Assembly: GCA_022819645.1 (NCBI GenBank)
Contig: JAJEGU010000082.1
Coordinates: 1 to 57,518, forward strand
Source: Pseudomonadales bacterium
GTDB taxonomy: Bacteria; Pseudomonadota; Gammaproteobacteria; Pseudomonadales; Pseudohongiellaceae
Direction: 5' to 3'
Length of the DNA: 57,518 bases
Shown in pieces: positions 1 through 57,518 of this stretch. How positions within the stretch are numbered: position 1 is the stretch's first letter; every line of letters starts with the position of its first letter. The position numbers were made by a program, and so were the translations under genes. The notes below the pieces were generated by a model. That model worked only from the letters and a program-made list of their open reading frames with translations. It did not search any database and was not told where the DNA came from.

Positions 1-139
1 TCAAGTCAGAGCTTCCCTGCGGCACATGGAAGTGCCGCCGAATTCGATGGCGTAAGCCATTGAATTCGCGAGCAAAACAAAACCACGCTTTTGTTTTGCG
101 ATAATGAAAAACTCCACGGATGGAGTTTTTCAGAGAATA
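1..139. repeat. modular hairpin repeat, long form
   Basis: Three inverted repeats stand in a row: CGAATTCgATGGC/GCCATtGAATTCG (about 40-70), GCAAAACAAAA/TTTTGTTTTGC (72-99) and GAAAAACTCC/GGAGTTTTTC (106-131), ending in CAGAGAATA at 131-139. The first 31 bases and bases 100-139 recur almost unchanged at 16892-16962, where bases 32-99 are absent. The left edge is cut by the window. It lies in the recR leader and is not coding. Confidence 0.7.
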
Positions 140-168
140 CCTGGGAGCCTGCGCCACAGGGGCATATC

Positions 169-774
169 GTGAGTTTCAGTCCGCTGATCGACGAGTTGAT
201 CGAAGCATTCCGCTGTTTGCCCGGAGTCGGACAGAAGTCGGCCCAGCGCATGAGCTTGCATCTGCTGGAACGAAACCGGCAGGGCGGTCGCAAACTCGGC
301 GAAAGCCTCGCCGAGGCGCTGGAGAAAATCGGCAATTGCCGGTACTGCCGCAATCTCACCGAGGAACAAAGCTGCCGAATCTGCGCCAACCCGGCCCGGG
401 ACCAGACATTGTGCTGCGTCGTGGAAACGCCGGCTGATGTCCTCGCCATTGAGCAGGCGGGCGCCTATCGCGGGGTGTATTTCGTGCTCATGGGCCATCT
501 CTCTCCCATTGATGGCATCGGGCCGGAACAGCTCGGGATTCCCCTGCTGCTCGAACGGGTGGCCGCCGCCGGATTCCGGGAACTCATTCTTGCCTGCAAC
601 GCCACCGTGGAAGGAGACGCCACGGCCTGGTACATCGCCGAACAACTGCGCGGCGCCGAAGTTGAGGTGTCGAGAATCGCCCACGGCGTTCCCGTGGGCG
701 GAGAACTGGAATACACCGACGGCGGCACGCTGTCCCACGCTTTTGCCGGCCGCACCGCCATGAAACAAGCCTGA
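169..774 (+). CDS. recR: Recombination mediator protein RecR
   Basis: RecR works with RecF and RecO to load RecA on gapped DNA during recombinational repair in the cytoplasm. The product from the GTG at 169 is 201 residues, the same length as the E. coli protein. It shows the helix-hairpin-helix [11 protein letters not shown] (17-27), a four-cysteine zinc finger (C57, C60, C69, C72), a Toprim domain opening at VVETPAD, and the C-terminal [12 protein letters not shown] motif. The frame is open upstream to 91, but that stretch is the hairpin repeat, so the GTG giving [10 protein letters not shown] is preferred. It stops 4 nt before rnd and is probably cotranscribed with it. The usual upstream partners dnaX and ybaB would lie outside the window. 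Confidence 0.95.
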
Positions 775-778
775 TGCG

Positions 779-1954
779 ATGAATGCCACCGATGCCGGTT
801 TTGAGTATGTCGCGGATCAGGGCCGCTTCGCCCAGCTCTGCGATGGCTGGCGTGAACTGCCAGCCGTGGGCCTCGACACTGAATTCATCCGTACCCGGAC
901 TTTTTATCCCAGAACCGGTCTGCTGCAATTCTGTGTCGAATCCGGCTGCTTCCTGGTGGACCCGCTGAAAATCAGCGACTGGGAACCTTGCCGGCGGTTG
1001 CTGGCAAGCACGACAGTGGTGATTCACGCGGCGGGTGAGGACCTTGGCCTGCTGCATCATCTGGTCGGCGCGGTTCCCGCAAGATTGTTCGACACCCAAC
1101 TGGCGGCGGCTTTTCTCGGCGTTGGCTTCAGCCTGAGTTACCGGGACCTGGTCAACGAGTTCTGTCATATTGATCTGCCGAAATCGGAAACCCGTTCGAA
1201 CTGGCTGCAGCGACCCCTGAGCCCGGCGCAACTGGGATATGCGGTGGCGGATGTGCAATTCCTGCCGACCCTGTGGCAAGCGCTGGGGGACCGGCTCAAC
1301 GAAGAACAAAAACTCGACTGGTTCGCTGCCGACTGCCAGGAATTGATCGCCTCGGCAATCCGCAACGAGGACCCGGAGCACTGGTGGGATGCCTGGCGGC
1401 AAGTCAACGATCATGAACTGCTCGACGATCGCGGCCTGGGGCTCTTGCAGCGGCTTTGCCACTGGCGGGAGAGGGAAATTCGCGCCCGCGACCTGCCCCG
1501 CAACTGGCTGGTGACCGACCGGGACCTGCTCGCCCTTGCCGGGAGCCTGGAGAGTTGCGGGAACATCACATCGGAGAAAATTCGCGGCGCCGCCGGAGTC
1601 AATCCGAAATTCACTTCGCGTTTCGCCGCATCGCTGACCCGTTGCCTCAATGAGCCGGATGCGGATGGGGCGCGGCTGCCCCGCCGCCGGCGATATCCGA
1701 AATTTGATCGCTCCCTGCGCGAACAGCTCAAGCTCTGGCGCGAGCTTGCCCGGCAGGAGGCCAGCCGCATCCGGGTTTGCCCCGAACTCCTCGCCCGCCG
1801 CAGGCAGGTGCAGCAACTGGTGCAGTCCCACGCGCTCACCGGTAAACTCGACTGGCCCCGGGAAATGCGCGGCTGGCGCCGGCGCGTACTCGAGGCGGTG
1901 CTGGCGCAGGAGTCGCCGGCAGCGGAAAAGGTCCCGGAATCCGACGTGATATGA
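779..1954 (+). CDS. rnd: Ribonuclease D
   Basis: A 391-residue 3'-5' exoribonuclease of the DEDD superfamily, which trims tRNA precursors and other small RNAs. The exonuclease I motif is GLDTEF (D33, E35). The second acidic motif is around HAAGEDLGLL and the third is YAVADVQFLPTLW. An HRDC-type helical region follows from about residue 210, with a second basic helical region rich in RRRR at the C-terminus. E. coli RNase D is 375 residues, so this is full length. The start is 4 nt after the recR stop, indicating a shared transcript. The C-terminal part is unusually arginine rich, which fits RNA binding. Confidence 0.93.
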   Translation: MNATDAGFEYVADQGRFAQLCDGWRELPAVGLDTEFIRTRTFYPRTGLLQFCVESGCFLVDPLKISDWEPCRRLLASTTVVIHAAGEDLGLLHHLVGAVPARLFDTQLAAAFLGVGFSLSYRDLVNEFCHIDLPKSETRSNWLQRPLSPAQLGYAVADVQFLPTLWQALGDRLNEEQKLDWFAADCQELIASAIRNEDPEHWWDAWRQVNDHELLDDRGLGLLQRLCHWREREIRARDLPRNWLVTDRDLLALAGSLESCGNITSEKIRGAAGVNPKFTSRFAASLTRCLNEPDADGARLPRRRRYPKFDRSLREQLKLWRELARQEASRIRVCPELLARRRQVQQLVQSHALTGKLDWPREMRGWRRRVLEAVLAQESPAAEKVPESDVI

Positions 1955-2029
1955 TGCGTGGCAGCAATTCTCATTATGGCGGTGGCGGGCGCAAGTCCAT
2001 GCTGGCAATGCTTGCGGGAATGCGCCGGT

Positions 2030-2383
2030 ATGGCCGGTGAGACGAACTATGCGCTGATCTGGTTCATTTACCTGGCTTCCAGCGCGGTGTTCTACCTGGT
2101 TTTCTGGAAATTCAGCAGTCTGGCCGGACGTCTTCCCGCCTGGCTGTTGCGAACCTTGCTGGCGGTGCTGATTCTTACTCCGGTACTACCGCAATCCGAA
2201 AATGAAGTCGCGGTTCCCGCCTTGATGGCCGTTGCCCTGGACAGCATCGCCTCGGGCCCCGGCGCCGCCGCGAGAGCGCTTGCCGCCCTGAGCATGGGAA
2301 TGATACTTGGCTGCATGGCCTCATTTGGACTGTTTCTGCTGTTGCGCTTGCGCCGCAGAAAATCCAGATGGAAAATCCTGTGA
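2030..2383 (+). CDS. Small membrane protein, unknown function
   Basis: I do not recognise this 117-residue protein. From the ATG at 2030 it begins MAGETNYALIW and has three likely membrane segments: about residues 7-26, 40-56 and 82-105. It ends in the positively charged tail LRLRRRKSRWKIL, which predicts a cytoplasmic C-terminus. The frame is open back to a GTG at 1958, but the longer version only adds a stretch overlapping the tail of rnd and gives no clearer start. It sits between rnd and the fumarase gene, with a 19-nt gap to the latter, so it may share their transcript. No catalytic motif is visible. Confidence 0.6.
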   Translation: MAGETNYALIWFIYLASSAVFYLVFWKFSSLAGRLPAWLLRTLLAVLILTPVLPQSENEVAVPALMAVALDSIASGPGAAARALAALSMGMILGCMASFGLFLLLRLRRRKSRWKIL

Positions 2384-2402
2384 AAAAGGCAAGCCCATTC
2401 CC

Positions 2403-3929
2403 ATGACGCTGATTCGAAACGAGGACCTGATTGCCAGCGTGGCGGACGCGCTGCAATTCATCTCCTACTACCATCCGCCGGATTTCATCGCCGCCCTTCA
2501 TGCGGCCTGGCGCCGGGAGCAATCTCCCGCCGCCCGGGACGCCATGGCCCAGATTCTGGTTAATTCCAGGCTCTGCGCTGAGGGGAAGCGGCCTATCTGT
2601 CAGGATACCGGCATCGTTACGGTATTCCTCGATATCGGCATGGCGGTGCGATGGGAAGGCGGCCGGTCGCTGGCGGAGTTGGTCAACGAAGGCGTTCGCA
2701 GGGCCTACCTGCTGCCGGATAATGTGCTGCGGGCCTCGATTCTCGACGACCCACTGGGCGCCCGCAGGAATACCGGCGACAATACCCCGGCGGTCATTCA
2801 TACCCGACTCGTCCCCGGCGATCGGGTGGATGTGCGCCTTGCGGCAAAGGGCGGCGGCTCGGAAAACAAGGCGCGGCTGGCCATGCTCAATCCAAGCGAC
2901 AGTCTTGCCGACTGGGTTGTGGAAACCCTGCCGGGAATGGGCGCTGGCTGGTGTCCGCCGGGAATGCTCGGCATCGGCGTCGGCGGCACCGCCGAGCAGG
3001 CCATGGTGCTTGCCAAGGAATCCCTGATGGACGCTATCGACATGCACGAGCTGCGCGAACGCGGACCGCGGAATCGCAAGGAAGAGTTGCGCCTGGAAAT
3101 CTTCGAACGGGCCAATGAGTTGGGCATCGGCGCCCAGGGGCTGGGCGGCCTGACCACGGTGCTCGACGTGAAAATCCTCGATTATCCCACCCATGCCGCC
3201 TCGCTGCCCGTGGCGATGATTCCCAACTGCGCCGCCACCCGCCATGCCCATTTCACTCTCGACGGCGACGGCCCTGCGGAATTGACGCCGCCAAACCTTG
3301 CCCAGTGGCCCGAACTCGACTGGGATCCAGGCGCCGGCTCACACAGGGTGAATCTGGACCAACTCACCCGGGAAGACATCGCGGGCTGGCGCCCGGGAGA
3401 AACCCTGCTGCTGTCCGGAACCCTGCTCACTGGCCGCGATGCCGCCCACAAGCGCCTGCTTGCCATGCTCGAAGCCGGCGAAGCATTGCCGCCGGGCATC
3501 GATCTGGACAACAAATTCATTTACTACGTCGGGCCGGTGGACCCGGTTCGCGACGAAGTCATCGGCCCGGCGGGCCCGACCACGGCAACCCGCATGGACA
3601 AGTTCACCGATGGCCTGCTTGCCCGCACCGGCATTCTCGGCATGATCGGCAAAGCCGAACGCGGACCCATGGGCATCGCAGCCATACGCCGTCACGGCGC
3701 GGTATACCTGATCGCGGTGGGCGGCGCGGCCTTTCTGGTCTCCAGGGCCATCCGCGCGGCCCGGGTGGTGGCTTTCGGCGATCTCGGCATGGAGGCCATC
3801 CATGAATTCGAAGTGGAAGACATGCCGGTCACCGTGGCGGTGGACAGTCAGGGAGAATCCGTACACCAGAGCGGCCCGGCGCTATGGCGCGGACGCATCG
3901 CCGAAGAACGCGCCATCGAAGTGAATTGA
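2403..3929 (+). CDS. fumA: Fumarate hydratase, class I (iron-sulfur)
   Basis: This gene encodes the single-chain class I fumarase (fumarate + water to L-malate), an oxygen-sensitive [4Fe-4S] enzyme of the TCA cycle. The product is 508 residues from the ATG at 2403 (MTLIRNEDLI). The N-terminal alpha region carries the cluster cysteine in RPICQDTG (C66), followed by GIGVGGTAEQAM and NCAATRHAHF. The C-terminal beta region contains KFTDGLLARTGILGMIGK. Two-subunit homologues split at this boundary; here the parts are fused. The open frame upstream of 2403 overlaps the preceding gene and is not part of the family. FumA versus FumB cannot be separated by eye, and tartrate dehydratase is a less likely relative. 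Confidence 0.92.
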   Translation: MTLIRNEDLIASVADALQFISYYHPPDFIAALHAAWRREQSPAARDAMAQILVNSRLCAEGKRPICQDTGIVTVFLDIGMAVRWEGGRSLAELVNEGVRRAYLLPDNVLRASILDDPLGARRNTGDNTPAVIHTRLVPGDRVDVRLAAKGGGSENKARLAMLNPSDSLADWVVETLPGMGAGWCPPGMLGIGVGGTAEQAMVLAKESLMDAIDMHELRERGPRNRKEELRLEIFERANELGIGAQGLGGLTTVLDVKILDYPTHAASLPVAMIPNCAATRHAHFTLDGDGPAELTPPNLAQWPELDWDPGAGSHRVNLDQLTREDIAGWRPGETLLLSGTLLTGRDAAHKRLLAMLEAGEALPPGIDLDNKFIYYVGPVDPVRDEVIGPAGPTTATRMDKFTDGLLARTGILGMIGKAERGPMGIAAIRRHGAVYLIAVGGAAFLVSRAIRAARVVAFGDLGMEAIHEFEVEDMPVTVAVDSQGESVHQSGPALWRGRIAEERAIEVN

Positions 3930-3960
3930 ACGATTTTCGCTCCAAATTCCCGCCCCGGCG

Positions 3961-3966
3961 TATAAT
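3961..3966 (+). promoter_or_regulatory. Candidate sigma70 -10 box
   Basis: A perfect TATAAT stands 31 nt after the fumarase stop; the best -35 is only TTCGCT at 3936-3941 (19-nt spacer). It would start a transcript near 3973, reading the 43-codon ORF at 4002 and the M15 peptidase. Confidence 0.4.
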
Positions 3967-4001
3967 GGCGGCAATACCCGCCTTGCAACCGGAAAATGCG
4001 G

Positions 4002-4133
4002 ATGAGTCCCGAAGAAATCGTCGCGGAAGGTTCCGGTCCCGGATATGCATCCTGGGGTCAGGGATTTATCAATGAGCAGCGCAGACTCCCAGGCCGCCAG
4101 CGGCAAGCCGATATTCACCGCCCGGGTACTTGA
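4002..4133 (+). CDS. Possible 43-residue small protein or leader
   Basis: An ATG 36 nt downstream of a perfect TATAAT opens a 43-codon frame beginning MSPEEIVAEGSGPGYASWG. It stops 3 nt before the ATG of the M15 peptidase, a spacing typical of translational coupling. The N-terminal half has ordinary acidic composition, while the C-terminal half is arginine/glutamine rich and looks less protein-like. I recognise no family. It may be a real small protein, a leader peptide, or chance; support comes only from the promoter and the tight spacing. Confidence 0.35.
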   Translation: MSPEEIVAEGSGPGYASWGQGFINEQRRLPGRQRQADIHRPGT

Positions 4134-4136
4134 GCG

Positions 4137-4664
4137 ATGCCCGAATCCGAGTATGATCGGCAAATCGATCAGTTGCATGAGTCGCTGGGTATTCCGGCAA
4201 GTTACCGCAGGCAATCCCCATTGCCATTGCAGCGCGTCCCAAAAATACTCGTGGCCACCGAAGCCGACTGTTTTGGCCGCCCCCAGCAACTGACCGAGGC
4301 CGCATTTCGCGCCTGGCGCGCCATGAAGCAGGCTGCCTCGGACGACGCCGTGGAGTTGTTTCTCGTCTCGGCCTGGCGCAGTCCCCAATACCAGCACGAC
4401 CTCATTGCCCGCAAACTCGCCCGGGGGCAAAACATCGAACAAATTCTCAAGATCAACGCCGCCCCGGGTTACAGCGAACATCACACCGGCCGCGCTCTCG
4501 ATATCGGCGCGCCTGATTGCGAAGCGCTCACCGAAGCCTTTGCAGACACCCCCGCCTTCCGCTGGCTGTCGCGCCACGCCCGGGCCCACGGCTTTCGCAT
4601 GAGCTACCCCCGCAACAACCCCTTCGGCATCGCCTATGAACCCTGGCATTGGTGCTACCACTGA
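4137..4664 (+). CDS. M15-family D-alanyl-D-alanine carboxypeptidase (VanY-like)
   Basis: The 175-residue product is a zinc peptidase of the peptidase M15B/VanY family, which trims the terminal D-alanine of peptidoglycan stem peptides. The metal-binding signature is SEHHTGRALDIG (His and Asp ligands, about residues 114-125), with the third ligand in EPWHW close to the C-terminus. The SAWRSPQYQHDLIARKL segment before it is typical of the family. No signal peptide or membrane segment is visible at the N-terminus, which is unusual for a periplasmic wall enzyme; either an upstream start has been missed or export uses another route. The spacing to the small ORF upstream is 3 nt. Confidence 0.85.
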   Translation: MPESEYDRQIDQLHESLGIPASYRRQSPLPLQRVPKILVATEADCFGRPQQLTEAAFRAWRAMKQAASDDAVELFLVSAWRSPQYQHDLIARKLARGQNIEQILKINAAPGYSEHHTGRALDIGAPDCEALTEAFADTPAFRWLSRHARAHGFRMSYPRNNPFGIAYEPWHWCYH

Positions 4665-4969
4665 AAGCGCAAGCCCCACCCCCACCCTGATCGAAACCGG
4701 ATGACAGGCTTGCACAAGATCGGGAGGAAGCGTTATGCTGACCCCGTAGCTAGCAAGGAACCGGGATGCGCTGGATTTTATTTTCCCCGCAAGATCTGAT
4801 CAGGCCACTGCAAGATCAAGTGCCACATCAGACAAGAGCCTCGCTGGACCAGCCGGGTCTTCCCACCGAAAACAGCTATCCCGCAACCCCCATTTTTCAA
4901 TCCGCAACGGCAGTCGATCCGGCTTCAGCCGCTGGCCGCCATTGCCCAGACAACCAGGGAGCGTAATTC
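4665..4969. other. Intergenic region before hpf
   Basis: This holds no convincing gene. A loose sigma70 promoter (TTGCAC at 4710, N18, TATGCT at 4734-4739) may serve hpf. A 66-codon frame at 4766-4966 fills the would-be leader and ends 3 nt before hpf, but its sequence is proline/glutamine rich without recognisable features. rpoN, the usual upstream neighbour of hpf, is absent. Confidence 0.4.
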
Positions 4970-5311
4970 ATGAATAATGAATTCCAGATCTTTTTTCACA
5001 ATATCGATCAAACCGAAGCCTTGCAGGAAGCTGTGCGCAAGCGTATCGCCAAGCTCGAACGCTATTGCGAGCGGATCATCCGGGGCAGGGTGGTGCTTGA
5101 TTCACCCCATAACCACCACTACAAGGGCAAGGTGTACTCGGTGGGTCTGGAAATTCATACGCCCCAGCGGGAAGTGCGGGTCAACCAGGAGCAGCACGAC
5201 AACCATGCCCACGAAGACTTGTATGTGGCTATCCGGGACGCCTTCAACGCCGCCGAACGGCAACTCAAGTCAGTAGACAAGAACCATCGCAACAAGAGCG
5301 TCCAGTATTGA
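4970..5311 (+). CDS. hpf: Ribosome hibernation-promoting factor HPF/RaiA family
   Basis: This 113-residue protein belongs to the short HPF/RaiA (sigma-54 modulation) family, which binds the 30S decoding and tRNA channel and silences ribosomes in stationary phase. The fold is a single beta-alpha-beta-beta-beta-alpha domain: a strand FQIFFHNID, a helix with EAVRKRIAKLERYCERI, strands around GRVVLDSP and YSVGLEIHTP, and a terminal helix DLYVAIRDAFNAAERQL. There is no long C-terminal dimerisation domain, so it is the short type. It is slightly longer than E. coli HPF (95 residues). The DUF1244 gene follows after 18 nt, so the two are probably cotranscribed. Confidence 0.88.
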   Translation: MNNEFQIFFHNIDQTEALQEAVRKRIAKLERYCERIIRGRVVLDSPHNHHYKGKVYSVGLEIHTPQREVRVNQEQHDNHAHEDLYVAIRDAFNAAERQLKSVDKNHRNKSVQY

Positions 5312-5329
5312 ATCCCGGGGAAAGACCAC

Positions 5330-5629
5330 ATGAACCAGCAGCAGCAACTTGAAATCGAGGCCGCCACCTTCCGCCGCCTGGTACGGCATCTGCGGGGACG
5401 GCAGGATCTGCAGAATATCGAATTGATGAGCCTTGCCGGTTTCTGCCGCAACTGCCTGTCCAAGTGGTACAAGGCCGAGGCCAAAACCCGCGGTCAGGAA
5501 GTCGAATATGAAGACGCTCGGGAAATGGTTTACGGCATGCCCTATGCCGACTGGAAAGCACGGCATCAGACTGAAGCCACTCCCGAGCAGATGCAAGCCT
5601 TCGAACGGCATCGGCAAGAGAAGAACTAA
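5330..5629 (+). CDS. DUF1244 family protein
   Basis: A 99-residue cytoplasmic protein matching the DUF1244 family, whose function is not established. The diagnostic core is visible: FRRLVRHLRGRQDLQNIEL followed by the conserved LAGFCRNCLSKWY, in which two cysteines three residues apart could bind metal. The C-terminus has YEDAREMVYGMPYADWK, also typical, then a charged tail. It follows hpf after 18 nt on the same strand. A modular hairpin repeat begins just after the stop and may act as its transcript end. Confidence 0.8.
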   Translation: MNQQQQLEIEAATFRRLVRHLRGRQDLQNIELMSLAGFCRNCLSKWYKAEAKTRGQEVEYEDAREMVYGMPYADWKARHQTEATPEQMQAFERHRQEKN

Positions 5630-5639
5630 TTCAATGGGT

Positions 5640-5730
5640 GAAGGCAAGCGTTTTCGAAGCGCAGCTTCGTGCGCCGCCGGAACGGCGCAGAGCTATGCTC
5701 TGCGACTGGACGGGAGTTTTCCAGAGAATA
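5640..5730. repeat. modular hairpin repeat, four hairpins
   Basis: Four consecutive stem-loops: CGAAGC-GCA-GCTTCG (5655-5669), GCGCCG/CGGCGC (5671-5688), CGCAGAGC-TAT-GCTCTGCG (5686-5704) and CTGGA/TCCAG (5706-5724), ending in the family terminus CAGAGAATA (5722-5730). The 20 bases from 5655 recur exactly at 47763-47782. It lies between the DUF1244 gene and fadD. Confidence 0.7.
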
Positions 5731-5758
5731 CCAAGGCATAACGAGAATACCCATAACA

Positions 5759-7381
5759 ATGGAAAAGCTCCCCGCGAAACTGCGCCCCGAGCAATACGCT
5801 TCCCTGAACGAAGTGATCGAGCATATTGCCGTCGCCCACGGCGAATTGCCGGCTTTCACCGGTTTTGGCCACAGCCTGAGCTACCGCAGGCTCGACGAAC
5901 TCAGCAGCCGCCTTGCCGGATTCCTCCGCAATCGCCTGCAATTGCAGCCCGGCGACAGGATTGCCTTGCAACTGCCCAATGTGTCGCAATTTCCCGTTGC
6001 CGCCTACGCCGCCATCAAGGCCGACCTTGTCATCGTCACCACCAACCCACTGTACACAGCGCCGGAAATGCTGCACCAGTTCCAGGATTCCGGCGCCAGG
6101 GCCGTGATCATTCTGGAAACTTTCTGCGACAAGCTTCAGGGGACCATCGGCAAAAGCCGGATCGAGCACATCGTCATTGCTCGCCCGGGTGACTTGCTCC
6201 CCGCGCCCCGGGGCGCGCTGCTGAATTTCGCCGCCAAGCGCCTGCGCAAGATGGTTCCCGAATATGAACTGCCGGGCGCCCATGACTTCCGGAATGCGAT
6301 CCGGGAGGAACCCTTCACCGGGGAGGCCGGTCGGAGAGGGGAGGACACCGCGCTGATTCTCTACACCGGCGGCACCACCGGCGTCGCCAAGGGAGCCATG
6401 CTCAGCCACCGCAATCTCATTGCCAACATGATGCAACTGCGCTCGCGCACGTCCCTGGTCATGGAGGATCAGTCGGCAACCGTGGTGGCGCCGCTTCCGC
6501 TGTACCATACTTATGCCTTCCAGTTGCACCTGCTGGTAATGGCCTATGCGGGAAGTCACAGCATTCTCGTACCCAATCCCCGGGATATCGGCGCCCTGGT
6601 CAAGCTGCTCAGGCATAACCGGATCCACGGTTTTACCGGCATCAATACCCTCTACCTCGCCCTGCTAAGGCATCCGGATTTTGACCGGATCAACTTCAAG
6701 AGCTGGAAATTCTGCGGCGCCGGCGGCATGGCCATGTCAAGCTCGGTTGCCGAAGAATGGCTCGAACGCACCGGCTGCGAAATTCTCGAAGGCTATGGCC
6801 TGACCGAATGTTCACCCACAGTGACCGTCAACCTGCCTGGCAAGGCGAGGGGGGGCACCGTGGGGCAGGCGGTCCCCGAAACCGAATTGCGGGTTATCGA
6901 CGATCTCGGCAATACCCTGCCCGCCGGCGCGGTGGGCGAACTCCAGGTGCGCGGTCCCCAGGTCATGGCGGGCTATTACAGGCGCGAGGAGGCCACCGCG
7001 GAAAGTATCGATTCCGAAGGCTGGTTCAGCACCGGCGATTACGCCACCATCAGCGAAGACGGCTATGTCAGCATTGTCGACCGCAAGAAGGACATGATCC
7101 TGGTTTCGGGATTCAATGTATTTCCCAACGAGATCGAGGATTGGGTCAACCGTCATTCGCAAGTGGCGGAAAGCGCCGCCATTGGCGTTGCCGACGAGCG
7201 TACCGGCGAGGCGGTGAAACTGTTCATCGTGGCCAGGGGCGAAGCGCCGGACCCGGCCGTGATCCAGGATTGGTGCCGCCAGGGACTTGCCGCCTACAAG
7301 AGGCCCCGCCACATCGAATGCGTGGAAGACCTGCCAAAATCCAATATAGGCAAGATCCTGCGGCGAGAACTGCGCGAGTAA
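5759..7381 (+). CDS. fadD: Long-chain fatty acid-CoA ligase
   Basis: This 540-residue enzyme of the acyl-adenylate (AMP-binding) superfamily activates fatty acids to acyl-CoA for beta-oxidation or phospholipid use. The P-loop-like motif LYTGGTTGVAKGAMLSHRN, the GYGLTECSPTVTVN adenine/acyl motif, the GWFSTGDYA Asp motif, and the C-terminal lid KSNIGKILRREL with its catalytic lysine are all present. E. coli FadD is 561 residues. The start at ATG 5759 (MEKLPAKLRP) is preferred over the upstream open frame, which runs through the hairpin repeat. Long- versus medium-chain preference cannot be decided by eye. It stands between the repeat and hrpA, with a 29-nt gap to hrpA. Confidence 0.88.
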   Translation: MEKLPAKLRPEQYASLNEVIEHIAVAHGELPAFTGFGHSLSYRRLDELSSRLAGFLRNRLQLQPGDRIALQLPNVSQFPVAAYAAIKADLVIVTTNPLYTAPEMLHQFQDSGARAVIILETFCDKLQGTIGKSRIEHIVIARPGDLLPAPRGALLNFAAKRLRKMVPEYELPGAHDFRNAIREEPFTGEAGRRGEDTALILYTGGTTGVAKGAMLSHRNLIANMMQLRSRTSLVMEDQSATVVAPLPLYHTYAFQLHLLVMAYAGSHSILVPNPRDIGALVKLLRHNRIHGFTGINTLYLALLRHPDFDRINFKSWKFCGAGGMAMSSSVAEEWLERTGCEILEGYGLTECSPTVTVNLPGKARGGTVGQAVPETELRVIDDLGNTLPAGAVGELQVRGPQVMAGYYRREEATAESIDSEGWFSTGDYATISEDGYVSIVDRKKDMILVSGFNVFPNEIEDWVNRHSQVAESAAIGVADERTGEAVKLFIVARGEAPDPAVIQDWCRQGLAAYKRPRHIECVEDLPKSNIGKILRRELRE

Positions 7382-7410
7382 GACCTGAACCGCCGATCAG
7401 CGGGCACGCA

Positions 7411-10400
7411 ATGGATGTCCAAGGTTTGAAGCTGTCGCCTGAACTGCCGATCAGCAAACACGCGAAGGAGATCGAAGCCCTCCTTGCCAGCCATCAGGTC
7501 ATCATCGTTGCCGGCGACACCGGTTCCGGCAAGACCACCCAACTGCCCAGGATTCTGCTGCGCGCCGGTTTCGGCCGCAAGGGCATGATCGGCCATACCC
7601 AGCCGCGCCGGCTTGCCGCCATGTCGGTGGCCAACCGCATCAGCGAGGAACTCGGCGTCGCTCCAGGAACCGGGGTGGGTGTCCAGGTGCGCTTCGACCA
7701 GCGGGTTTCCGAAAGCACCTGTCTAAAGCTGATGACCGACGGCATCCTGCTCGCGGAAATCCAGCATGATCGCCTGCTGCGCCGCTACCAGGCGATCATC
7801 CTTGACGAAGCCCATGAGCGCTCGCTCAATATTGATTTCCTGCTCGGCTATCTCAAGCTGATCCTGCCCCGGCGCCGGGACCTGAAACTGATCGTCACCT
7901 CGGCCACCTTCGACGTGGAGCGCATCGCGGCCTTTTTTGGCGGGACACCCATCGTTCGCGTGGAAGGCCGCAGCTTTCCGGTCATCACCCATTATCACCC
8001 GGTCGCACAACTCGCCGGCGAGGCGCCCGAGGAAGAGCGGCAAATGGCGGCCATCGGCGAAGCCATTGCCAGGCTGAGCGAGCAGGGCGGGGGAGATATT
8101 CTGGTTTTTCTCAGTAGCGAAAAGGAAATCCGTGAAACCGCCACTTACCTGCGCAAACGCCGCCATCCGCAAACCGGGATTCTACCGTTGTATTCGCGGC
8201 TGCGGGCCGCGGAGCAGCAGCGCATTTTTGCGCCCCACCGGGGCCGTCGTATCGTCCTTTCCACCAATGTCGCGGAGACTTCCCTTACGGTGCCGGGCAT
8301 CCATTTCGTCATCGATACCGGCCAGGCCCGGATCAGCCGCTACAGCCTCCAGCGCAAACTGCTGCGATTGCCCATTGAAGCGATCTCCCGGGCCAGCGCC
8401 GACCAGCGCAAGGGACGCTGCGGACGTCTTGCCCCGGGCGTCTGCATTCGCCTGTACAGCGAGAAGGATTTTCTGGCAAGGCCGGAATTCACCGATCCGG
8501 AAATCCGTCGCTCGAATCTCGCCCAGGTCATTCTGCGCATGAGTTTCCTCGGTCTCGGCCGCCCCGAAGACTTTCCCTTTCTCGATGCGCCGCCGCAGAA
8601 ATCCATCAATGATGGCCGCAGGTTGTTGCAGGAACTGGACGCCCTCAGCGAAGCCGGCAAGCTCACCCGCACTGGTCGCATGCTCGCCCAACTGCCGCTT
8701 GAGCCCGGGCTCGGTCGCATGCTGGTCACGGCGGCAAGGCTCGGCAGTCTGCGGGAAGTGCTGATTATCGTCTCCGCCCTGAGTCTCGGCGACCTCTGGG
8801 AATCGGTCCCCGGCGGCAAAACCGATGAAAAGCGAACCGAATTTTCCCACCCCGACTCCGACTTTCTCAGCCTGCTCAGGCTATGGCAAAGATGCGAGAC
8901 GGAACGCGCATCCCAGTCCCGGCTGCGCAAGTTCTGCGCAAAACGCGGGCTGTCCTTTCAACGGGTGCGGGAATGGCGGGAAATTCACCGCCAGTTGCTG
9001 AATGCCTGCCGCCGGATCGGCTGCGAGCTGAACCGGGACGAGGCCGGCTATGCCGAAATCCACCGGGCATTGATCAGCGGCTCGCTCAACCAGATCGCAC
9101 GGCGCCATGAAGGCCGGGTTTATCTCGGCAGCCGCAACCGCAAGTTCAGTCTCGCGCCGGTTTCCGTCCTGGCCCGGAAAAAAATCCCCTGGGTCGTCAC
9201 CAGCGAATGGATCGATACCGAAAGGACTTTCGCCGCCATGGCGGCAAGAATCAAGCCGGAATGGGCCATGGAGTTCGCTGGCGGCCTGCTGCGCAAGGAA
9301 TACGGCGAACCGTTCTGGAGCCGCGACCGGCAGCAGGTGATGACCCACGGGAAGACCATGCTCTATGGCCTTGCCCTGAAGGAAAATCATCCCCTGGACT
9401 ACGCCAGGCTCGATGCCGCCGGCGCCCGGGACATCTTCCTCAATGAAGCCCTGGTGGCCGACCAGATCCGCAGCAAGGCGCCTTTTCTCGCACGCAACCG
9501 CAAGTTTCTCGGGGAACTGCGCAAGCAGGAAGAGAAATTCCGCCGTCCGGAACTGATCGTCAACGAGCGGGAAATCCATGACTTTTTCGAGAAGCGGATT
9601 CCCGACTCGGTGGTTTCCACCCGCAGCCTGGAAAGCTGGCTGGCGAAAGATCACAAGGCGCGCAACGAATCCCTGGATATGCGCCGGGCCGGGCTGTTCC
9701 GGGGCGACTCCCTCAAGGAACTGCGGCGACAGTACCCGGACCGGGTGAAACTGCAGAACAATGTGCTGCCGGTGGACTATGTCTTTGCCCCCGGCAGCGC
9801 CCGGGACGGCGTGAGCATCGGAACGCCGGTGGAGCTGCTCGCCCAACTGCGCCGCGCCGACCTGGACTGGGCGGTTCCCGGGCTGCTGCGGGACAAGTGC
9901 ATCGCCCTCATCAAGAGCCTGCCCAAAAGCCGACGCCGCAAATTCATTCCAGTTCCCGATTTCGTCGATGGCGCGCTGCCGCGGATGCAACGGGGCGACG
10001 GCGAACTGATCGATTCCCTGCTCAGACAAATGCAGGCTGTGGACAGCACCATTGATCGCCGGCAGTTGCAGGAAGCGGGAACTCCGGCGCATCTGCAAAC
10101 CCGCCTGCAAGTCCTTGACCGGCAAGGCCGCGTCCTTGCCGAAAGCGCCGATCTGGCGGCCCTGCGCCGGCGTTTCGCCGGCCGCGCCCCACGCCGCGGC
10201 CCGCATTTCCTGGAGCGCCGCGGCATGACCGACTGGGAACTCGAGGAACTGCCTGAAAGCGTCCACATCGGCGAAGGCGTCAAGCTGCTGCGGCATCCCG
10301 CCCTGCTGGACGAAACCGATTCGGTGGCGGTTGTGCTGATGGAAAACCGGCAACAGGCGATAGAAGCCAGCCGGCAGGGCGTCATGCGTCTGTTCATGCT

Positions 10401-11061
10401 GCGCGGCGTGACTCAGCGCAAGGCTCTGGACAGGCAGTTCCTGCGCTTTCGCAACGCCAATGCCGCCCGTATCGTGCTTGTGCCGGGCTTTGCCGACATC
10501 GAACAGTACGCCGCGCCCGCCTGCTATCTGGAAGCATTTGCTCTGGGAGACGCGATTCCCCGCAGCAGACAGACGTTTATGGAATTGCTGGAAACAGGAG
10601 TTCCCAGGCTGGGCAGGCTTGCCATGGAGCTGGAAAAATTGCTGGAAGACATGCTGGACAAGTTCTACCGTATCCAGACAAAACTTGCTGTGCTCCCCGC
10701 CGCAAATCCAGCTCGCAAGGACATGGAATCACAGCTTGCCGCCTTGCTGCCCAAAGGTTTTCTTGCGGATGCCGGTTTTCCCTGGCTGCGGCAGTACCCG
10801 CGCTACCTTGACGGTATCCTGCTGCGGCTGGAAAAATCGCCGTACTTCGGCCCGGCGGATGAAAAGAACGCCCGGTTGGTGGCATACTATCGGGACAGGC
10901 TGGAACAGTTGCGTTCCGCCCGGGGGGATTCCAGTGCGTTGCGAACCTTTCGCTGGTCTATCGAAGAACTGCGAATTTCCCTTTTTGCCCAGCGTTTGGG
11001 AACCGCCTTTCCGGTTTCCCCAAAACGGCTGGATGAACAGATGGCAAGACTGATGGAATAA
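7411..11061 (+). CDS. hrpA: ATP-dependent RNA helicase HrpA
   Basis: A 1216-residue DEAH-box RNA helicase; the E. coli homologue acts on mRNA and on stalled ribosomes. Walker A is GDTGSGKT (35-42) and the DEAH box is DEAHERS (about residue 128). Motif III is SATFD and motif VI is QRKGRCGRLAPG. HA2/ratchet and OB-fold regions follow, then the long HrpA-specific C-terminal half (DUF3418-like) ending LDEQMARLME. The start is the ATG at 7411 (MDVQGLKLSP); the frame is open back to 6757, but that overlaps fadD and is a shadow. A 25-bp near-duplication surrounds the start (7385-7409 and 7440-7464). mlaA follows after 6 nt. Confidence 0.93.
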   Translation: MDVQGLKLSPELPISKHAKEIEALLASHQVIIVAGDTGSGKTTQLPRILLRAGFGRKGMIGHTQPRRLAAMSVANRISEELGVAPGTGVGVQVRFDQRVSESTCLKLMTDGILLAEIQHDRLLRRYQAIILDEAHERSLNIDFLLGYLKLILPRRRDLKLIVTSATFDVERIAAFFGGTPIVRVEGRSFPVITHYHPVAQLAGEAPEEERQMAAIGEAIARLSEQGGGDILVFLSSEKEIRETATYLRKRRHPQTGILPLYSRLRAAEQQRIFAPHRGRRIVLSTNVAETSLTVPGIHFVIDTGQARISRYSLQRKLLRLPIEAISRASADQRKGRCGRLAPGVCIRLYSEKDFLARPEFTDPEIRRSNLAQVILRMSFLGLGRPEDFPFLDAPPQKSINDGRRLLQELDALSEAGKLTRTGRMLAQLPLEPGLGRMLVTAARLGSLREVLIIVSALSLGDLWESVPGGKTDEKRTEFSHPDSDFLSLLRLWQRCETERASQSRLRKFCAKRGLSFQRVREWREIHRQLLNACRRIGCELNRDEAGYAEIHRALISGSLNQIARRHEGRVYLGSRNRKFSLAPVSVLARKKIPWVVTSEWIDTERTFAAMAARIKPEWAMEFAGGLLRKEYGEPFWSRDRQQVMTHGKTMLYGLALKENHPLDYARLDAAGARDIFLNEALVADQIRSKAPFLARNRKFLGELRKQEEKFRRPELIVNEREIHDFFEKRIPDSVVSTRSLESWLAKDHKARNESLDMRRAGLFRGDSLKELRRQYPDRVKLQNNVLPVDYVFAPGSARDGVSIGTPVELLAQLRRADLDWAVPGLLRDKCIALIKSLPKSRRRKFIPVPDFVDGALPRMQRGDGELIDSLLRQMQAVDSTIDRRQLQEAGTPAHLQTRLQVLDRQGRVLAESADLAALRRRFAGRAPRRGPHFLERRGMTDWELEELPESVHIGEGVKLLRHPALLDETDSVAVVLMENRQQAIEASRQGVMRLFMLRGVTQRKALDRQFLRFRNANAARIVLVPGFADIEQYAAPACYLEAFALGDAIPRSRQTFMELLETGVPRLGRLAMELEKLLEDMLDKFYRIQTKLAVLPAANPARKDMESQLAALLPKGFLADAGFPWLRQYPRYLDGILLRLEKSPYFGPADEKNARLVAYYRDRLEQLRSARGDSSALRTFRWSIEELRISLFAQRLGTAFPVSPKRLDEQMARLME

Positions 11062-11067
11062 ACCGGC

Positions 11068-11802
11068 ATGAAGTCGCTGCATTCGAGTCGATTACCCCGC
11101 CTTTTTCTGTGGAGCGGAGCCCTGTTGTTCTATCTGTCGGGCCCGACCGCGCCAGCTTATGGACAAGCCCTGGAAACCATCGAAAATCGCGACCCTTTCA
11201 TCGACATCAACCGCCTCGTGTTCGGATTCAACGAGTATTTTGACAATCTCCTGCTGCGGCCCGTTGCCGTTGCCTATGTGAATTTCGTACCGCCGCCCAT
11301 GCGCGCAGGCGTGAATAATTTCTTCGGCAATGTCGATGATCTCAACACCATGGCGAACAACTTGCTGCAGGGAAAAATCGGCGATGCGATATCGGATTGC
11401 GGGCGGATTCTGATCAATTCCACCGTGGGTATCGGCGGCCTGATCGATGTGGCCAGTGAACTCGGGCTCGAAAAGCACCAGGAAGACTTCGGCCAGACTC
11501 TCGGCGTTTGGGGAGTCGAACCGGGCCCCTATGTGGTGTTGCCGATTTTCGGCGCAAGTTCGGTGCGGGATACATTCGGCTTTGTCATCGATTCCTTTGC
11601 CAACCCGGTGTATTACCTCGAAGACGACAAAATCCGCGTTTCCACCTATGGCGTGGAGAGGGTGGACTGGCGAATGGACCTGATGCAGGCGGAAGCCCTG
11701 GTTACCGGCGACAGTTACCTGTTTGTGCGCGAGGCCCAGTTCCAGAACCGGGAATACCAGGTGCGGGACGGCGAAATCGACGATCCCTTCGGCGATTTCT
11801 GA
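11068..11802 (+). CDS. mlaA: MlaA/VacJ family outer-membrane lipid asymmetry protein
   Basis: A 244-residue MlaA (VacJ) homologue; MlaA removes mislocalised phospholipid from the outer leaflet of the outer membrane and passes it to the MlaFEDBC transporter. The family signature is complete: DPFIDINRLVFGFNEYFD, VPPPMRAGVNNFFGNVDD, GRILINSTVGIGGLIDVA, the GxWGVEPGPYVVLPIFG block and RVDWRMDLMQAEAL. An N-terminal signal peptide (about residues 11-32, ending APAYGQ) is present, but there is no lipobox cysteine, whereas E. coli MlaA is a lipoprotein. Other mla genes are not in the window. Its stop is only 4 nt from the convergent terB-like stop. Confidence 0.87.
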   Translation: MKSLHSSRLPRLFLWSGALLFYLSGPTAPAYGQALETIENRDPFIDINRLVFGFNEYFDNLLLRPVAVAYVNFVPPPMRAGVNNFFGNVDDLNTMANNLLQGKIGDAISDCGRILINSTVGIGGLIDVASELGLEKHQEDFGQTLGVWGVEPGPYVVLPIFGASSVRDTFGFVIDSFANPVYYLEDDKIRVSTYGVERVDWRMDLMQAEALVTGDSYLFVREAQFQNREYQVRDGEIDDPFGDF

Positions 11803-11806
11803 ACCC

Positions 11807-12274
11807 TCAGGCGGATTCTTCCAGGCGACTTTTCTCCGCCAGCTTGGCGCGGATGAATTCGCTGTGCGGCACATGAATCAGGTCGCAAACCTTGCGGATC
11901 ACATAATCCTCGTACTTGCTCAGTTCGGCATCCGCGTAGGCGATGCGCCACATGTTGCGGATCAACGCGCATTTTTCCCGAAAAGCGCCGTGCTCGTTGA
12001 CCAGACTGGTGAACTCATAGAGCGAAGTCGATTCAGAGGATTGCCTGCGCGCAAGGGCGATGACTTGATCGACTTCTTCGGCGGTGTGCTTGCCACTGGT
12101 CCGCAATACATCGGCAATCGAATCGATTTCCCGGGGGTCGAGCTCGTGATCGGCCTTGAGCACTTCAAACAGCAGGGCGGCGCTGGCGAGTTCGAGCCGT
12201 CGCGTTGCCTCGGCAGGGTCTGTTTCCTCCGGGGTGGCTGCGCCGCCAAACAGGTTTTTCAGGGAATCAAGCAT
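11807..12274 (-). CDS. TerB-family protein
   Basis: The 155-residue product resembles the TerB/DjlA-N helical family (named from tellurite resistance, generally of unclear role). It begins MLDSLKNLFGG at 12274. The helix LASAALLFEVLKADHELDP carries the acidic metal-binding-like motif; a second acidic segment lies at IRNMWRIAYADAELSKYED, followed by VIRKVCDLIHVPHSEFIRAK. These paired acidic loops are the family hallmark. The frame is open to 12361 but overlaps dusA, so the inner ATG is preferred. It follows dusA after 25 nt, suggesting one leftward transcript. Nothing here indicates tellurite resistance itself. Confidence 0.75.
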   Translation of the reverse strand: MLDSLKNLFGGAATPEETDPAEATRRLELASAALLFEVLKADHELDPREIDSIADVLRTSGKHTAEEVDQVIALARRQSSESTSLYEFTSLVNEHGAFREKCALIRNMWRIAYADAELSKYEDYVIRKVCDLIHVPHSEFIRAKLAEKSRLEESA

Positions 12275-12299
12275 GAGCGCTCTTTTCGGCTTTCCTGTC

Positions 12300-13286
12300 T
12301 CAGGCCACCAGGGCCATGGCGTCGAGCAGCACGTCGATGGAAGCTTCCCGACGATTGCCATGGGTGCTCAGGTGGCGGCGGAAATGCCTGCCGCCACGCT
12401 GTCCCTTGAACAGCCCGAGCATGTGGCGGCTAATATGGCCCAGGGGAGTGCCCCTGCGCAATTCCTGTTCCACATAAGGCAGAAATTCCCGCAGGGAATC
12501 CAGCCGGCTCCGTTCATTGGCCGGGGCGCCGAAGAATCTTTCGTCCACCTCGTGCAGCAACCAGGGGTTGCCGTAGGCCTCCCGGCCAAGCATGACGCCA
12601 TCGACTTCCCGCAACAGTTCCTCCGCGAAATCAAGGGTTTCGATACCACCGTTGATAACGATTTCCAACTCGGGAAATGTTTCCTTGACGCGGATCACCC
12701 GATCATGGCGCAAAGGCGGAATCTCCCGGTTTTGCCTTGGCGTCAGACCCTTGAGAATGGCGATGCGGGCGTGAATGATGAAAGTGGCGCAACCAGCGCG
12801 AGCTGCCTGTTCAATGAAATCATGCAGTTCGCTTTCGCTGTCCCGGCCATCCACCCCAATACGGCATTTCACCGTCACGGGAACATCCACGGCAGCCGAC
12901 ATTGCCGCGACGCAGCGGGCCACGAGCGCCGGTTCCTTCATCAGGCAGGCGCCGAAATTACCCCCCTGCACCCGGTCGCTGGGGCAGCCCACATTGAGAT
13001 TGACTTCCCGGTAATCCGCCTGTTGCGCCAACTCCGCCGCCGCCGCAAGCTCTCCCGGCACGCTGCCGCCAAGCTGGATGGCAAGCGGCTGTTCGCGAGC
13101 CGAATGGCGTAGCAAACCCGCCGCATCGCCATGGAGCAGGGCGCCGGTGCTCAGCATTTCGCTGTACAGCAGCGCATACCGGGTAAACTGCCGCAAGAAG
13201 GCCCGGTCATGGCGGTCGGTCCAGTCCATCATCGGCGCCACGCAAAACCGATGGCCGGGCCGGGATGTATCAATGGAAATAGTCAT
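12300..13286 (-). CDS. dusA: tRNA-dihydrouridine synthase A
   Basis: This flavoenzyme (328 residues) reduces uridines in the tRNA D-loop to dihydrouridine. It shows the FMN-binding TIM-barrel start RFCVAPMMDWTDRHDR, the catalytic cysteine in NLNVGCPSDRVQGG, VTVKCRIGVDG, the FIIHAR segment, VINGGIETLDFA and MLGREAYGNPW. The DusA subfamily is indicated by MMDWTDRHDR and by GREAYGNPWLL rather than the DusB/C equivalents. A GTG directly precedes the ATG at 13286; either could be used, and no good ribosome binding site discriminates. Its leader is adjacent to the GTCATTC-type repeat at 13317. Confidence 0.9.
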   Translation of the reverse strand: MTISIDTSRPGHRFCVAPMMDWTDRHDRAFLRQFTRYALLYSEMLSTGALLHGDAAGLLRHSAREQPLAIQLGGSVPGELAAAAELAQQADYREVNLNVGCPSDRVQGGNFGACLMKEPALVARCVAAMSAAVDVPVTVKCRIGVDGRDSESELHDFIEQAARAGCATFIIHARIAILKGLTPRQNREIPPLRHDRVIRVKETFPELEIVINGGIETLDFAEELLREVDGVMLGREAYGNPWLLHEVDERFFGAPANERSRLDSLREFLPYVEQELRRGTPLGHISRHMLGLFKGQRGGRHFRRHLSTHGNRREASIDVLLDAMALVA

Positions 13287-13316
13287 CACTTGATTATTGC
13301 CGAGGCTGGCATTTGT

Positions 13317-13363
13317 GTCATTCCGCGCGCAGCGAAGCGTAGTCGCAGAATCTCAGGCAGGTG
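13317..13363. repeat. GTCATTC-type intergenic repeat, copy 1
   Basis: GTCATTCCGCGCGC followed by GTCGCAGAATCTC. The same halves recur at 17011-17089, 28317-28348 and 33826-33904, always between genes. This copy lies between dusA and the foldback element. Confidence 0.55.
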
Positions 13364-13368
13364 GCAGT

Positions 13369-13535
13369 CTAGGAGCCTGCGCCGTAGGAATTCACGGCTG
13401 CAAATCCGCTCCCGTCCACGCCCCTGGCCGCTCGATTTCGTTGCATATTCACCAATATTCGCCTCAATCGACCGGCCAGGGGCGCGGCGATAGCGAATTT
13501 TCACTTTCGCGAATTCCTACGGCGCAGGCTCCTAG
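13369..13535. repeat. Foldback (MITE-like) element, copy 1
   Basis: A near-palindromic 163-167 bp element. The ends are perfect 25-bp inverted repeats: CTAGGAGCCTGCGCCGTAGG at 13369 and its complement ending at 13535. An internal pair, CGCCCCTGGCCG and CGGCCAGGGGCG, makes the whole unit fold on itself. It matches copy 2 (25989-26154) in the opposite orientation, with only scattered differences. Its right end encodes the last 10 residues and the stop of gltX. It has no coding capacity of its own and no clear target duplication. Confidence 0.85.
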
Positions 13536-15036
13536 CGGGTCGAACCGCCTTCGGCAAAACTTCACCGTATTCCTTCTCAAGCTTCTTCAGTTGCTTGTTG
13601 GAAATTCCGCCAAGCGCCGTCACCGCGTCTCGAAGCCGGGCGCGAGTCAGGTCCAAGCCGAGGGTGGTTATGGATTCGTACACCGAAAGCGAAACGGGCC
13701 TGCCGCTGATGGCGACGAAGAGCGGAAACAGGAAGTCGCGGATATTGTGTTCCATGGCCTGGGCAAGTTGTTGCAGGCGGGCTTCGACGGCGTCGCGACT
13801 CAGTTCGGGGATCCCTTCCAGCGCCCAGAGACTGAACTGGAGAATGCGGCGGCAGGCTTCCGGGTCCAGTTTTTTGTGGGAAAAATCCTCCGCTTCGAGA
13901 TCAAGTTCGCCTTGCAGCAGGTATGCCCCCAAACCGGAAACCTGGCTGAATCGGCTGACTCGCTGGCGCAGGAGCGGCGTGATGGTTTCGATCAGTTCGG
14001 GGCGAAACGCCCAGGCCGCGAACTGCCGGGCGAATTCGACGTCGTCCAGGTCTTCGCGCAGGTAGCGGCCATTAAGCCAATCGAGTTTCTCCCGGTCGAA
14101 AATCGGCCCGCCCAGGGAAATCCGTTCCAGATCGAAGCTGGCTTCCATCTGCTCCAGACTGAATTTTTCCTCGCCGTCGGGCATGCTCCAGCCCATGTTG
14201 CCAAGATAGTTGACCAGGGCTTCGGGTAGATAGCCCATGGCCTGGTAGTAGCCGATGCCGGTGGGGTTCCTGCGTTTGCTGAGCTTGCTCTTGTCCGGGT
14301 TGCGCAGCAGCGGCAAGTGGCAGAATACCGGCCGCTCCCAGCCGAAGGCGTCATACAGCAGAACGTGCTTCGGGATCGAACTGATCCATTCCTCGCCGCG
14401 AATCACATGGCTGATTTCCATCAGGTGGTCGTCTACCACATTGGCGAAGTGGTAGGTGGGCAGGCCATCCGACTTGATCAGTACCGGCATATCCACCTGG
14501 AACCACTGGATGCGAATCTCGCCCCGCAGCAAATCGGTGAAAACGCATTCCCCCTCCCGGGGTACCCGCAGGCGGATCACATGGCTTTCGCCCCGGGCGA
14601 GTCGTTCTGAAACATCCTCGGAGGACAAGCTCAGGCAATGCCCGTCATAGCCCGGCTGCAACTTCTGTCGCATCTGCTCCCGGCGCAATGACGCCAAGCG
14701 ATTTTCATGGCAAAAACAATGAAATGCATCGCCTTTTTCCAGCAAAATACGAATCTTTTCGGAATAAATTTCCGTCCGTTCACTCTGCCGGTAGGGACCC
14801 TGGCCGCCCTCACGATCCGGCCCCTCGTCCCAGTCCAGCCCAAGCCAGCGCAAGGCATCCAGTATCTTTCGCTCCGACTGCCCGCTCGACCGCTCCCGGT
14901 CGGTATCCTCAATGCGCAAAATGAACTTGCCCCCATGGCGGCGGGCGAAGCAACGATTGAACAGGGCCACATAGGCCGTGCCCAGATGGGGATCGCCGGT
15001 AGGCGAGGGCGCAATCCGAGTGCGAACCGAAGACAT
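13501..15036 (-). CDS. gltX: Glutamyl-tRNA synthetase
   Basis: This class I aminoacyl-tRNA synthetase (511 residues) charges tRNA-Glu. The HIGH-equivalent is PSPTGDPHLGTAY near the start, and the KMSKS-equivalent is SKLSKRR. The zinc-knuckle cysteines lie in FHCFCHE and YDGHC. The anticodon-binding helical domain follows, ending KQLKKLEKEYGEVLPK. The last residues (SLRRRNSRK) and the TGA are read from the foldback element at 13369-13535, so the native C-terminus has been replaced. The N-terminus MSSVRTRIAPSPTG fixes the start. The gene is divergent from tRNA-Ala, with 140 bp between them. Confidence 0.95.
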   Translation of the reverse strand: MSSVRTRIAPSPTGDPHLGTAYVALFNRCFARRHGGKFILRIEDTDRERSSGQSERKILDALRWLGLDWDEGPDREGGQGPYRQSERTEIYSEKIRILLEKGDAFHCFCHENRLASLRREQMRQKLQPGYDGHCLSLSSEDVSERLARGESHVIRLRVPREGECVFTDLLRGEIRIQWFQVDMPVLIKSDGLPTYHFANVVDDHLMEISHVIRGEEWISSIPKHVLLYDAFGWERPVFCHLPLLRNPDKSKLSKRRNPTGIGYYQAMGYLPEALVNYLGNMGWSMPDGEEKFSLEQMEASFDLERISLGGPIFDREKLDWLNGRYLREDLDDVEFARQFAAWAFRPELIETITPLLRQRVSRFSQVSGLGAYLLQGELDLEAEDFSHKKLDPEACRRILQFSLWALEGIPELSRDAVEARLQQLAQAMEHNIRDFLFPLFVAISGRPVSLSVYESITTLGLDLTRARLRDAVTALGGISNKQLKKLEKEYGEVLPKAVRPARSLRRRNSRK

Positions 15037-15074
15037 GAATTTTCCCGAAGCGACAGCAAGCCGGCAAAGTCGCG

Positions 15075-15080
15075 ATTATA
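15075..15080 (-). promoter_or_regulatory. Candidate gltX -10 box
   Basis: On the minus strand this reads TATAAT, 39 nt before the gltX start; no good -35 at 16-18 nt (best TGATGG). It lies back to back with the tRNA-Ala promoter. Confidence 0.4.
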
Positions 15081-15130
15081 CCCATTGCCCGCCAAGCCAT
15101 CAGACATGGCTGGTTTCAAGGACGAGGGCA

Positions 15131-15159
15131 TTGACAGCGGGACAGGCCGGACCTAGAAT
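15131..15159 (+). promoter_or_regulatory. Sigma70 promoter of tRNA-Ala
   Basis: TTGACA (15131-15136), 17-nt spacer, TAGAAT (15154-15159): consensus -35 and one mismatch in -10. The predicted start near 15166 is about 10 nt before the mature tRNA 5' end. Confidence 0.85.
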
Positions 15160-15176
15160 CCGCACCTTCGCCAAGT

Positions 15177-15252
15177 GGGGCCTTAGCTCAGCTGGGAGAG
15201 CGCAACGCTGGCAGCGTTGAGGTCACCGGTTCGATCCCGGTAGGCTCCACCA
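15177..15252 (+). tRNA. tRNA-Ala (anticodon GGC)
   Basis: A 76-nt cloverleaf with encoded CCA. The acceptor stem GGGGCCT pairs with AGGCTCC (one G-T pair). The D-arm contains AGCTCAGCTGGGAGAGC, the anticodon arm is CAACG-CTGGCAG-CGTTG with anticodon GGC, and the T-arm contains GGTTCGATCC. It has its own strong promoter. The D- and T-loop consensus bases are all intact, so it should be functional. A second copy of its anticodon arm follows at 15285. Confidence 0.95.
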
Positions 15253-15284
15253 TTTCAATCCACTTCTTAGCCCACCAGCAACAA

Positions 15285-15306
15285 CGCAACGCTGGCAGCG
15301 TTGAGG
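15285..15306 (+). repeat. Duplicate of tRNA-Ala anticodon arm
   Basis: The 22 bases CGCAACGCTGGCAGCGTTGAGG of the tRNA (15201-15222) are repeated exactly here, 84 bp downstream, without the other arms. It resembles an attachment-site remnant or a duplication scar. Confidence 0.7.
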
Positions 15307-15309
15307 GTG

Positions 15310-15380
15310 AGGCCCGTTCGGCGCAGCCGATGAAAAGCGCAGCTTTTCAAGGGCCGAACGGCTCGACAGGAAGTCGAGAC
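15310..15380. repeat. modular hairpin repeat
   Basis: Nested and adjacent stems: TCGGC-GCA-GCCGA (15318-15330), GAAAAGC-GCA-GCTTTTC (15332-15348), an outer CCGTTCGGC/GCCGAACGG pair, and CTCGAC/GTCGAG (15362-15378). The GC-GCA-GC loop recurs with different stems at 5655 and 47763. It may end the tRNA or gltA transcripts. Confidence 0.6.
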
Positions 15381-15449
15381 CGGGGTTTGGCGAAGTCAGA
15401 AACCTCGCGCCAGGGACGGCAAGCACCAACCAACCACCCAGAACGCACT

Positions 15450-16730
15450 TCACCCCGGATAATCCCGCCTCACCGGCCCCCGATACAACTGCCGCGGCCG
15501 CCCGATCTTGTACGGCCCGCTCACCATTTCGTTCCAGTGGGCCATCCAGCCCGGCGTACGGCCGGTGGCGAATATCACGGTAAACATACTGGTGGGTATC
15601 CCCAGCGCCTTGAGGATGATTCCGGAGTAGAAATCCACATTGGGATAGAGCTTTCGCCGGATGAAATACTCGTCTTCCAGGGCGATCTGTTCCAGCCTGC
15701 GGGCGATGCGGAAGAGAGTGTTGTCCGCGGTCTCGCCGACTTCTTCAAGCACCTGGTTGCATACCTCGCGCATGACCCTGGCTCGTGGGTCGAAATTCTT
15801 GTAGACCCGGTGGCCAAAACCCATCAGCCGGTACGGGTCCTCCGGGTCCTTGGCCCGGAGGATGAAATCATCGATGCGCGATTCCGAGCCGATTTCATCG
15901 AGCATCTGCAACACGGCTTCGTTGGCGCCGCCATGGGCCGGGCCCCACAGCGCCGCGATGCCGGCGGCAATGCAGGAGAAGGGATTGGCGCCAGTGGAGC
16001 CGGCAAGCCGTACCGTGGAAGTCGAGGCATTCTGTTCGTGGTCGGCATGGAGCAGGAAGATCAGGTCCATGGCCCGGGCGAGCACCGGGCTGATTTCCTT
16101 TTCCTCGCAGGGAGTGCCGAACATCATGTGCAGGAAATTCTCGGCGAATCCCAGGGAATTGCGCGGATACATGAATGGCTGGCCCACGCCGTGCTTGTAA
16201 CACATGGCGGCGAGCGTCGGCATCTTGGCGATGATGCGCCGGGCCACGAGCATGCGCTGCCCGGGATCGGCGATATCGAGATTGTCGTGGTAAAAGGCCG
16301 ACAGGGCCCCCACCACGCTAGCGAGCATCGACATGGGATGCGAAGTACGGGGAAAGCCATTGAAAAACTGGTGAATCTGCTGATCCACCATGGTGTGGTA
16401 GCGGATATTGTTCTCGAATTCGCGCCGCTCCCCGGCGCTGGGCAATTCGCCATTGAGCAGCAGGTAGCAGGTTTCCAGATAACTCGAATGTTCGGCAAGC
16501 TGTTCGATGGGATAGCCGCGATACAGCAGGACGCCGTCGCTGCCATCGATGAAAGTAATGTCGGAATCGCAGGCGGCGGTGGACAGGAAGCCCGGGTCGT
16601 AGGTGAAATAGCCGCTGTTGATCAGGCTGCGAACGTCAATGACATCAGGCCCGAGGCTGCTCGGATAAACCGGAAGCTCCACCGGCTCTCCATGACCTTC
16701 GACTTTCAGATGCGCCTTTCTTTCCGTCAT
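15450..16730 (-). CDS. gltA: Citrate synthase
   Basis: A 426-residue type II (hexameric, NADH-sensitive class) citrate synthase, making citrate from oxaloacetate and acetyl-CoA as the entry to the TCA cycle. The active-site histidines lie in [10 protein letters not shown] and in [14 protein letters not shown], with the catalytic aspartate in NVDFYSGI. The N-terminal beta-rich extension ([20 protein letters not shown]) is typical of gammaproteobacterial GltA. It reads away from sdhCDAB, with about 430 bp between, the same layout as in Pseudomonas and E. coli. A strong promoter lies about 90 nt upstream. The C-terminal sequence GPVRRDYPG replaces the usual RPRQLYTG-type tail only slightly. Confidence 0.95.
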
Positions 16731-16817
16731 GAACTACCCCGGCTGGCCTGTTGCGCGAATAAGTGGTTCCGTAAAGCTTCAGGATCTTGCCGGCGACCGG
16801 TGCGCCGCGGCGACGCA

Positions 16818-16847
16818 ATACTAGAAACAGTCCCGTATTGTTGTCAA
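16818..16847 (-). promoter_or_regulatory. Sigma70 promoter of gltA
   Basis: On the minus strand: TTGACA (16847-16842), 18-nt spacer, TAGTAT (16823-16818), followed by TGCG. Predicted start near 16811, leaving a leader of about 80 nt before the gltA ATG. Confidence 0.75.
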
Positions 16848-16881
16848 ATCTCTGCCTGGGCAGGCAGCGACTCACACAAGA

Positions 16882-16962
16882 GAAGCCCTGATCAAGCCAG
16901 AGCTTCCCTGCGGCACATGGAAGATAATGAAAAACTCCGCGGATGGAGTTTTTCAGAGAATA
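16882..16962. repeat. modular hairpin repeat, short form
   Basis: GAAGCCCTGATCAAGCCAGA through GCTTCCCTGCGGCACATGGAA, then GATAATGAAAAACTCC and GGAGTTTTTCAGAGAATA. It is the element at 1-139 without its middle 68 bases. It lies in the gltA-sdhC divergent region. Confidence 0.75.
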
Positions 16963-17010
16963 TCGGGAGATACAACGATACTGCCGATCTGCGCATAACC
17001 TCTTTCGAAT

Positions 17011-17089
17011 CATCCTGCGCAAAGCGGAGTCGCAGAATCTTCCTGAGATGCCCTTGCGTGAGATTCCGCGACTGCGCGTGGAATGACGA
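17011..17089. repeat. GTCATTC-type intergenic repeat, copy 2
   Basis: CATCCTGCGC at the left and GCGCGTGGAATGACGAGG at the right, with the inner inverted pair GTCGCAGAATCT and AGATTCCGCGAC. It ends directly before sdhC, and its last bases (GACGAGGAG) would be the ribosome binding site of the alternative TTG start at 17099. Confidence 0.6.
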
Positions 17090-17161
17090 GGAGCCGGTTT
17101 GTCACGCAAGCCCCCGGCGAATATACTCTCGCTGGCTTCGCAGACAGCAGCGCAGAGGAAA

Positions 17162-17536
17162 GTGAAAACCGCCAGACCCGTCAATCTGAATCTTTTCAGC
17201 ATCAAGTGGCCGGTGACGGCGCTGGTCTCCATTACGCACCGGATCAGCGGTGTATTGCTGTTTCTGGCCATGCCACTGCTGTTGTACGTATTCGAGATGT
17301 CGCTTTCCTCGGAAGCGGGCTTTCGTCAAGCCGGTGCGATGCTCGCCTCGCCCATGCCTCGCCTGCTTTGCTGGCTGCTTGCCGTGGCGCTGCTGTATCA
17401 CCTGATCGCAGGCTGCCGGCATCTGCTCATGGATATCGGTTTCGGCGAGACCTGGCGCGCCGGCAAGGCGGGCGCTCGGGCGGTGATTGTGCTTTCCGCC
17501 CTGACCGCGGTCCTTGCGGGAATCTGGCTATGGTGA
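17162..17536 (+). CDS. sdhC: Succinate dehydrogenase cytochrome b556 subunit
   Basis: SdhC is one of the two membrane anchors of complex II, binding haem b and ubiquinone in the inner membrane. From the GTG at 17162 the protein is 124 residues and begins (M)[11 protein letters not shown], aligning with the known RPVNL start of E. coli SdhC (129 residues). Three membrane segments are visible; the first contains [11 protein letters not shown] with the quinone/haem motif, and the third follows the haem ligand in [13 protein letters not shown]. An upstream TTG at 17099 has a better spaced AGGAG, but that site belongs to a repeat and would add 21 unrelated residues. It overlaps sdhD by 7 nt. Confidence 0.9.
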
Positions 17537-17901
17537 CCAATGCCACAAGCCTGGGCCGTTCGGGGTTGTTCGACTGGCTGGTGCAGCGCTTCAGCGCCCT
17601 GGTGCTGCTCGCCTGGATCGCCTGGGTTTGCATTGGTGTGATCGCCATGCCGGAATTCGGCTACCCGCAATGGCGCGCGCTGTTCGCAGCCACCCCCATG
17701 CAGATATTCAGTCTGATTACCGTGCTGTCACTCTGCGCCCACGCCTGGGTGGGAGTGTGGACGGTTACCACCGATTATCTCAACGAAGCCCATCTCGGCA
17801 GGACAGGGACGGCAATCCGCCTGTGTACCCAGGCCGCCTGTCTCCTGCTCACTCTGACCTGCCTGCTGTGGGGAGCGCGGATTTTCTGGGGGAGCGGATG
17901 A
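17530..17901 (+). CDS. sdhD: Succinate dehydrogenase membrane anchor subunit
   Basis: SdhD pairs with SdhC to anchor the SdhAB catalytic dimer and complete the quinone site. The product is 123 residues, starting at an ATG that overlaps the sdhC stop by 7 nt. Three hydrophobic segments are present (about residues 20-40, 56-76 and 96-118), and the haem/quinone motif [16 protein letters not shown] appears after the second. The 4-nt ATGA overlap with sdhA implies translational coupling through the whole operon. Small hydrophobic anchors diverge quickly, so the identification rests partly on position. Confidence 0.92.
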
Positions 17902-19670
17902 GCGGATTCCGCCAGATTTCCTTTGACGCCATCATCGTCGGCGGCGGCGGCGCGGGTATGCGCGCGGCCCTGCAACTGTCCCAGTCGGGATTTCGCACCG
18001 CTGTGCTGTCCAAGGTTTTTCCCACCCGCTCCCATACGGTTTCCGCCCAGGGCGGGATAACCTGCGCCATTGCCAGCGCCGACCCGGAAGACGACTGGCG
18101 CTGGCACATGTACGACACCGTCAAGGGCTCCGACTACATCGGCGACCAGGACGCCATCGAATACATGTGCATGGAAGGCCCGCAAACCGTGTATGAACTC
18201 GAACACATGGGTCTGCCCTTTTCCCGCACCGCCAATGGCCGCATCTACCAGCGCCCCTTCGGCGGCCAGTCGAAGAATTTCGGCAAGGGCGGCCAGGCGG
18301 CGCGCACCTGCGCCGCGGCGGATCGCACCGGCCATGCCCTGCTGCACGCCCTGTACCAGGGCAATCTGAAAAACGACACGGTCTTCCTCAATGAGTGGTA
18401 TGTCATCGATCTGGTGGTGAACCAGGACGGCGCGGTCAGCGGCGTTACCGCCGTCAATATCGAGGACGGCGAAGTCTGTTTCGTCGCCGCCGCCGCCACG
18501 GTGCTCGCTACCGGCGGCGCCGGGCGCATTTATGCTTCCACCACCAATGCCCTGATCAATACCGGCGATGGCGTTGCCATGTGCCTGCGGGCGGGTTTCC
18601 CTGCGCAGGACATGGAAATGTGGCAATTCCACCCCACCGGCATCCACGGCGCGGGCACCCTGGTCACCGAAGGCTGCCGCGGCGAGGGTGGCTATCTGAT
18701 CAACAGGGACGGCGAGCGCTTCATGGAGCGTTACGCCCCCAACGCCAAGGATCTTGCCGGTCGCGACGTGGTAGCCCGGGCCATGGTGCTCGAAGTGCTG
18801 GAAGGCCGGGGCTGCGGCGAGCAGGGCGACCACGTCATGCTCAAGCTTGACCATCTCGGCGCTGATGTACTCAACAGCAAGCTCCCCGGCATTCTCGAGC
18901 TGTCACGCACTTTTGCCCATGTGGATCCCATCCGGGAGCCGATTCCCGTGGTGCCCACCTGTCATTACATGATGGGGGGCATCCCCACCAATATCCACGG
19001 CCAGGCCCTCACCCGCAACGAAGCCGGAGAAGACGAGGCGGTTCCCGGCCTGTTCGCCGCCGGCGAGGCCGCCTGCGTTTCGGTCCACGGCGCCAACCGG
19101 CTCGGCGGCAACAGCCTGCTCGACCTTGTGGTGTTTGGCCGCGCCGCGGGCAAGCACATCGATGAGCTGCTGCAGCAGGGCATGCAAGCCCGCCAGGCTG
19201 CGCCGGAAGACGTGGACCGGGCCCTGAGCCGATTGCGCCGGCTCGACACCTCCAGCGAAGGTGAAAACACCGCTGCGCTGCGCGAAGAATTGCAAAGCAT
19301 CATGCAATTGCATTTCGGCGTGTTTCGCACCGGGGAGTTCATGCGCGAAGGCATCGCCAAGCTCGAAGCCCTCAAGCCGCGCATCGAAAACTCTCATCTC
19401 GCCGACAAGAGCGCGACATTCAATACCGCCCGCATCGAGGCGCTGGAGCTGGAAAACCTGTTTGCCGTGGCCGAGGCCACCGCGATCGCCGCCGAAGGCC
19501 GCGACGAAAGTCGTGGCGCCCACGCCAGGGACGATTTCCGCGAGCGCGACGACGACAACTGGCTGTGCCACTCGCTGTATTTCCCGGAAAAGCGGAAAAT
19601 CGGCAAGCGCGAGGTAAATTTCCGGCCCAATGTGGTCGATACTTTTCAACCCAAGGCAAGAACTTACTGA
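17898..19670 (+). CDS. sdhA: Succinate dehydrogenase flavoprotein subunit
   Basis: SdhA oxidises succinate to fumarate and passes electrons through SdhB to ubiquinone. It is 590 residues. The FAD Rossmann motif is [11 protein letters not shown] (from residue 15), and the covalent flavin histidine is H46 in [12 protein letters not shown]. The substrate and catalytic region includes [22 protein letters not shown] and [14 protein letters not shown] with the active arginine. The C-terminal helical domain ends in [13 protein letters not shown], the usual end of the family. Length and motifs match E. coli SdhA (588), and fumarate reductase is excluded by the type of anchors encoded next to it. Confidence 0.97.
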
Positions 19671-19676
19671 ACCGGA

Positions 19677-20393
19677 ATGAGCCAGGTCCTAATCAGCATC
19701 TATCGGTACAACCCGGAGCAGGACAGCAAGCCCCGGATGCAGAACCTTGAGGTGGAAGCGCCCGGGGACCGCGATCTCATGGTTCTCGACGTGCTCGAGC
19801 TCGCCAAGGCGAAAGACCCGTCGATCACCTATCGGCGTTCGTGCCGGGAAGGCGTCTGCGGCTCGGACGGGATGAACATCAATGGCGTCAACGGGCTTGC
19901 CTGCATCACGCCGCTGTCCAAAGCCGCCGGCCCCGCCCGCAAGCTCGTACTGCGGCCGCTGCCGGGATTGCCGGTGATCCGCGACCTGGTGGTGGACCTG
20001 TCACAATTCTACGAGCAGTTCGAAAAGATCAAGCCCTGGCTGATCAACGACGAGCCTCCCCCCGCCATCGAGCGCCTGCAGTCCCCGGAAGAACGGGAAA
20101 AGCTCGATGGACTGTACGAGTGCATTCTCTGCGCCTGCTGCACCACGAGCTGTCCGTCGTTCTGGTGGAACCCGGACAAGTTCGTCGGCCCCGCGGGGCT
20201 GTTGCAGTCCTACCGCTTTCTTGCCGACAGCCGGGATGAGGCCACCGCCGAGCGCCTCGCCGAACTCGACGACCCGTTCAGCGTATTCCGCTGCCGGGGC
20301 ATCATGAACTGCGTCTCGGTCTGCCCCAAGGGGCTCAATCCCACCCGCGCCATCGGCAAGATTCGCAACATGCTTGTCGAACAGGGCACTTGA
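19677..20393 (+). CDS. sdhB: Succinate dehydrogenase iron-sulfur subunit
   Basis: SdhB carries electrons from the flavin to ubiquinone through three iron-sulfur clusters. It is 238 residues, as in E. coli. The [2Fe-2S] motif is CREGVCGSDGMNINGVNGLA with C56 and C61; Asp replaces the third cysteine, as in E. coli SdhB. The [4Fe-4S] motif is CILCACCTTSCPSFWWN, and the [3Fe-4S] motif is CRGIMNCVSVCPKGLNP. It starts 6 nt after sdhA and is the last gene of the sdh block before the 2-oxoglutarate dehydrogenase genes. Confidence 0.97.
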   Translation: MSQVLISIYRYNPEQDSKPRMQNLEVEAPGDRDLMVLDVLELAKAKDPSITYRRSCREGVCGSDGMNINGVNGLACITPLSKAAGPARKLVLRPLPGLPVIRDLVVDLSQFYEQFEKIKPWLINDEPPPAIERLQSPEEREKLDGLYECILCACCTTSCPSFWWNPDKFVGPAGLLQSYRFLADSRDEATAERLAELDDPFSVFRCRGIMNCVSVCPKGLNPTRAIGKIRNMLVEQGT

Positions 20394-20419
20394 AGCCACA
20401 AGGCGCCGGACTCCTGGTC

Positions 20420-23302
20420 ATGCAGCAAAACGACATGGAAACGCTCTGGAGCACGGGCCACCTGTCCGGACCCAATGCCGAGTATGTCGATGGCCTGTAC
20501 GAAAGCTGGCTCGCCAATCCCGCCTCGGTGCCCCCGGAATGGCGCAGGTTTTTCGATGAACTGCCGGCAGGCAACGGCGGCGCGGCGGAAGTTTCCCATC
20601 TGCGCATTCGCGAGGATTTTCGCAAGCTCGGCAAGGTCAGCCGCTACGCCCAGGTGCTGAGCAATGACGCCGTCGTCAATTCCGAGCACGAACAAAAGCA
20701 GGTTCAGGTGCTCGAGTTGATCAGCTGCTACCGGGAACGAGGCCATCAGAAGGCGACCCTCGACCCGCTCGGGCTCATGGCCCGCCAGCGCGTACCCGAC
20801 CTGGAAATCGAATTCCATGACCTGTCGCCCATCGACTATTCCACCATATTCCAGACCGGCGCCCTGTTCATCAGCAAGCCCAGGGACAGCCTGCGGAGCC
20901 TGATCGACACGCTGGAACGCATCTACTGCGGCGCCATTGGCTACGAGTACATGCACATCGTCAATCTGGCGGAAAAGCAGTGGATCGAGCAGGAAGTCGA
21001 ATGCAATGACGGTTATCTCCGCTTCAGCAACAAAGACAAGAAGCACCTGCTGGAAAGGCTGACCGCCGCCGAGGGCCTGGAAAAACACCTGGACGGCAAG
21101 TATCCCGGCACCAAGCGCTTTGGACTCGAAGGCGGCGAAAGCCTGATTCCGCTGCTCGACGAAGTCGTCCAGCGCGCCGGGGCCAGGGGCTCCCGGGAAG
21201 TCGTGCTCGGCATGGCCCATCGCGGCCGGCTCAATGTACTCGTCAATCTGCTGGGCAAGAACCCCTCGGACCTGTTCGACGAATTCGAGGGCAAGGCGGT
21301 ATACAGCAGTTCCGGCGACGTCAAGTATCACCAGGGGTTTTCCTCCAACATCATGACTTCCGGCGGCGAAGTGCACATGGCGCTGGTGTTCAATCCATCC
21401 CATCTCGAAATCGTCGCCCCGGTGGTGGAAGGTTCGGTGCGGGCCAGACAATCGCGCCGGGAAGATCGCCAGGGCGACCTCGTCCTGCCGGTGATCGTTC
21501 ACGGCGACGCCGCTTTCGCCGGGCAGGGCGTGGTAATGGAAACCTTCCAGATGTCCCGCACCCGGGCCTTTCATACCGGCGGCACGGTGCACGTCATCAT
21601 CAATAACCAGGTCGGCTTTACCACCAGCCGCCAGGACGACGCCCGCTCCACCGAGTATTGCACCGATGTGGCGAAGATGGTCCAGGCGCCGATTTTCCAC
21701 GTCAACGCCGACGACCCGGAAGCGGTGCTGTTCGTCACCCGGCTCGCCCTCGACTACCGCTACCAGTTCAAGAAGGACGTGGTCATCGATCTCGTCTGCT
21801 ATCGCCGCAAGGGCCACAACGAAACCGACGAGCCCGCGATTACCCAGCCGCGCATGTATCAGGCCATCCGCCGCCACAAGACCGTCAGAACCCTGTACGC
21901 CGAGCGTCTGGCCCGGGAGGACGTGGTCTCTCCCGCCGATTCCCGGGAACAGGAAAGCAGCTACCGCGCCGCCCTCGACACCGGCGAGCATGTGGTGAAG
22001 AGCCTGGTCAAGGAGCCCTCGGTGGAGCTGTTCGTCGACTGGAGCCCCTACCTCGGCCACGACTGGAGCCCCCACTACCAGACTTCGATGCCGCTGCAGA
22101 ACCTTCAGGGTCTGGCGCGCAAGCTCGTCGCGGTCCCCGAAGGATTCCAGTTGCACCGCCAGGTGGCAAAGCTGATGGAAGATCGCCGGCGCATGGCGGA
22201 AGGCGAGATTCCCCTGGACTGGGGATTCGCCGAATCCCTGGCCTACGCCAGTATCCTGGTCAGCGGCAACAAGGTGCGGATTACCGGCCAGGACTGCGCC
22301 CGGGGAACCTTCGCCCATCGCCATGCGGTGCTTTTCGATCAACAAAGCGGGGCCGAACATGTGCCGCTGCAGCAGTTGGCCAAGGATCAGGGCTCGTTCA
22401 CGATCTACGATTCCCTGCTGTCGGAAGAGGCGGTGCTCGCTTTCGAATACGGCTACGCCACCACCACCCCCAATGCCCTGGTGATCTGGGAAGCCCAGTT
22501 CGGCGATTTCGCCAATTCCGCCCAGGTGGTGATCGACCAGTTCATCACCAGCGGCGAACACAAGTGGCAGCGGCTGTGCGGGCTGACCATGCTGCTGCCA
22601 CACGGCTACGAAGGACAGGGGCCGGAGCATTCCTCCGCCCGGCTCGAACGCTTTCTGCAGCTATGCGCCGAGCATAATATCCAGGTCTGTCTGCCCACCA
22701 ACTCGGCCCAGGTTTTTCACATGCTGCGCAAGCAGGTGCTGTGCCCCCTGCGCAAGCCGCTGGTGGTGATGTCGCCCAAGAGCCTGTTGCGCCGGCGCGA
22801 GTGCGCCAGCAGCCTGGAGGAACTCGCCGGCGGCGCATTTCAGGTGGTGCTTGACGACCCGGCGAAACCCGCTCCCAAAACCGTCCGCAAGCTCGTGCTC
22901 TGCAGCGGCAAGGTATACTACGATCTCGATGAGATGCGCCGCGCCCGGGGCATTGAAGATATCGCCATTATCCGGCTGGAGCAGCTGTATCCCTTTCCAC
23001 ACGAAAACTTCAAGCGCTGCATTCGCCGTTACCGCAATGTGGAATCCATCATCTGGTGCCAGGAAGAGCCCATGAACCAGGGCGCCTGGTATTCCAGCCA
23101 GCACCATATGCGCCGGGACATCGCCGCCCTGTACCCGGAAATCTGGCTGGGATACGCGGGCAGGGAGCCTTCCGCCGCGGCCGCCGCCGGCTATCTGGCC
23201 CTGCATTTGCAGCAGCAGGAGGATTTTCTCCGCGAAGCCCTGGATCTGAAACCACCACCAGACAAGGGCAGGGCGGGCAAATCGGGAAGAAAGCAGAAAT
23301 GA
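20420..23302 (+). CDS. sucA: 2-oxoglutarate dehydrogenase E1 component
   Basis: The thiamine-diphosphate E1 subunit (960 residues) decarboxylates 2-oxoglutarate and hands succinyl to the lipoyl group of SucB. The N-terminal motif [20 protein letters not shown] is the E2-docking segment. The active site shows [15 protein letters not shown] and the ThDP motif [19 protein letters not shown]. The C-terminal pyrimidine-binding half includes [17 protein letters not shown] and [20 protein letters not shown]. The ATG at 20420 is chosen; a TTG at 20390 overlapping the sdhB stop is possible, and another ATG lies at 20435. It overlaps sucB by 4 nt. A long antisense frame over this gene is a codon-use artefact. 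Confidence 0.96.
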
Positions 23303-24522
23303 CCATTGAACTGAAAGCGCCCACACTGCCGGAATCGGTGCCTGACGGCACGATCACCGCCTGGCGCCGGAAAGCCGGCGAAAGCGTGCAGCGCGACGAA
23401 GCGCTGGTGGATATCGAAACCGACAAGGTGGTGATCGAGGTGGTGGCGCCCGCCGATGGCGTACTCAAGGAAATCTACAAGCAGGCCGGCGAGACCATTA
23501 TCAGCAATGAAGCCATCGGCAGGCTGGAGCCCCGGGCCGCCGGCGACGGGTCGCAAGCTCCCGATTCGGAATCGGAAGCCGGCGAAACCGCGGCGCCGCC
23601 GGCCGCCGGCCCCGCAGTACGCCGCCTGCTGGAAGAACACGGCATTGCGGCGGAGGAAATCAGCGGCAGCGGCAAGGGCGGCCGCATTACCCGCCAGGAT
23701 GTGCTCGACAAGATCGCCGCCGATGAAACCGAAGCCGAACCGCCTCCGGCGGAACCGGCGCCCGCATCGCCCAGGCCTGCCGGGCAGCCCGCCGGTGGAA
23801 ACCTGCAATCCATGGAAAACCGCAAGGAAGAGCGGGTTCCCATGAGCCGGCTGCGGGCCCGGGTCGCCCAGCGCCTGCTTGAAGCCACCACCACCACGGC
23901 CATGCTGACCACCTTCAACGAGGTCAACATGCAACCGGTCATGGCGCTCCGCAAGCGCCATCAGCAACGTTTCCAGGAAACCCACGACGGAATCCGCCTC
24001 GGTTACATGTCCTTCTTCGTGCGGGCCTCCATCGAGGCGCTGAAGCGTTTCCCGGCGGTAAACGCCTCCATCGACGGCAACGATATCGTCTACCACGGCT
24101 ATCAGGATATCGGCGTCGCGGTTTCCTCGCCCAGGGGCCTTGTGGTTCCCGTGTTGCGCGACGCAGACAACATGGGCTTTGCGCGCATCGAGAAGGAAAT
24201 TCTCGCATTCGGCGAAAAAGCCCGGGACGGCAAGCTCGCCATCGAAGAGCTCGCTGGCGGCACCTTCACCATTTCCAATGGCGGCATTTTCGGCTCGCTG
24301 CTTTCCACCCCGATTCTCAATCCGCCCCAGACCGCGATTCTCGGCATGCACAAGATCCAGGAACGCCCCATGGCGGTGGACGGCGAGGTGAAAATCCTGC
24401 CGATGATGTATCTTGCGCTTTCTTACGACCACCGCCTGATCGACGGCAAGGAAGCGGTGCAATTTCTCGTGGCCATCAAGGATCTGCTCGAGGACCCGGT
24501 GCGGCTCGTGCTGGAGATATGA
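23299..24522 (+). CDS. sucB: Dihydrolipoamide succinyltransferase (E2)
   Basis: This 407-residue E2 core of the 2-oxoglutarate dehydrogenase complex transfers succinyl to CoA. A single lipoyl domain has the modified lysine in [11 protein letters not shown] (K43). An Ala/Pro/Glu-rich linker follows, then the E3-binding domain ([22 protein letters not shown], about 109-130), a second linker and the acyltransferase domain ending in [13 protein letters not shown] with the catalytic histidine. One lipoyl domain is typical for SucB, unlike AceF. The ATG overlaps the sucA stop. The open frame upstream to 23056 is a shadow of sucA. Confidence 0.95.
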
Positions 24523-26154
<1,632 letters not shown>

Positions 26155-26185
26155 GGAAGCCCTGATCAAGTCAGAGCTTCCCTGG
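26155..26185. repeat. 5' module of the modular hairpin repeat
   Basis: GGAAGCCCTGATCAAGTCAG then AGCTTCCCTGG: the same head module as at 16882 and at window position 1, forming a GGAAGC/GCTTCC stem. Only the head is present. It lies in the sucC leader. Confidence 0.65.
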
Positions 26186-26219
26186 CCTGGCGGGTAGTTC
26201 TCCATTAAGGAAGGCACAA

Positions 26220-27389
26220 ATGAATCTCCACGAATACCAGGCCAAGCAGTTGTTTGCCGAGTACGGCCTGCCGGTGTCGCGGTCGATGACCGTGAACACC
26301 GCCGCGGATGCCGCGGCCGCCACCGCGCAACTCGGCGGCGAACGCTGGGTGGTCAAGGCCCAGGTTCATGCCGGCGGCCGCGGCAAGGCGGGCGGGGTCA
26401 AACTCGTGCAAAGCGCAGCCGAGGCCGAGGAGTATGCCCGGCACTGGCTGGGGCGCAATCTGATTACCTACCAGACCGATTCGGAAGGCCAGCCGGTCCA
26501 CAAGATTCTGATCGAGGAGTGTGTCGATATCGAAAGCGAGCTGTATCTTGGCTCGGTGATCGACCGTTCCTCGCGCCGTATCGTGTTCATGGCTTCCACC
26601 GAGGGCGGCGTCGATATCGAAAAAGTGGCCCGGGAAACCCCGGAAAAAATCCTCCGCGTCAGCATCGATCCGCTCACCGGCCCGCGGGCCTTCCAGGGTC
26701 GGGAACTTGCATTCCAGCTCGGGCTCACCGGCAAGCAGGTCAGGCAGTTCACCGAAATCTTTCTCGGCCTCGCCAGACTGTTTCAGGACCTCGACCTCTC
26801 CCTGCTCGAAATCAATCCCCTGGTGATCACCCGCCAGGGTGAACTCAATTGCCTCGACGGCAAGATCAATATCGATGGCAATGCCCTCTACCGCCAGCCC
26901 CGCATACGGGAAATGCACGACCCCAGCCAGGACGACGAACGCGAAGCCCACGCCGCCCAATGGCAACTCAGTTATGTGGCCCTCGACGGCAATATCGGCT
27001 GCATGGTCAATGGCGCCGGGCTCGCCATGGGCACCATGGATATCGTCCAGTTGCACGGCGGCAACCCCGCCAATTTCCTCGATGTGGGCGGCAGCGCCAC
27101 CGCCGAGCGGGTGGCCGAGGCCTTCAAGATCATCCTTTCCGACGACAAGGTTCGCGCGGTACTCGTCAATATCTTCGGTGGCATCGTGCGTTGTGACCTG
27201 ATCGCCGACGGCATCATCCAGGCGGTGCGGGAAGTCGGCGTAACCCAGCCTGTGGTGGTGCGCCTCGAAGGCAACAGCGCCGCCGAAGGGCGGCAGCGGC
27301 TCGCCGCCAGCGGACTGCGCATCATCGCCGCCAACGGTCTTGAGGACGCCGCGCAAAAAGTCGTTGAAGCTGCGGGAGGCGCGCAATGA
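26220..27389 (+). CDS. sucC: Succinyl-CoA synthetase beta subunit
   Basis: This 389-residue ATP-grasp subunit works with SucD in the reversible conversion of succinyl-CoA to succinate with nucleotide triphosphate formation. The N-terminus [20 protein letters not shown] is diagnostic. The ATP-grasp core includes [19 protein letters not shown] and EINPLVIT. The C-terminal ligase domain has [14 protein letters not shown] and [14 protein letters not shown]. Length is close to E. coli SucC (388). The ribosome binding site is AAGGAAGG before ATG 26220. It overlaps sucD by 4 nt (ATGA). Confidence 0.97.
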
Positions 27390-28282
27390 GCATCCTCATC
27401 AACGCCGAAACCCGGGTCATCTGCCAGGGAATTACCGGCTCCCAGGGCAGTTTCCACACCGAACAGGCGATTGCCTACGGCACCCGGATTGTGGGCGGAG
27501 TCACGCCGGGCAAGGGTGGCCAGACGCATCTTGGCGTGCCGGTCTTCGATACGGTTCGCGAAGCCGCCGAACAAACCGGCGCGGATGCGACGTCCATTTA
27601 TGTACCCGCGCCATTCTGTCTCGATTCGATTCTGGAAGCCGTTGCCGCCGGCATCCGCCTCGTGGTCTGCATCACCGAGGGCATTCCCACCCTCGACATG
27701 CTCCTCGCCAAGGCGAGCTGCGACGCAGCCGGGGCACGCCTCATCGGCCCCAACTGCCCCGGCGTGATCACTCCCGGGGAGAGCAAGATCGGCATCATGC
27801 CCGGCGATATCCATCTGCCCGGCAAGGTGGGCATCGTCTCCCGCTCCGGAACCCTCACTTACGAGGCGGTGCAGCAGACCACGGATCACGGCTTTGGCCA
27901 GTCCTCCTGCGTCGGCATCGGCGGCGACCCGATTCCAGGCTCGAGTTTTGTGGACATTCTCGGGCTGTTTGAAGAAGATCCCGCCACCGAAGCCATCGTC
28001 ATGATCGGCGAAATCGGCGGCAGCGCCGAGGAAGAGGCCGCGGCTTTCATTGCGGAAAAGGTCAGCAAGCCGGTGGTGGCCTATATCGCCGGCGTCACGG
28101 CGCCGCCGGGCAAGCGCATGGGCCACGCCGGGGCGATTATCGCTGGCGGCAAAGGCACCGCCGCCGAAAAGTTCGCGGCGCTGGAGGCCGCCGGCGTCCA
28201 TACCGTTCGCAGCCTTGCCGACATCGGCGCGGGATTATCCCGGGCTACAGGGTGGAAATCTGTTCTGACTGGTGGCAGGTAG
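27386..28282 (+). CDS. sucD: Succinyl-CoA synthetase alpha subunit
   Basis: The 298-residue alpha subunit binds CoA and carries the phosphohistidine of succinyl-CoA synthetase. The CoA Rossmann motif is [16 protein letters not shown], and the conserved [18 protein letters not shown] and [13 protein letters not shown] segments are visible. The phosphohistidine lies in [13 protein letters not shown]. After the usual ending TVRSLADIG, the protein runs on through [16 protein letters not shown], slightly longer than the E. coli subunit (289), so the stop may have drifted into former intergenic sequence. It is the last gene of the TCA cluster. Confidence 0.96.
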
Positions 28283-28316
28283 TCGAATCCGGCTTGGACG
28301 GATGCGTGTCGCTTCC

Positions 28317-28348
28317 CTGTCATTCTGCGCAAAGTCATGGAATGACAG
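28317..28348. repeat. GTCATTC-type repeat, copy 3 (compact palindrome)
   Basis: CTGTCATTC and GAATGACAG form a perfect 9-bp inverted repeat around GCGCAAAGTCATG. It lies 35 bp after sucD and may terminate or stabilise that transcript. Confidence 0.6.
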
Positions 28349-28395
28349 CGGAAGGCGGTGTCGAAAATGGAGTTGCCGCCACGCCAAAAAAGGGG

Positions 28396-28425
28396 TTCAA
28401 CACTCTTGAGAACTTGTGTTAGGCT
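28396..28425 (+). promoter_or_regulatory. Candidate promoter of the TonB2-type locus
   Basis: TTCAAC (28396-28401), 18-nt spacer, and TAGGCT (28420-28425) preceded by TGT, an extended -10. The leader to the first ATG would be about 150 nt; nothing recognisable as a riboswitch was seen in it. Confidence 0.4.
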
Positions 28426-28581
28426 TGGGCGCAATCGGCCAGAAGCTGGAAAAAAGCGAGAAAAAGAGCCTGGCGACCAGATGTCTGGGACTCGCCGAAC
28501 TGAACTCACTGTCCGGGCGCAAACGGCTGAAAATGCCAACCCTGCCCGGATTTGGTCTTTGACGAACGATTAGGATGGCAC

Positions 28582-29409
28582 ATGAAAATTCGCAATATCG
28601 GTAAGGTCTCGATTGCGCTGTTGCTCGCGGTTTTTGCCGGATCGACCCTGGCCCAGGATGCCGCGCCGGCCCAGAACGTCCCGGAACCCGAGATACTCGT
28701 GGACAGCAGCATGCTGGATCGGGCGATGAGCGCCATTGGCGAAAAGTACCGCGAGTCGGCGGAAGTTCAGCAGGAACTGACCCGGCTGGCGGATTCGGCC
28801 GGTTCCACCTTCGAGGAATTCAAGCGCGCCAATGACGCCCTGGAATCCCTGCTGGTTCTCAATGCCGGATTCCGCAAGTCGATTTCCATCCAGGAAGACA
28901 ATATCGCCACCCTCGACGAATCCATCGCCTCGGTGGAAGAGGTGACCCGCAACATTCCCCTGCTGATGGAGAAGATGCTGGCGGCAATCGAGGAATTCAT
29001 CGAACTGGACTATCCCTTCCAGCTTGAGGAAAGACGGGCCCGGGTCGAGTTCGCCCGCAACGCCATCGACAATCCCGATGTGTCCATCGCCGAAAAGTTC
29101 CGCCAGGTGCTGGTGATGTACCAGAACGAGACCGCCTATGGCCGCACCATCGAAACCTATGACGATACCATCGAGATCGAGGGCGTCGCCCGTGATGTCA
29201 GCATTGTTCGCATCGGCCGGGTGGCGCTGATCTATCAGACCACCGACCGCCAGGAAACCCGCGCCTGGGACAACCGCGGCAGGGAGTGGGTTGAGTTGCC
29301 GCCGGGCGAATACCGCACCGCGGTGCAGAACGCCATCCGCGTCGCCGCCCAGCTTGACGCCCCAAGAGTCATCGAACTGCCTGTACTGGCTCCGGAGATT
29401 GCACAGTGA
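28582..29409 (+). CDS. DUF3450 periplasmic coiled-coil protein of a TonB2-type locus
   Basis: This 275-residue protein opens the locus. The signal peptide is MKIRNIGKVSIALLLAVFAG to about residue 24 (STLA-Q). A long helical, coiled-coil-rich region of about 120 residues follows, and then a beta-rich part with IVRIGRVALIYQTTDRQETR and a WDNRGREWVELP segment. This is the DUF3450 architecture that regularly precedes ExbB/ExbD/TonB genes in marine gammaproteobacteria; its precise job is not established. The ribosome binding site is AGGAT before ATG 28582. It overlaps the next gene by 4 nt (GTGA), so the two are translationally coupled. Confidence 0.8.
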   Translation: MKIRNIGKVSIALLLAVFAGSTLAQDAAPAQNVPEPEILVDSSMLDRAMSAIGEKYRESAEVQQELTRLADSAGSTFEEFKRANDALESLLVLNAGFRKSISIQEDNIATLDESIASVEEVTRNIPLLMEKMLAAIEEFIELDYPFQLEERRARVEFARNAIDNPDVSIAEKFRQVLVMYQNETAYGRTIETYDDTIEIEGVARDVSIVRIGRVALIYQTTDRQETRAWDNRGREWVELPPGEYRTAVQNAIRVAAQLDAPRVIELPVLAPEIAQ

Positions 29410-30800
29410 ACCGTCCAAATCTGAAAGCCCTATTCGTTTCCGGCGCCCTGTTGGGTTTCGCCGCGCCGCTCGCGGCCCAGGAATCCGCCGGCAATCTGGC
29501 CGAACTGCTCGACCTCGTGGCCGAGGACCGGGTAGCCGAATCCGAGGAGTACCGGCAGCGCCTCAATGAGTTCGAACAGAACGCCGCCCGCCAGGAAGAA
29601 ATCCTGAATACCACCAACAATCGCATCGTCGAGCAGGAAACCCTGCAGACCGAGTTGAGCGACCAGTTCGAGCAGAACGAGATCACCATCGCCGACAAGC
29701 GCGAAGTCCTCCGCGACCGCCGGGGCGACCTGAACGAATTATTCGGCACCCTGCAGGGCGTGGCGGGCGATTTCCTGAGCACATTCGAGAATTCCCTGAT
29801 CAGCGCCCAGTACCAGGGCCGCTCGGAAGCCGTGGAAGGCTTTATCGAGAAAGCGGGCAGCACCATCGCCCAACTGGAAATCGAGGAAATGGAGCGCTTC
29901 TGGTTCTACATGCACCAGGAGTTGACCGAATCCGCCCGGGTCGTCACCTACAACGGCGATGTGGCCATGCCCAATGGCGACACCGTCAGCCAGTCGGTGA
30001 CCCGCATCGGCGCCTTCAACGCGGTGTCCGACGGCCAGTACTTGCGCTATTCCGGCGACATCGGCCACCTTCAGGTGCTGCCGCGCCAGCCCGATTCCGC
30101 CACCCTCGCCTCGGCCAGGGACCTGGAGAACGCCAGCGATGGTTTTGTCCGCGTGGGCATCGATCCCACCGGCGGCGTGGGCGGCCAGGTGCTCGCCAAT
30201 CTCGTCAACTTCCCCACCGTGGAAGAGCAGGTGCGCAACAACTCGGGCATTATCGGCTTCATCATCATCGGCGTGGGCATTGTCGGCATCCTGATCGCCT
30301 TCCTGCGGCTGCTGATCCTTTCCCTGGTATCGCTCAAGGTACGGGCGCAGTTGCGCAACACCGATCGCCTGAACAAGAAGAATCCCCTGGGCAGGGTGCT
30401 GCTCGTGGGTGAATCCAACCCCGACGTGGATACCGAAACCCTCGAACTCAAGCTCGGCGAGGCCATCCTGCAGGAAACGCCTTCCCTGGAAAGCATGCTC
30501 ACCCTGATCAAGATGATCGCCACCATCGCGCCGCTGGGCGGGCTGCTTGGCACGGTAACGGGCATGATCCAGGTGTTCCAGCAGATCACGGTCTACGGCG
30601 CCGGCGACCCGACCATCATGGCCGGCGGTATCTCCCAGGCCCTGATGACCACGGTGCTCGGTATTGTCGTCGCCATCCCGACGATCTTCATGCACACCGT
30701 GGTAAAGAGCCGCGCCGACAATATCACCCACATCCTCGAACAGCAGGCCACGGGCATGATTGCCCAGAAAGCCGAGCGCGAGGCCCGGGCCGCCGGCTGA
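29406..30800 (+). CDS. Large MotA/TolQ/ExbB proton-channel protein with periplasmic coiled coil
   Basis: A 464-residue ExbB-type protein with an added exported N-terminal domain. The signal peptide ends about residue 23 (APLAAQ). A helical coiled coil follows (about 30-170) and then a beta region. The first proton-channel membrane helix is IIGFIIIGVGIVGILIAFL (about 280-300), and the ExbB core includes IKMIATIAPLGGLLGTVTGM and the closing helix LGIVVAIPTIFMHTVVKSRA. It is the TtpC-like subunit known from Vibrio TonB2 systems, thought to link the motor to the periplasm. The GTG start overlaps the DUF3450 stop. Confidence 0.85.
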   Translation: MNRPNLKALFVSGALLGFAAPLAAQESAGNLAELLDLVAEDRVAESEEYRQRLNEFEQNAARQEEILNTTNNRIVEQETLQTELSDQFEQNEITIADKREVLRDRRGDLNELFGTLQGVAGDFLSTFENSLISAQYQGRSEAVEGFIEKAGSTIAQLEIEEMERFWFYMHQELTESARVVTYNGDVAMPNGDTVSQSVTRIGAFNAVSDGQYLRYSGDIGHLQVLPRQPDSATLASARDLENASDGFVRVGIDPTGGVGGQVLANLVNFPTVEEQVRNNSGIIGFIIIGVGIVGILIAFLRLLILSLVSLKVRAQLRNTDRLNKKNPLGRVLLVGESNPDVDTETLELKLGEAILQETPSLESMLTLIKMIATIAPLGGLLGTVTGMIQVFQQITVYGAGDPTIMAGGISQALMTTVLGIVVAIPTIFMHTVVKSRADNITHILEQQATGMIAQKAEREARAAG

Positions 30801-30831
30801 AAGTGACCGAATACAGCGGGAGATGACGTAA

Positions 30832-31362
30832 ATGTACTTTTTCTTGCTCGACATCATGGACGCCATCAGCAGCTTCATGCAGCGGGGCGGTCCCGTGCTC
30901 AACGTGATCGCCATACTGTTATTCCTGAAGTGGTCCCTGGTGTTCGAGCGGGTCTGGTATCTCAACACCACCCACAAGCGCAACGTCAAGAACACCCTGG
31001 CGGAATGGAACGCCCGCCAGGACACCGACTCCTGGGCCGCGCGCCGGATTCGGGAGATGATGATTTCCCGAATCTCCCTCGACGTGCGCAGCACCCTGCC
31101 GATTATTGAAGTGCTGGTGACGATCTGCCCGCTGCTTGGGCTGATCGGCACGGTAACCGGCATGATCGAAGTCTTCTTCGTCATGGCGGTCACCGGCGGC
31201 GGCGACGCCAAATCCATGGCGGGAGGCGTATCCAAGGCGACGATTCCCACCATGGCGGGAATGGTGGGCGCCATCTCCGGCATCTTTGCCTACAACTATC
31301 TGAAAGGCCAGGTGGATCGGGACCTCGAACTGCTTGAGGACCATTTGCCATTGAGCCACTAA
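30832..31362 (+). CDS. exbB: ExbB-type biopolymer transport protein
   Basis: The 176-residue inner-membrane proton-channel subunit drives TonB together with ExbD. It has an N-terminal membrane helix GPVLNVIAILLFLKWSLVFE, a cytoplasmic loop with ISRISLDVRSTLPIIEVLV, the conserved CPLLGLIGTVTGMIEVFFVM helix and the final AGMVGAISGIFAYNYLKGQV helix. It is the conventional-length ExbB of the locus, in addition to the long form upstream. It starts 31 nt after that gene. Substrate receptors are not encoded nearby. Confidence 0.88.
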   Translation: MYFFLLDIMDAISSFMQRGGPVLNVIAILLFLKWSLVFERVWYLNTTHKRNVKNTLAEWNARQDTDSWAARRIREMMISRISLDVRSTLPIIEVLVTICPLLGLIGTVTGMIEVFFVMAVTGGGDAKSMAGGVSKATIPTMAGMVGAISGIFAYNYLKGQVDRDLELLEDHLPLSH

Positions 31363-31411
31363 GCCCAATGCGCAGCCTGAAGCAGCGGATCACGAATACG
31401 GGACAGCAGCA

Positions 31412-31819
31412 ATGAAAAGCGGATTGATGAAACGGGCGGAAAACGAGGAAGCGGGCGAGATCGATCTCACCCCCATGCTTGACGTCGTTTTCATCCTGCT
31501 CATTTTCTTTATCGTCACCTCGGTCTTCGTCCGGGAGGCCGGCATCGACGTCGCCAAACCCGAGGCCTCCACCGGCCTCAGCCAGTCCGGCGACCTGATC
31601 CTCATCGCCGTGGGCGCCCAGGGCGACATCTGGATCGACGGCGACCAGATCGATCCGCGTTTCATCCGCTCCCGTTTTGAACTGCGGCTTGCCGACGCGC
31701 CGAATTCCTCGGTGGTCATCCAGGCGGACCAGAACTCCAATAACGAGCAGGTATTGCAGATTCTGGAGGCGGCCCGGGAAGCCAACATCGAAAACGTTTC
31801 CATTTCAACGGAGGCTTGA
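31412..31819 (+). CDS. exbD: ExbD-type biopolymer transport protein
   Basis: This 135-residue protein has the ExbD/TolR plan: a short cytoplasmic N-terminus (EEAGEIDLTPMLD), one membrane helix DVVFILLIFFIVTSVFV in which the proton-relay aspartate precedes the helix core, and a periplasmic domain including DQIDPRFIRSRFELRLAD and VVIQADQNSNNEQVLQILE. It works with the ExbB proteins to harness the proton gradient. It begins 49 nt after exbB and ends 3 nt before tonB. Confidence 0.9.
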   Translation: MKSGLMKRAENEEAGEIDLTPMLDVVFILLIFFIVTSVFVREAGIDVAKPEASTGLSQSGDLILIAVGAQGDIWIDGDQIDPRFIRSRFELRLADAPNSSVVIQADQNSNNEQVLQILEAAREANIENVSISTEA

Positions 31820-31822
31820 CAG

Positions 31823-32437
31823 ATGATATTCGTCAGATGGGGCATTTCCTTCGCCCTGGCCGTGGGCATCACCGGCGGCCTGTTCTATTTCATGCAATTT
31901 CTCATCGCCACCGGCGAGCAGCTTGACGAAGCGATTTCCGTGGTGCGGATCGTGGACGCCACCATGCCCGAAATTGAACTCGACGTGGTGGAGGAAATCG
32001 AGCGTCCCGAACCCATCGAGGAAATCGTCGAGCAGGAAGTCGATGTGCCCGACAAGCAGATTACCCTGGACAGCGGCCCGTCCATCGCCATCGCCCGGGG
32101 CGACGTGGATATCGGCGACGGTCTCGATCTGACCCCGGCCACCATCAGCAGCACAGATGGCGACTATCTGCCCCTGGTGGCGATTGCGCCCCAGTATCCC
32201 ACCCGGGCCGCCCAGCGCGGCATTGAGGGCTGGTGCCTGGTGAGTTTTACCGTGGATGGCCTCGGCAATGTGGTGGAAGACAGTATTGTAGTGGTCGATG
32301 CCGAGCCGCCCAACATATTTGACCGCTCATCGGTTCGCGCCGCGGCGCGCTTCAAGTTCCAGCCCCGGGTTGTCGACGGCCAGGGCGTTGAAGTGCAAGG
32401 CGTACAGTACGTGTTCCGCTACGAGCTCGAAGAATAG
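31823..32437 (+). CDS. tonB: Energy transducer TonB
   Basis: A 204-residue TonB-family protein that carries motor energy across the periplasm to outer-membrane receptors. It has one N-terminal membrane helix (about 6-28), an acidic linker (EEIERPEPIEEIVEQEVDVP) that is glutamate rather than proline/lysine rich, as is usual for TonB2-type proteins, and a C-terminal TonB domain with PQYPTRAAQRGIEGWCLVSF and FQPRVVDGQGVEVQGVQYVF. The short linker suggests it needs a helper to span the periplasm, fitting the long ExbB and TPR proteins beside it. It is 3 nt from exbD. Confidence 0.9.
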   Translation: MIFVRWGISFALAVGITGGLFYFMQFLIATGEQLDEAISVVRIVDATMPEIELDVVEEIERPEPIEEIVEQEVDVPDKQITLDSGPSIAIARGDVDIGDGLDLTPATISSTDGDYLPLVAIAPQYPTRAAQRGIEGWCLVSFTVDGLGNVVEDSIVVVDAEPPNIFDRSSVRAAARFKFQPRVVDGQGVEVQGVQYVFRYELEE

Positions 32438-32463
32438 CGGCCAGGGCAACAGGAGCCGGCGAC

Positions 32464-33825
32464 ATGAAGAGAATCTATGGTCTGATGCCCGCCTTGCTGT
32501 CGGGTTTTGTACTGATGCTGGCCCAGCCCGGCGCCCCGGCGCTGGCGGGGGAAGAATCGCGGCCGCCGCCGGAGGCGCGTACCGCGGGAACTCTCGGCCC
32601 CCAGGTCATGCGGGCCATTTCCGAAATCCAGGAAATGATGTCGCCGGAAGATCCGGAAGACCCGGTGGACCTGCAAGGCGCCAAGGAAGCCCTGGACGAG
32701 CTTCGCGAACGCCGCTGGGAGCGCATGAACGATTTCGAAAAATCCACCACCCTGAACTTCTACACCAACTACTATCTCGCCATGGAGGACTTCGCCGGCG
32801 CCCTGCGCACCTTCGAGGAAATGCTCACCATCGAGGACCTGCGCGAGGACACCCGCCGCCGCACCCACCGCTCACTCGGCCAGCTTTACGCCGCCGAGGA
32901 AAACTGGGAACAGTCCATCGCCAACTACGAAGCCTGGCGGAACATGACCGTCGAGGAAGACGAAATCGTGTTCAAGGGCCTTTCCTACGCCCATTACCAG
33001 CTCGACGACATGCTGCCGGCCAGGGATTACTGGCTCGACTACATGAAGCTGTCCCTCACCAATGGCCTGGAGCTTGGCCGGGATGACTACGCCTATCTCA
33101 ATGGCGTCTATTTCACCCTGGAAAGTTTCGACGATGCCCTCGATCTCACCAAGACCATGATCATGAAGTTCGATGACCCCACCGACTGGCAGAACCTGAG
33201 CGCGATCTACGCCAGCCTCGACCGGGAAGACGAGCGGGTGCAGTCCCTGAATCTGACCTATCTCCGCGGCCTTGTGGATGACGACACGCGTTTCCTCAAT
33301 CTCGGGCAGTCCCTGGCGGGCATGGAGATTCCGCTTTCCGGACGCAAGATTCTCGACGACGGTTTCGCCCAGGGCCTGATTCCCGACGATCTCGAAAACA
33401 ACACCACCCTGGCCCAGATGTCCATGCTCGGCGCCGAATACGACGAAGCCCTGGAGCCCGCCCTGCGCGCCGCGGAACTCGACAATACCGGCAACTCCCA
33501 CGACACCCTGGGCTACCTGTACTACGTGCTCAACCGCTACGAGGAAGCCGCGGAAGCTTTCCAGGAAGCGCTGGACCGGGGCGGACTCGAAGACCGCTCC
33601 GACACCCTGCTTTTCCTCGCCCGGGCACTGGTGGAACTGGATCGGTTCGGCGAAGCCCTCGAAGCCACCAGCGATTCCGCCGAAGCCGGCGGGGAGCAGG
33701 AACGGCAGGCGGCCGGCAGCTACCGGCAGTTCATCGAATCGACCCGGCAGCGATACAATGTACTCGCCGAACGCCGCAACGACGCCATGGACTTCTACGA
33801 AACCTATCCATCATTGATCGATTGA
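32464..33825 (+). CDS. Exported TPR-repeat protein of the TonB2-type locus
   Basis: This 453-residue protein has a signal peptide (about 1-28, ending PALAGE) and then a helical repeat array: TPR-like units around YYLAMEDFAGALRTFEEMLT, LGQLYAAEENWEQSIANYEA, LNGVYFTLESFDDALDLTK and YYVLNRYEEAAEAFQEALDR. It matches the TPR proteins that close TonB2 loci and is probably a periplasmic scaffold for TonB or the long ExbB; that role is inferred from neighbours. It starts 26 nt after tonB. A GTCATTC-type repeat begins at its stop codon. Confidence 0.8.
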   Translation: MKRIYGLMPALLSGFVLMLAQPGAPALAGEESRPPPEARTAGTLGPQVMRAISEIQEMMSPEDPEDPVDLQGAKEALDELRERRWERMNDFEKSTTLNFYTNYYLAMEDFAGALRTFEEMLTIEDLREDTRRRTHRSLGQLYAAEENWEQSIANYEAWRNMTVEEDEIVFKGLSYAHYQLDDMLPARDYWLDYMKLSLTNGLELGRDDYAYLNGVYFTLESFDDALDLTKTMIMKFDDPTDWQNLSAIYASLDREDERVQSLNLTYLRGLVDDDTRFLNLGQSLAGMEIPLSGRKILDDGFAQGLIPDDLENNTTLAQMSMLGAEYDEALEPALRAAELDNTGNSHDTLGYLYYVLNRYEEAAEAFQEALDRGGLEDRSDTLLFLARALVELDRFGEALEATSDSAEAGGEQERQAAGSYRQFIESTRQRYNVLAERRNDAMDFYETYPSLID

Positions 33826-33904
33826 CTGTCATCCTGCGCGTAGTGACTCAGGGCATCCATTCCCTTCGCCCCGGCGGGGCGGCGCTCCACGCAGAATGAC
33901 GGGG
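33826..33904. repeat. GTCATTC-type repeat, copy 4
   Basis: CTGTCATCCTGCGCG at the left and CGCAGAATGACGGGG at the right, enclosing a GCCCCGGCGGGGC stem. It starts one base after the TPR gene and stops just before the heat-shock promoter. Confidence 0.6.
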
Positions 33905-33915
33905 CGAGGAAAAGG

Positions 33916-33943
33916 CTTGAAATCTCCCCGCTAACCCCCATCT
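33916..33943 (+). promoter_or_regulatory. Sigma32 heat-shock promoter of htpG
   Basis: CTTGAAA (33916-33922), 13-nt spacer, CCCCATCT (33936-33943): an almost exact match to the known sigma32 consensus CTTGAAA-N(13-17)-CCCCATNT. It is 52 bp before the htpG ATG, and the predicted start is about 33949-33951. Confidence 0.88.
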
Positions 33944-33944
33944 G

Positions 33945-33976
33945 AAAACCCAGCCGCAGAAGCGGCTGGGTTTTTT
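33945..33976 (+). terminator. Rho-independent terminator hairpin / htpG 5' hairpin
   Basis: AAAACCCAGCCGC-AGAA-GCGGCTGGGTTTTTT: a perfect GC-rich stem with a 4-nt loop and a T run. It can end transcripts from the TonB2-type locus. It also falls at the very start of the transcript from the sigma32 promoter, so it would be the 5' end of htpG mRNA. Confidence 0.85.
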
Positions 33977-33994
33977 GTGTAATGGGGACCGAAA

Positions 33995-35905
33995 ATGGCC
34001 GAAACCGCCGCCAACACCGAAACCAGAGGATTCGAAACCGAAGCCAGACAGCTCCTGCATCTGATGATCCACTCCCTGTACAGCAACCGGGAAGTGTTTT
34101 TGCGCGAGCTCATTTCCAATGCCTCGGACGCCGCCGACAAACTCCGCTTCGAAGCCCTCTCCAACCCGGAACTGCTCGAAGAAGACCCGGACATCCAGGT
34201 CAGAATCGAATTCGACCCGGACAACAAGACCATCAGCGTGGCCGACAACGGCATCGGCATGAGCCGGGAAGAGGTCATCGGCAATCTCGGCACCATCGCC
34301 CGTTCGGGCACCGCCCATTTCCTCGAATCGCTTACCGGCGACCAGCAGAAAGATTCCCAACTCATTGGCCAGTTCGGCGTCGGCTTTTACTCCTCCTTTA
34401 TCGTCGCCAGGGAAGTCGAAGTGCTCACCCGCAAGGCCGGAACCAGGCCCGGCGAAGCCGTATTGTGGAAGTCCAGCGGCGAATCGGAATACTCGATCGC
34501 CGACGCCGAAAAATCCGAACGCGGCACGATCGTTATCCTGCATCTGCGGGACGACGCCAAAGAGTTTCTCGAAAACTACCGCCTGCGCGGTATCGTCAAG
34601 AAGTACGCCGACCACATTTCCATCCCCGTGCTGATGGCTGAGCAGAAATTCGGCGATGACGAAGAGGGCGACGACAAGGACGGAAAAACAGAGCCCGCCT
34701 TTGAACCGGTGAACGAGGGCAAGGCGCTTTGGACCCGTTCGCGCAGGGACATCAAGAAAAAGGAATACCAGGAATTCTACAAGCACATCGGCCACGCCTT
34801 CGACGAGCCCCTCGACTGGAGCCACAACCACGTGGAAGGCAAGCTCGAATACACCAGCCTGCTGTTCCTGCCCAAAAACGCCCCCTTCGACCTCTGGAAT
34901 CGCGACGGCGCCCGGGGCCTCAAGCTCTATGTGCAGCGGGTATTCATCATGGACGAGGCGGAACAGTTCCTGCCGCTGTACCTGCGTTTCGTGAAGGGCA
35001 TTCTCGACTCCAACGACTTCCCTCTAAATGTTTCCCGGGAGATCCTGCAAAAAGACCCCAAGGTGGAAAAAGTCCGTACCGCACTCACCAAACGCGTGCT
35101 CGACCTGATCGGGCGGCTGAAGAAAAAAGACGCGGATGCCTACGCCGGATTCTGGAAGGAGTTCGGTCAGGCGCTCAAGGAAGGCCCGGCGGAAGACTTC
35201 GCCAATCGCGAGAAAATCGCCTCGCTGTTTCTGTTCAGCAGCACCGAATCCAGCGGCGACGAGCAGGACCAGGGGCTCGGGGACTATGTCGCCCGCATGA
35301 AGGAAGGCCAGGACAAGATCTACTATCTGGTCAGCGATTCCCTCAAGGCCGCCCGCGGCAGCCCCCAGCTCGAAGTGTTCCGCCGCAAGGGCATCGAGGT
35401 GCTGCTCATGCACGACCGCATCGACGAATGGCTGATGGGGCATCTCCATGAATTCGACGGCAAGTCATTCCAGGACATCGCCCGGGGCAAGCTCGACCTC
35501 GGCAAACTCGAGGACGATCCCGAGCCGGAAGACGAAGGCGAGCACGCCGACCTGCTCAAGCGCATCAAGGACAGCCTCGGCGAGCAGATCAAGGAAGCTC
35601 GGATCACCCGGCGGCTTACCGATTCCCCCGCCTGCCTGATCGTCGATGAACACGACATGGGTATGCAGATGCGGCGAATCATGGAAGCCTCGGGCCAGAA
35701 GGCGCCGGAATCAAAGCCGATCTTCGAAATCAATCCCGACCATGCGCTCCTGCAGCGCCTCAACCGGGAAAGCGACGAATCCCGCTTCACCGATCTGGCA
35801 ACCATCCTCTTCGGCCAGGCCAGCCTCGCCGAGGGCAGGGGGCTTGACGACCCGGCGCAGTTTTCCAGTAGATTGAACAAGTTGTTGCTGGAATTGACAG
35901 GATAG
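33995..35905 (+). CDS. htpG: Chaperone protein HtpG (Hsp90)
   Basis: A 636-residue Hsp90 family chaperone. The N-terminal GHKL ATPase has [19 protein letters not shown], the nucleotide motif [11 protein letters not shown] and [11 protein letters not shown]. The middle domain includes [20 protein letters not shown] and the arginine of NVSREILQ. The C-terminal dimerisation domain ends LLEL. A charged linker ([14 protein letters not shown]) separates the first two domains. The ribosome binding site GGGGA lies 6 nt before ATG 33995. Heat-shock control is clear from the sigma32 promoter upstream. It is convergent with argS, with about 100 bp between. Confidence 0.97.
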
Positions 35906-36008
35906 CCAATTCCCTCAATGACCCACCCGCCGGTCATGGATTGTGCGACGCGCCCAGCCATTCCGGGTGAAGTAGGCCGGGGATGAGTTGCAGGGTTTCC
36001 TGGAAAAT

Positions 36009-37745
36009 TCACATCCTCTCCAAAGTCTGGATTCCCAACAAATCCAGTCCCTGTTCCAGCGCCTGTTCGGTGAGCCGGGCCAGGGCGAGCCGGGAGTTTC
36101 TGACTTCGGGCTCTGCCTGGAGTATGGGACAGGCTTCGTAGAAGCGCATGAAGCTGCCGGACAGTTTGTACAAATAGTTGCAGAGAGTATTGGGGTAGCA
36201 TTCCTTTGCCACCAGATTGACGACTTCAGGTAGTTGCAGGGTTTTCAGTAACAGGGCCCGTTCTTCGGCCGCCGAGATTCGCAGCAGGCTGGAAGTTGAA
36301 GCTTCGGCGGGCAGCTTGCGCAGGATGCTCTTGATTCGGGTGCCGGCGTAGAGCAGATACGGCGCGGTATCGCCTTCGAATGACAGCATGCTCGACCAGT
36401 CGAAGACATAGTCGCTCATGCGGTTCTTGCTCAGGTCGGCGTACTTGACCGCGGCGATGCCCACGGTTTCGGCAATCTGCCGCCGCTGTTCCTCGTCCAG
36501 TTCCGGGTTCTTTCCAGAAACCAGATCGTAGGCCCGCGCCATCGCCTCATCGAGCAAATCGGCGAGTTTTACCGCATCTCCAGAACGGGTCTTGTAGGGC
36601 TTGTTGTCCTTGCCCATGATGGTTCCGTAGGCGATATGCTCCAGCGATAGCCTGTCGCCCACCATTCCCGCCGCCCGGGCCACGGCGAACACCTGCTGGA
36701 AGTGGAGCGACTGGCGGGCATCCACCACGTATAGCGAGCGATCCGCCCTGAGTTCGTCCGCGCGTAGCTTCACGGCGGCGAGGTCGGTGGTGGAATAGAG
36801 ATAGCCGCCGTCCGATTTCTGCACGATGACGGGCAGGGTTTCGCCGTCCTTGCGCTTGAATTCCGGCAGAAAGACACAGCGGGCGCCATCGTTTTCCTGC
36901 AACAGCCCCGTCTCGTCGAGTTGGCGGATAATACCTTCCAGATCCTTGTTGTAGCGGCTTTCGGCATCGAGGTCGGAGTGGCTCAGGCTTACCTGAAGCC
37001 GGTCATAAATGTTCTGGCAGTGGTTCAGGGATTCGTCAATGAAGCGCCGCCAGGCTGCCAGGGTTTCCGGGTCTCCGCCTTGCAGCTTCACCACGCTCAG
37101 GCGGGCCCGGCCGGCGAAATCCGGGTCGGCGTCAAAACGGTTCTTGGCGGCGCGGTAAAAGGATTCCAGGTCAGCCAGTTCGGCTTGCAATACGTTTGCG
37201 TCCTCGCCGAGTTCGCGCAGATAAGTGATCAGCATGCCGAACTGGGTTCCCCAGTCACCCACATGATTCTGGCGAATCACCTCGTGGCCGAGGCGCTCAA
37301 GCACCCGAACCAGACTGTCGCCGATGACCGTGCCGCGCAAATGCCCCACGTGCATTTCCTTGGCGAGATTGGGCGATGAATAATCGACGACGATTTTCTG
37401 TGGCTCGGGAGCATCCGGGATCAGCCTGTGGGGCGCGGCGAGCACCTGATTGCCGCGTTCGAGCAGGGCGCTGTCGGCAATCCGGATATTGATGTAACCG
37501 GGGCCGGCGACTTCCGCCGCGGCGATCAGGCCTTCGCTATCCCTCAGGCCTGCAATGGTGGCTGCGGCCACATCCCGGGGTTTGCGCCCGGCGCGCCCCG
37601 CCGCGGCCATGACGCCATTGGCCTGATAATCGCCGAACTCCGGTCGCGAAGCGGTGATCACATTGGGGTCGCAATCCGCCATGCCACAGGCTTCGCTCAG
37701 GGCCGCGCCCAGCATACGCGTCAATTGTCCCTTGCAGTTTTCCAT
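36009..37745 (-). CDS. argS: Arginyl-tRNA synthetase
   Basis: This class I synthetase (578 residues) charges tRNA-Arg. The HIGH motif is SSPNLAKEMHVGHLRGT, preceded by the N-terminal tRNA-recognition domain with EFGDYQANGVMAAA. The KMSKS region appears as the looser NKPYKTRSGDAVKL, as in other bacterial ArgS. The C-terminal DALR anticodon domain ends ALEQGLDLLGIQTLERM. The start chosen is the ATG of MENCKGQL (37745) with AAGG upstream; a GTG at 37772 would run into the promoter region of the divergent gene. It is divergent from the large repeat protein, with 150 bp between. Confidence 0.95.
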   Translation of the reverse strand: MENCKGQLTRMLGAALSEACGMADCDPNVITASRPEFGDYQANGVMAAAGRAGRKPRDVAAATIAGLRDSEGLIAAAEVAGPGYINIRIADSALLERGNQVLAAPHRLIPDAPEPQKIVVDYSSPNLAKEMHVGHLRGTVIGDSLVRVLERLGHEVIRQNHVGDWGTQFGMLITYLRELGEDANVLQAELADLESFYRAAKNRFDADPDFAGRARLSVVKLQGGDPETLAAWRRFIDESLNHCQNIYDRLQVSLSHSDLDAESRYNKDLEGIIRQLDETGLLQENDGARCVFLPEFKRKDGETLPVIVQKSDGGYLYSTTDLAAVKLRADELRADRSLYVVDARQSLHFQQVFAVARAAGMVGDRLSLEHIAYGTIMGKDNKPYKTRSGDAVKLADLLDEAMARAYDLVSGKNPELDEEQRRQIAETVGIAAVKYADLSKNRMSDYVFDWSSMLSFEGDTAPYLLYAGTRIKSILRKLPAEASTSSLLRISAAEERALLLKTLQLPEVVNLVAKECYPNTLCNYLYKLSGSFMRFYEACPILQAEPEVRNSRLALARLTEQALEQGLDLLGIQTLERM

Positions 37746-37767
37746 CGCTTTCGCCTTCGAAAATCCT

Positions 37768-37795
37768 TTCACTTATCAGAAAATCACCGTATTAT
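37768..37795 (+). promoter_or_regulatory. Candidate promoter of the serralysin-like gene
   Basis: TTCACT (37768-37773), 16-nt spacer, TATTAT (37790-37795). The leader contains a 7-bp inverted repeat CAGTGGC/GCCACTG (37825-37831 and 37849-37855) of unknown purpose. Confidence 0.4.
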
Positions 37796-37895
37796 ACTGT
37801 CACTGAATAGAACAGGGATGAAAGCAGTGGCATCCGGGGGAAGGACTGGCCACTGTAATCGAAAGCAGTATCAGCAAACAGGAGAAAGATGTTTT

Positions 37896-40800
37896 ATGAG
37901 CAAGCCTGAGGGGACGCTTGACCAAATCGCCGAGTACCTGATACTCGGCTACTTCAGGGACGTTACCGGCCCAAACGCCACTTCCACCAAATGGTCTGAT
38001 TCGGAGATTCGGGTCGATTTTTCCCGCCTCGACGCCAAAGGCCAGTTCCTCGCCCGCACCGCGCTCGACATGTGGTCAAGCGCCACGGGGCTCGCCTTCA
38101 GGGAGGTGAGCATCGACCGTGACGATGGCCGCAGCGACAATGATCGTGGCATTCTCTTTCAATATGGCCCCGCGACGAAAGCGACGTGGCTGCAATCCGG
38201 TTCGGAGGGATGGATTTCCTGGAACATCGAGCTGCTCAAATCCACGCAATCCAATGCCGTGGGTACGAAAGAATCGGGCGAATATACGGTCATCGGACCA
38301 AGGGCGCTGTATCACTTCATTCATGAGATCGGCCACGCGTTGGGGCTAGGGCATCCAGGCAACTACAACGGTAGCGTCAGCTACCAGGGCGATGCCAAGT
38401 TTGCCAACGACAGTGTGCAAATTTCGGCCATGTCCTACTTCGGGCCGACGGAAAACCCGACACTGAAAGCAAGCCTTGCGCGTCCCGCCACCCCGATGAG
38501 CGCCGATATTCTCGCCATTGAAAAACTCTACGGCGATAGTAACGCGATGCGTACCGGCGACACGGTCTACGGCTTTAATTCGACCGCGGGCGGCTTTCTC
38601 GATGACCTTGCCGGGCACATGAACGCCGGCAAAATCTTTAGCTTCACGCTGATCGATGATGGTGGCAACGACTCCTTCGACTACTCCGGCGCATCACAGG
38701 GCAGCCGAGTGGACTTCAATCCCGGCGCCGTCTCCGACGTCTTTGGCCGCAAGGGCAACATGGTCATCTACAAGGACACCGTCATTGAGCATTTTATCGG
38801 CGGCGGCGGCACGGACAATGTCACCGGAAACGATGCGAACAACATGCTCTTCGGCGGCGCCGGTGACGACACGCTTGACGGCGGCGCCGGCGACGACATC
38901 CTGATCGGCGGGATTGGCGCCGACACGCTCACCGGTGGAGGCGGTTCGGACACCTTCCGCTATACATCCGGCACTTTCGGCGCCGACACGATTGCGGACT
39001 TTGAAGATGGCTCGGACATCATCGATCTTGGCGCTGCAGGACTGCAATTCACCGACCTGACCATCAGCAATCGCGCCCTGGACAAGATCATCGATGCGGG
39101 CTCCGGCAATACCATCACCCTTACCGGGCAGGCGGGCGCCACCATTGATGCGACCGACTTCTCCTTTACCGGCGGGACACTTCAAGTTTCCATTGAAGAT
39201 GCAAGCATCGCGGAAGGCGGCGTCGCGAGCTTTGTTCTGCGCCTGTCGGAGCTGTCCCACAAAGCTGTCAGCGTGGACTGGCGCACGCAGGATGGCACTG
39301 CCGTCGCTGGCGGGGATTTCACTGGTGTCAGCGCATGGCGGACTGTTACCTTCGCGCCGGGTCAGCTTGCCAAGCGCATTGCGGTGCAGACATTCAACGA
39401 TGATGTGTCCGAGCCCAATGAGACCTTCAGCATTCAACTCGGCAATCCGGTGGGCGCGACAATCAGTGATGACACGGGCAACGCGGTGATCGTCGAGAAC
39501 GAAAACCCCACCGTATCGATCAGCGATGGCACGGGTAGCGAAGGCGGCTTTGTAAGGTTCCAGGTCAGCCTTGACAAGATCTCGCAAGCAGACGTTACCG
39601 TGAATGTCGCCGTAGACAATGACAGCGCGGAGGAAGGCGCCGAGAACCATGTCGATTTCAAGCTTCCCGCCGAGAGCGACATCACCATCCCAGCCGGTCA
39701 ACGAAGCGCCGAATTCAAGGTGCAGACTTTTTACGACAAACATGTCGAACCCGATGAGACCTTCTCGGTGCGCTTGCATTCTCCGGACGATGCGTATCCT
39801 CTTAATCGGTCCGCCGCGACGGGAACCATACAAAACGTCGACGCGTCACAATTGCCCACGCCGCCAGGCATTTCTCTCGCGGATGTCTCTGTCATGGAAT
39901 CCGATGGCGTGGTGCGGGTTCCGATTCATTTCGACAGGCTGGTTGAACCGGGCGAGCGAATCACTTTCAGGATGCGCCTGCTCGACGGCAGTGCCGAGAG
40001 TGCGCGCGATTTCTGGCACATGGGTTCGGCCCAGGCCACCGAACTGAAGGTCGTTGAAGGCAACGGAACGGACCGGGCGTTTGTTTCCCATCGTTTGGTC
40101 AATGACGAGTATCCGGAAGGCAATGAGCAATTTGTGCTTGAGATATTCAATGTTGACGGCGCCTTCCTCGCCGATGGAACCAGCAGCATCACCATCCTTG
40201 ATGACGATGCTCCCAGGATCCAGCCTTACGTCGCCATTTCCACGAACCCTTCGGCAACCGAAGGCGATCACGCAGTGTTCATGTTGCGTTTGGGGCATCG
40301 GATGCCCCAGGACGTCACCGTCAACTGGTCGCTTGGTGGATCTGGCAGTGCGACAGGCGGCGAAGACTACGACAACAACCCCGCGAGCGGCACTGTCACC
40401 ATACCGGCGGGAAAGCGTACCGCGCCGGTCATTGTGGAAACCTATGCCGACAATGAAACCGAAGGTACGGAAACATTTTCCTTCAGCCTGACATCGGCCT
40501 CCGGAGCGTTGCTGCACCCGGCCCTGCATCATCGCCAGGCCGAAATCCACGATGATGGGATATTTCATCCCGGCATAAGCATCAGTGACGTGACGGTGAC
40601 CGAGGGTGGTACAGCACACCTGTTCGTTACGCTGCGCCACCCGTCGCAAGGTGTCGTCATTGACTGGAGCACGTCCGATGGCACGGCCAGTCAGGGAGAT
40701 GACTATGTCGCCGTCAGCGAGGGGCAGGTAATCATCCCGACGTTCCAGACATCGGCGCGCATCGTCATAGCCACGAATGCCGATAACCTGCTGGAGGGGA

Positions 40801-43800
40801 GTGAGACCTTTACCGTCACCTTGAGCAATCCGCGCGGCAGGGGCGCCCTGAAAGACGCCACCGCCACGGTCACCATTGTCGATGGGCCGACCCCGCCACA
40901 GCTTTCCATCGATGACGTGACGGTCGCCGAAGGCGGGGAGGCGCGGTTCACCGTCAGCCTGGAGAGAACCTCGGCCGAGGATGTCACCTTCACCTGGGCG
41001 ACCTCGGATGGCGCTGCGAAAGACGGCAGCGACTATACCGGCCAAAGCGGTCAAACAGCGACCATTCCCGCGGGCAGGTACAGCGCCAATGTGACGGTGC
41101 AGACCATCAATGATGGTGAGGGCGAAAGGGATGAAACCTTCACCGTGGAACTCAGCAGTCCCGTCAATGCCACCCTCGGTGACGCCAACGGCAAGGCAAC
41201 CATCACCGACAACGATGACGCACCCGACAACAAGTACGCCGCGCTGATCGCCACCCTGAAAGGCTACGCCAGCGAGACGCATTACGGCCAGGACCACGTG
41301 GACCGCTGGATGGAGGCGCTGGCGGGCCTGGGCGAGGACAACGGCTACGATCCCATGACTGTCGCCGAGGCCAATGTCATGGCGGGCACCTATAGCGCCA
41401 GCCGCTGGAACCCGGTGTTGGAGGCACTGAGGGATATCGAGGCGGAAAGAGCGGCGGAGCGGACGGCGAACACATTGCCGGTCGCCTCCATCGACGATGT
41501 GACCGTAACCGAGGGCGGACAGGCACAGTTCACGGTGAATCTGGACAAGACCTGGAGTGACGATGTCACCATGATCTGGAACACGTCTGACGGCACCGCG
41601 ACAGACGGTAGTGATTATACCGGTCAAAGCGGTCAACCACTCACCATTGTCGCGGGTCAGCAAAGCGCCACGTTCAACGTGCAGACAACAGGCGACAGCC
41701 TGGATGAGGACGACGAGAGCTTCACCGTCACCTTGAGCAGTCCCACCAATGCCACCCTCGGTGATGACACCGGCGAGGCCACGATTACCGACGATGATGC
41801 CGCGCCCGCGTTGTCCATCGACGATGTGACCGTCACCGAAGGCGGCGTGGCGCAATTCACCGTCGAACTCGACGCGGTGTCCGGCAAGGACGTCACCGTC
41901 AACTGGGCTACGTCCGACGGGACGGCGACCGCCAGCAGTGACTATACGCCACAGGCGAGTCAATCTGTCACCATTGCCGCAGGCCGGCAAAGCGCGACGG
42001 TGAGTGTACAGACCACGGACGACGGCGACGATGAGAGCAATGAGACATTCACCGTGGAACTCAGCGGCGCCGCCAATGCCACTGTCAGTGACGCCACCGG
42101 CGAGGCCACCATCGTCGACAACGACGATCCGCCCTCCGACAACAAGTACGCCACGCTGATCGCCACCCTGGAAGGCTACGCCGCCGAGACCCAGCACGGC
42201 GATGCCCACGTGACCCGCTGGAAGCAGGCGTTGGCCGGTCTGGGCGTAGACAACGGCTACCACCCCATGACCGCCGATGAGGCCGGGGACATGGCGGATA
42301 CCTATACCGCCAGCCGTTGGAATCCGGTGGTGGAGGCGCTAAAGGAAATTGAGAAGGCGCGCGAAGCGGAGCAGACGGCAAACACACCGCCCGTCGTGTC
42401 CATCGACGACGTGACGGTTACCGAAGGCGGGCAGGCGCAGTTCACCGTGAGTCTGGACAAGACCTGGAGCGATGACGTGACCCTGACCTGGGACACGTCC
42501 GACGGCTCGGCAACGGACGGCGCCGACTACACCGGTCAAAGCAATCAAACGATCAGCATCACGGCAGGGCGGCAAAGCGCCACGTTCAACGTGCAGACAT
42601 CAGGCGACAACCTGGATGAAGACGACGAGACCTTCACCGTCACCCTGAGCAGCCCCACCAACGCCACCCTCGGCGATGACACCGGGGAGGCCACGATTAT
42701 CGACGATGACGCCGCGCCGGCGTTGTCCATCGAGGATGTGACCGTCACCGAAGGCGGCGTGGCGCGGTTCACCGTCGAACTCGACGCGGTGTCCGGCAAG
42801 GACGTGAGTTTTAGCTGGGGCACGTCCGACGGCACGGCGACCGCCAGCAGTGACTATACGCCACAGGCGAGTCAATCCGTCACCATTGCCGCGGGCCAGC
42901 AAAACGCGACCCTGAGCGTGCAGACCACAGACGATGGCGACGGCGAAGCCAACGAAACGTTCACCGTCGAACTCAGCGACGTGGCCAATGCCACGATTGC
43001 CGACGCCAGCGGCGTGGCCACCATCACCGACAACGACAATGCGCCGCCACCGCCGCCGCCGCCCGTCCTGCCGGTCGCATCCATCAACGATGTGACTGTC
43101 ACCGAGGGCGGGCAGGCGCAATTCACTGTAAATCTGGACAAAACCTGGACCAGCGATGTCACCCTGACCTGGAACACATCTGACGGCACCGCGACAGATG
43201 GCAGTGACTACACCGGCCAGAGCGGCCAGACACTCACCATCGCCGCGGGCCAGCAGAGCGCGACGCTCGCCGTGCAGACCACCGACGATTCCGACGACGA
43301 GAATGACGAGACCTTTACCGTCACCCTGAGCAATCCCACCGATGCGACACTCGGCGATGATACCGGCGAGGCCACCATTGAAGACAACGATGACGCTCCC
43401 GACCCCGACCCCGACCAGTGGGACCATAACGGCCTGACCCTGATCGGCACCAACGCGTACGATTACCTTGCGGGAGCGAATGACAACGACCTGATTGACG
43501 GACGCGGCGGCCCCGACTGGATCGATGCCGGCTTTGGCGATGACCGGATGACCGGGGGCAAGGGCGCCGACAGTTTTGTCATATCCAGCAATCGCGGGCA
43601 CGATGTCATCACCGACTTCAGCCCGGATGAAGGTGACACCGTCATCCTGGCAGGCCCCAACTTTCCCAGCTTCGGCCATATGCTGGAGAATCACGTCGAA
43701 CAGGACGGCGATGACGTGATCATCTATACCAGCCCCGATCGTGAGGCGCACAGCCTGACCCTGCTGGACACGCAGCTTTCTGCGCTGGATGCGGCGCAAT

Positions 43801-43994
43801 TCATGATCATCGGGGGATACGGTTCATCGGCTGTCACGTCGGCGCATTTCCAGGCCAGCGCCTTCGCCGGACGGCACGAACCCCTGTACCTGCAAATCAA
43901 CGAATCTCCCGTTGCCGCAGAAGATGCCGATTTCGCCGCGCATTCACTGGCTGTATTCCATCCCGCGGAATCCCAGGGAGACCTGATCTGGTAA
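37896..43994 (+). CDS. Giant serralysin-like metalloprotease with Calx-beta and RTX repeats
   Basis: A 2032-residue protein with no Sec signal peptide. Residues about 1-215 are an M10-type metallopeptidase: zinc motif HEIGHALGLGH (143-153) and Met-turn SAMSYFG. About 215-425 is a serralysin C-terminal region with RTX nonapeptides GGAGDDTLDGGAGDD (about 319-345). Eleven Calx-beta domains follow (about 429-1835). Two copies of an 80-residue helical insert interrupt them (starts near 1112 and 1416). A second RTX-like segment (LIDGRGGPDWIDAGFGDDRM, about 1865) precedes an aspartate-rich end. RTX repeats and absence of a signal suggest type I secretion, but no type I exporter is encoded nearby. 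AGGAGA precedes ATG 37896. Function as protease, adhesin or both is inferred. Confidence 0.85.
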   Translation: MSKPEGTLDQIAEYLILGYFRDVTGPNATSTKWSDSEIRVDFSRLDAKGQFLARTALDMWSSATGLAFREVSIDRDDGRSDNDRGILFQYGPATKATWLQSGSEGWISWNIELLKSTQSNAVGTKESGEYTVIGPRALYHFIHEIGHALGLGHPGNYNGSVSYQGDAKFANDSVQISAMSYFGPTENPTLKASLARPATPMSADILAIEKLYGDSNAMRTGDTVYGFNSTAGGFLDDLAGHMNAGKIFSFTLIDDGGNDSFDYSGASQGSRVDFNPGAVSDVFGRKGNMVIYKDTVIEHFIGGGGTDNVTGNDANNMLFGGAGDDTLDGGAGDDILIGGIGADTLTGGGGSDTFRYTSGTFGADTIADFEDGSDIIDLGAAGLQFTDLTISNRALDKIIDAGSGNTITLTGQAGATIDATDFSFTGGTLQVSIEDASIAEGGVASFVLRLSELSHKAVSVDWRTQDGTAVAGGDFTGVSAWRTVTFAPGQLAKRIAVQTFNDDVSEPNETFSIQLGNPVGATISDDTGNAVIVENENPTVSISDGTGSEGGFVRFQVSLDKISQADVTVNVAVDNDSAEEGAENHVDFKLPAESDITIPAGQRSAEFKVQTFYDKHVEPDETFSVRLHSPDDAYPLNRSAATGTIQNVDASQLPTPPGISLADVSVMESDGVVRVPIHFDRLVEPGERITFRMRLLDGSAESARDFWHMGSAQATELKVVEGNGTDRAFVSHRLVNDEYPEGNEQFVLEIFNVDGAFLADGTSSITILDDDAPRIQPYVAISTNPSATEGDHAVFMLRLGHRMPQDVTVNWSLGGSGSATGGEDYDNNPASGTVTIPAGKRTAPVIVETYADNETEGTETFSFSLTSASGALLHPALHHRQAEIHDDGIFHPGISISDVTVTEGGTAHLFVTLRHPSQGVVIDWSTSDGTASQGDDYVAVSEGQVIIPTFQTSARIVIATNADNLLEGSETFTVTLSNPRGRGALKDATATVTIVDGPTPPQLSIDDVTVAEGGEARFTVSLERTSAEDVTFTWATSDGAAKDGSDYTGQSGQTATIPAGRYSANVTVQTINDGEGERDETFTVELSSPVNATLGDANGKATITDNDDAPDNKYAALIATLKGYASETHYGQDHVDRWMEALAGLGEDNGYDPMTVAEANVMAGTYSASRWNPVLEALRDIEAERAAERTANTLPVASIDDVTVTEGGQAQFTVNLDKTWSDDVTMIWNTSDGTATDGSDYTGQSGQPLTIVAGQQSATFNVQTTGDSLDEDDESFTVTLSSPTNATLGDDTGEATITDDDAAPALSIDDVTVTEGGVAQFTVELDAVSGKDVTVNWATSDGTATASSDYTPQASQSVTIAAGRQSATVSVQTTDDGDDESNETFTVELSGAANATVSDATGEATIVDNDDPPSDNKYATLIATLEGYAAETQHGDAHVTRWKQALAGLGVDNGYHPMTADEAGDMADTYTASRWNPVVEALKEIEKAREAEQTANTPPVVSIDDVTVTEGGQAQFTVSLDKTWSDDVTLTWDTSDGSATDGADYTGQSNQTISITAGRQSATFNVQTSGDNLDEDDETFTVTLSSPTNATLGDDTGEATIIDDDAAPALSIEDVTVTEGGVARFTVELDAVSGKDVSFSWGTSDGTATASSDYTPQASQSVTIAAGQQNATLSVQTTDDGDGEANETFTVELSDVANATIADASGVATITDNDNAPPPPPPPVLPVASINDVTVTEGGQAQFTVNLDKTWTSDVTLTWNTSDGTATDGSDYTGQSGQTLTIAAGQQSATLAVQTTDDSDDENDETFTVTLSNPTDATLGDDTGEATIEDNDDAPDPDPDQWDHNGLTLIGTNAYDYLAGANDNDLIDGRGGPDWIDAGFGDDRMTGGKGADSFVISSNRGHDVITDFSPDEGDTVILAGPNFPSFGHMLENHVEQDGDDVIIYTSPDREAHSLTLLDTQLSALDAAQFMIIGGYGSSAVTSAHFQASAFAGRHEPLYLQINESPVAAEDADFAAHSLAVFHPAESQGDLIW
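41229..43052 (+). repeat. Tandem 912-bp supermodule in the serralysin-like gene
   Basis: Copy 1 (41229-42140) and copy 2 (42141-about 43052) each encode one helical insert (NKYA.LIATL.GYA.ET) plus two Calx-beta domains, 304 codons per unit. They stay similar at DNA level over long stretches. A partial third unit (one Calx-beta domain, no helical insert) follows a polyproline linker. Confidence 0.8.
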
Positions 43995-44034
43995 ATTCGC
44001 ACGTCGCGGGCCCGGAAAAGTACAATCTGTACCC

Positions 44035-44976
44035 ATGAACCCATCTGGCAAGGTACGGCATGTGCAAGTCCCCGGGCGCCAGTCAGGCCAGCGGCTGGAC
44101 AATTTCCTGCTGCGCGAACTCAGGGGCCTGCCCAGATCGCGAATCTACCGCCTGATCCGGCGCGGCGAAGTGCGCGTCAACCGCGGTCGCTGCAAGCCCG
44201 AAACCCGCCTTGAAGAAGGCGACCAGGTGCGGATTCCACCCCATGCCGGCCACCAGGGCGCCGCCCCAGCCGCGGCCAGCGAAAAGCTCAAGCAAAGCCT
44301 CATCGAGTGCGTCCTGTTCGAAGACGAAGCCATGCTGGTCCTTGACAAACCCGCCGGTTTGCCGGTCCATGGCGGCAGTGGCATCAGAATCGGCCTGATC
44401 GAAGCCCTGCGCCAGACCCGCCCCGAATGGCTCGAAGCCGAACTCGCCCATCGTCTCGACCGGGAAACCTCGGGCTGCCTCGTCATCGCCAAACAGGCCG
44501 GTTTCCTCCGTCACCTGCAGCGCCAACTCCGCACCGGCGCCGTGAACAAACGCTATCTCGCCCTCGTCCAGGGCCACTGGCCGCAAGCTCTCCACCTGAT
44601 CGACCAGCCCCTGCGCAAAAACCGACTTTCCTCCGGCGAACGCATGGTGAAACCCGACCCGGACGGCAAAGCCGCCAAAACCCGCTTCCAAATCAAACAA
44701 CAATTCGTTAACGCAACCCTGCTCGAAATCCAGCTCGAAACCGGTCGCACCCACCAGATCCGCGTCCACTGCCAACACGCCGGCCACCCCATCATCGGCG
44801 ACCGGAAATACCATCTCACCACCCCGGCCATTCCCCACAAACACCTGACCCTCCATGCCCAAAAAATCTCCTTCCACCCCACTCCCACCACCCCCCAATC
44901 CACCTTCGAAGCCCAATTACCCCCCCACTTCGCCCAATTGCTCAAAAGTTTGCGCGAACATCCCTCTTTACCCTGA
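44035..44976 (+). CDS. rluC: RluC-type 23S rRNA pseudouridine synthase
   Basis: This 313-residue RluA-family enzyme isomerises uridines in 23S rRNA. An S4 RNA-binding domain (about 15-65: RLDNFLLRELRGLPRSRIYRL) precedes the catalytic domain with the active aspartate in AHRLDRETSGCLVIAK. ETGRTHQIRVHCQHAGHPII and the IGDRKYH segment follow. The S4 domain, the length and the KRYLALVQGHW motif favour RluC over RluA; RluD is less likely. The last 40 residues use long C runs and rare choices (PTPTTPQSTFEAQLPPH), so that end may be evolving freely. In E. coli rluC lies next to rne and near rpmF; here rpmF lies about 3 kb downstream, beyond the toxin-antitoxin island. Confidence 0.88.
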   Translation: MNPSGKVRHVQVPGRQSGQRLDNFLLRELRGLPRSRIYRLIRRGEVRVNRGRCKPETRLEEGDQVRIPPHAGHQGAAPAAASEKLKQSLIECVLFEDEAMLVLDKPAGLPVHGGSGIRIGLIEALRQTRPEWLEAELAHRLDRETSGCLVIAKQAGFLRHLQRQLRTGAVNKRYLALVQGHWPQALHLIDQPLRKNRLSSGERMVKPDPDGKAAKTRFQIKQQFVNATLLEIQLETGRTHQIRVHCQHAGHPIIGDRKYHLTTPAIPHKHLTLHAQKISFHPTPTTPQSTFEAQLPPHFAQLLKSLREHPSLP

Positions 44977-45001
44977 ACCAGTTTAGGGATGCCGTTTGTA
45001 C

Positions 45002-45307
45002 TCACCCTGCCGCGCGCGCTTTCCCATCGGAATCCAGGGATGGAAGTCTGGCAATTGCAGCACCGTTCTTCTGCTCGGCGCACCGGAGCTCAAAGATTTT
45101 CTGCAAGTTGAGCCAGAATTCGGCCGAAGTGCCGAAGAAGCGCCCCAGTCGCAGCGCTGTGTCGCCGGTTATCGCACGCTGTCCATTCAATATCTGTGTA
45201 ATGCGATTGACCGGCACTTCGATCCGTCGGGCCAGTTCAGCCGCGCTCATGCCGAGCGCACCCAGATCCTCGCGCAATGTCTCGCCGGGGTGGATAGGTT
45301 CACGCAT
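45002..45307 (-). CDS. higA: HigA-family antitoxin (XRE helix-turn-helix)
   Basis: The 101-residue protein is a HigA-type antitoxin that would neutralise HigB and repress its own operon. The N-terminus MREPIHPGETLREDLGALGM is diagnostic of the family. The helix-turn-helix is SAAELARRIEVPVNRITQILNGQRAI, and the C-terminal helix GTSAEFWLNLQKIFELR is also typical. The open frame reaches 45337, but the ATG at 45307 has GAGGAA 8 nt upstream. It sits 13 nt after the stop of the higB 3' fragment, the normal higBA spacing. With its toxin split it may be an orphan antitoxin or still guard against other toxins. Confidence 0.88.
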   Translation of the reverse strand: MREPIHPGETLREDLGALGMSAAELARRIEVPVNRITQILNGQRAITGDTALRLGRFFGTSAEFWLNLQKIFELRCAEQKNGAAIARLPSLDSDGKARAAG

Positions 45308-45320
45308 GGCAAAATTCCTC

Positions 45321-45419
45321 TCAGTGGTAATCAACAATTTCTACTTCGATCGGGCCAGGACTTCCATCGGGCCACTTGAAACAGACTCGCCATTGGTCAT
45401 TGATGCGAATGCTGTGCTT
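45321..45419 (-). pseudogene. higB: 3' fragment of higB toxin gene
   Basis: On the minus strand this frame reads KHSIRINDQWRVCFKWPDG, then SPGPIEVEIVDYH and a stop, the classic C-terminal third of HigB/RelE-superfamily toxins. An in-frame stop lies only two codons further upstream, so it has no start of its own. The sequence is also read in another frame as the tail of the exported ORF 45341-45646. The missing N-terminal part is found at 47340-47531 on the same strand. Confidence 0.85.
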
Positions 45420-45646
45420 TCTTCAGCTCCGCTGACCCACACTGCTCTAATGCCCTGCACTTGAAAGCACTGTCCATTCATGTATCTGGCATCTGGCGGA
45501 AAGCTGAACCGCATAGGCGCTTGCCCCGCAAAGCCTTCTTGCTGAAGGGATATGTTCGCACTTTCTGGGATCGTGATGACATCTAAGTTGTAGGCAGAAC
45601 AACTACATAGAGCAGCAAACAAAACAAAGATTGTGGGAAGTTTCAT
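45341..45646 (-). CDS. Exported or lipoprotein-like small protein with displaced 3' end
   Basis: I do not recognise this 101-residue protein. It begins MKLPTIFVLFAALCSCSAYN, a signal sequence with a possible lipobox cysteine (ALCSC), followed by a beta-rich part with RFSFPPDARYMNGQCFQVQG. The ATG overlaps the stop of the Phd-type antitoxin as ATGA. The last 25 residues (about STAFASMTNGES onward) are encoded by the higB 3' fragment in another frame, so the native C-terminus is probably missing or replaced. A coupled gene after a Phd antitoxin is normally a toxin; this one does not look like any known toxin. Confidence 0.55.
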   Translation of the reverse strand: MKLPTIFVLFAALCSCSAYNLDVITIPESANISLQQEGFAGQAPMRFSFPPDARYMNGQCFQVQGIRAVWVSGAEESTAFASMTNGESVSSGPMEVLARSK

Positions 45647-45882
45647 CTGCGAATACCCAAGTGGCGGGCGATGTCTTCAGGCCATTCGTCGAATTCATCA
45701 ACCAGACGGATTTTTCCTTCCAGCAGAACGAGGCAGCGGTTCGGACTCGCGGATTCGAAGCGTGTGATGCGTACAGTGGCACGCCCCATTCGGGTGATGA
45801 TGATGTCTTCGCCCAAGCTGGCGCGTTCTACAATTTCGGCAAACTCCGCTTTGGCCTCACTGAGGCTTAGCACGGTTGGCAT
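45643..45882 (-). CDS. Phd/YefM-family antitoxin without an obvious toxin
   Basis: The 79-residue protein has the Phd/YefM N-terminal DNA-binding fold: LSLSEAKAEFAEIVERASLG followed by EDIIITRMGRATVRITRFE. The C-terminal half (EGKIRLVDEFDEWPEDIARH) would be the toxin-wrapping part. Antitoxins of this kind are normally coupled to a Doc, PIN or RelE toxin just downstream. Here the coupled ORF is an exported protein (ATGA overlap). The PIN toxin lies upstream and already has its own antitoxin. It may be orphaned or have a non-standard partner. Confidence 0.82.
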   Translation of the reverse strand: MPTVLSLSEAKAEFAEIVERASLGEDIIITRMGRATVRITRFESASPNRCLVLLEGKIRLVDEFDEWPEDIARHLGIRR

Positions 45883-45962
45883 ATGGCTTTCTATTTGACC
45901 AAACCAGGTCAGACTGTATCGAAAGGGCTGAAATCAGGCAACGCTTGTGTCATTACTCTTTC

Positions 45963-46388
45963 CTAATGCCGCAAGGGGTTCAAGCACTTAAGGCCCTTGA
46001 AATCCTTTTCGTTATCCGTCACCACTACGCAATCGTTCGCCAGCGCCACCGCGGCGAGGATCATGTCGAGGGCGCTTCGTGGGTAACCCGCGGCTTTTCC
46101 CTCCGCCATCAGGCGCGCCCAGATGAGTCCAGCCCTAGCGTCAAACAACAAAATTCGCCCCGCAAACAGCGCCTGCGGTCCTTCCTCTCCCGCGAACCAT
46201 GTTTCAAGAGCATCTCTCTTGCGACCGCCAGGCAACTCCAGAATGCCGCGCCACACCTCCGCAATGGTGAGCGAAGCGATATACATGTCTTCGTCTTGCT
46301 GCGCGGCCATCCAATCGAGCAATGGCGCAGATGGTCGGGGTTTGACTACATTGCTAATGATGTTGGTGTCGAGCAGAAAGCGCGTCAA
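45963..46388 (-). CDS. PIN-domain ribonuclease toxin (VapC/FitB type)
   Basis: This 141-residue PIN-domain protein is expected to be an RNase toxin cleaving tRNA or rRNA. The acidic residues are visible: D in FLLDTNIISNVV (residue 7), E in LTIAEVWRG (about 44) and D in ALDMILAAVALAND and VVTDNEKDF. PRSALDMILAA and KGLKCLNPL are common in the FitB-like subgroup. Its start overlaps the stop of the upstream antitoxin by 4 nt, as in most such pairs. It lies inside the segment inserted in higB. Confidence 0.88.
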   Translation of the reverse strand: MTRFLLDTNIISNVVKPRPSAPLLDWMAAQQDEDMYIASLTIAEVWRGILELPGGRKRDALETWFAGEEGPQALFAGRILLFDARAGLIWARLMAEGKAAGYPRSALDMILAAVALANDCVVVTDNEKDFKGLKCLNPLRH

Positions 46389-46687
46389 AGTTCAACCCTT
46401 CGTCCATCGACACGCGGACGCGAAAGGTCGAGGTCCGCCCCGACTAGGGGCGAGCGCCGTAGCGCCGCGAGAATTCCTCCCGGCTTTGGCTGCTTGCTCT
46501 CAACAAGCGCCTTTATGGTTGTCCGAGCCTGATCCGCTTCCGGCCCTTCTTCGGACAGACGGCGCGCAAGCCCGCGAAGCAACTCCCGATCCGATTCCAG
46601 TGCCATCACCTCGAATCGTTTGATTCCGCGCTGTGCTAGACGCTCACGGTAGTTTCGGTTCGCTCTTTGCTGAGCGGCATTGGTCAT
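46385..46687 (-). CDS. Antitoxin partner of the PIN toxin
   Basis: The 100-residue protein precedes and overlaps the PIN toxin gene by 4 nt, which marks it as the antitoxin. The N-terminus NRNYRERLAQRGIKRFEVMA looks like a ribbon-helix-helix DNA-binding start. A charged helical middle and the tail SPLVGADLDLSRPRVDGRRV, a typical toxin-binding end, follow. The ATG at 46687 has GGAGG 7 nt upstream; the longer frame to 46777 lacks this support. The AT-rich stretch just upstream (TATATATC, CTATAGA) is the likely autoregulated promoter. Confidence 0.78.
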   Translation of the reverse strand: MTNAAQQRANRNYRERLAQRGIKRFEVMALESDRELLRGLARRLSEEGPEADQARTTIKALVESKQPKPGGILAALRRSPLVGADLDLSRPRVDGRRVEL

Positions 46688-46796
46688 GATCGGCCTCCAA
46701 TCTATAGCCAGATATATACACCAAAACTGTATTGCCCGCAAGCGAGGAGTGGCATCCGAGGGTGGGGGCCGACTCAACTAAGGATTTGAAGTCGGT

Positions 46797-47270
46797 CTAT
46801 TCGCAATAGCCTTCATTGGCCCGCAGATATTCAAGTATGAATCGATCTAGATACTCGGAAACACTATTGATTATGTCGTCTGCAACCTCTCCTGAATCGG
46901 TATTGGTTGCGGCTCCATAAAATCCATACCCTACGACCGTGCCGGGCATTTCTGCACCATACGAATCAGTGAGGACTTTTCGAAAATCCAGAGAGAGCAT
47001 GTAAATCGTCATTTCACTGCCTAAATCGACATCAATGAAAATAAATAACTCTGGATATATGAAGTCCCCGTAAATCCTGGCGGCTCTCATTCGACTTTCA
47101 GCCATCGTTTCCGCCCGACCGACGATATTCAGACTTTCAGCATCTTCAGTGCCAGCGACTACAAGATCAACCAAACCACACCGATTAAACAACGCGGCGT
47201 AATTGACATCCTGTGCTACCGTCATTCCGGGTAGCATGGTCAGTAGGCCAATCAGCACGGTGGGCAACAA
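46797..47270 (-). CDS. Exported protein of unknown function fused to a higB remnant
   Basis: I do not recognise this protein. The frame is open from 47549, but its first 70 codons are the higB 5' fragment and its leader. The distinct part begins near a TTG at 47270 (GTG 47258 and ATG 47237 are alternatives), giving a signal peptide LLPTVLIGLLTMLPGMTVAQ. A mature part of about 137 residues with two cysteines and segments LFIFIDVDLGSEMTIYMLSL and DIINSVSEYLDRFILEYLRA follows. Without a good ribosome binding site, it may be translated only as a HigB-N fusion. Base composition is more AT rich than the neighbours. A CCGACT/AGTCGG stem after the stop may be a terminator. Confidence 0.5.
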   Translation of the reverse strand: MLPTVLIGLLTMLPGMTVAQDVNYAALFNRCGLVDLVVAGTEDAESLNIVGRAETMAESRMRAARIYGDFIYPELFIFIDVDLGSEMTIYMLSLDFRKVLTDSYGAEMPGTVVGYGFYGAATNTDSGEVADDIINSVSEYLDRFILEYLRANEGYCE

Positions 47271-47339
47271 ACTTTTGGTGATGGAAGTCCAATTAGTATT
47301 TGAGGTTAGGCTATTGGACCAAAGTGACCGCAACCCGTC

Positions 47340-47531
47340 ACTCCACTGCCCATTTCGTCGACCCTTAAGTGCCTTCAGGCGGTTGCCCGACCTTTCCAGG
47401 TCGCGCAGCCCCGTAGCTGCGTCAAGTTGGTCCAGCTTGCGTGACGCCGTTCTGGCAAAACCCGAAAATGCCGCGACTCGTTGCCCAAGATGGAACACAG
47501 CAGCCCTTTTGTTCGCGAAGCTGACAATCAC
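47340..47531 (-). pseudogene. higB: 5' fragment of higB toxin gene
   Basis: From a GTG at 47531 the frame reads (M)IVSFANKRAAVFHLGQRV, then KLDQLDAATGLRDL and GNRLKALKGRRNGQWS, the N-terminal two thirds of a HigB-family toxin. At the point where the family continues SIRINDQWR, it switches to unrelated sequence. The continuation is found 1.93 kb away at 45321-45419. Together they give about 95 residues, the usual HigB length. Confidence 0.85.
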
Positions 47532-47549
47532 AGCGTATTCCAAGTCCAT

Positions 47550-47954
47550 TACAACGAATCGCCGTCAAATTTAAGTGGAAATCCGTTCTACGTCAAGCGC
47601 GAACCTTTGGGACTTGGAAATGGCCCTGAATCGGTCGTTTTTGATCTCTGTCGTTGCGTGACGGTTCCGGTCTGACGGAATCCGGATTGTTTTTTCCGTT
47701 TTCAGAATGTTCACCGCGATTTTCGGGCAAGATTCCCTCTCCGCAGACACGACCGGCGGATACGAAGCGCAGCTTCGTGCGCGGTCCCGAGCTATGCTTG
47801 GTGGCTGGGCCAGCAAGAGTGGGGAGCAGCAAAGTTCATAATGTTCCGCCAGAGACGGCGGTAAACGCCTCCGGCCCAAGGGCAGCCACTCGCTGCACAC
47901 CGCCTGTCAGTAAACAGCGAGATGCCCATTCTTTTCTCAAATCGTTTAGCGTTT
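47550..47954. other. Intergenic region between the island and rpmF
   Basis: No gene is supported in these 405 bp. It contains a fragment of the modular hairpin repeat (ACGAAGC-GCA-GCTTCGT, 47762-47778; 20 bases identical to 5655-5674). A weak stem (TCCGG/CCGGA) before TTTTTT at about 47665-47696 is also present. The gene yceD, usually just before rpmF, is absent. Confidence 0.5.
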
Positions 47955-47983
47955 TTGACACCGGCCCATCACATCTCTATCAT
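47955..47983 (+). promoter_or_regulatory. Sigma70 promoter of the rpmF-plsX-fab operon
   Basis: TTGACA (47955-47960), 17-nt spacer, TATCAT (47978-47983), followed by TGCGCGCCAATCG. The start would be near 47990, giving a 25-nt leader. Confidence 0.82.
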
Positions 47984-48015
47984 TGCGCGCCAATCGCCCA
48001 AGCTCAGGAGCTATC

Positions 48016-48195
48016 ATGGCCGTCCAGCAAAACAAGGTGACCCGTTCGCGGCGCAACAAGCGGCGCACCCACGACTCCCTGCGCGAACCCACCCTCTCCA
48101 CCGATCAGGTTTCCGGCGAAATCCACCGCAGACACCACGTTACCCCCGATGGCTTCTTCAAGGGCCGCAAAGTCGTCGAGACCGAAACAGATTGA
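48016..48195 (+). CDS. rpmF: 50S ribosomal protein L32
   Basis: The 59-residue bL32 protein of the large ribosomal subunit starts [20 protein letters not shown] and contains the family sequence [15 protein letters not shown]. The ATG at 48016 is preceded by AGGAG at 48006-48010. Zinc-binding cysteines found in some L32 proteins are absent, as in other gammaproteobacteria. It overlaps plsX by 3 nt, the standard pairing of L32 with phospholipid synthesis genes. It has a strong promoter 33 nt upstream. Confidence 0.96.
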
Positions 48196-49229
48196 GTTCC
48201 CCGCAACGCATAGCCATCGACGCTATGGGTGGCGACCGGGGCGTGGAGGTTACCGTTCCCGCCGCGGCCCGCGTGCTCAACCGCCGCAAGGACCTCGCAC
48301 TTACTCTTGTAGGTGACCGCGACCGGATCAAGCCCCGTCTCGCCCAACTCAACAAGGCCGAGCGGGATCGATTGCAGGTGTTGCACACCGATCTCGCCAT
48401 CAGCGACGGGGACCGGCCCGAATCGATTCTGCGAACCGCCAGGGAAAGCTCCATGTTCCTCGCCGCCGAACTTGTCAAGAGCGGCGACGCCCAGGCCATG
48501 GTGAGCGCCGGCAATTCCGGCGCCCTGCTCATGGCGGGGCGGCATCTGTTGAAAACCATCCCCGGCATCCAGAAACCCGCCATGGTCGCCACCATTCCCG
48601 GCGCCGCCCGGCAATGCCTGCTGCTCGATGTGGGCGCCAATCCGGAATGTAACGCCGGACAACTGTTCGAATTCGCCGTGATGGGCTCCGTGCTTGCGGA
48701 AAGCCTCAACGGCGCCCCGGCCAAAGTGGGACTGCTCAATATCGGCGCGGAAATCTACAAGGGCACCGAAGCCGTGCGGGAAGCCGCCGAAAGGCTCGAA
48801 AACTGCCCCGCAATCCGCTACGCGGGATTTATCGAAGCCAATGAGATCTACCGGGGGCAGGCCGATGTGGTGGTATGCGACGGCTTTGTCGGCAATGTCA
48901 CCATCAAGGCCTCGGAAGGCGTCGCCAATGTCATTCGCAACGTGCTGTACCACAAACCGGCGGCGGGATGGATTACCCGGCTGTCGCGCTTTTTTTCGGC
49001 CTCCATCGTCCATAGCCTGACGATGCAGATCAATCCCGAGCGGTTCAACGGCGCCTGCCTGCTCGGCCTGCAGGGTAATGTCGTCAAAAGCCACGGCAAC
49101 GCCTCGGTACTCGGCTTCAGCCATGCGATTCTCGCCGCGGCCAGCGAAATCGACCACCAGGTGCCGCGCTTGATCGGCGACAAGGTAGCGGCCATCATGG
49201 CCAGTAGCAATTCTGAACATGGCTCCTAG
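48192..49229 (+). CDS. plsX: Phosphate acyltransferase PlsX
   Basis: PlsX converts acyl-ACP to acyl-phosphate, the first step of phospholipid synthesis. The 345-residue product shows [20 protein letters not shown] at the start, [40 protein letters not shown] and [16 protein letters not shown]. The start is a TTG at 48192 overlapping the rpmF stop; it places the MGGD motif at the usual distance from the N-terminus, and no nearer ATG does so. The TAG falls within CTCCTAGGGAG, an inverted repeat. fabH, which usually follows, is not present. Confidence 0.93.
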
Positions 49230-49238
49230 GGAGCGTGG

Positions 49239-49286
49239 CGGTAACGGAAAGGGGCCCGGCGCAAGCCGGGAAGGATTCCGTTACCG
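49239..49286 (+). promoter_or_regulatory. Two-tier hairpin between plsX and fabD
   Basis: CGGTAACGGAA (49239-49249) pairs with TTCCGTTACCG (49276-49286), enclosing CCCGGC-GCAA-GCCGGG (49256-49270), with a GNRA-type loop. No T run follows, so it is more likely an RNA processing or stability element than a terminator. Confidence 0.6.
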
Positions 49287-49326
49287 ACGAAAAGCGACCG
49301 GAGCCTGGAGGTAACCATTCCTGACC

Positions 49327-50268
49327 ATGACAAGAATCGCAATCGTATTTCCCGGACAGGGTTCCCAGAAATCCGGCATGCTCGCCGCGCTCGCCGAGGA
49401 ACACGGCGTCATCCGGGCCAGCTTTCTTGAGGCTTCCGAAGCCATTGGCGAGGACCTCTGGAACATTTCCCAAAACAATCCCGATGGACTGCTCGACCAG
49501 ACCCGGTTCACCCAGCCCGCGCTGCTCGCCGCCGGCGTGGCCCTGTGGCGGCTGTGGAAGGAGCGGGGCGGCGCGAAGCCCGAACTGCTGGCGGGCCACA
49601 GCCTCGGCGAATACACCGCCCTGGTGGCCGCCGAAGTGCTCACATTCGGCGATGCCACAAAAGCGGTTCACAAACGCGGACAATTCATGCAGCAGGCCGT
49701 GCCCCGGGGCGCCGGCGGCATCGCAGCCATTATCGGCCTCGAAGCCGACGCACTGGAACAGGCCTGCCACGAGGCTACCGCGGCAGGGGAGGGCGCCGTC
49801 AGCCCCGCCAACTACAACTCCCCCGGCCAGACCGTAATCGCCGGCAATGCCGCGGCGGTGACTCGCGCCATGAATCTTTGCAAGGAGGCCGAAGCAAAAC
49901 GAGCGCTGCCCCTGAAGATGTCGGTGCCATCCCACTGCGCCCTTATGGAGCCCGCACGCAAACAACTCGAAAAGGAACTCGCCAGCCTCACATTCCAGCC
50001 AGCGAAAATTCCCGTGGTACAGAATGTTACCGGCGAAACTTGTAGCGACCCGGACCAAATCCGCCAAAATCTGGTAGCCCAGCTATGCAGCCCGGTACGC
50101 TGGATAGATTGCGTCGAGACCATCCACAGTTCCGGCATAGACAACTTCCTCGAATGCGGCCCCGGCAAGGTCCTGGGCGGCCTCATCAAACGCATCGTCC
50201 CCGCGACCACCACATGGAACTGCGACGACCCCGACAGCTTCTCCCAGGCACTGGCCGAAATCGCCTGA
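49327..50268 (+). CDS. fabD: Malonyl-CoA:ACP transacylase
   Basis: FabD loads malonyl units onto acyl carrier protein. The 313-residue protein shows VFPGQGSQKSGM at the start, the catalytic serine in AGHSLGEYTALVAA, the substrate arginine in FMQQAVPRGAGGIAAII, and the second active histidine in SVPSHCALM. Length matches E. coli FabD (309). The ATG at 49327 gives MTRIAIVFPGQG; a GGAGG 15 nt upstream is farther than ideal. It follows plsX after 97 nt, without fabH between. Confidence 0.95.
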   Translation: MTRIAIVFPGQGSQKSGMLAALAEEHGVIRASFLEASEAIGEDLWNISQNNPDGLLDQTRFTQPALLAAGVALWRLWKERGGAKPELLAGHSLGEYTALVAAEVLTFGDATKAVHKRGQFMQQAVPRGAGGIAAIIGLEADALEQACHEATAAGEGAVSPANYNSPGQTVIAGNAAAVTRAMNLCKEAEAKRALPLKMSVPSHCALMEPARKQLEKELASLTFQPAKIPVVQNVTGETCSDPDQIRQNLVAQLCSPVRWIDCVETIHSSGIDNFLECGPGKVLGGLIKRIVPATTTWNCDDPDSFSQALAEIA

Positions 50269-50284
50269 GGGGGAACGAATCATG

Positions 50285-50290
50285 TATACT
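50285..50290 (+). promoter_or_regulatory. Candidate -10 box of fabG
   Basis: TATACT followed by TGCGCGCCAATCG, the same 13 bases that follow the rpmF -10. No -35 of note at the right distance. It would allow fabG transcription independent of rpmF. Confidence 0.4.
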
Positions 50291-50337
50291 TGCGCGCCAA
50301 TCGGCCATGGCAACGCGGAACAGGCCCTGATTTGAAC

Positions 50338-51084
50338 ATGCAAGACAGCAGTCCCAAACTGGCGCTGGTCACTGGCGCGAGCCGCGGCATCGGCAAGGCC
50401 ATTGCCCGGGCTCTCGGCGAAGCGGGTTTCATCGTTGCCGGCACCGCAACCACCAGCGATGGCGCGGAGGGCATTTCCGCCTGGCTTGCCGAACGGAGAA
50501 TCGAAGGCGCCGGCTTCCGCGTCGATGTGGGCTCCAACGAATCGGTTGCCGAACTCATGGAAAATCTCCAGAGCAGCCTCGGCGCGCCGGCGGTGCTCGT
50601 GAACAATGCCGGCATTACCCGGGACAATCTGCTGCTGCGCATGAAGGAAGAAGAGTGGAGCGAGGTCATCAACACCAACCTCAATTCCATTTTCCGAATG
50701 ACCCGGGCCTGCCTCAAGCCCATGACCCGGGCGCGCTGGGGGCGAATCATCAATATCAGTTCGGTGGTGGGCTCCAGCGGCAATCCGGGGCAAAGCAATT
50801 ATTGCGCTTCCAAGGCCGGCGTCGAGGGTTTTACCCGCTCTCTGGCCAGGGAAATCGGCTCCCGGGGCATTACCGTGAACGCCGTGGCGCCGGGCTTTAT
50901 CGAAACCGACATGACTGGCAGCCTCCCCGAAGTCCAGGCCCGGGAACTGCTGCAAAAGATCCCTCTGCAGCGGCTTGGCCGCGCGGAAGAGGTCGCCGCC
51001 GTGGTGAGATTCCTCGCCCTCGACGGCGGCGCGTACATCACGGGTGAAACCGTGCATGTCAATGGGGGGATGTACCTCGCCTGA
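50338..51084 (+). CDS. fabG: 3-oxoacyl-ACP reductase FabG
   Basis: The NADPH-dependent reductase of each fatty-acid elongation cycle, 248 residues, short-chain dehydrogenase family. The cofactor motif is TGASRGIGKAIA; NNAG is in LVNNAGITRDNLLLRMKEEE. The catalytic serine is in INISSVVGSSGNPGQSNYCA and the tyrosine-lysine pair in YCASKAGVEGF. The end VTGETVHVNGGMYLA-type sequence (YITGETVHVNGGMYLA) is diagnostic. The ATG at 50338 gives MQDSSPKLALVTG; a TTG at 50290 would add a leader of 16 residues beginning MRANRP. That is less likely. Confidence 0.95.
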   Translation: MQDSSPKLALVTGASRGIGKAIARALGEAGFIVAGTATTSDGAEGISAWLAERRIEGAGFRVDVGSNESVAELMENLQSSLGAPAVLVNNAGITRDNLLLRMKEEEWSEVINTNLNSIFRMTRACLKPMTRARWGRIINISSVVGSSGNPGQSNYCASKAGVEGFTRSLAREIGSRGITVNAVAPGFIETDMTGSLPEVQARELLQKIPLQRLGRAEEVAAVVRFLALDGGAYITGETVHVNGGMYLA

Positions 51085-51110
51085 ACAACTGGCGACGCCA
51101 TCCCGGAAAC

Positions 51111-51127
51111 GCCCCTCAGGGCAATTT
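51111..51127 (+). terminator. Weak terminator after fabG
   Basis: GCCC-CTCA-GGGC followed by AATTTTTT. The stem is only 4 bp, so termination is likely partial. It precedes the acpP promoter. Confidence 0.4.
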
Positions 51128-51140
51128 TTTGCATTTGCAC

Positions 51141-51169
51141 ATTACATCAATCACAAATAAGGGTAAACT
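51141..51169 (+). promoter_or_regulatory. Promoter of acpP
   Basis: ATTACA (51141-51146), 17-nt spacer, TAAACT (51164-51169), followed by TGCGC as at rpmF and fabG. The leader is about 105 nt. A separate acpP promoter fits its very high demand. Confidence 0.6.
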
Positions 51170-51281
51170 TGCGCTCTGTGCAGACAGGTGGATCGACGCC
51201 GCCCGGTTCAGGTTCAGGGAAGAACGCAATTGCCGCTGCCAGATTGATGATAAAGTGACGGTATCAGGAGCTTGAACAGAT

Positions 51282-51536
51282 ATGGCTAACACTGAAGAAC
51301 GCGATAAGCGAATTGACGATCGGGTCAAGGAAATTGTCTGCGATCAACTCGGCGTCAAGGCGGAAGACGTGAAACCTTCATCTTCCTTCGTGGAAGACCT
51401 CGGGGCCGACTCACTGGACACAGTCGAGCTGGTCATGGCCCTGGAAGAGGAATTCGAAACCGAAATTCCCGACGACGACGCGGAGAAGATCACAACCGTC
51501 CAATCCGCGTGTGATTACATACGCAACCATCTGTAA
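51282..51536 (+). CDS. acpP: Acyl carrier protein
   Basis: The 84-residue acyl carrier protein holds growing fatty-acid chains on 4'-phosphopantetheine. The attachment serine is S44 in [20 protein letters not shown]. It is strongly acidic, as the family requires, with the closing [19 protein letters not shown]. The N-terminus [20 protein letters not shown] is a few residues longer than E. coli AcpP (78). It has its own promoter and is followed by a hairpin before fabF. Confidence 0.97.
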
Positions 51537-51611
51537 GACATTCTGCAACCGGAATCCCGTGTGCCACCCACAGGCTCGCCGCATTTCAGTGAACTTGTGG
51601 GACAGCACACC

Positions 51612-51642
51612 AGGCCGCCCGGTCTTCGATATCGGGCGGCCT
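51612..51642 (+). terminator. Attenuator hairpin between acpP and fabF
   Basis: AGGCCGCCCG (51612-51621), 11-nt loop, CGGGCGGCCT (51633-51642): a perfect 10-bp GC-rich stem followed only by TTCCTGCTTC. It probably reduces read-through so that acpP is made in excess of fabF, or protects the acpP mRNA 3' end. Confidence 0.55.
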
Positions 51643-51673
51643 TCCTGCTTCACCGCGAACCGAGGATAGCCCA

Positions 51674-52915
51674 TTGAACCGCAGACGGGTCGCTGTCACC
51701 GGCATGGGCATGATCAGCCCCGCCGGCAACTCGGTTGCAGCAAGCTGGGACGCCATTCGCAATGGCCGCAGCGGCATCGGGCCCATCGACAGTTTCGACG
51801 TATCCGGATTTTCCACCCGCTTCGGCGGCCTGATCCGGGATTTTGACTGCGCGCAATACCTGCCCCCCAGGGACGCCCGCCGGATGGATACCTTCATCCA
51901 CTACGGCATTGCCGCGGGCATCCAGGCCATGGACGACGCCGGGCTCAAGGACTGCCAGTGGAATCCCGACCGCGCCGGCGCAGCCATCGGTTCCGGAATC
52001 GGCGGCATTTTCGCCATCGAGAAAACCTCGCTGCAAATCCGCGACACCGGCCCGCGCAAGACCAGCCCATTCTTTGTTCCCGGCTCGATCATCAACATGA
52101 TCGCCGGTAACCTGTCGATGCAGTTCGGCCTGAAAGGCCCCAATATCGCCGCGGTGACCGCCTGCGCCACCGGCACCCACAATATCGGCCTCGCGGCCAA
52201 CATGATCCGTTTCGGCCAGGCCGACATCATGCTTACCGGCGGCGCCGAAATGGCCACTTGCCCGGTGGGTCTTGGCGGATTTTGCGCCGCCCGGGCGCTT
52301 TCCACCCGCAATGAGGACCCGGAGAGGGCCAGTCGCCCCTGGGACCGGGACCGGGATGGCTTTGTTCTCGGCGACGGCGCCGGCATTCTGGTGCTCGAAG
52401 AGATGGAGCACGCCAGGGCCCGGGGCGCCCGGATCCACGCCGAACTGCTGGGATTCGGCATGAGCGGCGACGCCTACCACGCCACCGCGCCGGCCCCGGA
52501 AGGCGCGGGCGCGGCAATGTGCATGGGCAATGCCCTCGATGATGCTGGCCTGAACCCGGAGCAGGTGGACTATATCAACGCCCATGGCACTTCGACCCAG
52601 GCAGGCGATATCGCCGAAACCCAGGCCATCAAGAGCGTATTCCGCGATCACGCGGGCAAGCTTGCCATCAGTTCGAGCAAGTCCATGATCGGCCATCTGC
52701 TCGGCGCGGCGGGTTCGGTGGAAGCGATCATCTCGATACTTGCTCTCGACGAAGGCGTGATTCCCCCCACCATCAATCTTGACGATCCCGACGAAGGCTG
52801 CGATCTCGACTATGTGCCCCGTGAAAGCCGTGAGCGGGACATCCGCGTGGCCCTGAGCAATTCATTCGGTTTTGGCGGCACCAATGCTTCGCTGATTTTC
52901 GCCCGCCACGGTTGA
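51674..52915 (+). CDS. fabF: 3-oxoacyl-ACP synthase II (FabF)
   Basis: This 413-residue condensing enzyme elongates acyl-ACP with malonyl-ACP. The catalytic cysteine lies in AVTACATGTHNIG, and the two histidines lie in YINAHGTSTQAGD and SSSKSMIGHLLGAAGSVE. GFGFGGTNASLIF closes the fold (as SFGFGGTNASLIFARHG). The start is a TTG at 51674 (MNRRRVAVTGMGMISPAG) with CGAGGA upstream; no ATG is available before the conserved VTGMG motif. FabF rather than FabB is indicated by position after acpP and by length. pabC, often next, is absent. Confidence 0.93.
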   Translation: MNRRRVAVTGMGMISPAGNSVAASWDAIRNGRSGIGPIDSFDVSGFSTRFGGLIRDFDCAQYLPPRDARRMDTFIHYGIAAGIQAMDDAGLKDCQWNPDRAGAAIGSGIGGIFAIEKTSLQIRDTGPRKTSPFFVPGSIINMIAGNLSMQFGLKGPNIAAVTACATGTHNIGLAANMIRFGQADIMLTGGAEMATCPVGLGGFCAARALSTRNEDPERASRPWDRDRDGFVLGDGAGILVLEEMEHARARGARIHAELLGFGMSGDAYHATAPAPEGAGAAMCMGNALDDAGLNPEQVDYINAHGTSTQAGDIAETQAIKSVFRDHAGKLAISSSKSMIGHLLGAAGSVEAIISILALDEGVIPPTINLDDPDEGCDLDYVPRESRERDIRVALSNSFGFGGTNASLIFARHG

Positions 52916-52936
52916 TTTCCGCCATTCCGGAACGCC

Positions 52937-53995
52937 ATGAAGGTAGAGGAAGCACCCAGTCAATCATTCCAGTTCCGGCTCGTGTTCGCCGCCGCCCTGT
53001 TGCCGGTAATCGCGCTCTTCGTTCTTGTCTTTATCGAAGTCCAGTTCAACCGCCCCTTGCCGGGACTCACGGAAGCCCGGATATTCACCATCGCCCCCGG
53101 CGCCTCACTCACCGAGCTGAGCCGAAACCTGCACGAGCAGGACATTATCGAGCAACCCTGGCTGTTCAATGCCCTGGCCCGCTTCCGGGGTCTGGAAAAC
53201 GCCGTCCGGGAAGGCGAATACGCATTGCCCGCCGGCGCCACATCGGTGGATTTGCTGGTGCTGTTCGTTTCCGGAGAAACCCTGCAGCGCCGACTTGCCC
53301 TCATCGAAGGCTGGACTTTCGCCGAGGCGCTGGCCGCAATCCAGGGTAGCGAAGGCGTCAAAGTGACACTGGCCGGCGCGAGCGGGGCGCAGATCGCCGA
53401 GGCCATGGGCCTCGCTGGCGATGCCCTGGAAGGAATGATTTTCCCCGATACCTATTTTTACGCCGCCGGCGATTCCGATCTCGACCTGCTGCTGCGCGCC
53501 AGCGCAAGACTGCAACAGGTGCTTGGGGAAGAATGGCCATTACGGGAGCCGGACCTGCCGCTCGCCTCGGCGTACGAGGCGCTGATCCTCGCGTCCATCG
53601 TGGAAAAGGAAGCCGCCGGCCCGGATCAGCGCGGCCTGATCGCGGGAGTCTTCCAGCGACGCCTGGGACAGAACATGAGACTGCAATCGGACCCCACGGT
53701 CATCTACGGACTTGGCGATGCGTTCGACGGAGACCTCCGCCGCGCCGATCTCGAACAGGAAACAACCTTCAACACCTATCGAATCGACGGCCTGCCGCCC
53801 ACGCCCATAGCCCTGGCAAGCCGTGACTCCATTCGCGCCGCCTTGCGCCCGACACCATCGGAATACCTGTATTTCGTCGCCGATGACCTGGGCGGCCACT
53901 ATTTTTCCGAAACCCTGGAAGAGCACAATGCCGCCGTGGACTGTTACCAGCGCAAACTGGACAATGGCAGTTGCGAAAAACTCAATAGCCGGTGA
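52937..53995 (+). CDS. mltG: Endolytic murein transglycosylase MltG
   Basis: This 352-residue YceG-family enzyme is an inner-membrane lytic transglycosylase that ends nascent peptidoglycan strands. One membrane helix occurs near the N-terminus (about 15-36), then a LysM-like region (FTIAPGASLTELSRNLHEQD). The catalytic domain shows MIFPDTYFYAAGD, the catalytic glutamate in LASIVEKEAAGPDQRGLIAG and VFQRRLGQNMRLQSDPTVIY. TPSEYLYFVADDLGGHYFSE ends the domain. It follows fabF after 21 nt; the usual pabC between them is missing. It overlaps or abuts tmk. Confidence 0.93.
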   Translation: MKVEEAPSQSFQFRLVFAAALLPVIALFVLVFIEVQFNRPLPGLTEARIFTIAPGASLTELSRNLHEQDIIEQPWLFNALARFRGLENAVREGEYALPAGATSVDLLVLFVSGETLQRRLALIEGWTFAEALAAIQGSEGVKVTLAGASGAQIAEAMGLAGDALEGMIFPDTYFYAAGDSDLDLLLRASARLQQVLGEEWPLREPDLPLASAYEALILASIVEKEAAGPDQRGLIAGVFQRRLGQNMRLQSDPTVIYGLGDAFDGDLRRADLEQETTFNTYRIDGLPPTPIALASRDSIRAALRPTPSEYLYFVADDLGGHYFSETLEEHNAAVDCYQRKLDNGSCEKLNSR

Positions 53996-54000
53996 GCGGC

Positions 54001-54630
54001 ATGACAGGAAAGTTCATCACCATCGAAGGCACCGAAGGCACCGGTAAAAGCACCAACATCGCCGTGCTCGAAGCCATGCTCGGGGAAAACGGCATCGACT
54101 GCCTCCGCACCCGGGAGCCGGGCGGCTCCGTCATTGCCGAGAAGATCCGCAGCCTGCTGCTGCGCAACGAGGAAGAAAAACCTGCCGACCTCACCGAATT
54201 GCTGCTGATCTTCGCCGCCCGGGCCGAACACCTCGCCAAACGCATCCAACCCGCCCTGGCCAGCGGCAAATGGGTGCTATGCGACCGCTTTACCGATGCC
54301 ACCTTCGCCTATCAGGGAGGCGGTCGCGGCCTTTCCCGGGAGTCTATCACCACCCTGCAAACCCTGGTACAGGGCGAACTGCGGCCCGATCTCACGTTCA
54401 TCCTCGATCTCGATCCGGAAATCGGTCTCGGCAGGGTCGGCCGGCGCGGCGACCTCGATCGTTTCGAGCGGGAGGCGATCGAATTCCATCACCGGGTCAG
54501 ACGGCATTATCTCGATATCGCCCGGCGGGAGCCTGAGCGCTGCGTACTCATTGACGCCGCGGGCGATCCGGACGAAGTGGGGCGCAGATTGCGCGGCGCC
54601 GTCATCCATCGCTTGCCGGAGTTGCAATGA
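54001..54630 (+). CDS. tmk: Thymidylate kinase
   Basis: This kinase (209 residues) converts dTMP to dTDP for DNA synthesis. The P-loop is EGTEGTGKSTN, the DR(Y/F) motif is CDRFTDATFAYQGGGRGL, and the lid segment includes GRVGRRGDLDRFE. The TREPGG motif is present as TREPGGSVIAE. The ATG at 54001 (MTGKFITIEG) is preferred; a GTG at 53992 overlapping the mltG stop is possible. It overlaps holB by 4 nt. Confidence 0.95.
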   Translation: MTGKFITIEGTEGTGKSTNIAVLEAMLGENGIDCLRTREPGGSVIAEKIRSLLLRNEEEKPADLTELLLIFAARAEHLAKRIQPALASGKWVLCDRFTDATFAYQGGGRGLSRESITTLQTLVQGELRPDLTFILDLDPEIGLGRVGRRGDLDRFEREAIEFHHRVRRHYLDIARREPERCVLIDAAGDPDEVGRRLRGAVIHRLPELQ

Positions 54631-55661
54631 GCCTCCTCGATGCCAGCGACCGGCCGCCCTGGCCCTGGCAGGAAGCCGTCTGGCGGCGCCTGTGCCGGCA
54701 GCGGCGGCAACAAAGTCTGGCCCATGCCTATCTGTTCTGCGGTGACAGCGGAGCCGGTAGCGCGGGATTCATTCATGAATTCGCCAACTTGCTGCTGTGT
54801 GAAAGTCCTGTGGACCAGCGCGCCTGCCGCCAATGCCGCAGTTGCCGCGCCGGCGGCGCCGAACATCATCCTGACCTGCTACAGGTGCTGCTCGAAGAAG
54901 GCAAGAAGGAACTCGGCATCGGCCAGATTCGCGAACTCACCGAATTCCTCAGCCGCAGCGGATTTTCCGGGCTTGCCCGGGTCGCCATGATTCCCCAGGC
55001 CGAAAGACTCACGCTTGCCGCCGCCAATGCGTTATTGAAAACCCTGGAAGAACCCGCCGACCGAACCTTTCTGCTACTCGCCGCGGTCAGCCCGGGCCGT
55101 CTCTTGCCCACTATCCGCAGCCGCTGCCAGATTCTGCCCTTGCCGGGTCCCGACCCCGCAAGCGCCGCGGACTGGCTGCAACAACAGGCTGGCCGGCAAC
55201 AGGCGCAACTTTCCGAGAAGGCGCTGAATGAACTGTTGGAAGCCTGCGGCAACCGCCCCCTGGAAGCGCTGGCCGCATTGCGCTCGGGCAAACAGGAAGG
55301 ACTTGCCGCCATGCGACGATGCTTGCATGGATTGCTCAGCGGTGAAACCGGTATCCATAAAGTGGTCACTGATGTGGGAAAAATCGGCGAAACCGCGGTT
55401 TTCGAGCAGCTTTCCATCATCTCGACTATAGTTATCCGGGGCCTCATCGAGGATGCCTGGCAAAACCCGGAAAACCGCAGCCTTGCCGAGGCCCTGCCGG
55501 GAGAGGGTCGCGCAGCAAGGCTTGCCGCCCTGCTCGAGTTTCACCGGCAAGTCATCGAGGCCAGAAAACTGCTGGCGGGGCCGGGAAACCCCAATCCGCA
55601 GTTGCTGCTGGAAAGCGTTCTGCTTTGCTGGCAGCGGCAAGGCGGAGAGCAGGCGGCCTGA
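54627..55661 (+). CDS. holB: DNA polymerase III subunit delta'
   Basis: The delta' clamp-loader subunit (344 residues) is an AAA+ protein that lacks a working ATP site. The zinc-binding cysteines are in LCESPVDQRACRQCRSC. AAANALLKTLEEPADRTFLL and the arginine-finger SRC motif in IRSRCQILPLPGP are visible. The C-terminal helical domain follows, with AALRSGKQEGL-type helices. It overlaps tmk by 4 nt, and pilZ follows after 31 nt, the usual gammaproteobacterial order. Confidence 0.93.
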   Translation: MSLLDASDRPPWPWQEAVWRRLCRQRRQQSLAHAYLFCGDSGAGSAGFIHEFANLLLCESPVDQRACRQCRSCRAGGAEHHPDLLQVLLEEGKKELGIGQIRELTEFLSRSGFSGLARVAMIPQAERLTLAAANALLKTLEEPADRTFLLLAAVSPGRLLPTIRSRCQILPLPGPDPASAADWLQQQAGRQQAQLSEKALNELLEACGNRPLEALAALRSGKQEGLAAMRRCLHGLLSGETGIHKVVTDVGKIGETAVFEQLSIISTIVIRGLIEDAWQNPENRSLAEALPGEGRAARLAALLEFHRQVIEARKLLAGPGNPNPQLLLESVLLCWQRQGGEQAA

Positions 55662-55692
55662 GCGGGCAACAAACAGCGGAAGGAGCGGAATC

Positions 55693-56046
55693 ATGCGGCA
55701 ACAGCAGGGCAGGGTGCTTCCCCTGCATATCGACAGTCCCGACAGTTTGCAGGCCATGTGGATGCCTTTCATCCTCTCCGGCGGGCTGTTCATCCCCGGG
55801 GCGGAAGCCGGCGAACTGCGGGAAAAAGTCTTTCTGCTGCTTTTGCTGCCAGGGATCGAGGAACGAATCGCCGTGGGTGGCGAAGTGATCTGGATCAATC
55901 CCGCGGGAACCGTCCCCGGCGCTCCGTTACCGGGAATCGGCGTTCGATTGCTCCAAAACGACGGCGCGGCCAAAAAAGCCATCGAGCATTGCCTGGCCGA
56001 AGCCCTGCCTGGCCAGCAGCCGCTGTACTGCCGGGAAAACCCTTGA
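55693..56046 (+). CDS. pilZ: Type IV pilus PilZ-domain protein
   Basis: A 117-residue protein matching the PilZ found after holB in Pseudomonas and relatives, needed for type IV pilus assembly. It shows FILSGGLFIPGAEAGELREK and VGGEVIWINPAG, then GIGVRLLQNDGAAKKAIE, the PilZ beta-barrel order. The RxxxR and (D/N)xSxxG c-di-GMP motifs are not clear, as in true PilZ, which does not bind the nucleotide. The ATG at 55693 has AGGAG 8 nt upstream; the longer frame overlaps holB. Other pilus genes are not in the window. Confidence 0.88.
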   Translation: MRQQQGRVLPLHIDSPDSLQAMWMPFILSGGLFIPGAEAGELREKVFLLLLLPGIEERIAVGGEVIWINPAGTVPGAPLPGIGVRLLQNDGAAKKAIEHCLAEALPGQQPLYCRENP

Positions 56047-57392
56047 AATCGTTCGATTTTGACTTTTTTGTCATTGGCGCCGGCTCCGGCGGTGTACGCG
56101 CGAGCCGGATTGCCGCCGACCTCGGCGCCCGGGTCGCGGTGGCGGAAGAGCGCGATTTTGGCGGCACCTGCGTCAATATGGGCTGCGTGCCCAAGAAACT
56201 GTTCAGCTATGCCGCCCATTATGCCGAAGACTGGCAGGACAGCCGCGGTTTCGGCTGGAACCCGGGAGCCCCCGAGTTCCACTGGGAAACGTTGCTCGCC
56301 AACAAGAACCGGGAAATCAGTCGCCTTAATGGTATTTATCGGGAAATCCTCGCAAGCCGGGGAATCCGGATCTTCAGCGAACGCGCAAGACTCGCCGGGC
56401 CCAACCTCGTGGAGGTGGGAGGCAAGCGCCACAGCGCCCGCTGCATTCTCCTTGCCACAGGTGGTTGGCCTTGGAAAAATCCTTTTCCCGGCAATGAGTT
56501 GGCCATTACTTCTAATGAAATATTTCATCTTTCGAAGCTGCCACGGGCAATGCTCATCTACGGTGGTGGTTATATCGCCACCGAGTTCGCCAGTATCCTC
56601 CACGGCCTCGGCGTGGAAGTCACGCTCGTTTATCGTGGCGACACACTGCTGAGAGGATTCGACGAAGACCTGCGAACCTTCATTACTCGAACCCTGGCCA
56701 GCAAGTTCCGGCTGGAACTGAACCGACAGATCGTGGAAATCGAGCGTATCGACACCGGGCAGTTGCGGGTAATCCTCGATTCCGGCAAGGAATACCGCGT
56801 CGGAGAAACCCTCTGCGCGACAGGTCGCAGGCCCATGACCCAAGACCTCGGCCTTGAGCACACCGCCATCCGGACCAGTTCCAGGGGCGCCATTCAGGTC
56901 GATGGCCGTTTTGAAACCTCAGAGCCGGGCGTATTCGCGGTGGGCGACGTGATCGACCGTGTCACCCTGACCCCGGTGGCGCTCGCCGAAGGCCAGCTCG
57001 TCGCCCGCCGCCTGTTCGGCGAACAGGACCGCCAAATGGACTACCAGTACATCCCAAGCGCCGTGTTCTGCCACCCGAACATCGCCACCGTGGGCCGCAC
57101 CGAAGTCGAGGCCCGGGCCAACGGCGAAGCATACGAGGTTTACCAGTCCCAAACCCGTCCCATGAAACACAGCCTCAGCGGCAGGGACGAACAGGCCTTC
57201 ATCAAACTCATCGTCCACAGCGAATCCCAGCGAGTCATCGGACTTCACCTTGCAGCCCCCGACGCCGGCGAACTCGCCCAGGGATTCGCCGTAGCCATGA
57301 ACTGCGGCGCCACCAAGGCCCACTTCGACCAGACCATAGGCATCCACCCAACCCTCGCCGAAGAACTTGTTACCCTCCGAACCCCACGCTGA
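56043..57392 (+). CDS. gor: Glutathione-disulfide reductase
   Basis: This 449-residue flavoprotein reduces oxidised glutathione with NADPH. The FAD motif is GAGSGGVRASRIAADLGA, and the redox disulfide is in GGTCVNMGCVPKKLF. The NADPH site is YGGGYIATEFASILHGLG, whose arginines downstream (VYRGDTLLRGFDED) fit NADPH rather than NADH. The active histidine is in GIHPTLAEEL. It starts at a TTG overlapping the pilZ stop by 3 nt. Trypanothione or mercury reductases are excluded by motif and length. It is the last gene in the window. Confidence 0.92.
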   Translation: MKSFDFDFFVIGAGSGGVRASRIAADLGARVAVAEERDFGGTCVNMGCVPKKLFSYAAHYAEDWQDSRGFGWNPGAPEFHWETLLANKNREISRLNGIYREILASRGIRIFSERARLAGPNLVEVGGKRHSARCILLATGGWPWKNPFPGNELAITSNEIFHLSKLPRAMLIYGGGYIATEFASILHGLGVEVTLVYRGDTLLRGFDEDLRTFITRTLASKFRLELNRQIVEIERIDTGQLRVILDSGKEYRVGETLCATGRRPMTQDLGLEHTAIRTSSRGAIQVDGRFETSEPGVFAVGDVIDRVTLTPVALAEGQLVARRLFGEQDRQMDYQYIPSAVFCHPNIATVGRTEVEARANGEAYEVYQSQTRPMKHSLSGRDEQAFIKLIVHSESQRVIGLHLAAPDAGELAQGFAVAMNCGATKAHFDQTIGIHPTLAEELVTLRTPR

Positions 57393-57406
57393 TCGCCAAC
57401 CCCTGT

Positions 57407-57438
57407 TATGTCCGGTAATAAAGATTACCGGACATAAT
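57407..57438. repeat. Perfect 14-bp palindrome
   Basis: TTATGTCCGGTAAT-AAAG-ATTACCGGACATAA lies 15 nt after gor. The stem is not followed by a T run. ACCGGAC appears again in the next 25 bases (57452-57457 CCGGAC). It may be a terminator, an operator or the end of a mobile element outside the window. Confidence 0.7.
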
Positions 57439-57482
57439 GGGCTATACTCACCGGACGTCGGCCATTCCCAATTAAATTTGCA

Positions 57483-57500
57483 CCCCCCCCCCCCCCCCCC
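57483..57500. repeat. 18-base poly-C tract
   Basis: A run of 18 C residues, followed by GATGAAACTTAAGTC and the window end. It is either a sequencing or scaffold-edge artefact or a slippage tract before a start codon. Confidence 0.8.
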
Positions 57501-57518
57501 GATGAAACTTAAGTCACC

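What the first reader, a model, noticed from the sequence alone, without database searches (positions are those of the whole stretch)
45321..47531. higB toxin gene split by a 1.93-kb block of other toxin-antitoxin and exported-protein genes
Codons 1-64 of a HigB frame (ending NGQWS) lie at 47531-47340, and the remaining 32 codons (starting HSIRINDQW) lie at 45419-45321, just before an intact higA. Both are on the same strand and together give normal HigB length. Between them lie a PIN toxin with its antitoxin, a Phd antitoxin and two exported ORFs, all in the same direction. One toxin-antitoxin operon has apparently been invaded by another cargo block, with no visible transposase. This could reflect a cassette-like mobile unit that targets toxin genes.
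Basis: partly seen in the sequence, partly recalled or inferred. Interest (0 to 1): 0.8.

Follow-up and report, generated by a model that had tools for sequence, protein, structure and literature searches.

The report
Toxin-antitoxin operon broken by foreign DNA
A borrowed bacterial toxin-antitoxin operon was cut in two by a 1.9-kb piece of foreign DNA that carries other toxin-antitoxin genes; the break is real and unusually clean, but it looks like a one-off gene-wrecking insertion rather than a new mobile cassette.

Summary
The two fragments match residues 1-64 and 64-93 of one HigB (59/64 and 29/30 identical to relative G022). Three congeners (G022, G057, G021) carry uninterrupted higBA elsewhere. 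Against them the insert is 1,927 bp (45414-47340), no target base is lost, and AG (CT on +) stands at both junctions. Six of eight relatives compared have rluC and rpmF 80-453 bp apart, without this block, so higBA itself arrived laterally; close HigBs occur in MAGs labelled as several phyla.

The cassette idea fails. The insert is a mosaic: vapBC and the Phd gene have separate relatives in unrelated places. The Phd gene lacks the PIN partner it has in G030. The second exported ORF is cut by the junction; its two best full-length relatives run on about 75 residues. I found no terminal repeats beyond chance, no attC-like site in the window, and no integron integrase or Ku in the genome.

Best reading: recent illegitimate capture of foreign DNA that broke higB and left higA, vapBC and an orphan antitoxin. 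Mechanism unproven.

The parts
44986..47626 (-). higBA module as acquired (promoter, higB, higA), interrupted by the insert; sits between rluC and rpmF
   Evidence: Pieces 44986-45413 and 47341-47618/47626 align to contiguous higBA blocks of G022 (L039) and G057 (L038); not at this place in relatives
47568..47596 (-). promoter-like site of the higBA module: TTGACG, 17 nt, TAAATT; the TTAYG-N5-CGTAA inverted repeat that overlaps it in 22 of 39 relatives is altered here
   Evidence: Consensus scan, 9 of 12 (1 found, 2.0 expected in shuffles, so weak alone); CTTGACGTA upstream of higB in 24 of 39 relatives aligned
47340..47531 (-). HigB N-terminal piece, codons 1-64 (possible earlier ATG at 47549)
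   Evidence: PF05015 positions 23-65; 59/64 to G022 HigB
45414..47340 (-). 1,927-bp insert, GC 0.527 against 0.609 for the window; AG at both junctions
46797..47333 (-). ORF1, small exported protein (by eye); its frame is continuous with the HigB N piece (open frame 46797-47549)
   Evidence: Relatives in G038, G310, G021, G037 at 27-32% identity, from residue 36-48 to 177/178; frame
46385..46690 (-). VapB-like antitoxin of the PIN toxin (no family hit; assigned by position and synteny)
   Evidence: Overlaps the start of vapC; the pair is 83% identical as DNA to G037:C41
45963..46388 (-). VapC-type PIN toxin, intact frame
   Evidence: PF01850 52.6 bits, cut-off 23.6; NF047863 56.9 bits, below its cut-off of 140
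45643..45882 (-). Phd/YefM antitoxin without a partner toxin (orphan)
   Evidence: PF02604 31.4 bits, cut-off 29.8; in G030 a PIN toxin follows, here ORF2 follows
45341..45646 (-). ORF2, exported protein (by eye) truncated by the left junction; codons after about 77 are out-of-frame higB DNA
   Evidence: Relatives G029 (183-codon frame) and G012 (189) continue about 75 residues further
45321..45413 (-). HigB C-terminal piece, codons 64-93 and stop, no ATG, GTG or TTG in frame
   Evidence: PF05015 positions 64-91; 29/30 to G022 HigB; frame
45002..45307 (-). HigA antitoxin, intact
   Evidence: TIGR02607 94.4 bits, cut-off 47.7 (for the frame 45002-45337); 97% to G057, 96% to G022; dN/dS 0.02-0.10

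Best explanation
A higBA toxin-antitoxin module that moves between bacteria landed between rluC and rpmF. Later, and probably recently, one 1,927-bp fragment of foreign DNA was captured inside higB at codon 64 without loss of target sequence. The fragment was itself a patchwork: an exported-protein gene, an intact vapBC pair, a Phd antitoxin without its PIN toxin, and the first half of another exported-protein gene. The insertion should kill HigB: the C piece has no usual start codon, and the N piece lacks the last 29 residues. HigA stays intact, with a ribosome-binding-like stretch before it (by eye). The old higB promoter region now leads into a HigB-ORF1 fusion frame and on through vapBC, phd and higA. 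I think the fragment entered by illegitimate joining (microhomology of at most 2 bp), not as a dedicated cassette. Shown: the split, the single ancestry of both halves, the exact junctions, the mosaic make-up, the truncated ORF2, the absence of higBA from this place in relatives. Inferred: the joining mechanism, the order of events, loss of toxin activity, and read-through transcription.
For: Complementary halves of one HigB. Uninterrupted higBA in G022, G057 and G021 and exact junctions. Of 8 relatives compared at rluC, 6 show both flanks 80-453 bp apart with no hit to the block; in one the flanks align only 826 bp apart (also no hit), and in one the contig ends, so it cannot tell. HigB relatives of 72% identity or more (best segment) in 39 of 80 listed loci, from MAGs labelled Alpha- and Gammaproteobacteria, several Acidobacteria lineages and Rhodothermales. 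In an alignment of 39 loci (38 of those plus L157 at 60%) homology falls to background outside promoter-to-higA-stop. Insert GC 0.527 against 0.609. Separate relatives of vapBC and phd. ORF2 cut at the junction. No terminal inverted or direct repeat beyond shuffles. No Ku, no integron integrase, no attC-like site. dN/dS of the broken N piece is 0.08-0.11 against relatives, like 0.09-0.14 between intact copies, so the break is recent or the test too weak.
Against: Loss of zero target bases is tidier than I would expect of illegitimate joining. All captured genes point the same way as higBA, and the frame stays open across the N junction (chance about 1 in 2 and at most 1 in 3). A 2-bp shared core is also what a serine recombinase or an IS110-type element would leave (recalled); by simple arithmetic 2 or more shared bases arise by chance in about 16% of joins, so it decides nothing. 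Absence of Ku removes one known end-joining route. The assembly is a MAG and no second genome with the same junctions was found.
Confidence: 0.6

Rival explanations
1. A recombinase or transposase supplied in trans (2-bp-core serine recombinase, or an IS110-type element with a CT core) moved the block as cargo and left the shared dinucleotide.
For: No target loss and AG/CT at both ends. That serine integrases and IS110 elements use 2-bp cores is recalled, not tested.
Against: No recombinase seen in the insert; ORF2 is cut by the left end; arms of target and insert ends no more alike than chance (114 and 597 of 1000 shuffles reach the observed score); block not found elsewhere.
Confidence: 0.2
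2. Several steps: a larger element entered higB and was later trimmed and patched, so the present ends are not the original ones.
For: The insert is a mosaic; the PIN partner that follows Phd in G030 is missing.
Against: Later trimming would rarely end exactly at the original target base on both sides.
Confidence: 0.13
3. A cassette-like mobile unit that targets toxin genes.
For: TA-rich insert inside a toxin gene, co-directional.
Against: End inside a gene; no attC-like site in the window, no IntI in this genome; relatives of its parts not seen inside toxin genes in the 5 regions judged by eye; none of 80 listed HigB matches ends at codon 64.
Confidence: 0.04
4. Assembly or binning artefact.
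For: MAG-like contig set (85 contigs); no reads available.
Against: No N in the window; a shared 2 bp is too short for a k-mer misjoin (general knowledge); both outer flanks align with congeners.
Confidence: 0.03

Closest known systems
HigBA type II toxin-antitoxin systems (toxin-first, RelE-like HigB, HTH HigA)
   Same: Gene order, HigB-like profile match in two complementary parts, HigA equivalog over cut-off
   Different: Toxin is split and cannot be made as one protein from this locus
Chromosomal TA modules in plastic intergenic insertion loci, e.g. ccd between folA and apaH (where REP sequences also occur) or TA between relA and mazG (PMC7167474, passages read)
   Same: higBA lies between two conserved genes, absent there in relatives, beside dispersed repeats
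   Different: Here a second TA-bearing piece lies inside the first toxin gene, with exact breakpoints
Integron gene cassettes carrying TA genes (recalled)
   Same: Small co-directional TA genes without their own transposase
   Different: No attC-like site in the window, no integrase found in this genome, an end inside a gene

Membership tests
HigBA TA system | HigA antitoxin of the HigA equivalog family | tested here: met
   TIGR02607 94.4 bits, cut-off 47.7
HigBA TA system | Intact HigB toxin upstream of higA | tested here: not met
   Two pieces, each below the PF05015 cut-off of 27 bits (22.9 and 20.8), 1,927 bp between them
VapBC TA system | PIN-domain toxin | tested here: met
   PF01850 52.6 bits, cut-off 23.6
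VapBC TA system | Recognised VapB antitoxin family upstream | tested here: inconclusive
   ORF overlapping the vapC start has no Pfam family at E up to 1 but is conserved with vapC in G037
Phd/YefM TA module | Antitoxin domain | tested here: met
   PF02604 31.4 bits, cut-off 29.8
Phd/YefM TA module | Partner toxin beside it | tested here: not met
   Followed by truncated ORF2; PIN toxin follows in G030
Integron gene cassette | attC site | tested here: not met
   0 pairs of RYYYAAC and GTTRRRY with at least 6 of 7 complementary bases, 30-140 nt apart, on either strand of the window; a simple pattern, not a covariance model
Integron gene cassette | IntI in the genome | tested here: not met
   TIGR02249: 0 matches in G000, genome 97.7% complete
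DDE transposon or IS | Terminal inverted repeats | tested here: not met
   30-, 50- and 100-nt ends: 962, 358 and 656 of 1000 shuffles reach the score
DDE transposon or IS | Target duplication of 3 bp or more | tested here: not met
   Only AG shared
Serine-recombinase or IS110-type insertion | Shared 2-bp core at both ends | tested here: inconclusive
   AG present but expected by chance in about one join of six
Serine-recombinase or IS110-type insertion | Recombinase gene carried or supplied | not tested
   No such hit among the insert's ORFs; the genome was not searched for these families

The most novel reading that the evidence does not exclude
TA-laden fragments are inserted with a 2-bp AG/CT core by a recombinase acting in trans, so that one TA module becomes the landing site of the next and the promoter of the first drives the captured genes under HigA control.
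Probability: 0.06. Interest if true: 0.7.

Novelty: new member of a known kind. Interest (0 to 1): 0.3.

Why it matters
How TA modules move and integrate is called unelucidated in a 2020 review (PMC7167474, passage read). This locus gives one exact, base-level pair of breakpoints for a TA-bearing fragment, with the uninterrupted module known from three congeners, plus about 39 close higBA loci in MAGs of several phyla on which module borders can be measured. It also shows a toxin gene broken while its antitoxin and a neighbouring TA pair persist.

Tried and rejected
Integron cassette: no attC-like site in the window, no IntI in this genome. Transposon: no terminal repeats. End joining by Ku: no Ku found. 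Searches for the block's own proteins elsewhere: ORF1 and ORF2 gave no plasmid hit and no viral hit; ORF1 gave no genome-contig hit (ORF2 was not scanned there); neither gave anything beyond the own genome in 244 genomes drawn across the order. Distant relatives appeared only within the genus: at E up to 0.1, 11 of 84 genomes for ORF1 and 21 of 84 for ORF2, own genome included; many of these are weak (at E up to 0.001, 6 of 84 each, own included), one ORF1 hit (G324) covers only 35 residues, and two of the ORF2 hits (G022, G021) are only the higB-derived tail. VapC gave no viral relative. PADLOC gave one weak hit, HigA at E 0.0053. Weak end hairpins seen by eye were not pursued. Literature: five searches (listings only, at most 10 rows each) showed no title on one TA module split by another; the library is open-access PMC only, so this is no proof of absence from print. 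For the border alignment I used 39 of the 80 loci and dropped 41, among them L170 (74%).

Full report
What was checked. The finding says that a higB gene lies in two pieces with 1.93 kb between them. Both pieces are real. On Pfam's HigB-like profile the N piece covers positions 23-65 and the C piece 64-91. Each alone was compared with the HigB of the congener G022: 59 of 64 and 29 of 30 residues identical, meeting at residue 64. The N piece's next best matches are G057 (83%) and G021 (80%). The C piece fits G022 and G021 equally.

Where intact copies are. HigA of the window is 97%, 96%, 86% and 84% identical to copies in G057, G022, G021 and G037 (the last cut by a contig end, 83 residues); 38 of 97 genomes searched, own included, have some HigA match. 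In G022, G057 and G021 higB and higA are uninterrupted. Homology with the window covers the module only; the G057 copy, for example, stands near a nucleotidyltransferase/HepT-like pair (naming by eye).

Exact junctions. Aligned with G022, window 45413 and 47341 fall on neighbouring target positions with a 2-bp overlap, AG in the sense of higB. So 1,927 bp are extra and nothing is missing. AG may be a 2-bp duplication, a recombination core or chance; simple arithmetic gives about 16% for two or more shared bases in a random join.

The outer site. The rluC protein is found in 62 of 68 genomes at E 1e-60 or better, own included. Eight relatives were compared around it (L075-L082; 8 of the 29 fetched). 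Six show both flanks 80-453 bp apart with no hit to the higBA block or insert. In L082 the flanks align 826 bp apart, also without such a hit. In L081 the contig ends, so it says nothing (three of the sites are aligned). The whole block of about 3 kb is therefore most simply an addition in this lineage. Beside its promoter end lies a truncated copy of a dispersed repeat (47620-47765) and a second, short and abundant repeat (47761-47824).

The higBA module as a traveller. A scan of genome contigs with the three intact HigBs gave 139 confirmed loci, 80 kept; 39 of the 80 are at least 72% identical over the best segment. The record titles of these name Alpha- and Gammaproteobacteria, several Acidobacteria lineages and Rhodothermales; several isolate names look like sponge or reef metagenomes (recalled, not tested), and misbinning of MAGs cannot be excluded. 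In an alignment of 39 loci (L120-L157 and L161; 38 of the 39 above plus L157 at 60%) the conserved stretch runs from about 70 bases before higB to the higA stop and falls to background outside. The stretch between promoter and higB is itself little conserved. CTTGACGTA stands upstream in 24 of 39, and a TTAYG-N5-CGTAA inverted repeat over it in 22 of 39; the window keeps the first and not the second. This is what an ordinary promoter-plus-operon TA unit looks like.

What the insert is. In coding order: ORF1, a small exported protein (by eye) whose frame continues from the HigB N piece and whose relatives (27-32% identical) in G038, G310, G021 and G037 cover it from residue 36-48 to the end; a VapB-like gene and a PIN toxin, 83% identical as DNA to a pair in G037; a Phd antitoxin, 82% identical to one in G030, where a PIN toxin follows; and ORF2, whose first 77 codons resemble exported proteins of G029 and G012 that go on for about 75 more residues. 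In the window ORF2 stops being itself at the junction and ends in out-of-frame higB DNA. So the left end cuts a gene, and the Phd gene stands without a toxin. The parts have separate relatives in unrelated places. In the five regions examined outside the own genome (G037, G030, G018, G021, G095), judged by eye from ORFs, none lies inside a toxin gene; G037 and G030 reach a contig end within 90 and about 910 bp, and in G095 the pair stands near an AbiE-like pair (naming by eye).

Mechanism. No transposase seen, no terminal repeats beyond shuffles, no target duplication of 3 bp or more; no attC-like site in the window and no integron integrase in this genome, although 15 of 58 genomes searched have one over the cut-off; no Ku. 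I commit to illegitimate capture of a DNA fragment, about 0.6 likely, with a recombinase acting in trans as the main rival. The tidy junction is the best argument for the rival.

Consequences. HigB cannot be made whole from this locus: the C piece has stops upstream and no usual start codon in frame. HigA is under purifying selection against relatives (dN/dS 0.02-0.10). The broken N piece still shows 0.08-0.11, much as between intact copies (0.09-0.14), so the break is young or the test is too weak. A promoter-like site upstream of higB is still there, but a scan of this kind finds 2.0 sites by chance, and the inverted repeat over it is altered. Read-through into vapBC, phd and higA is therefore possible but not shown.

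Verdict. A true case, with base-level breakpoints, of one TA operon broken by DNA that carries another. It is a new example of known TA turnover, not a new kind of element.

Noticed in passing
47620-47765 and 47761-47824: Two dispersed repeats abut the promoter end of the higBA block: a truncated copy of a longer repeat also in G030, G018 and G022, and a short abundant one (32-bp exact copies on G000 C84 and C12).
   Followed up: partly
L109 2441-2520 (G000:C23) and L106 3187-3400 (G018:C69): At a matching place (queC/queE side, ATPase gene; named by eye) G000 keeps an N-terminal scrap and G018 a C-terminal scrap of a vapC related to the one in the insert: a TA locus decayed in two ways.
   Followed up: partly
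L120-L156, L161, L170: HigB relatives of 72-99% identity occur in MAGs labelled as several phyla; in the 38 of them aligned, homology is limited to the promoter-higBA unit.
   Followed up: partly
37428-43994 (+): Open frame of 2,188 codons with a HEIGHALGLGH metalloprotease motif and many Calx-beta-like and calcium-binding-like repeats (by eye).
   Followed up: no
G000: The integron-integrase model, which rings below its cut-off in all 14 control genomes (presumably on XerC/D-type recombinases), gives no match in G000 at E 0.001 (also none in G021 or G030): possible lack of XerCD.
   Followed up: no
44977-48015: In the close congeners compared rluC is followed directly by rpmF-plsX; maf and yceD, which stand between them in E. 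coli (recalled), were not seen there.
   Followed up: no
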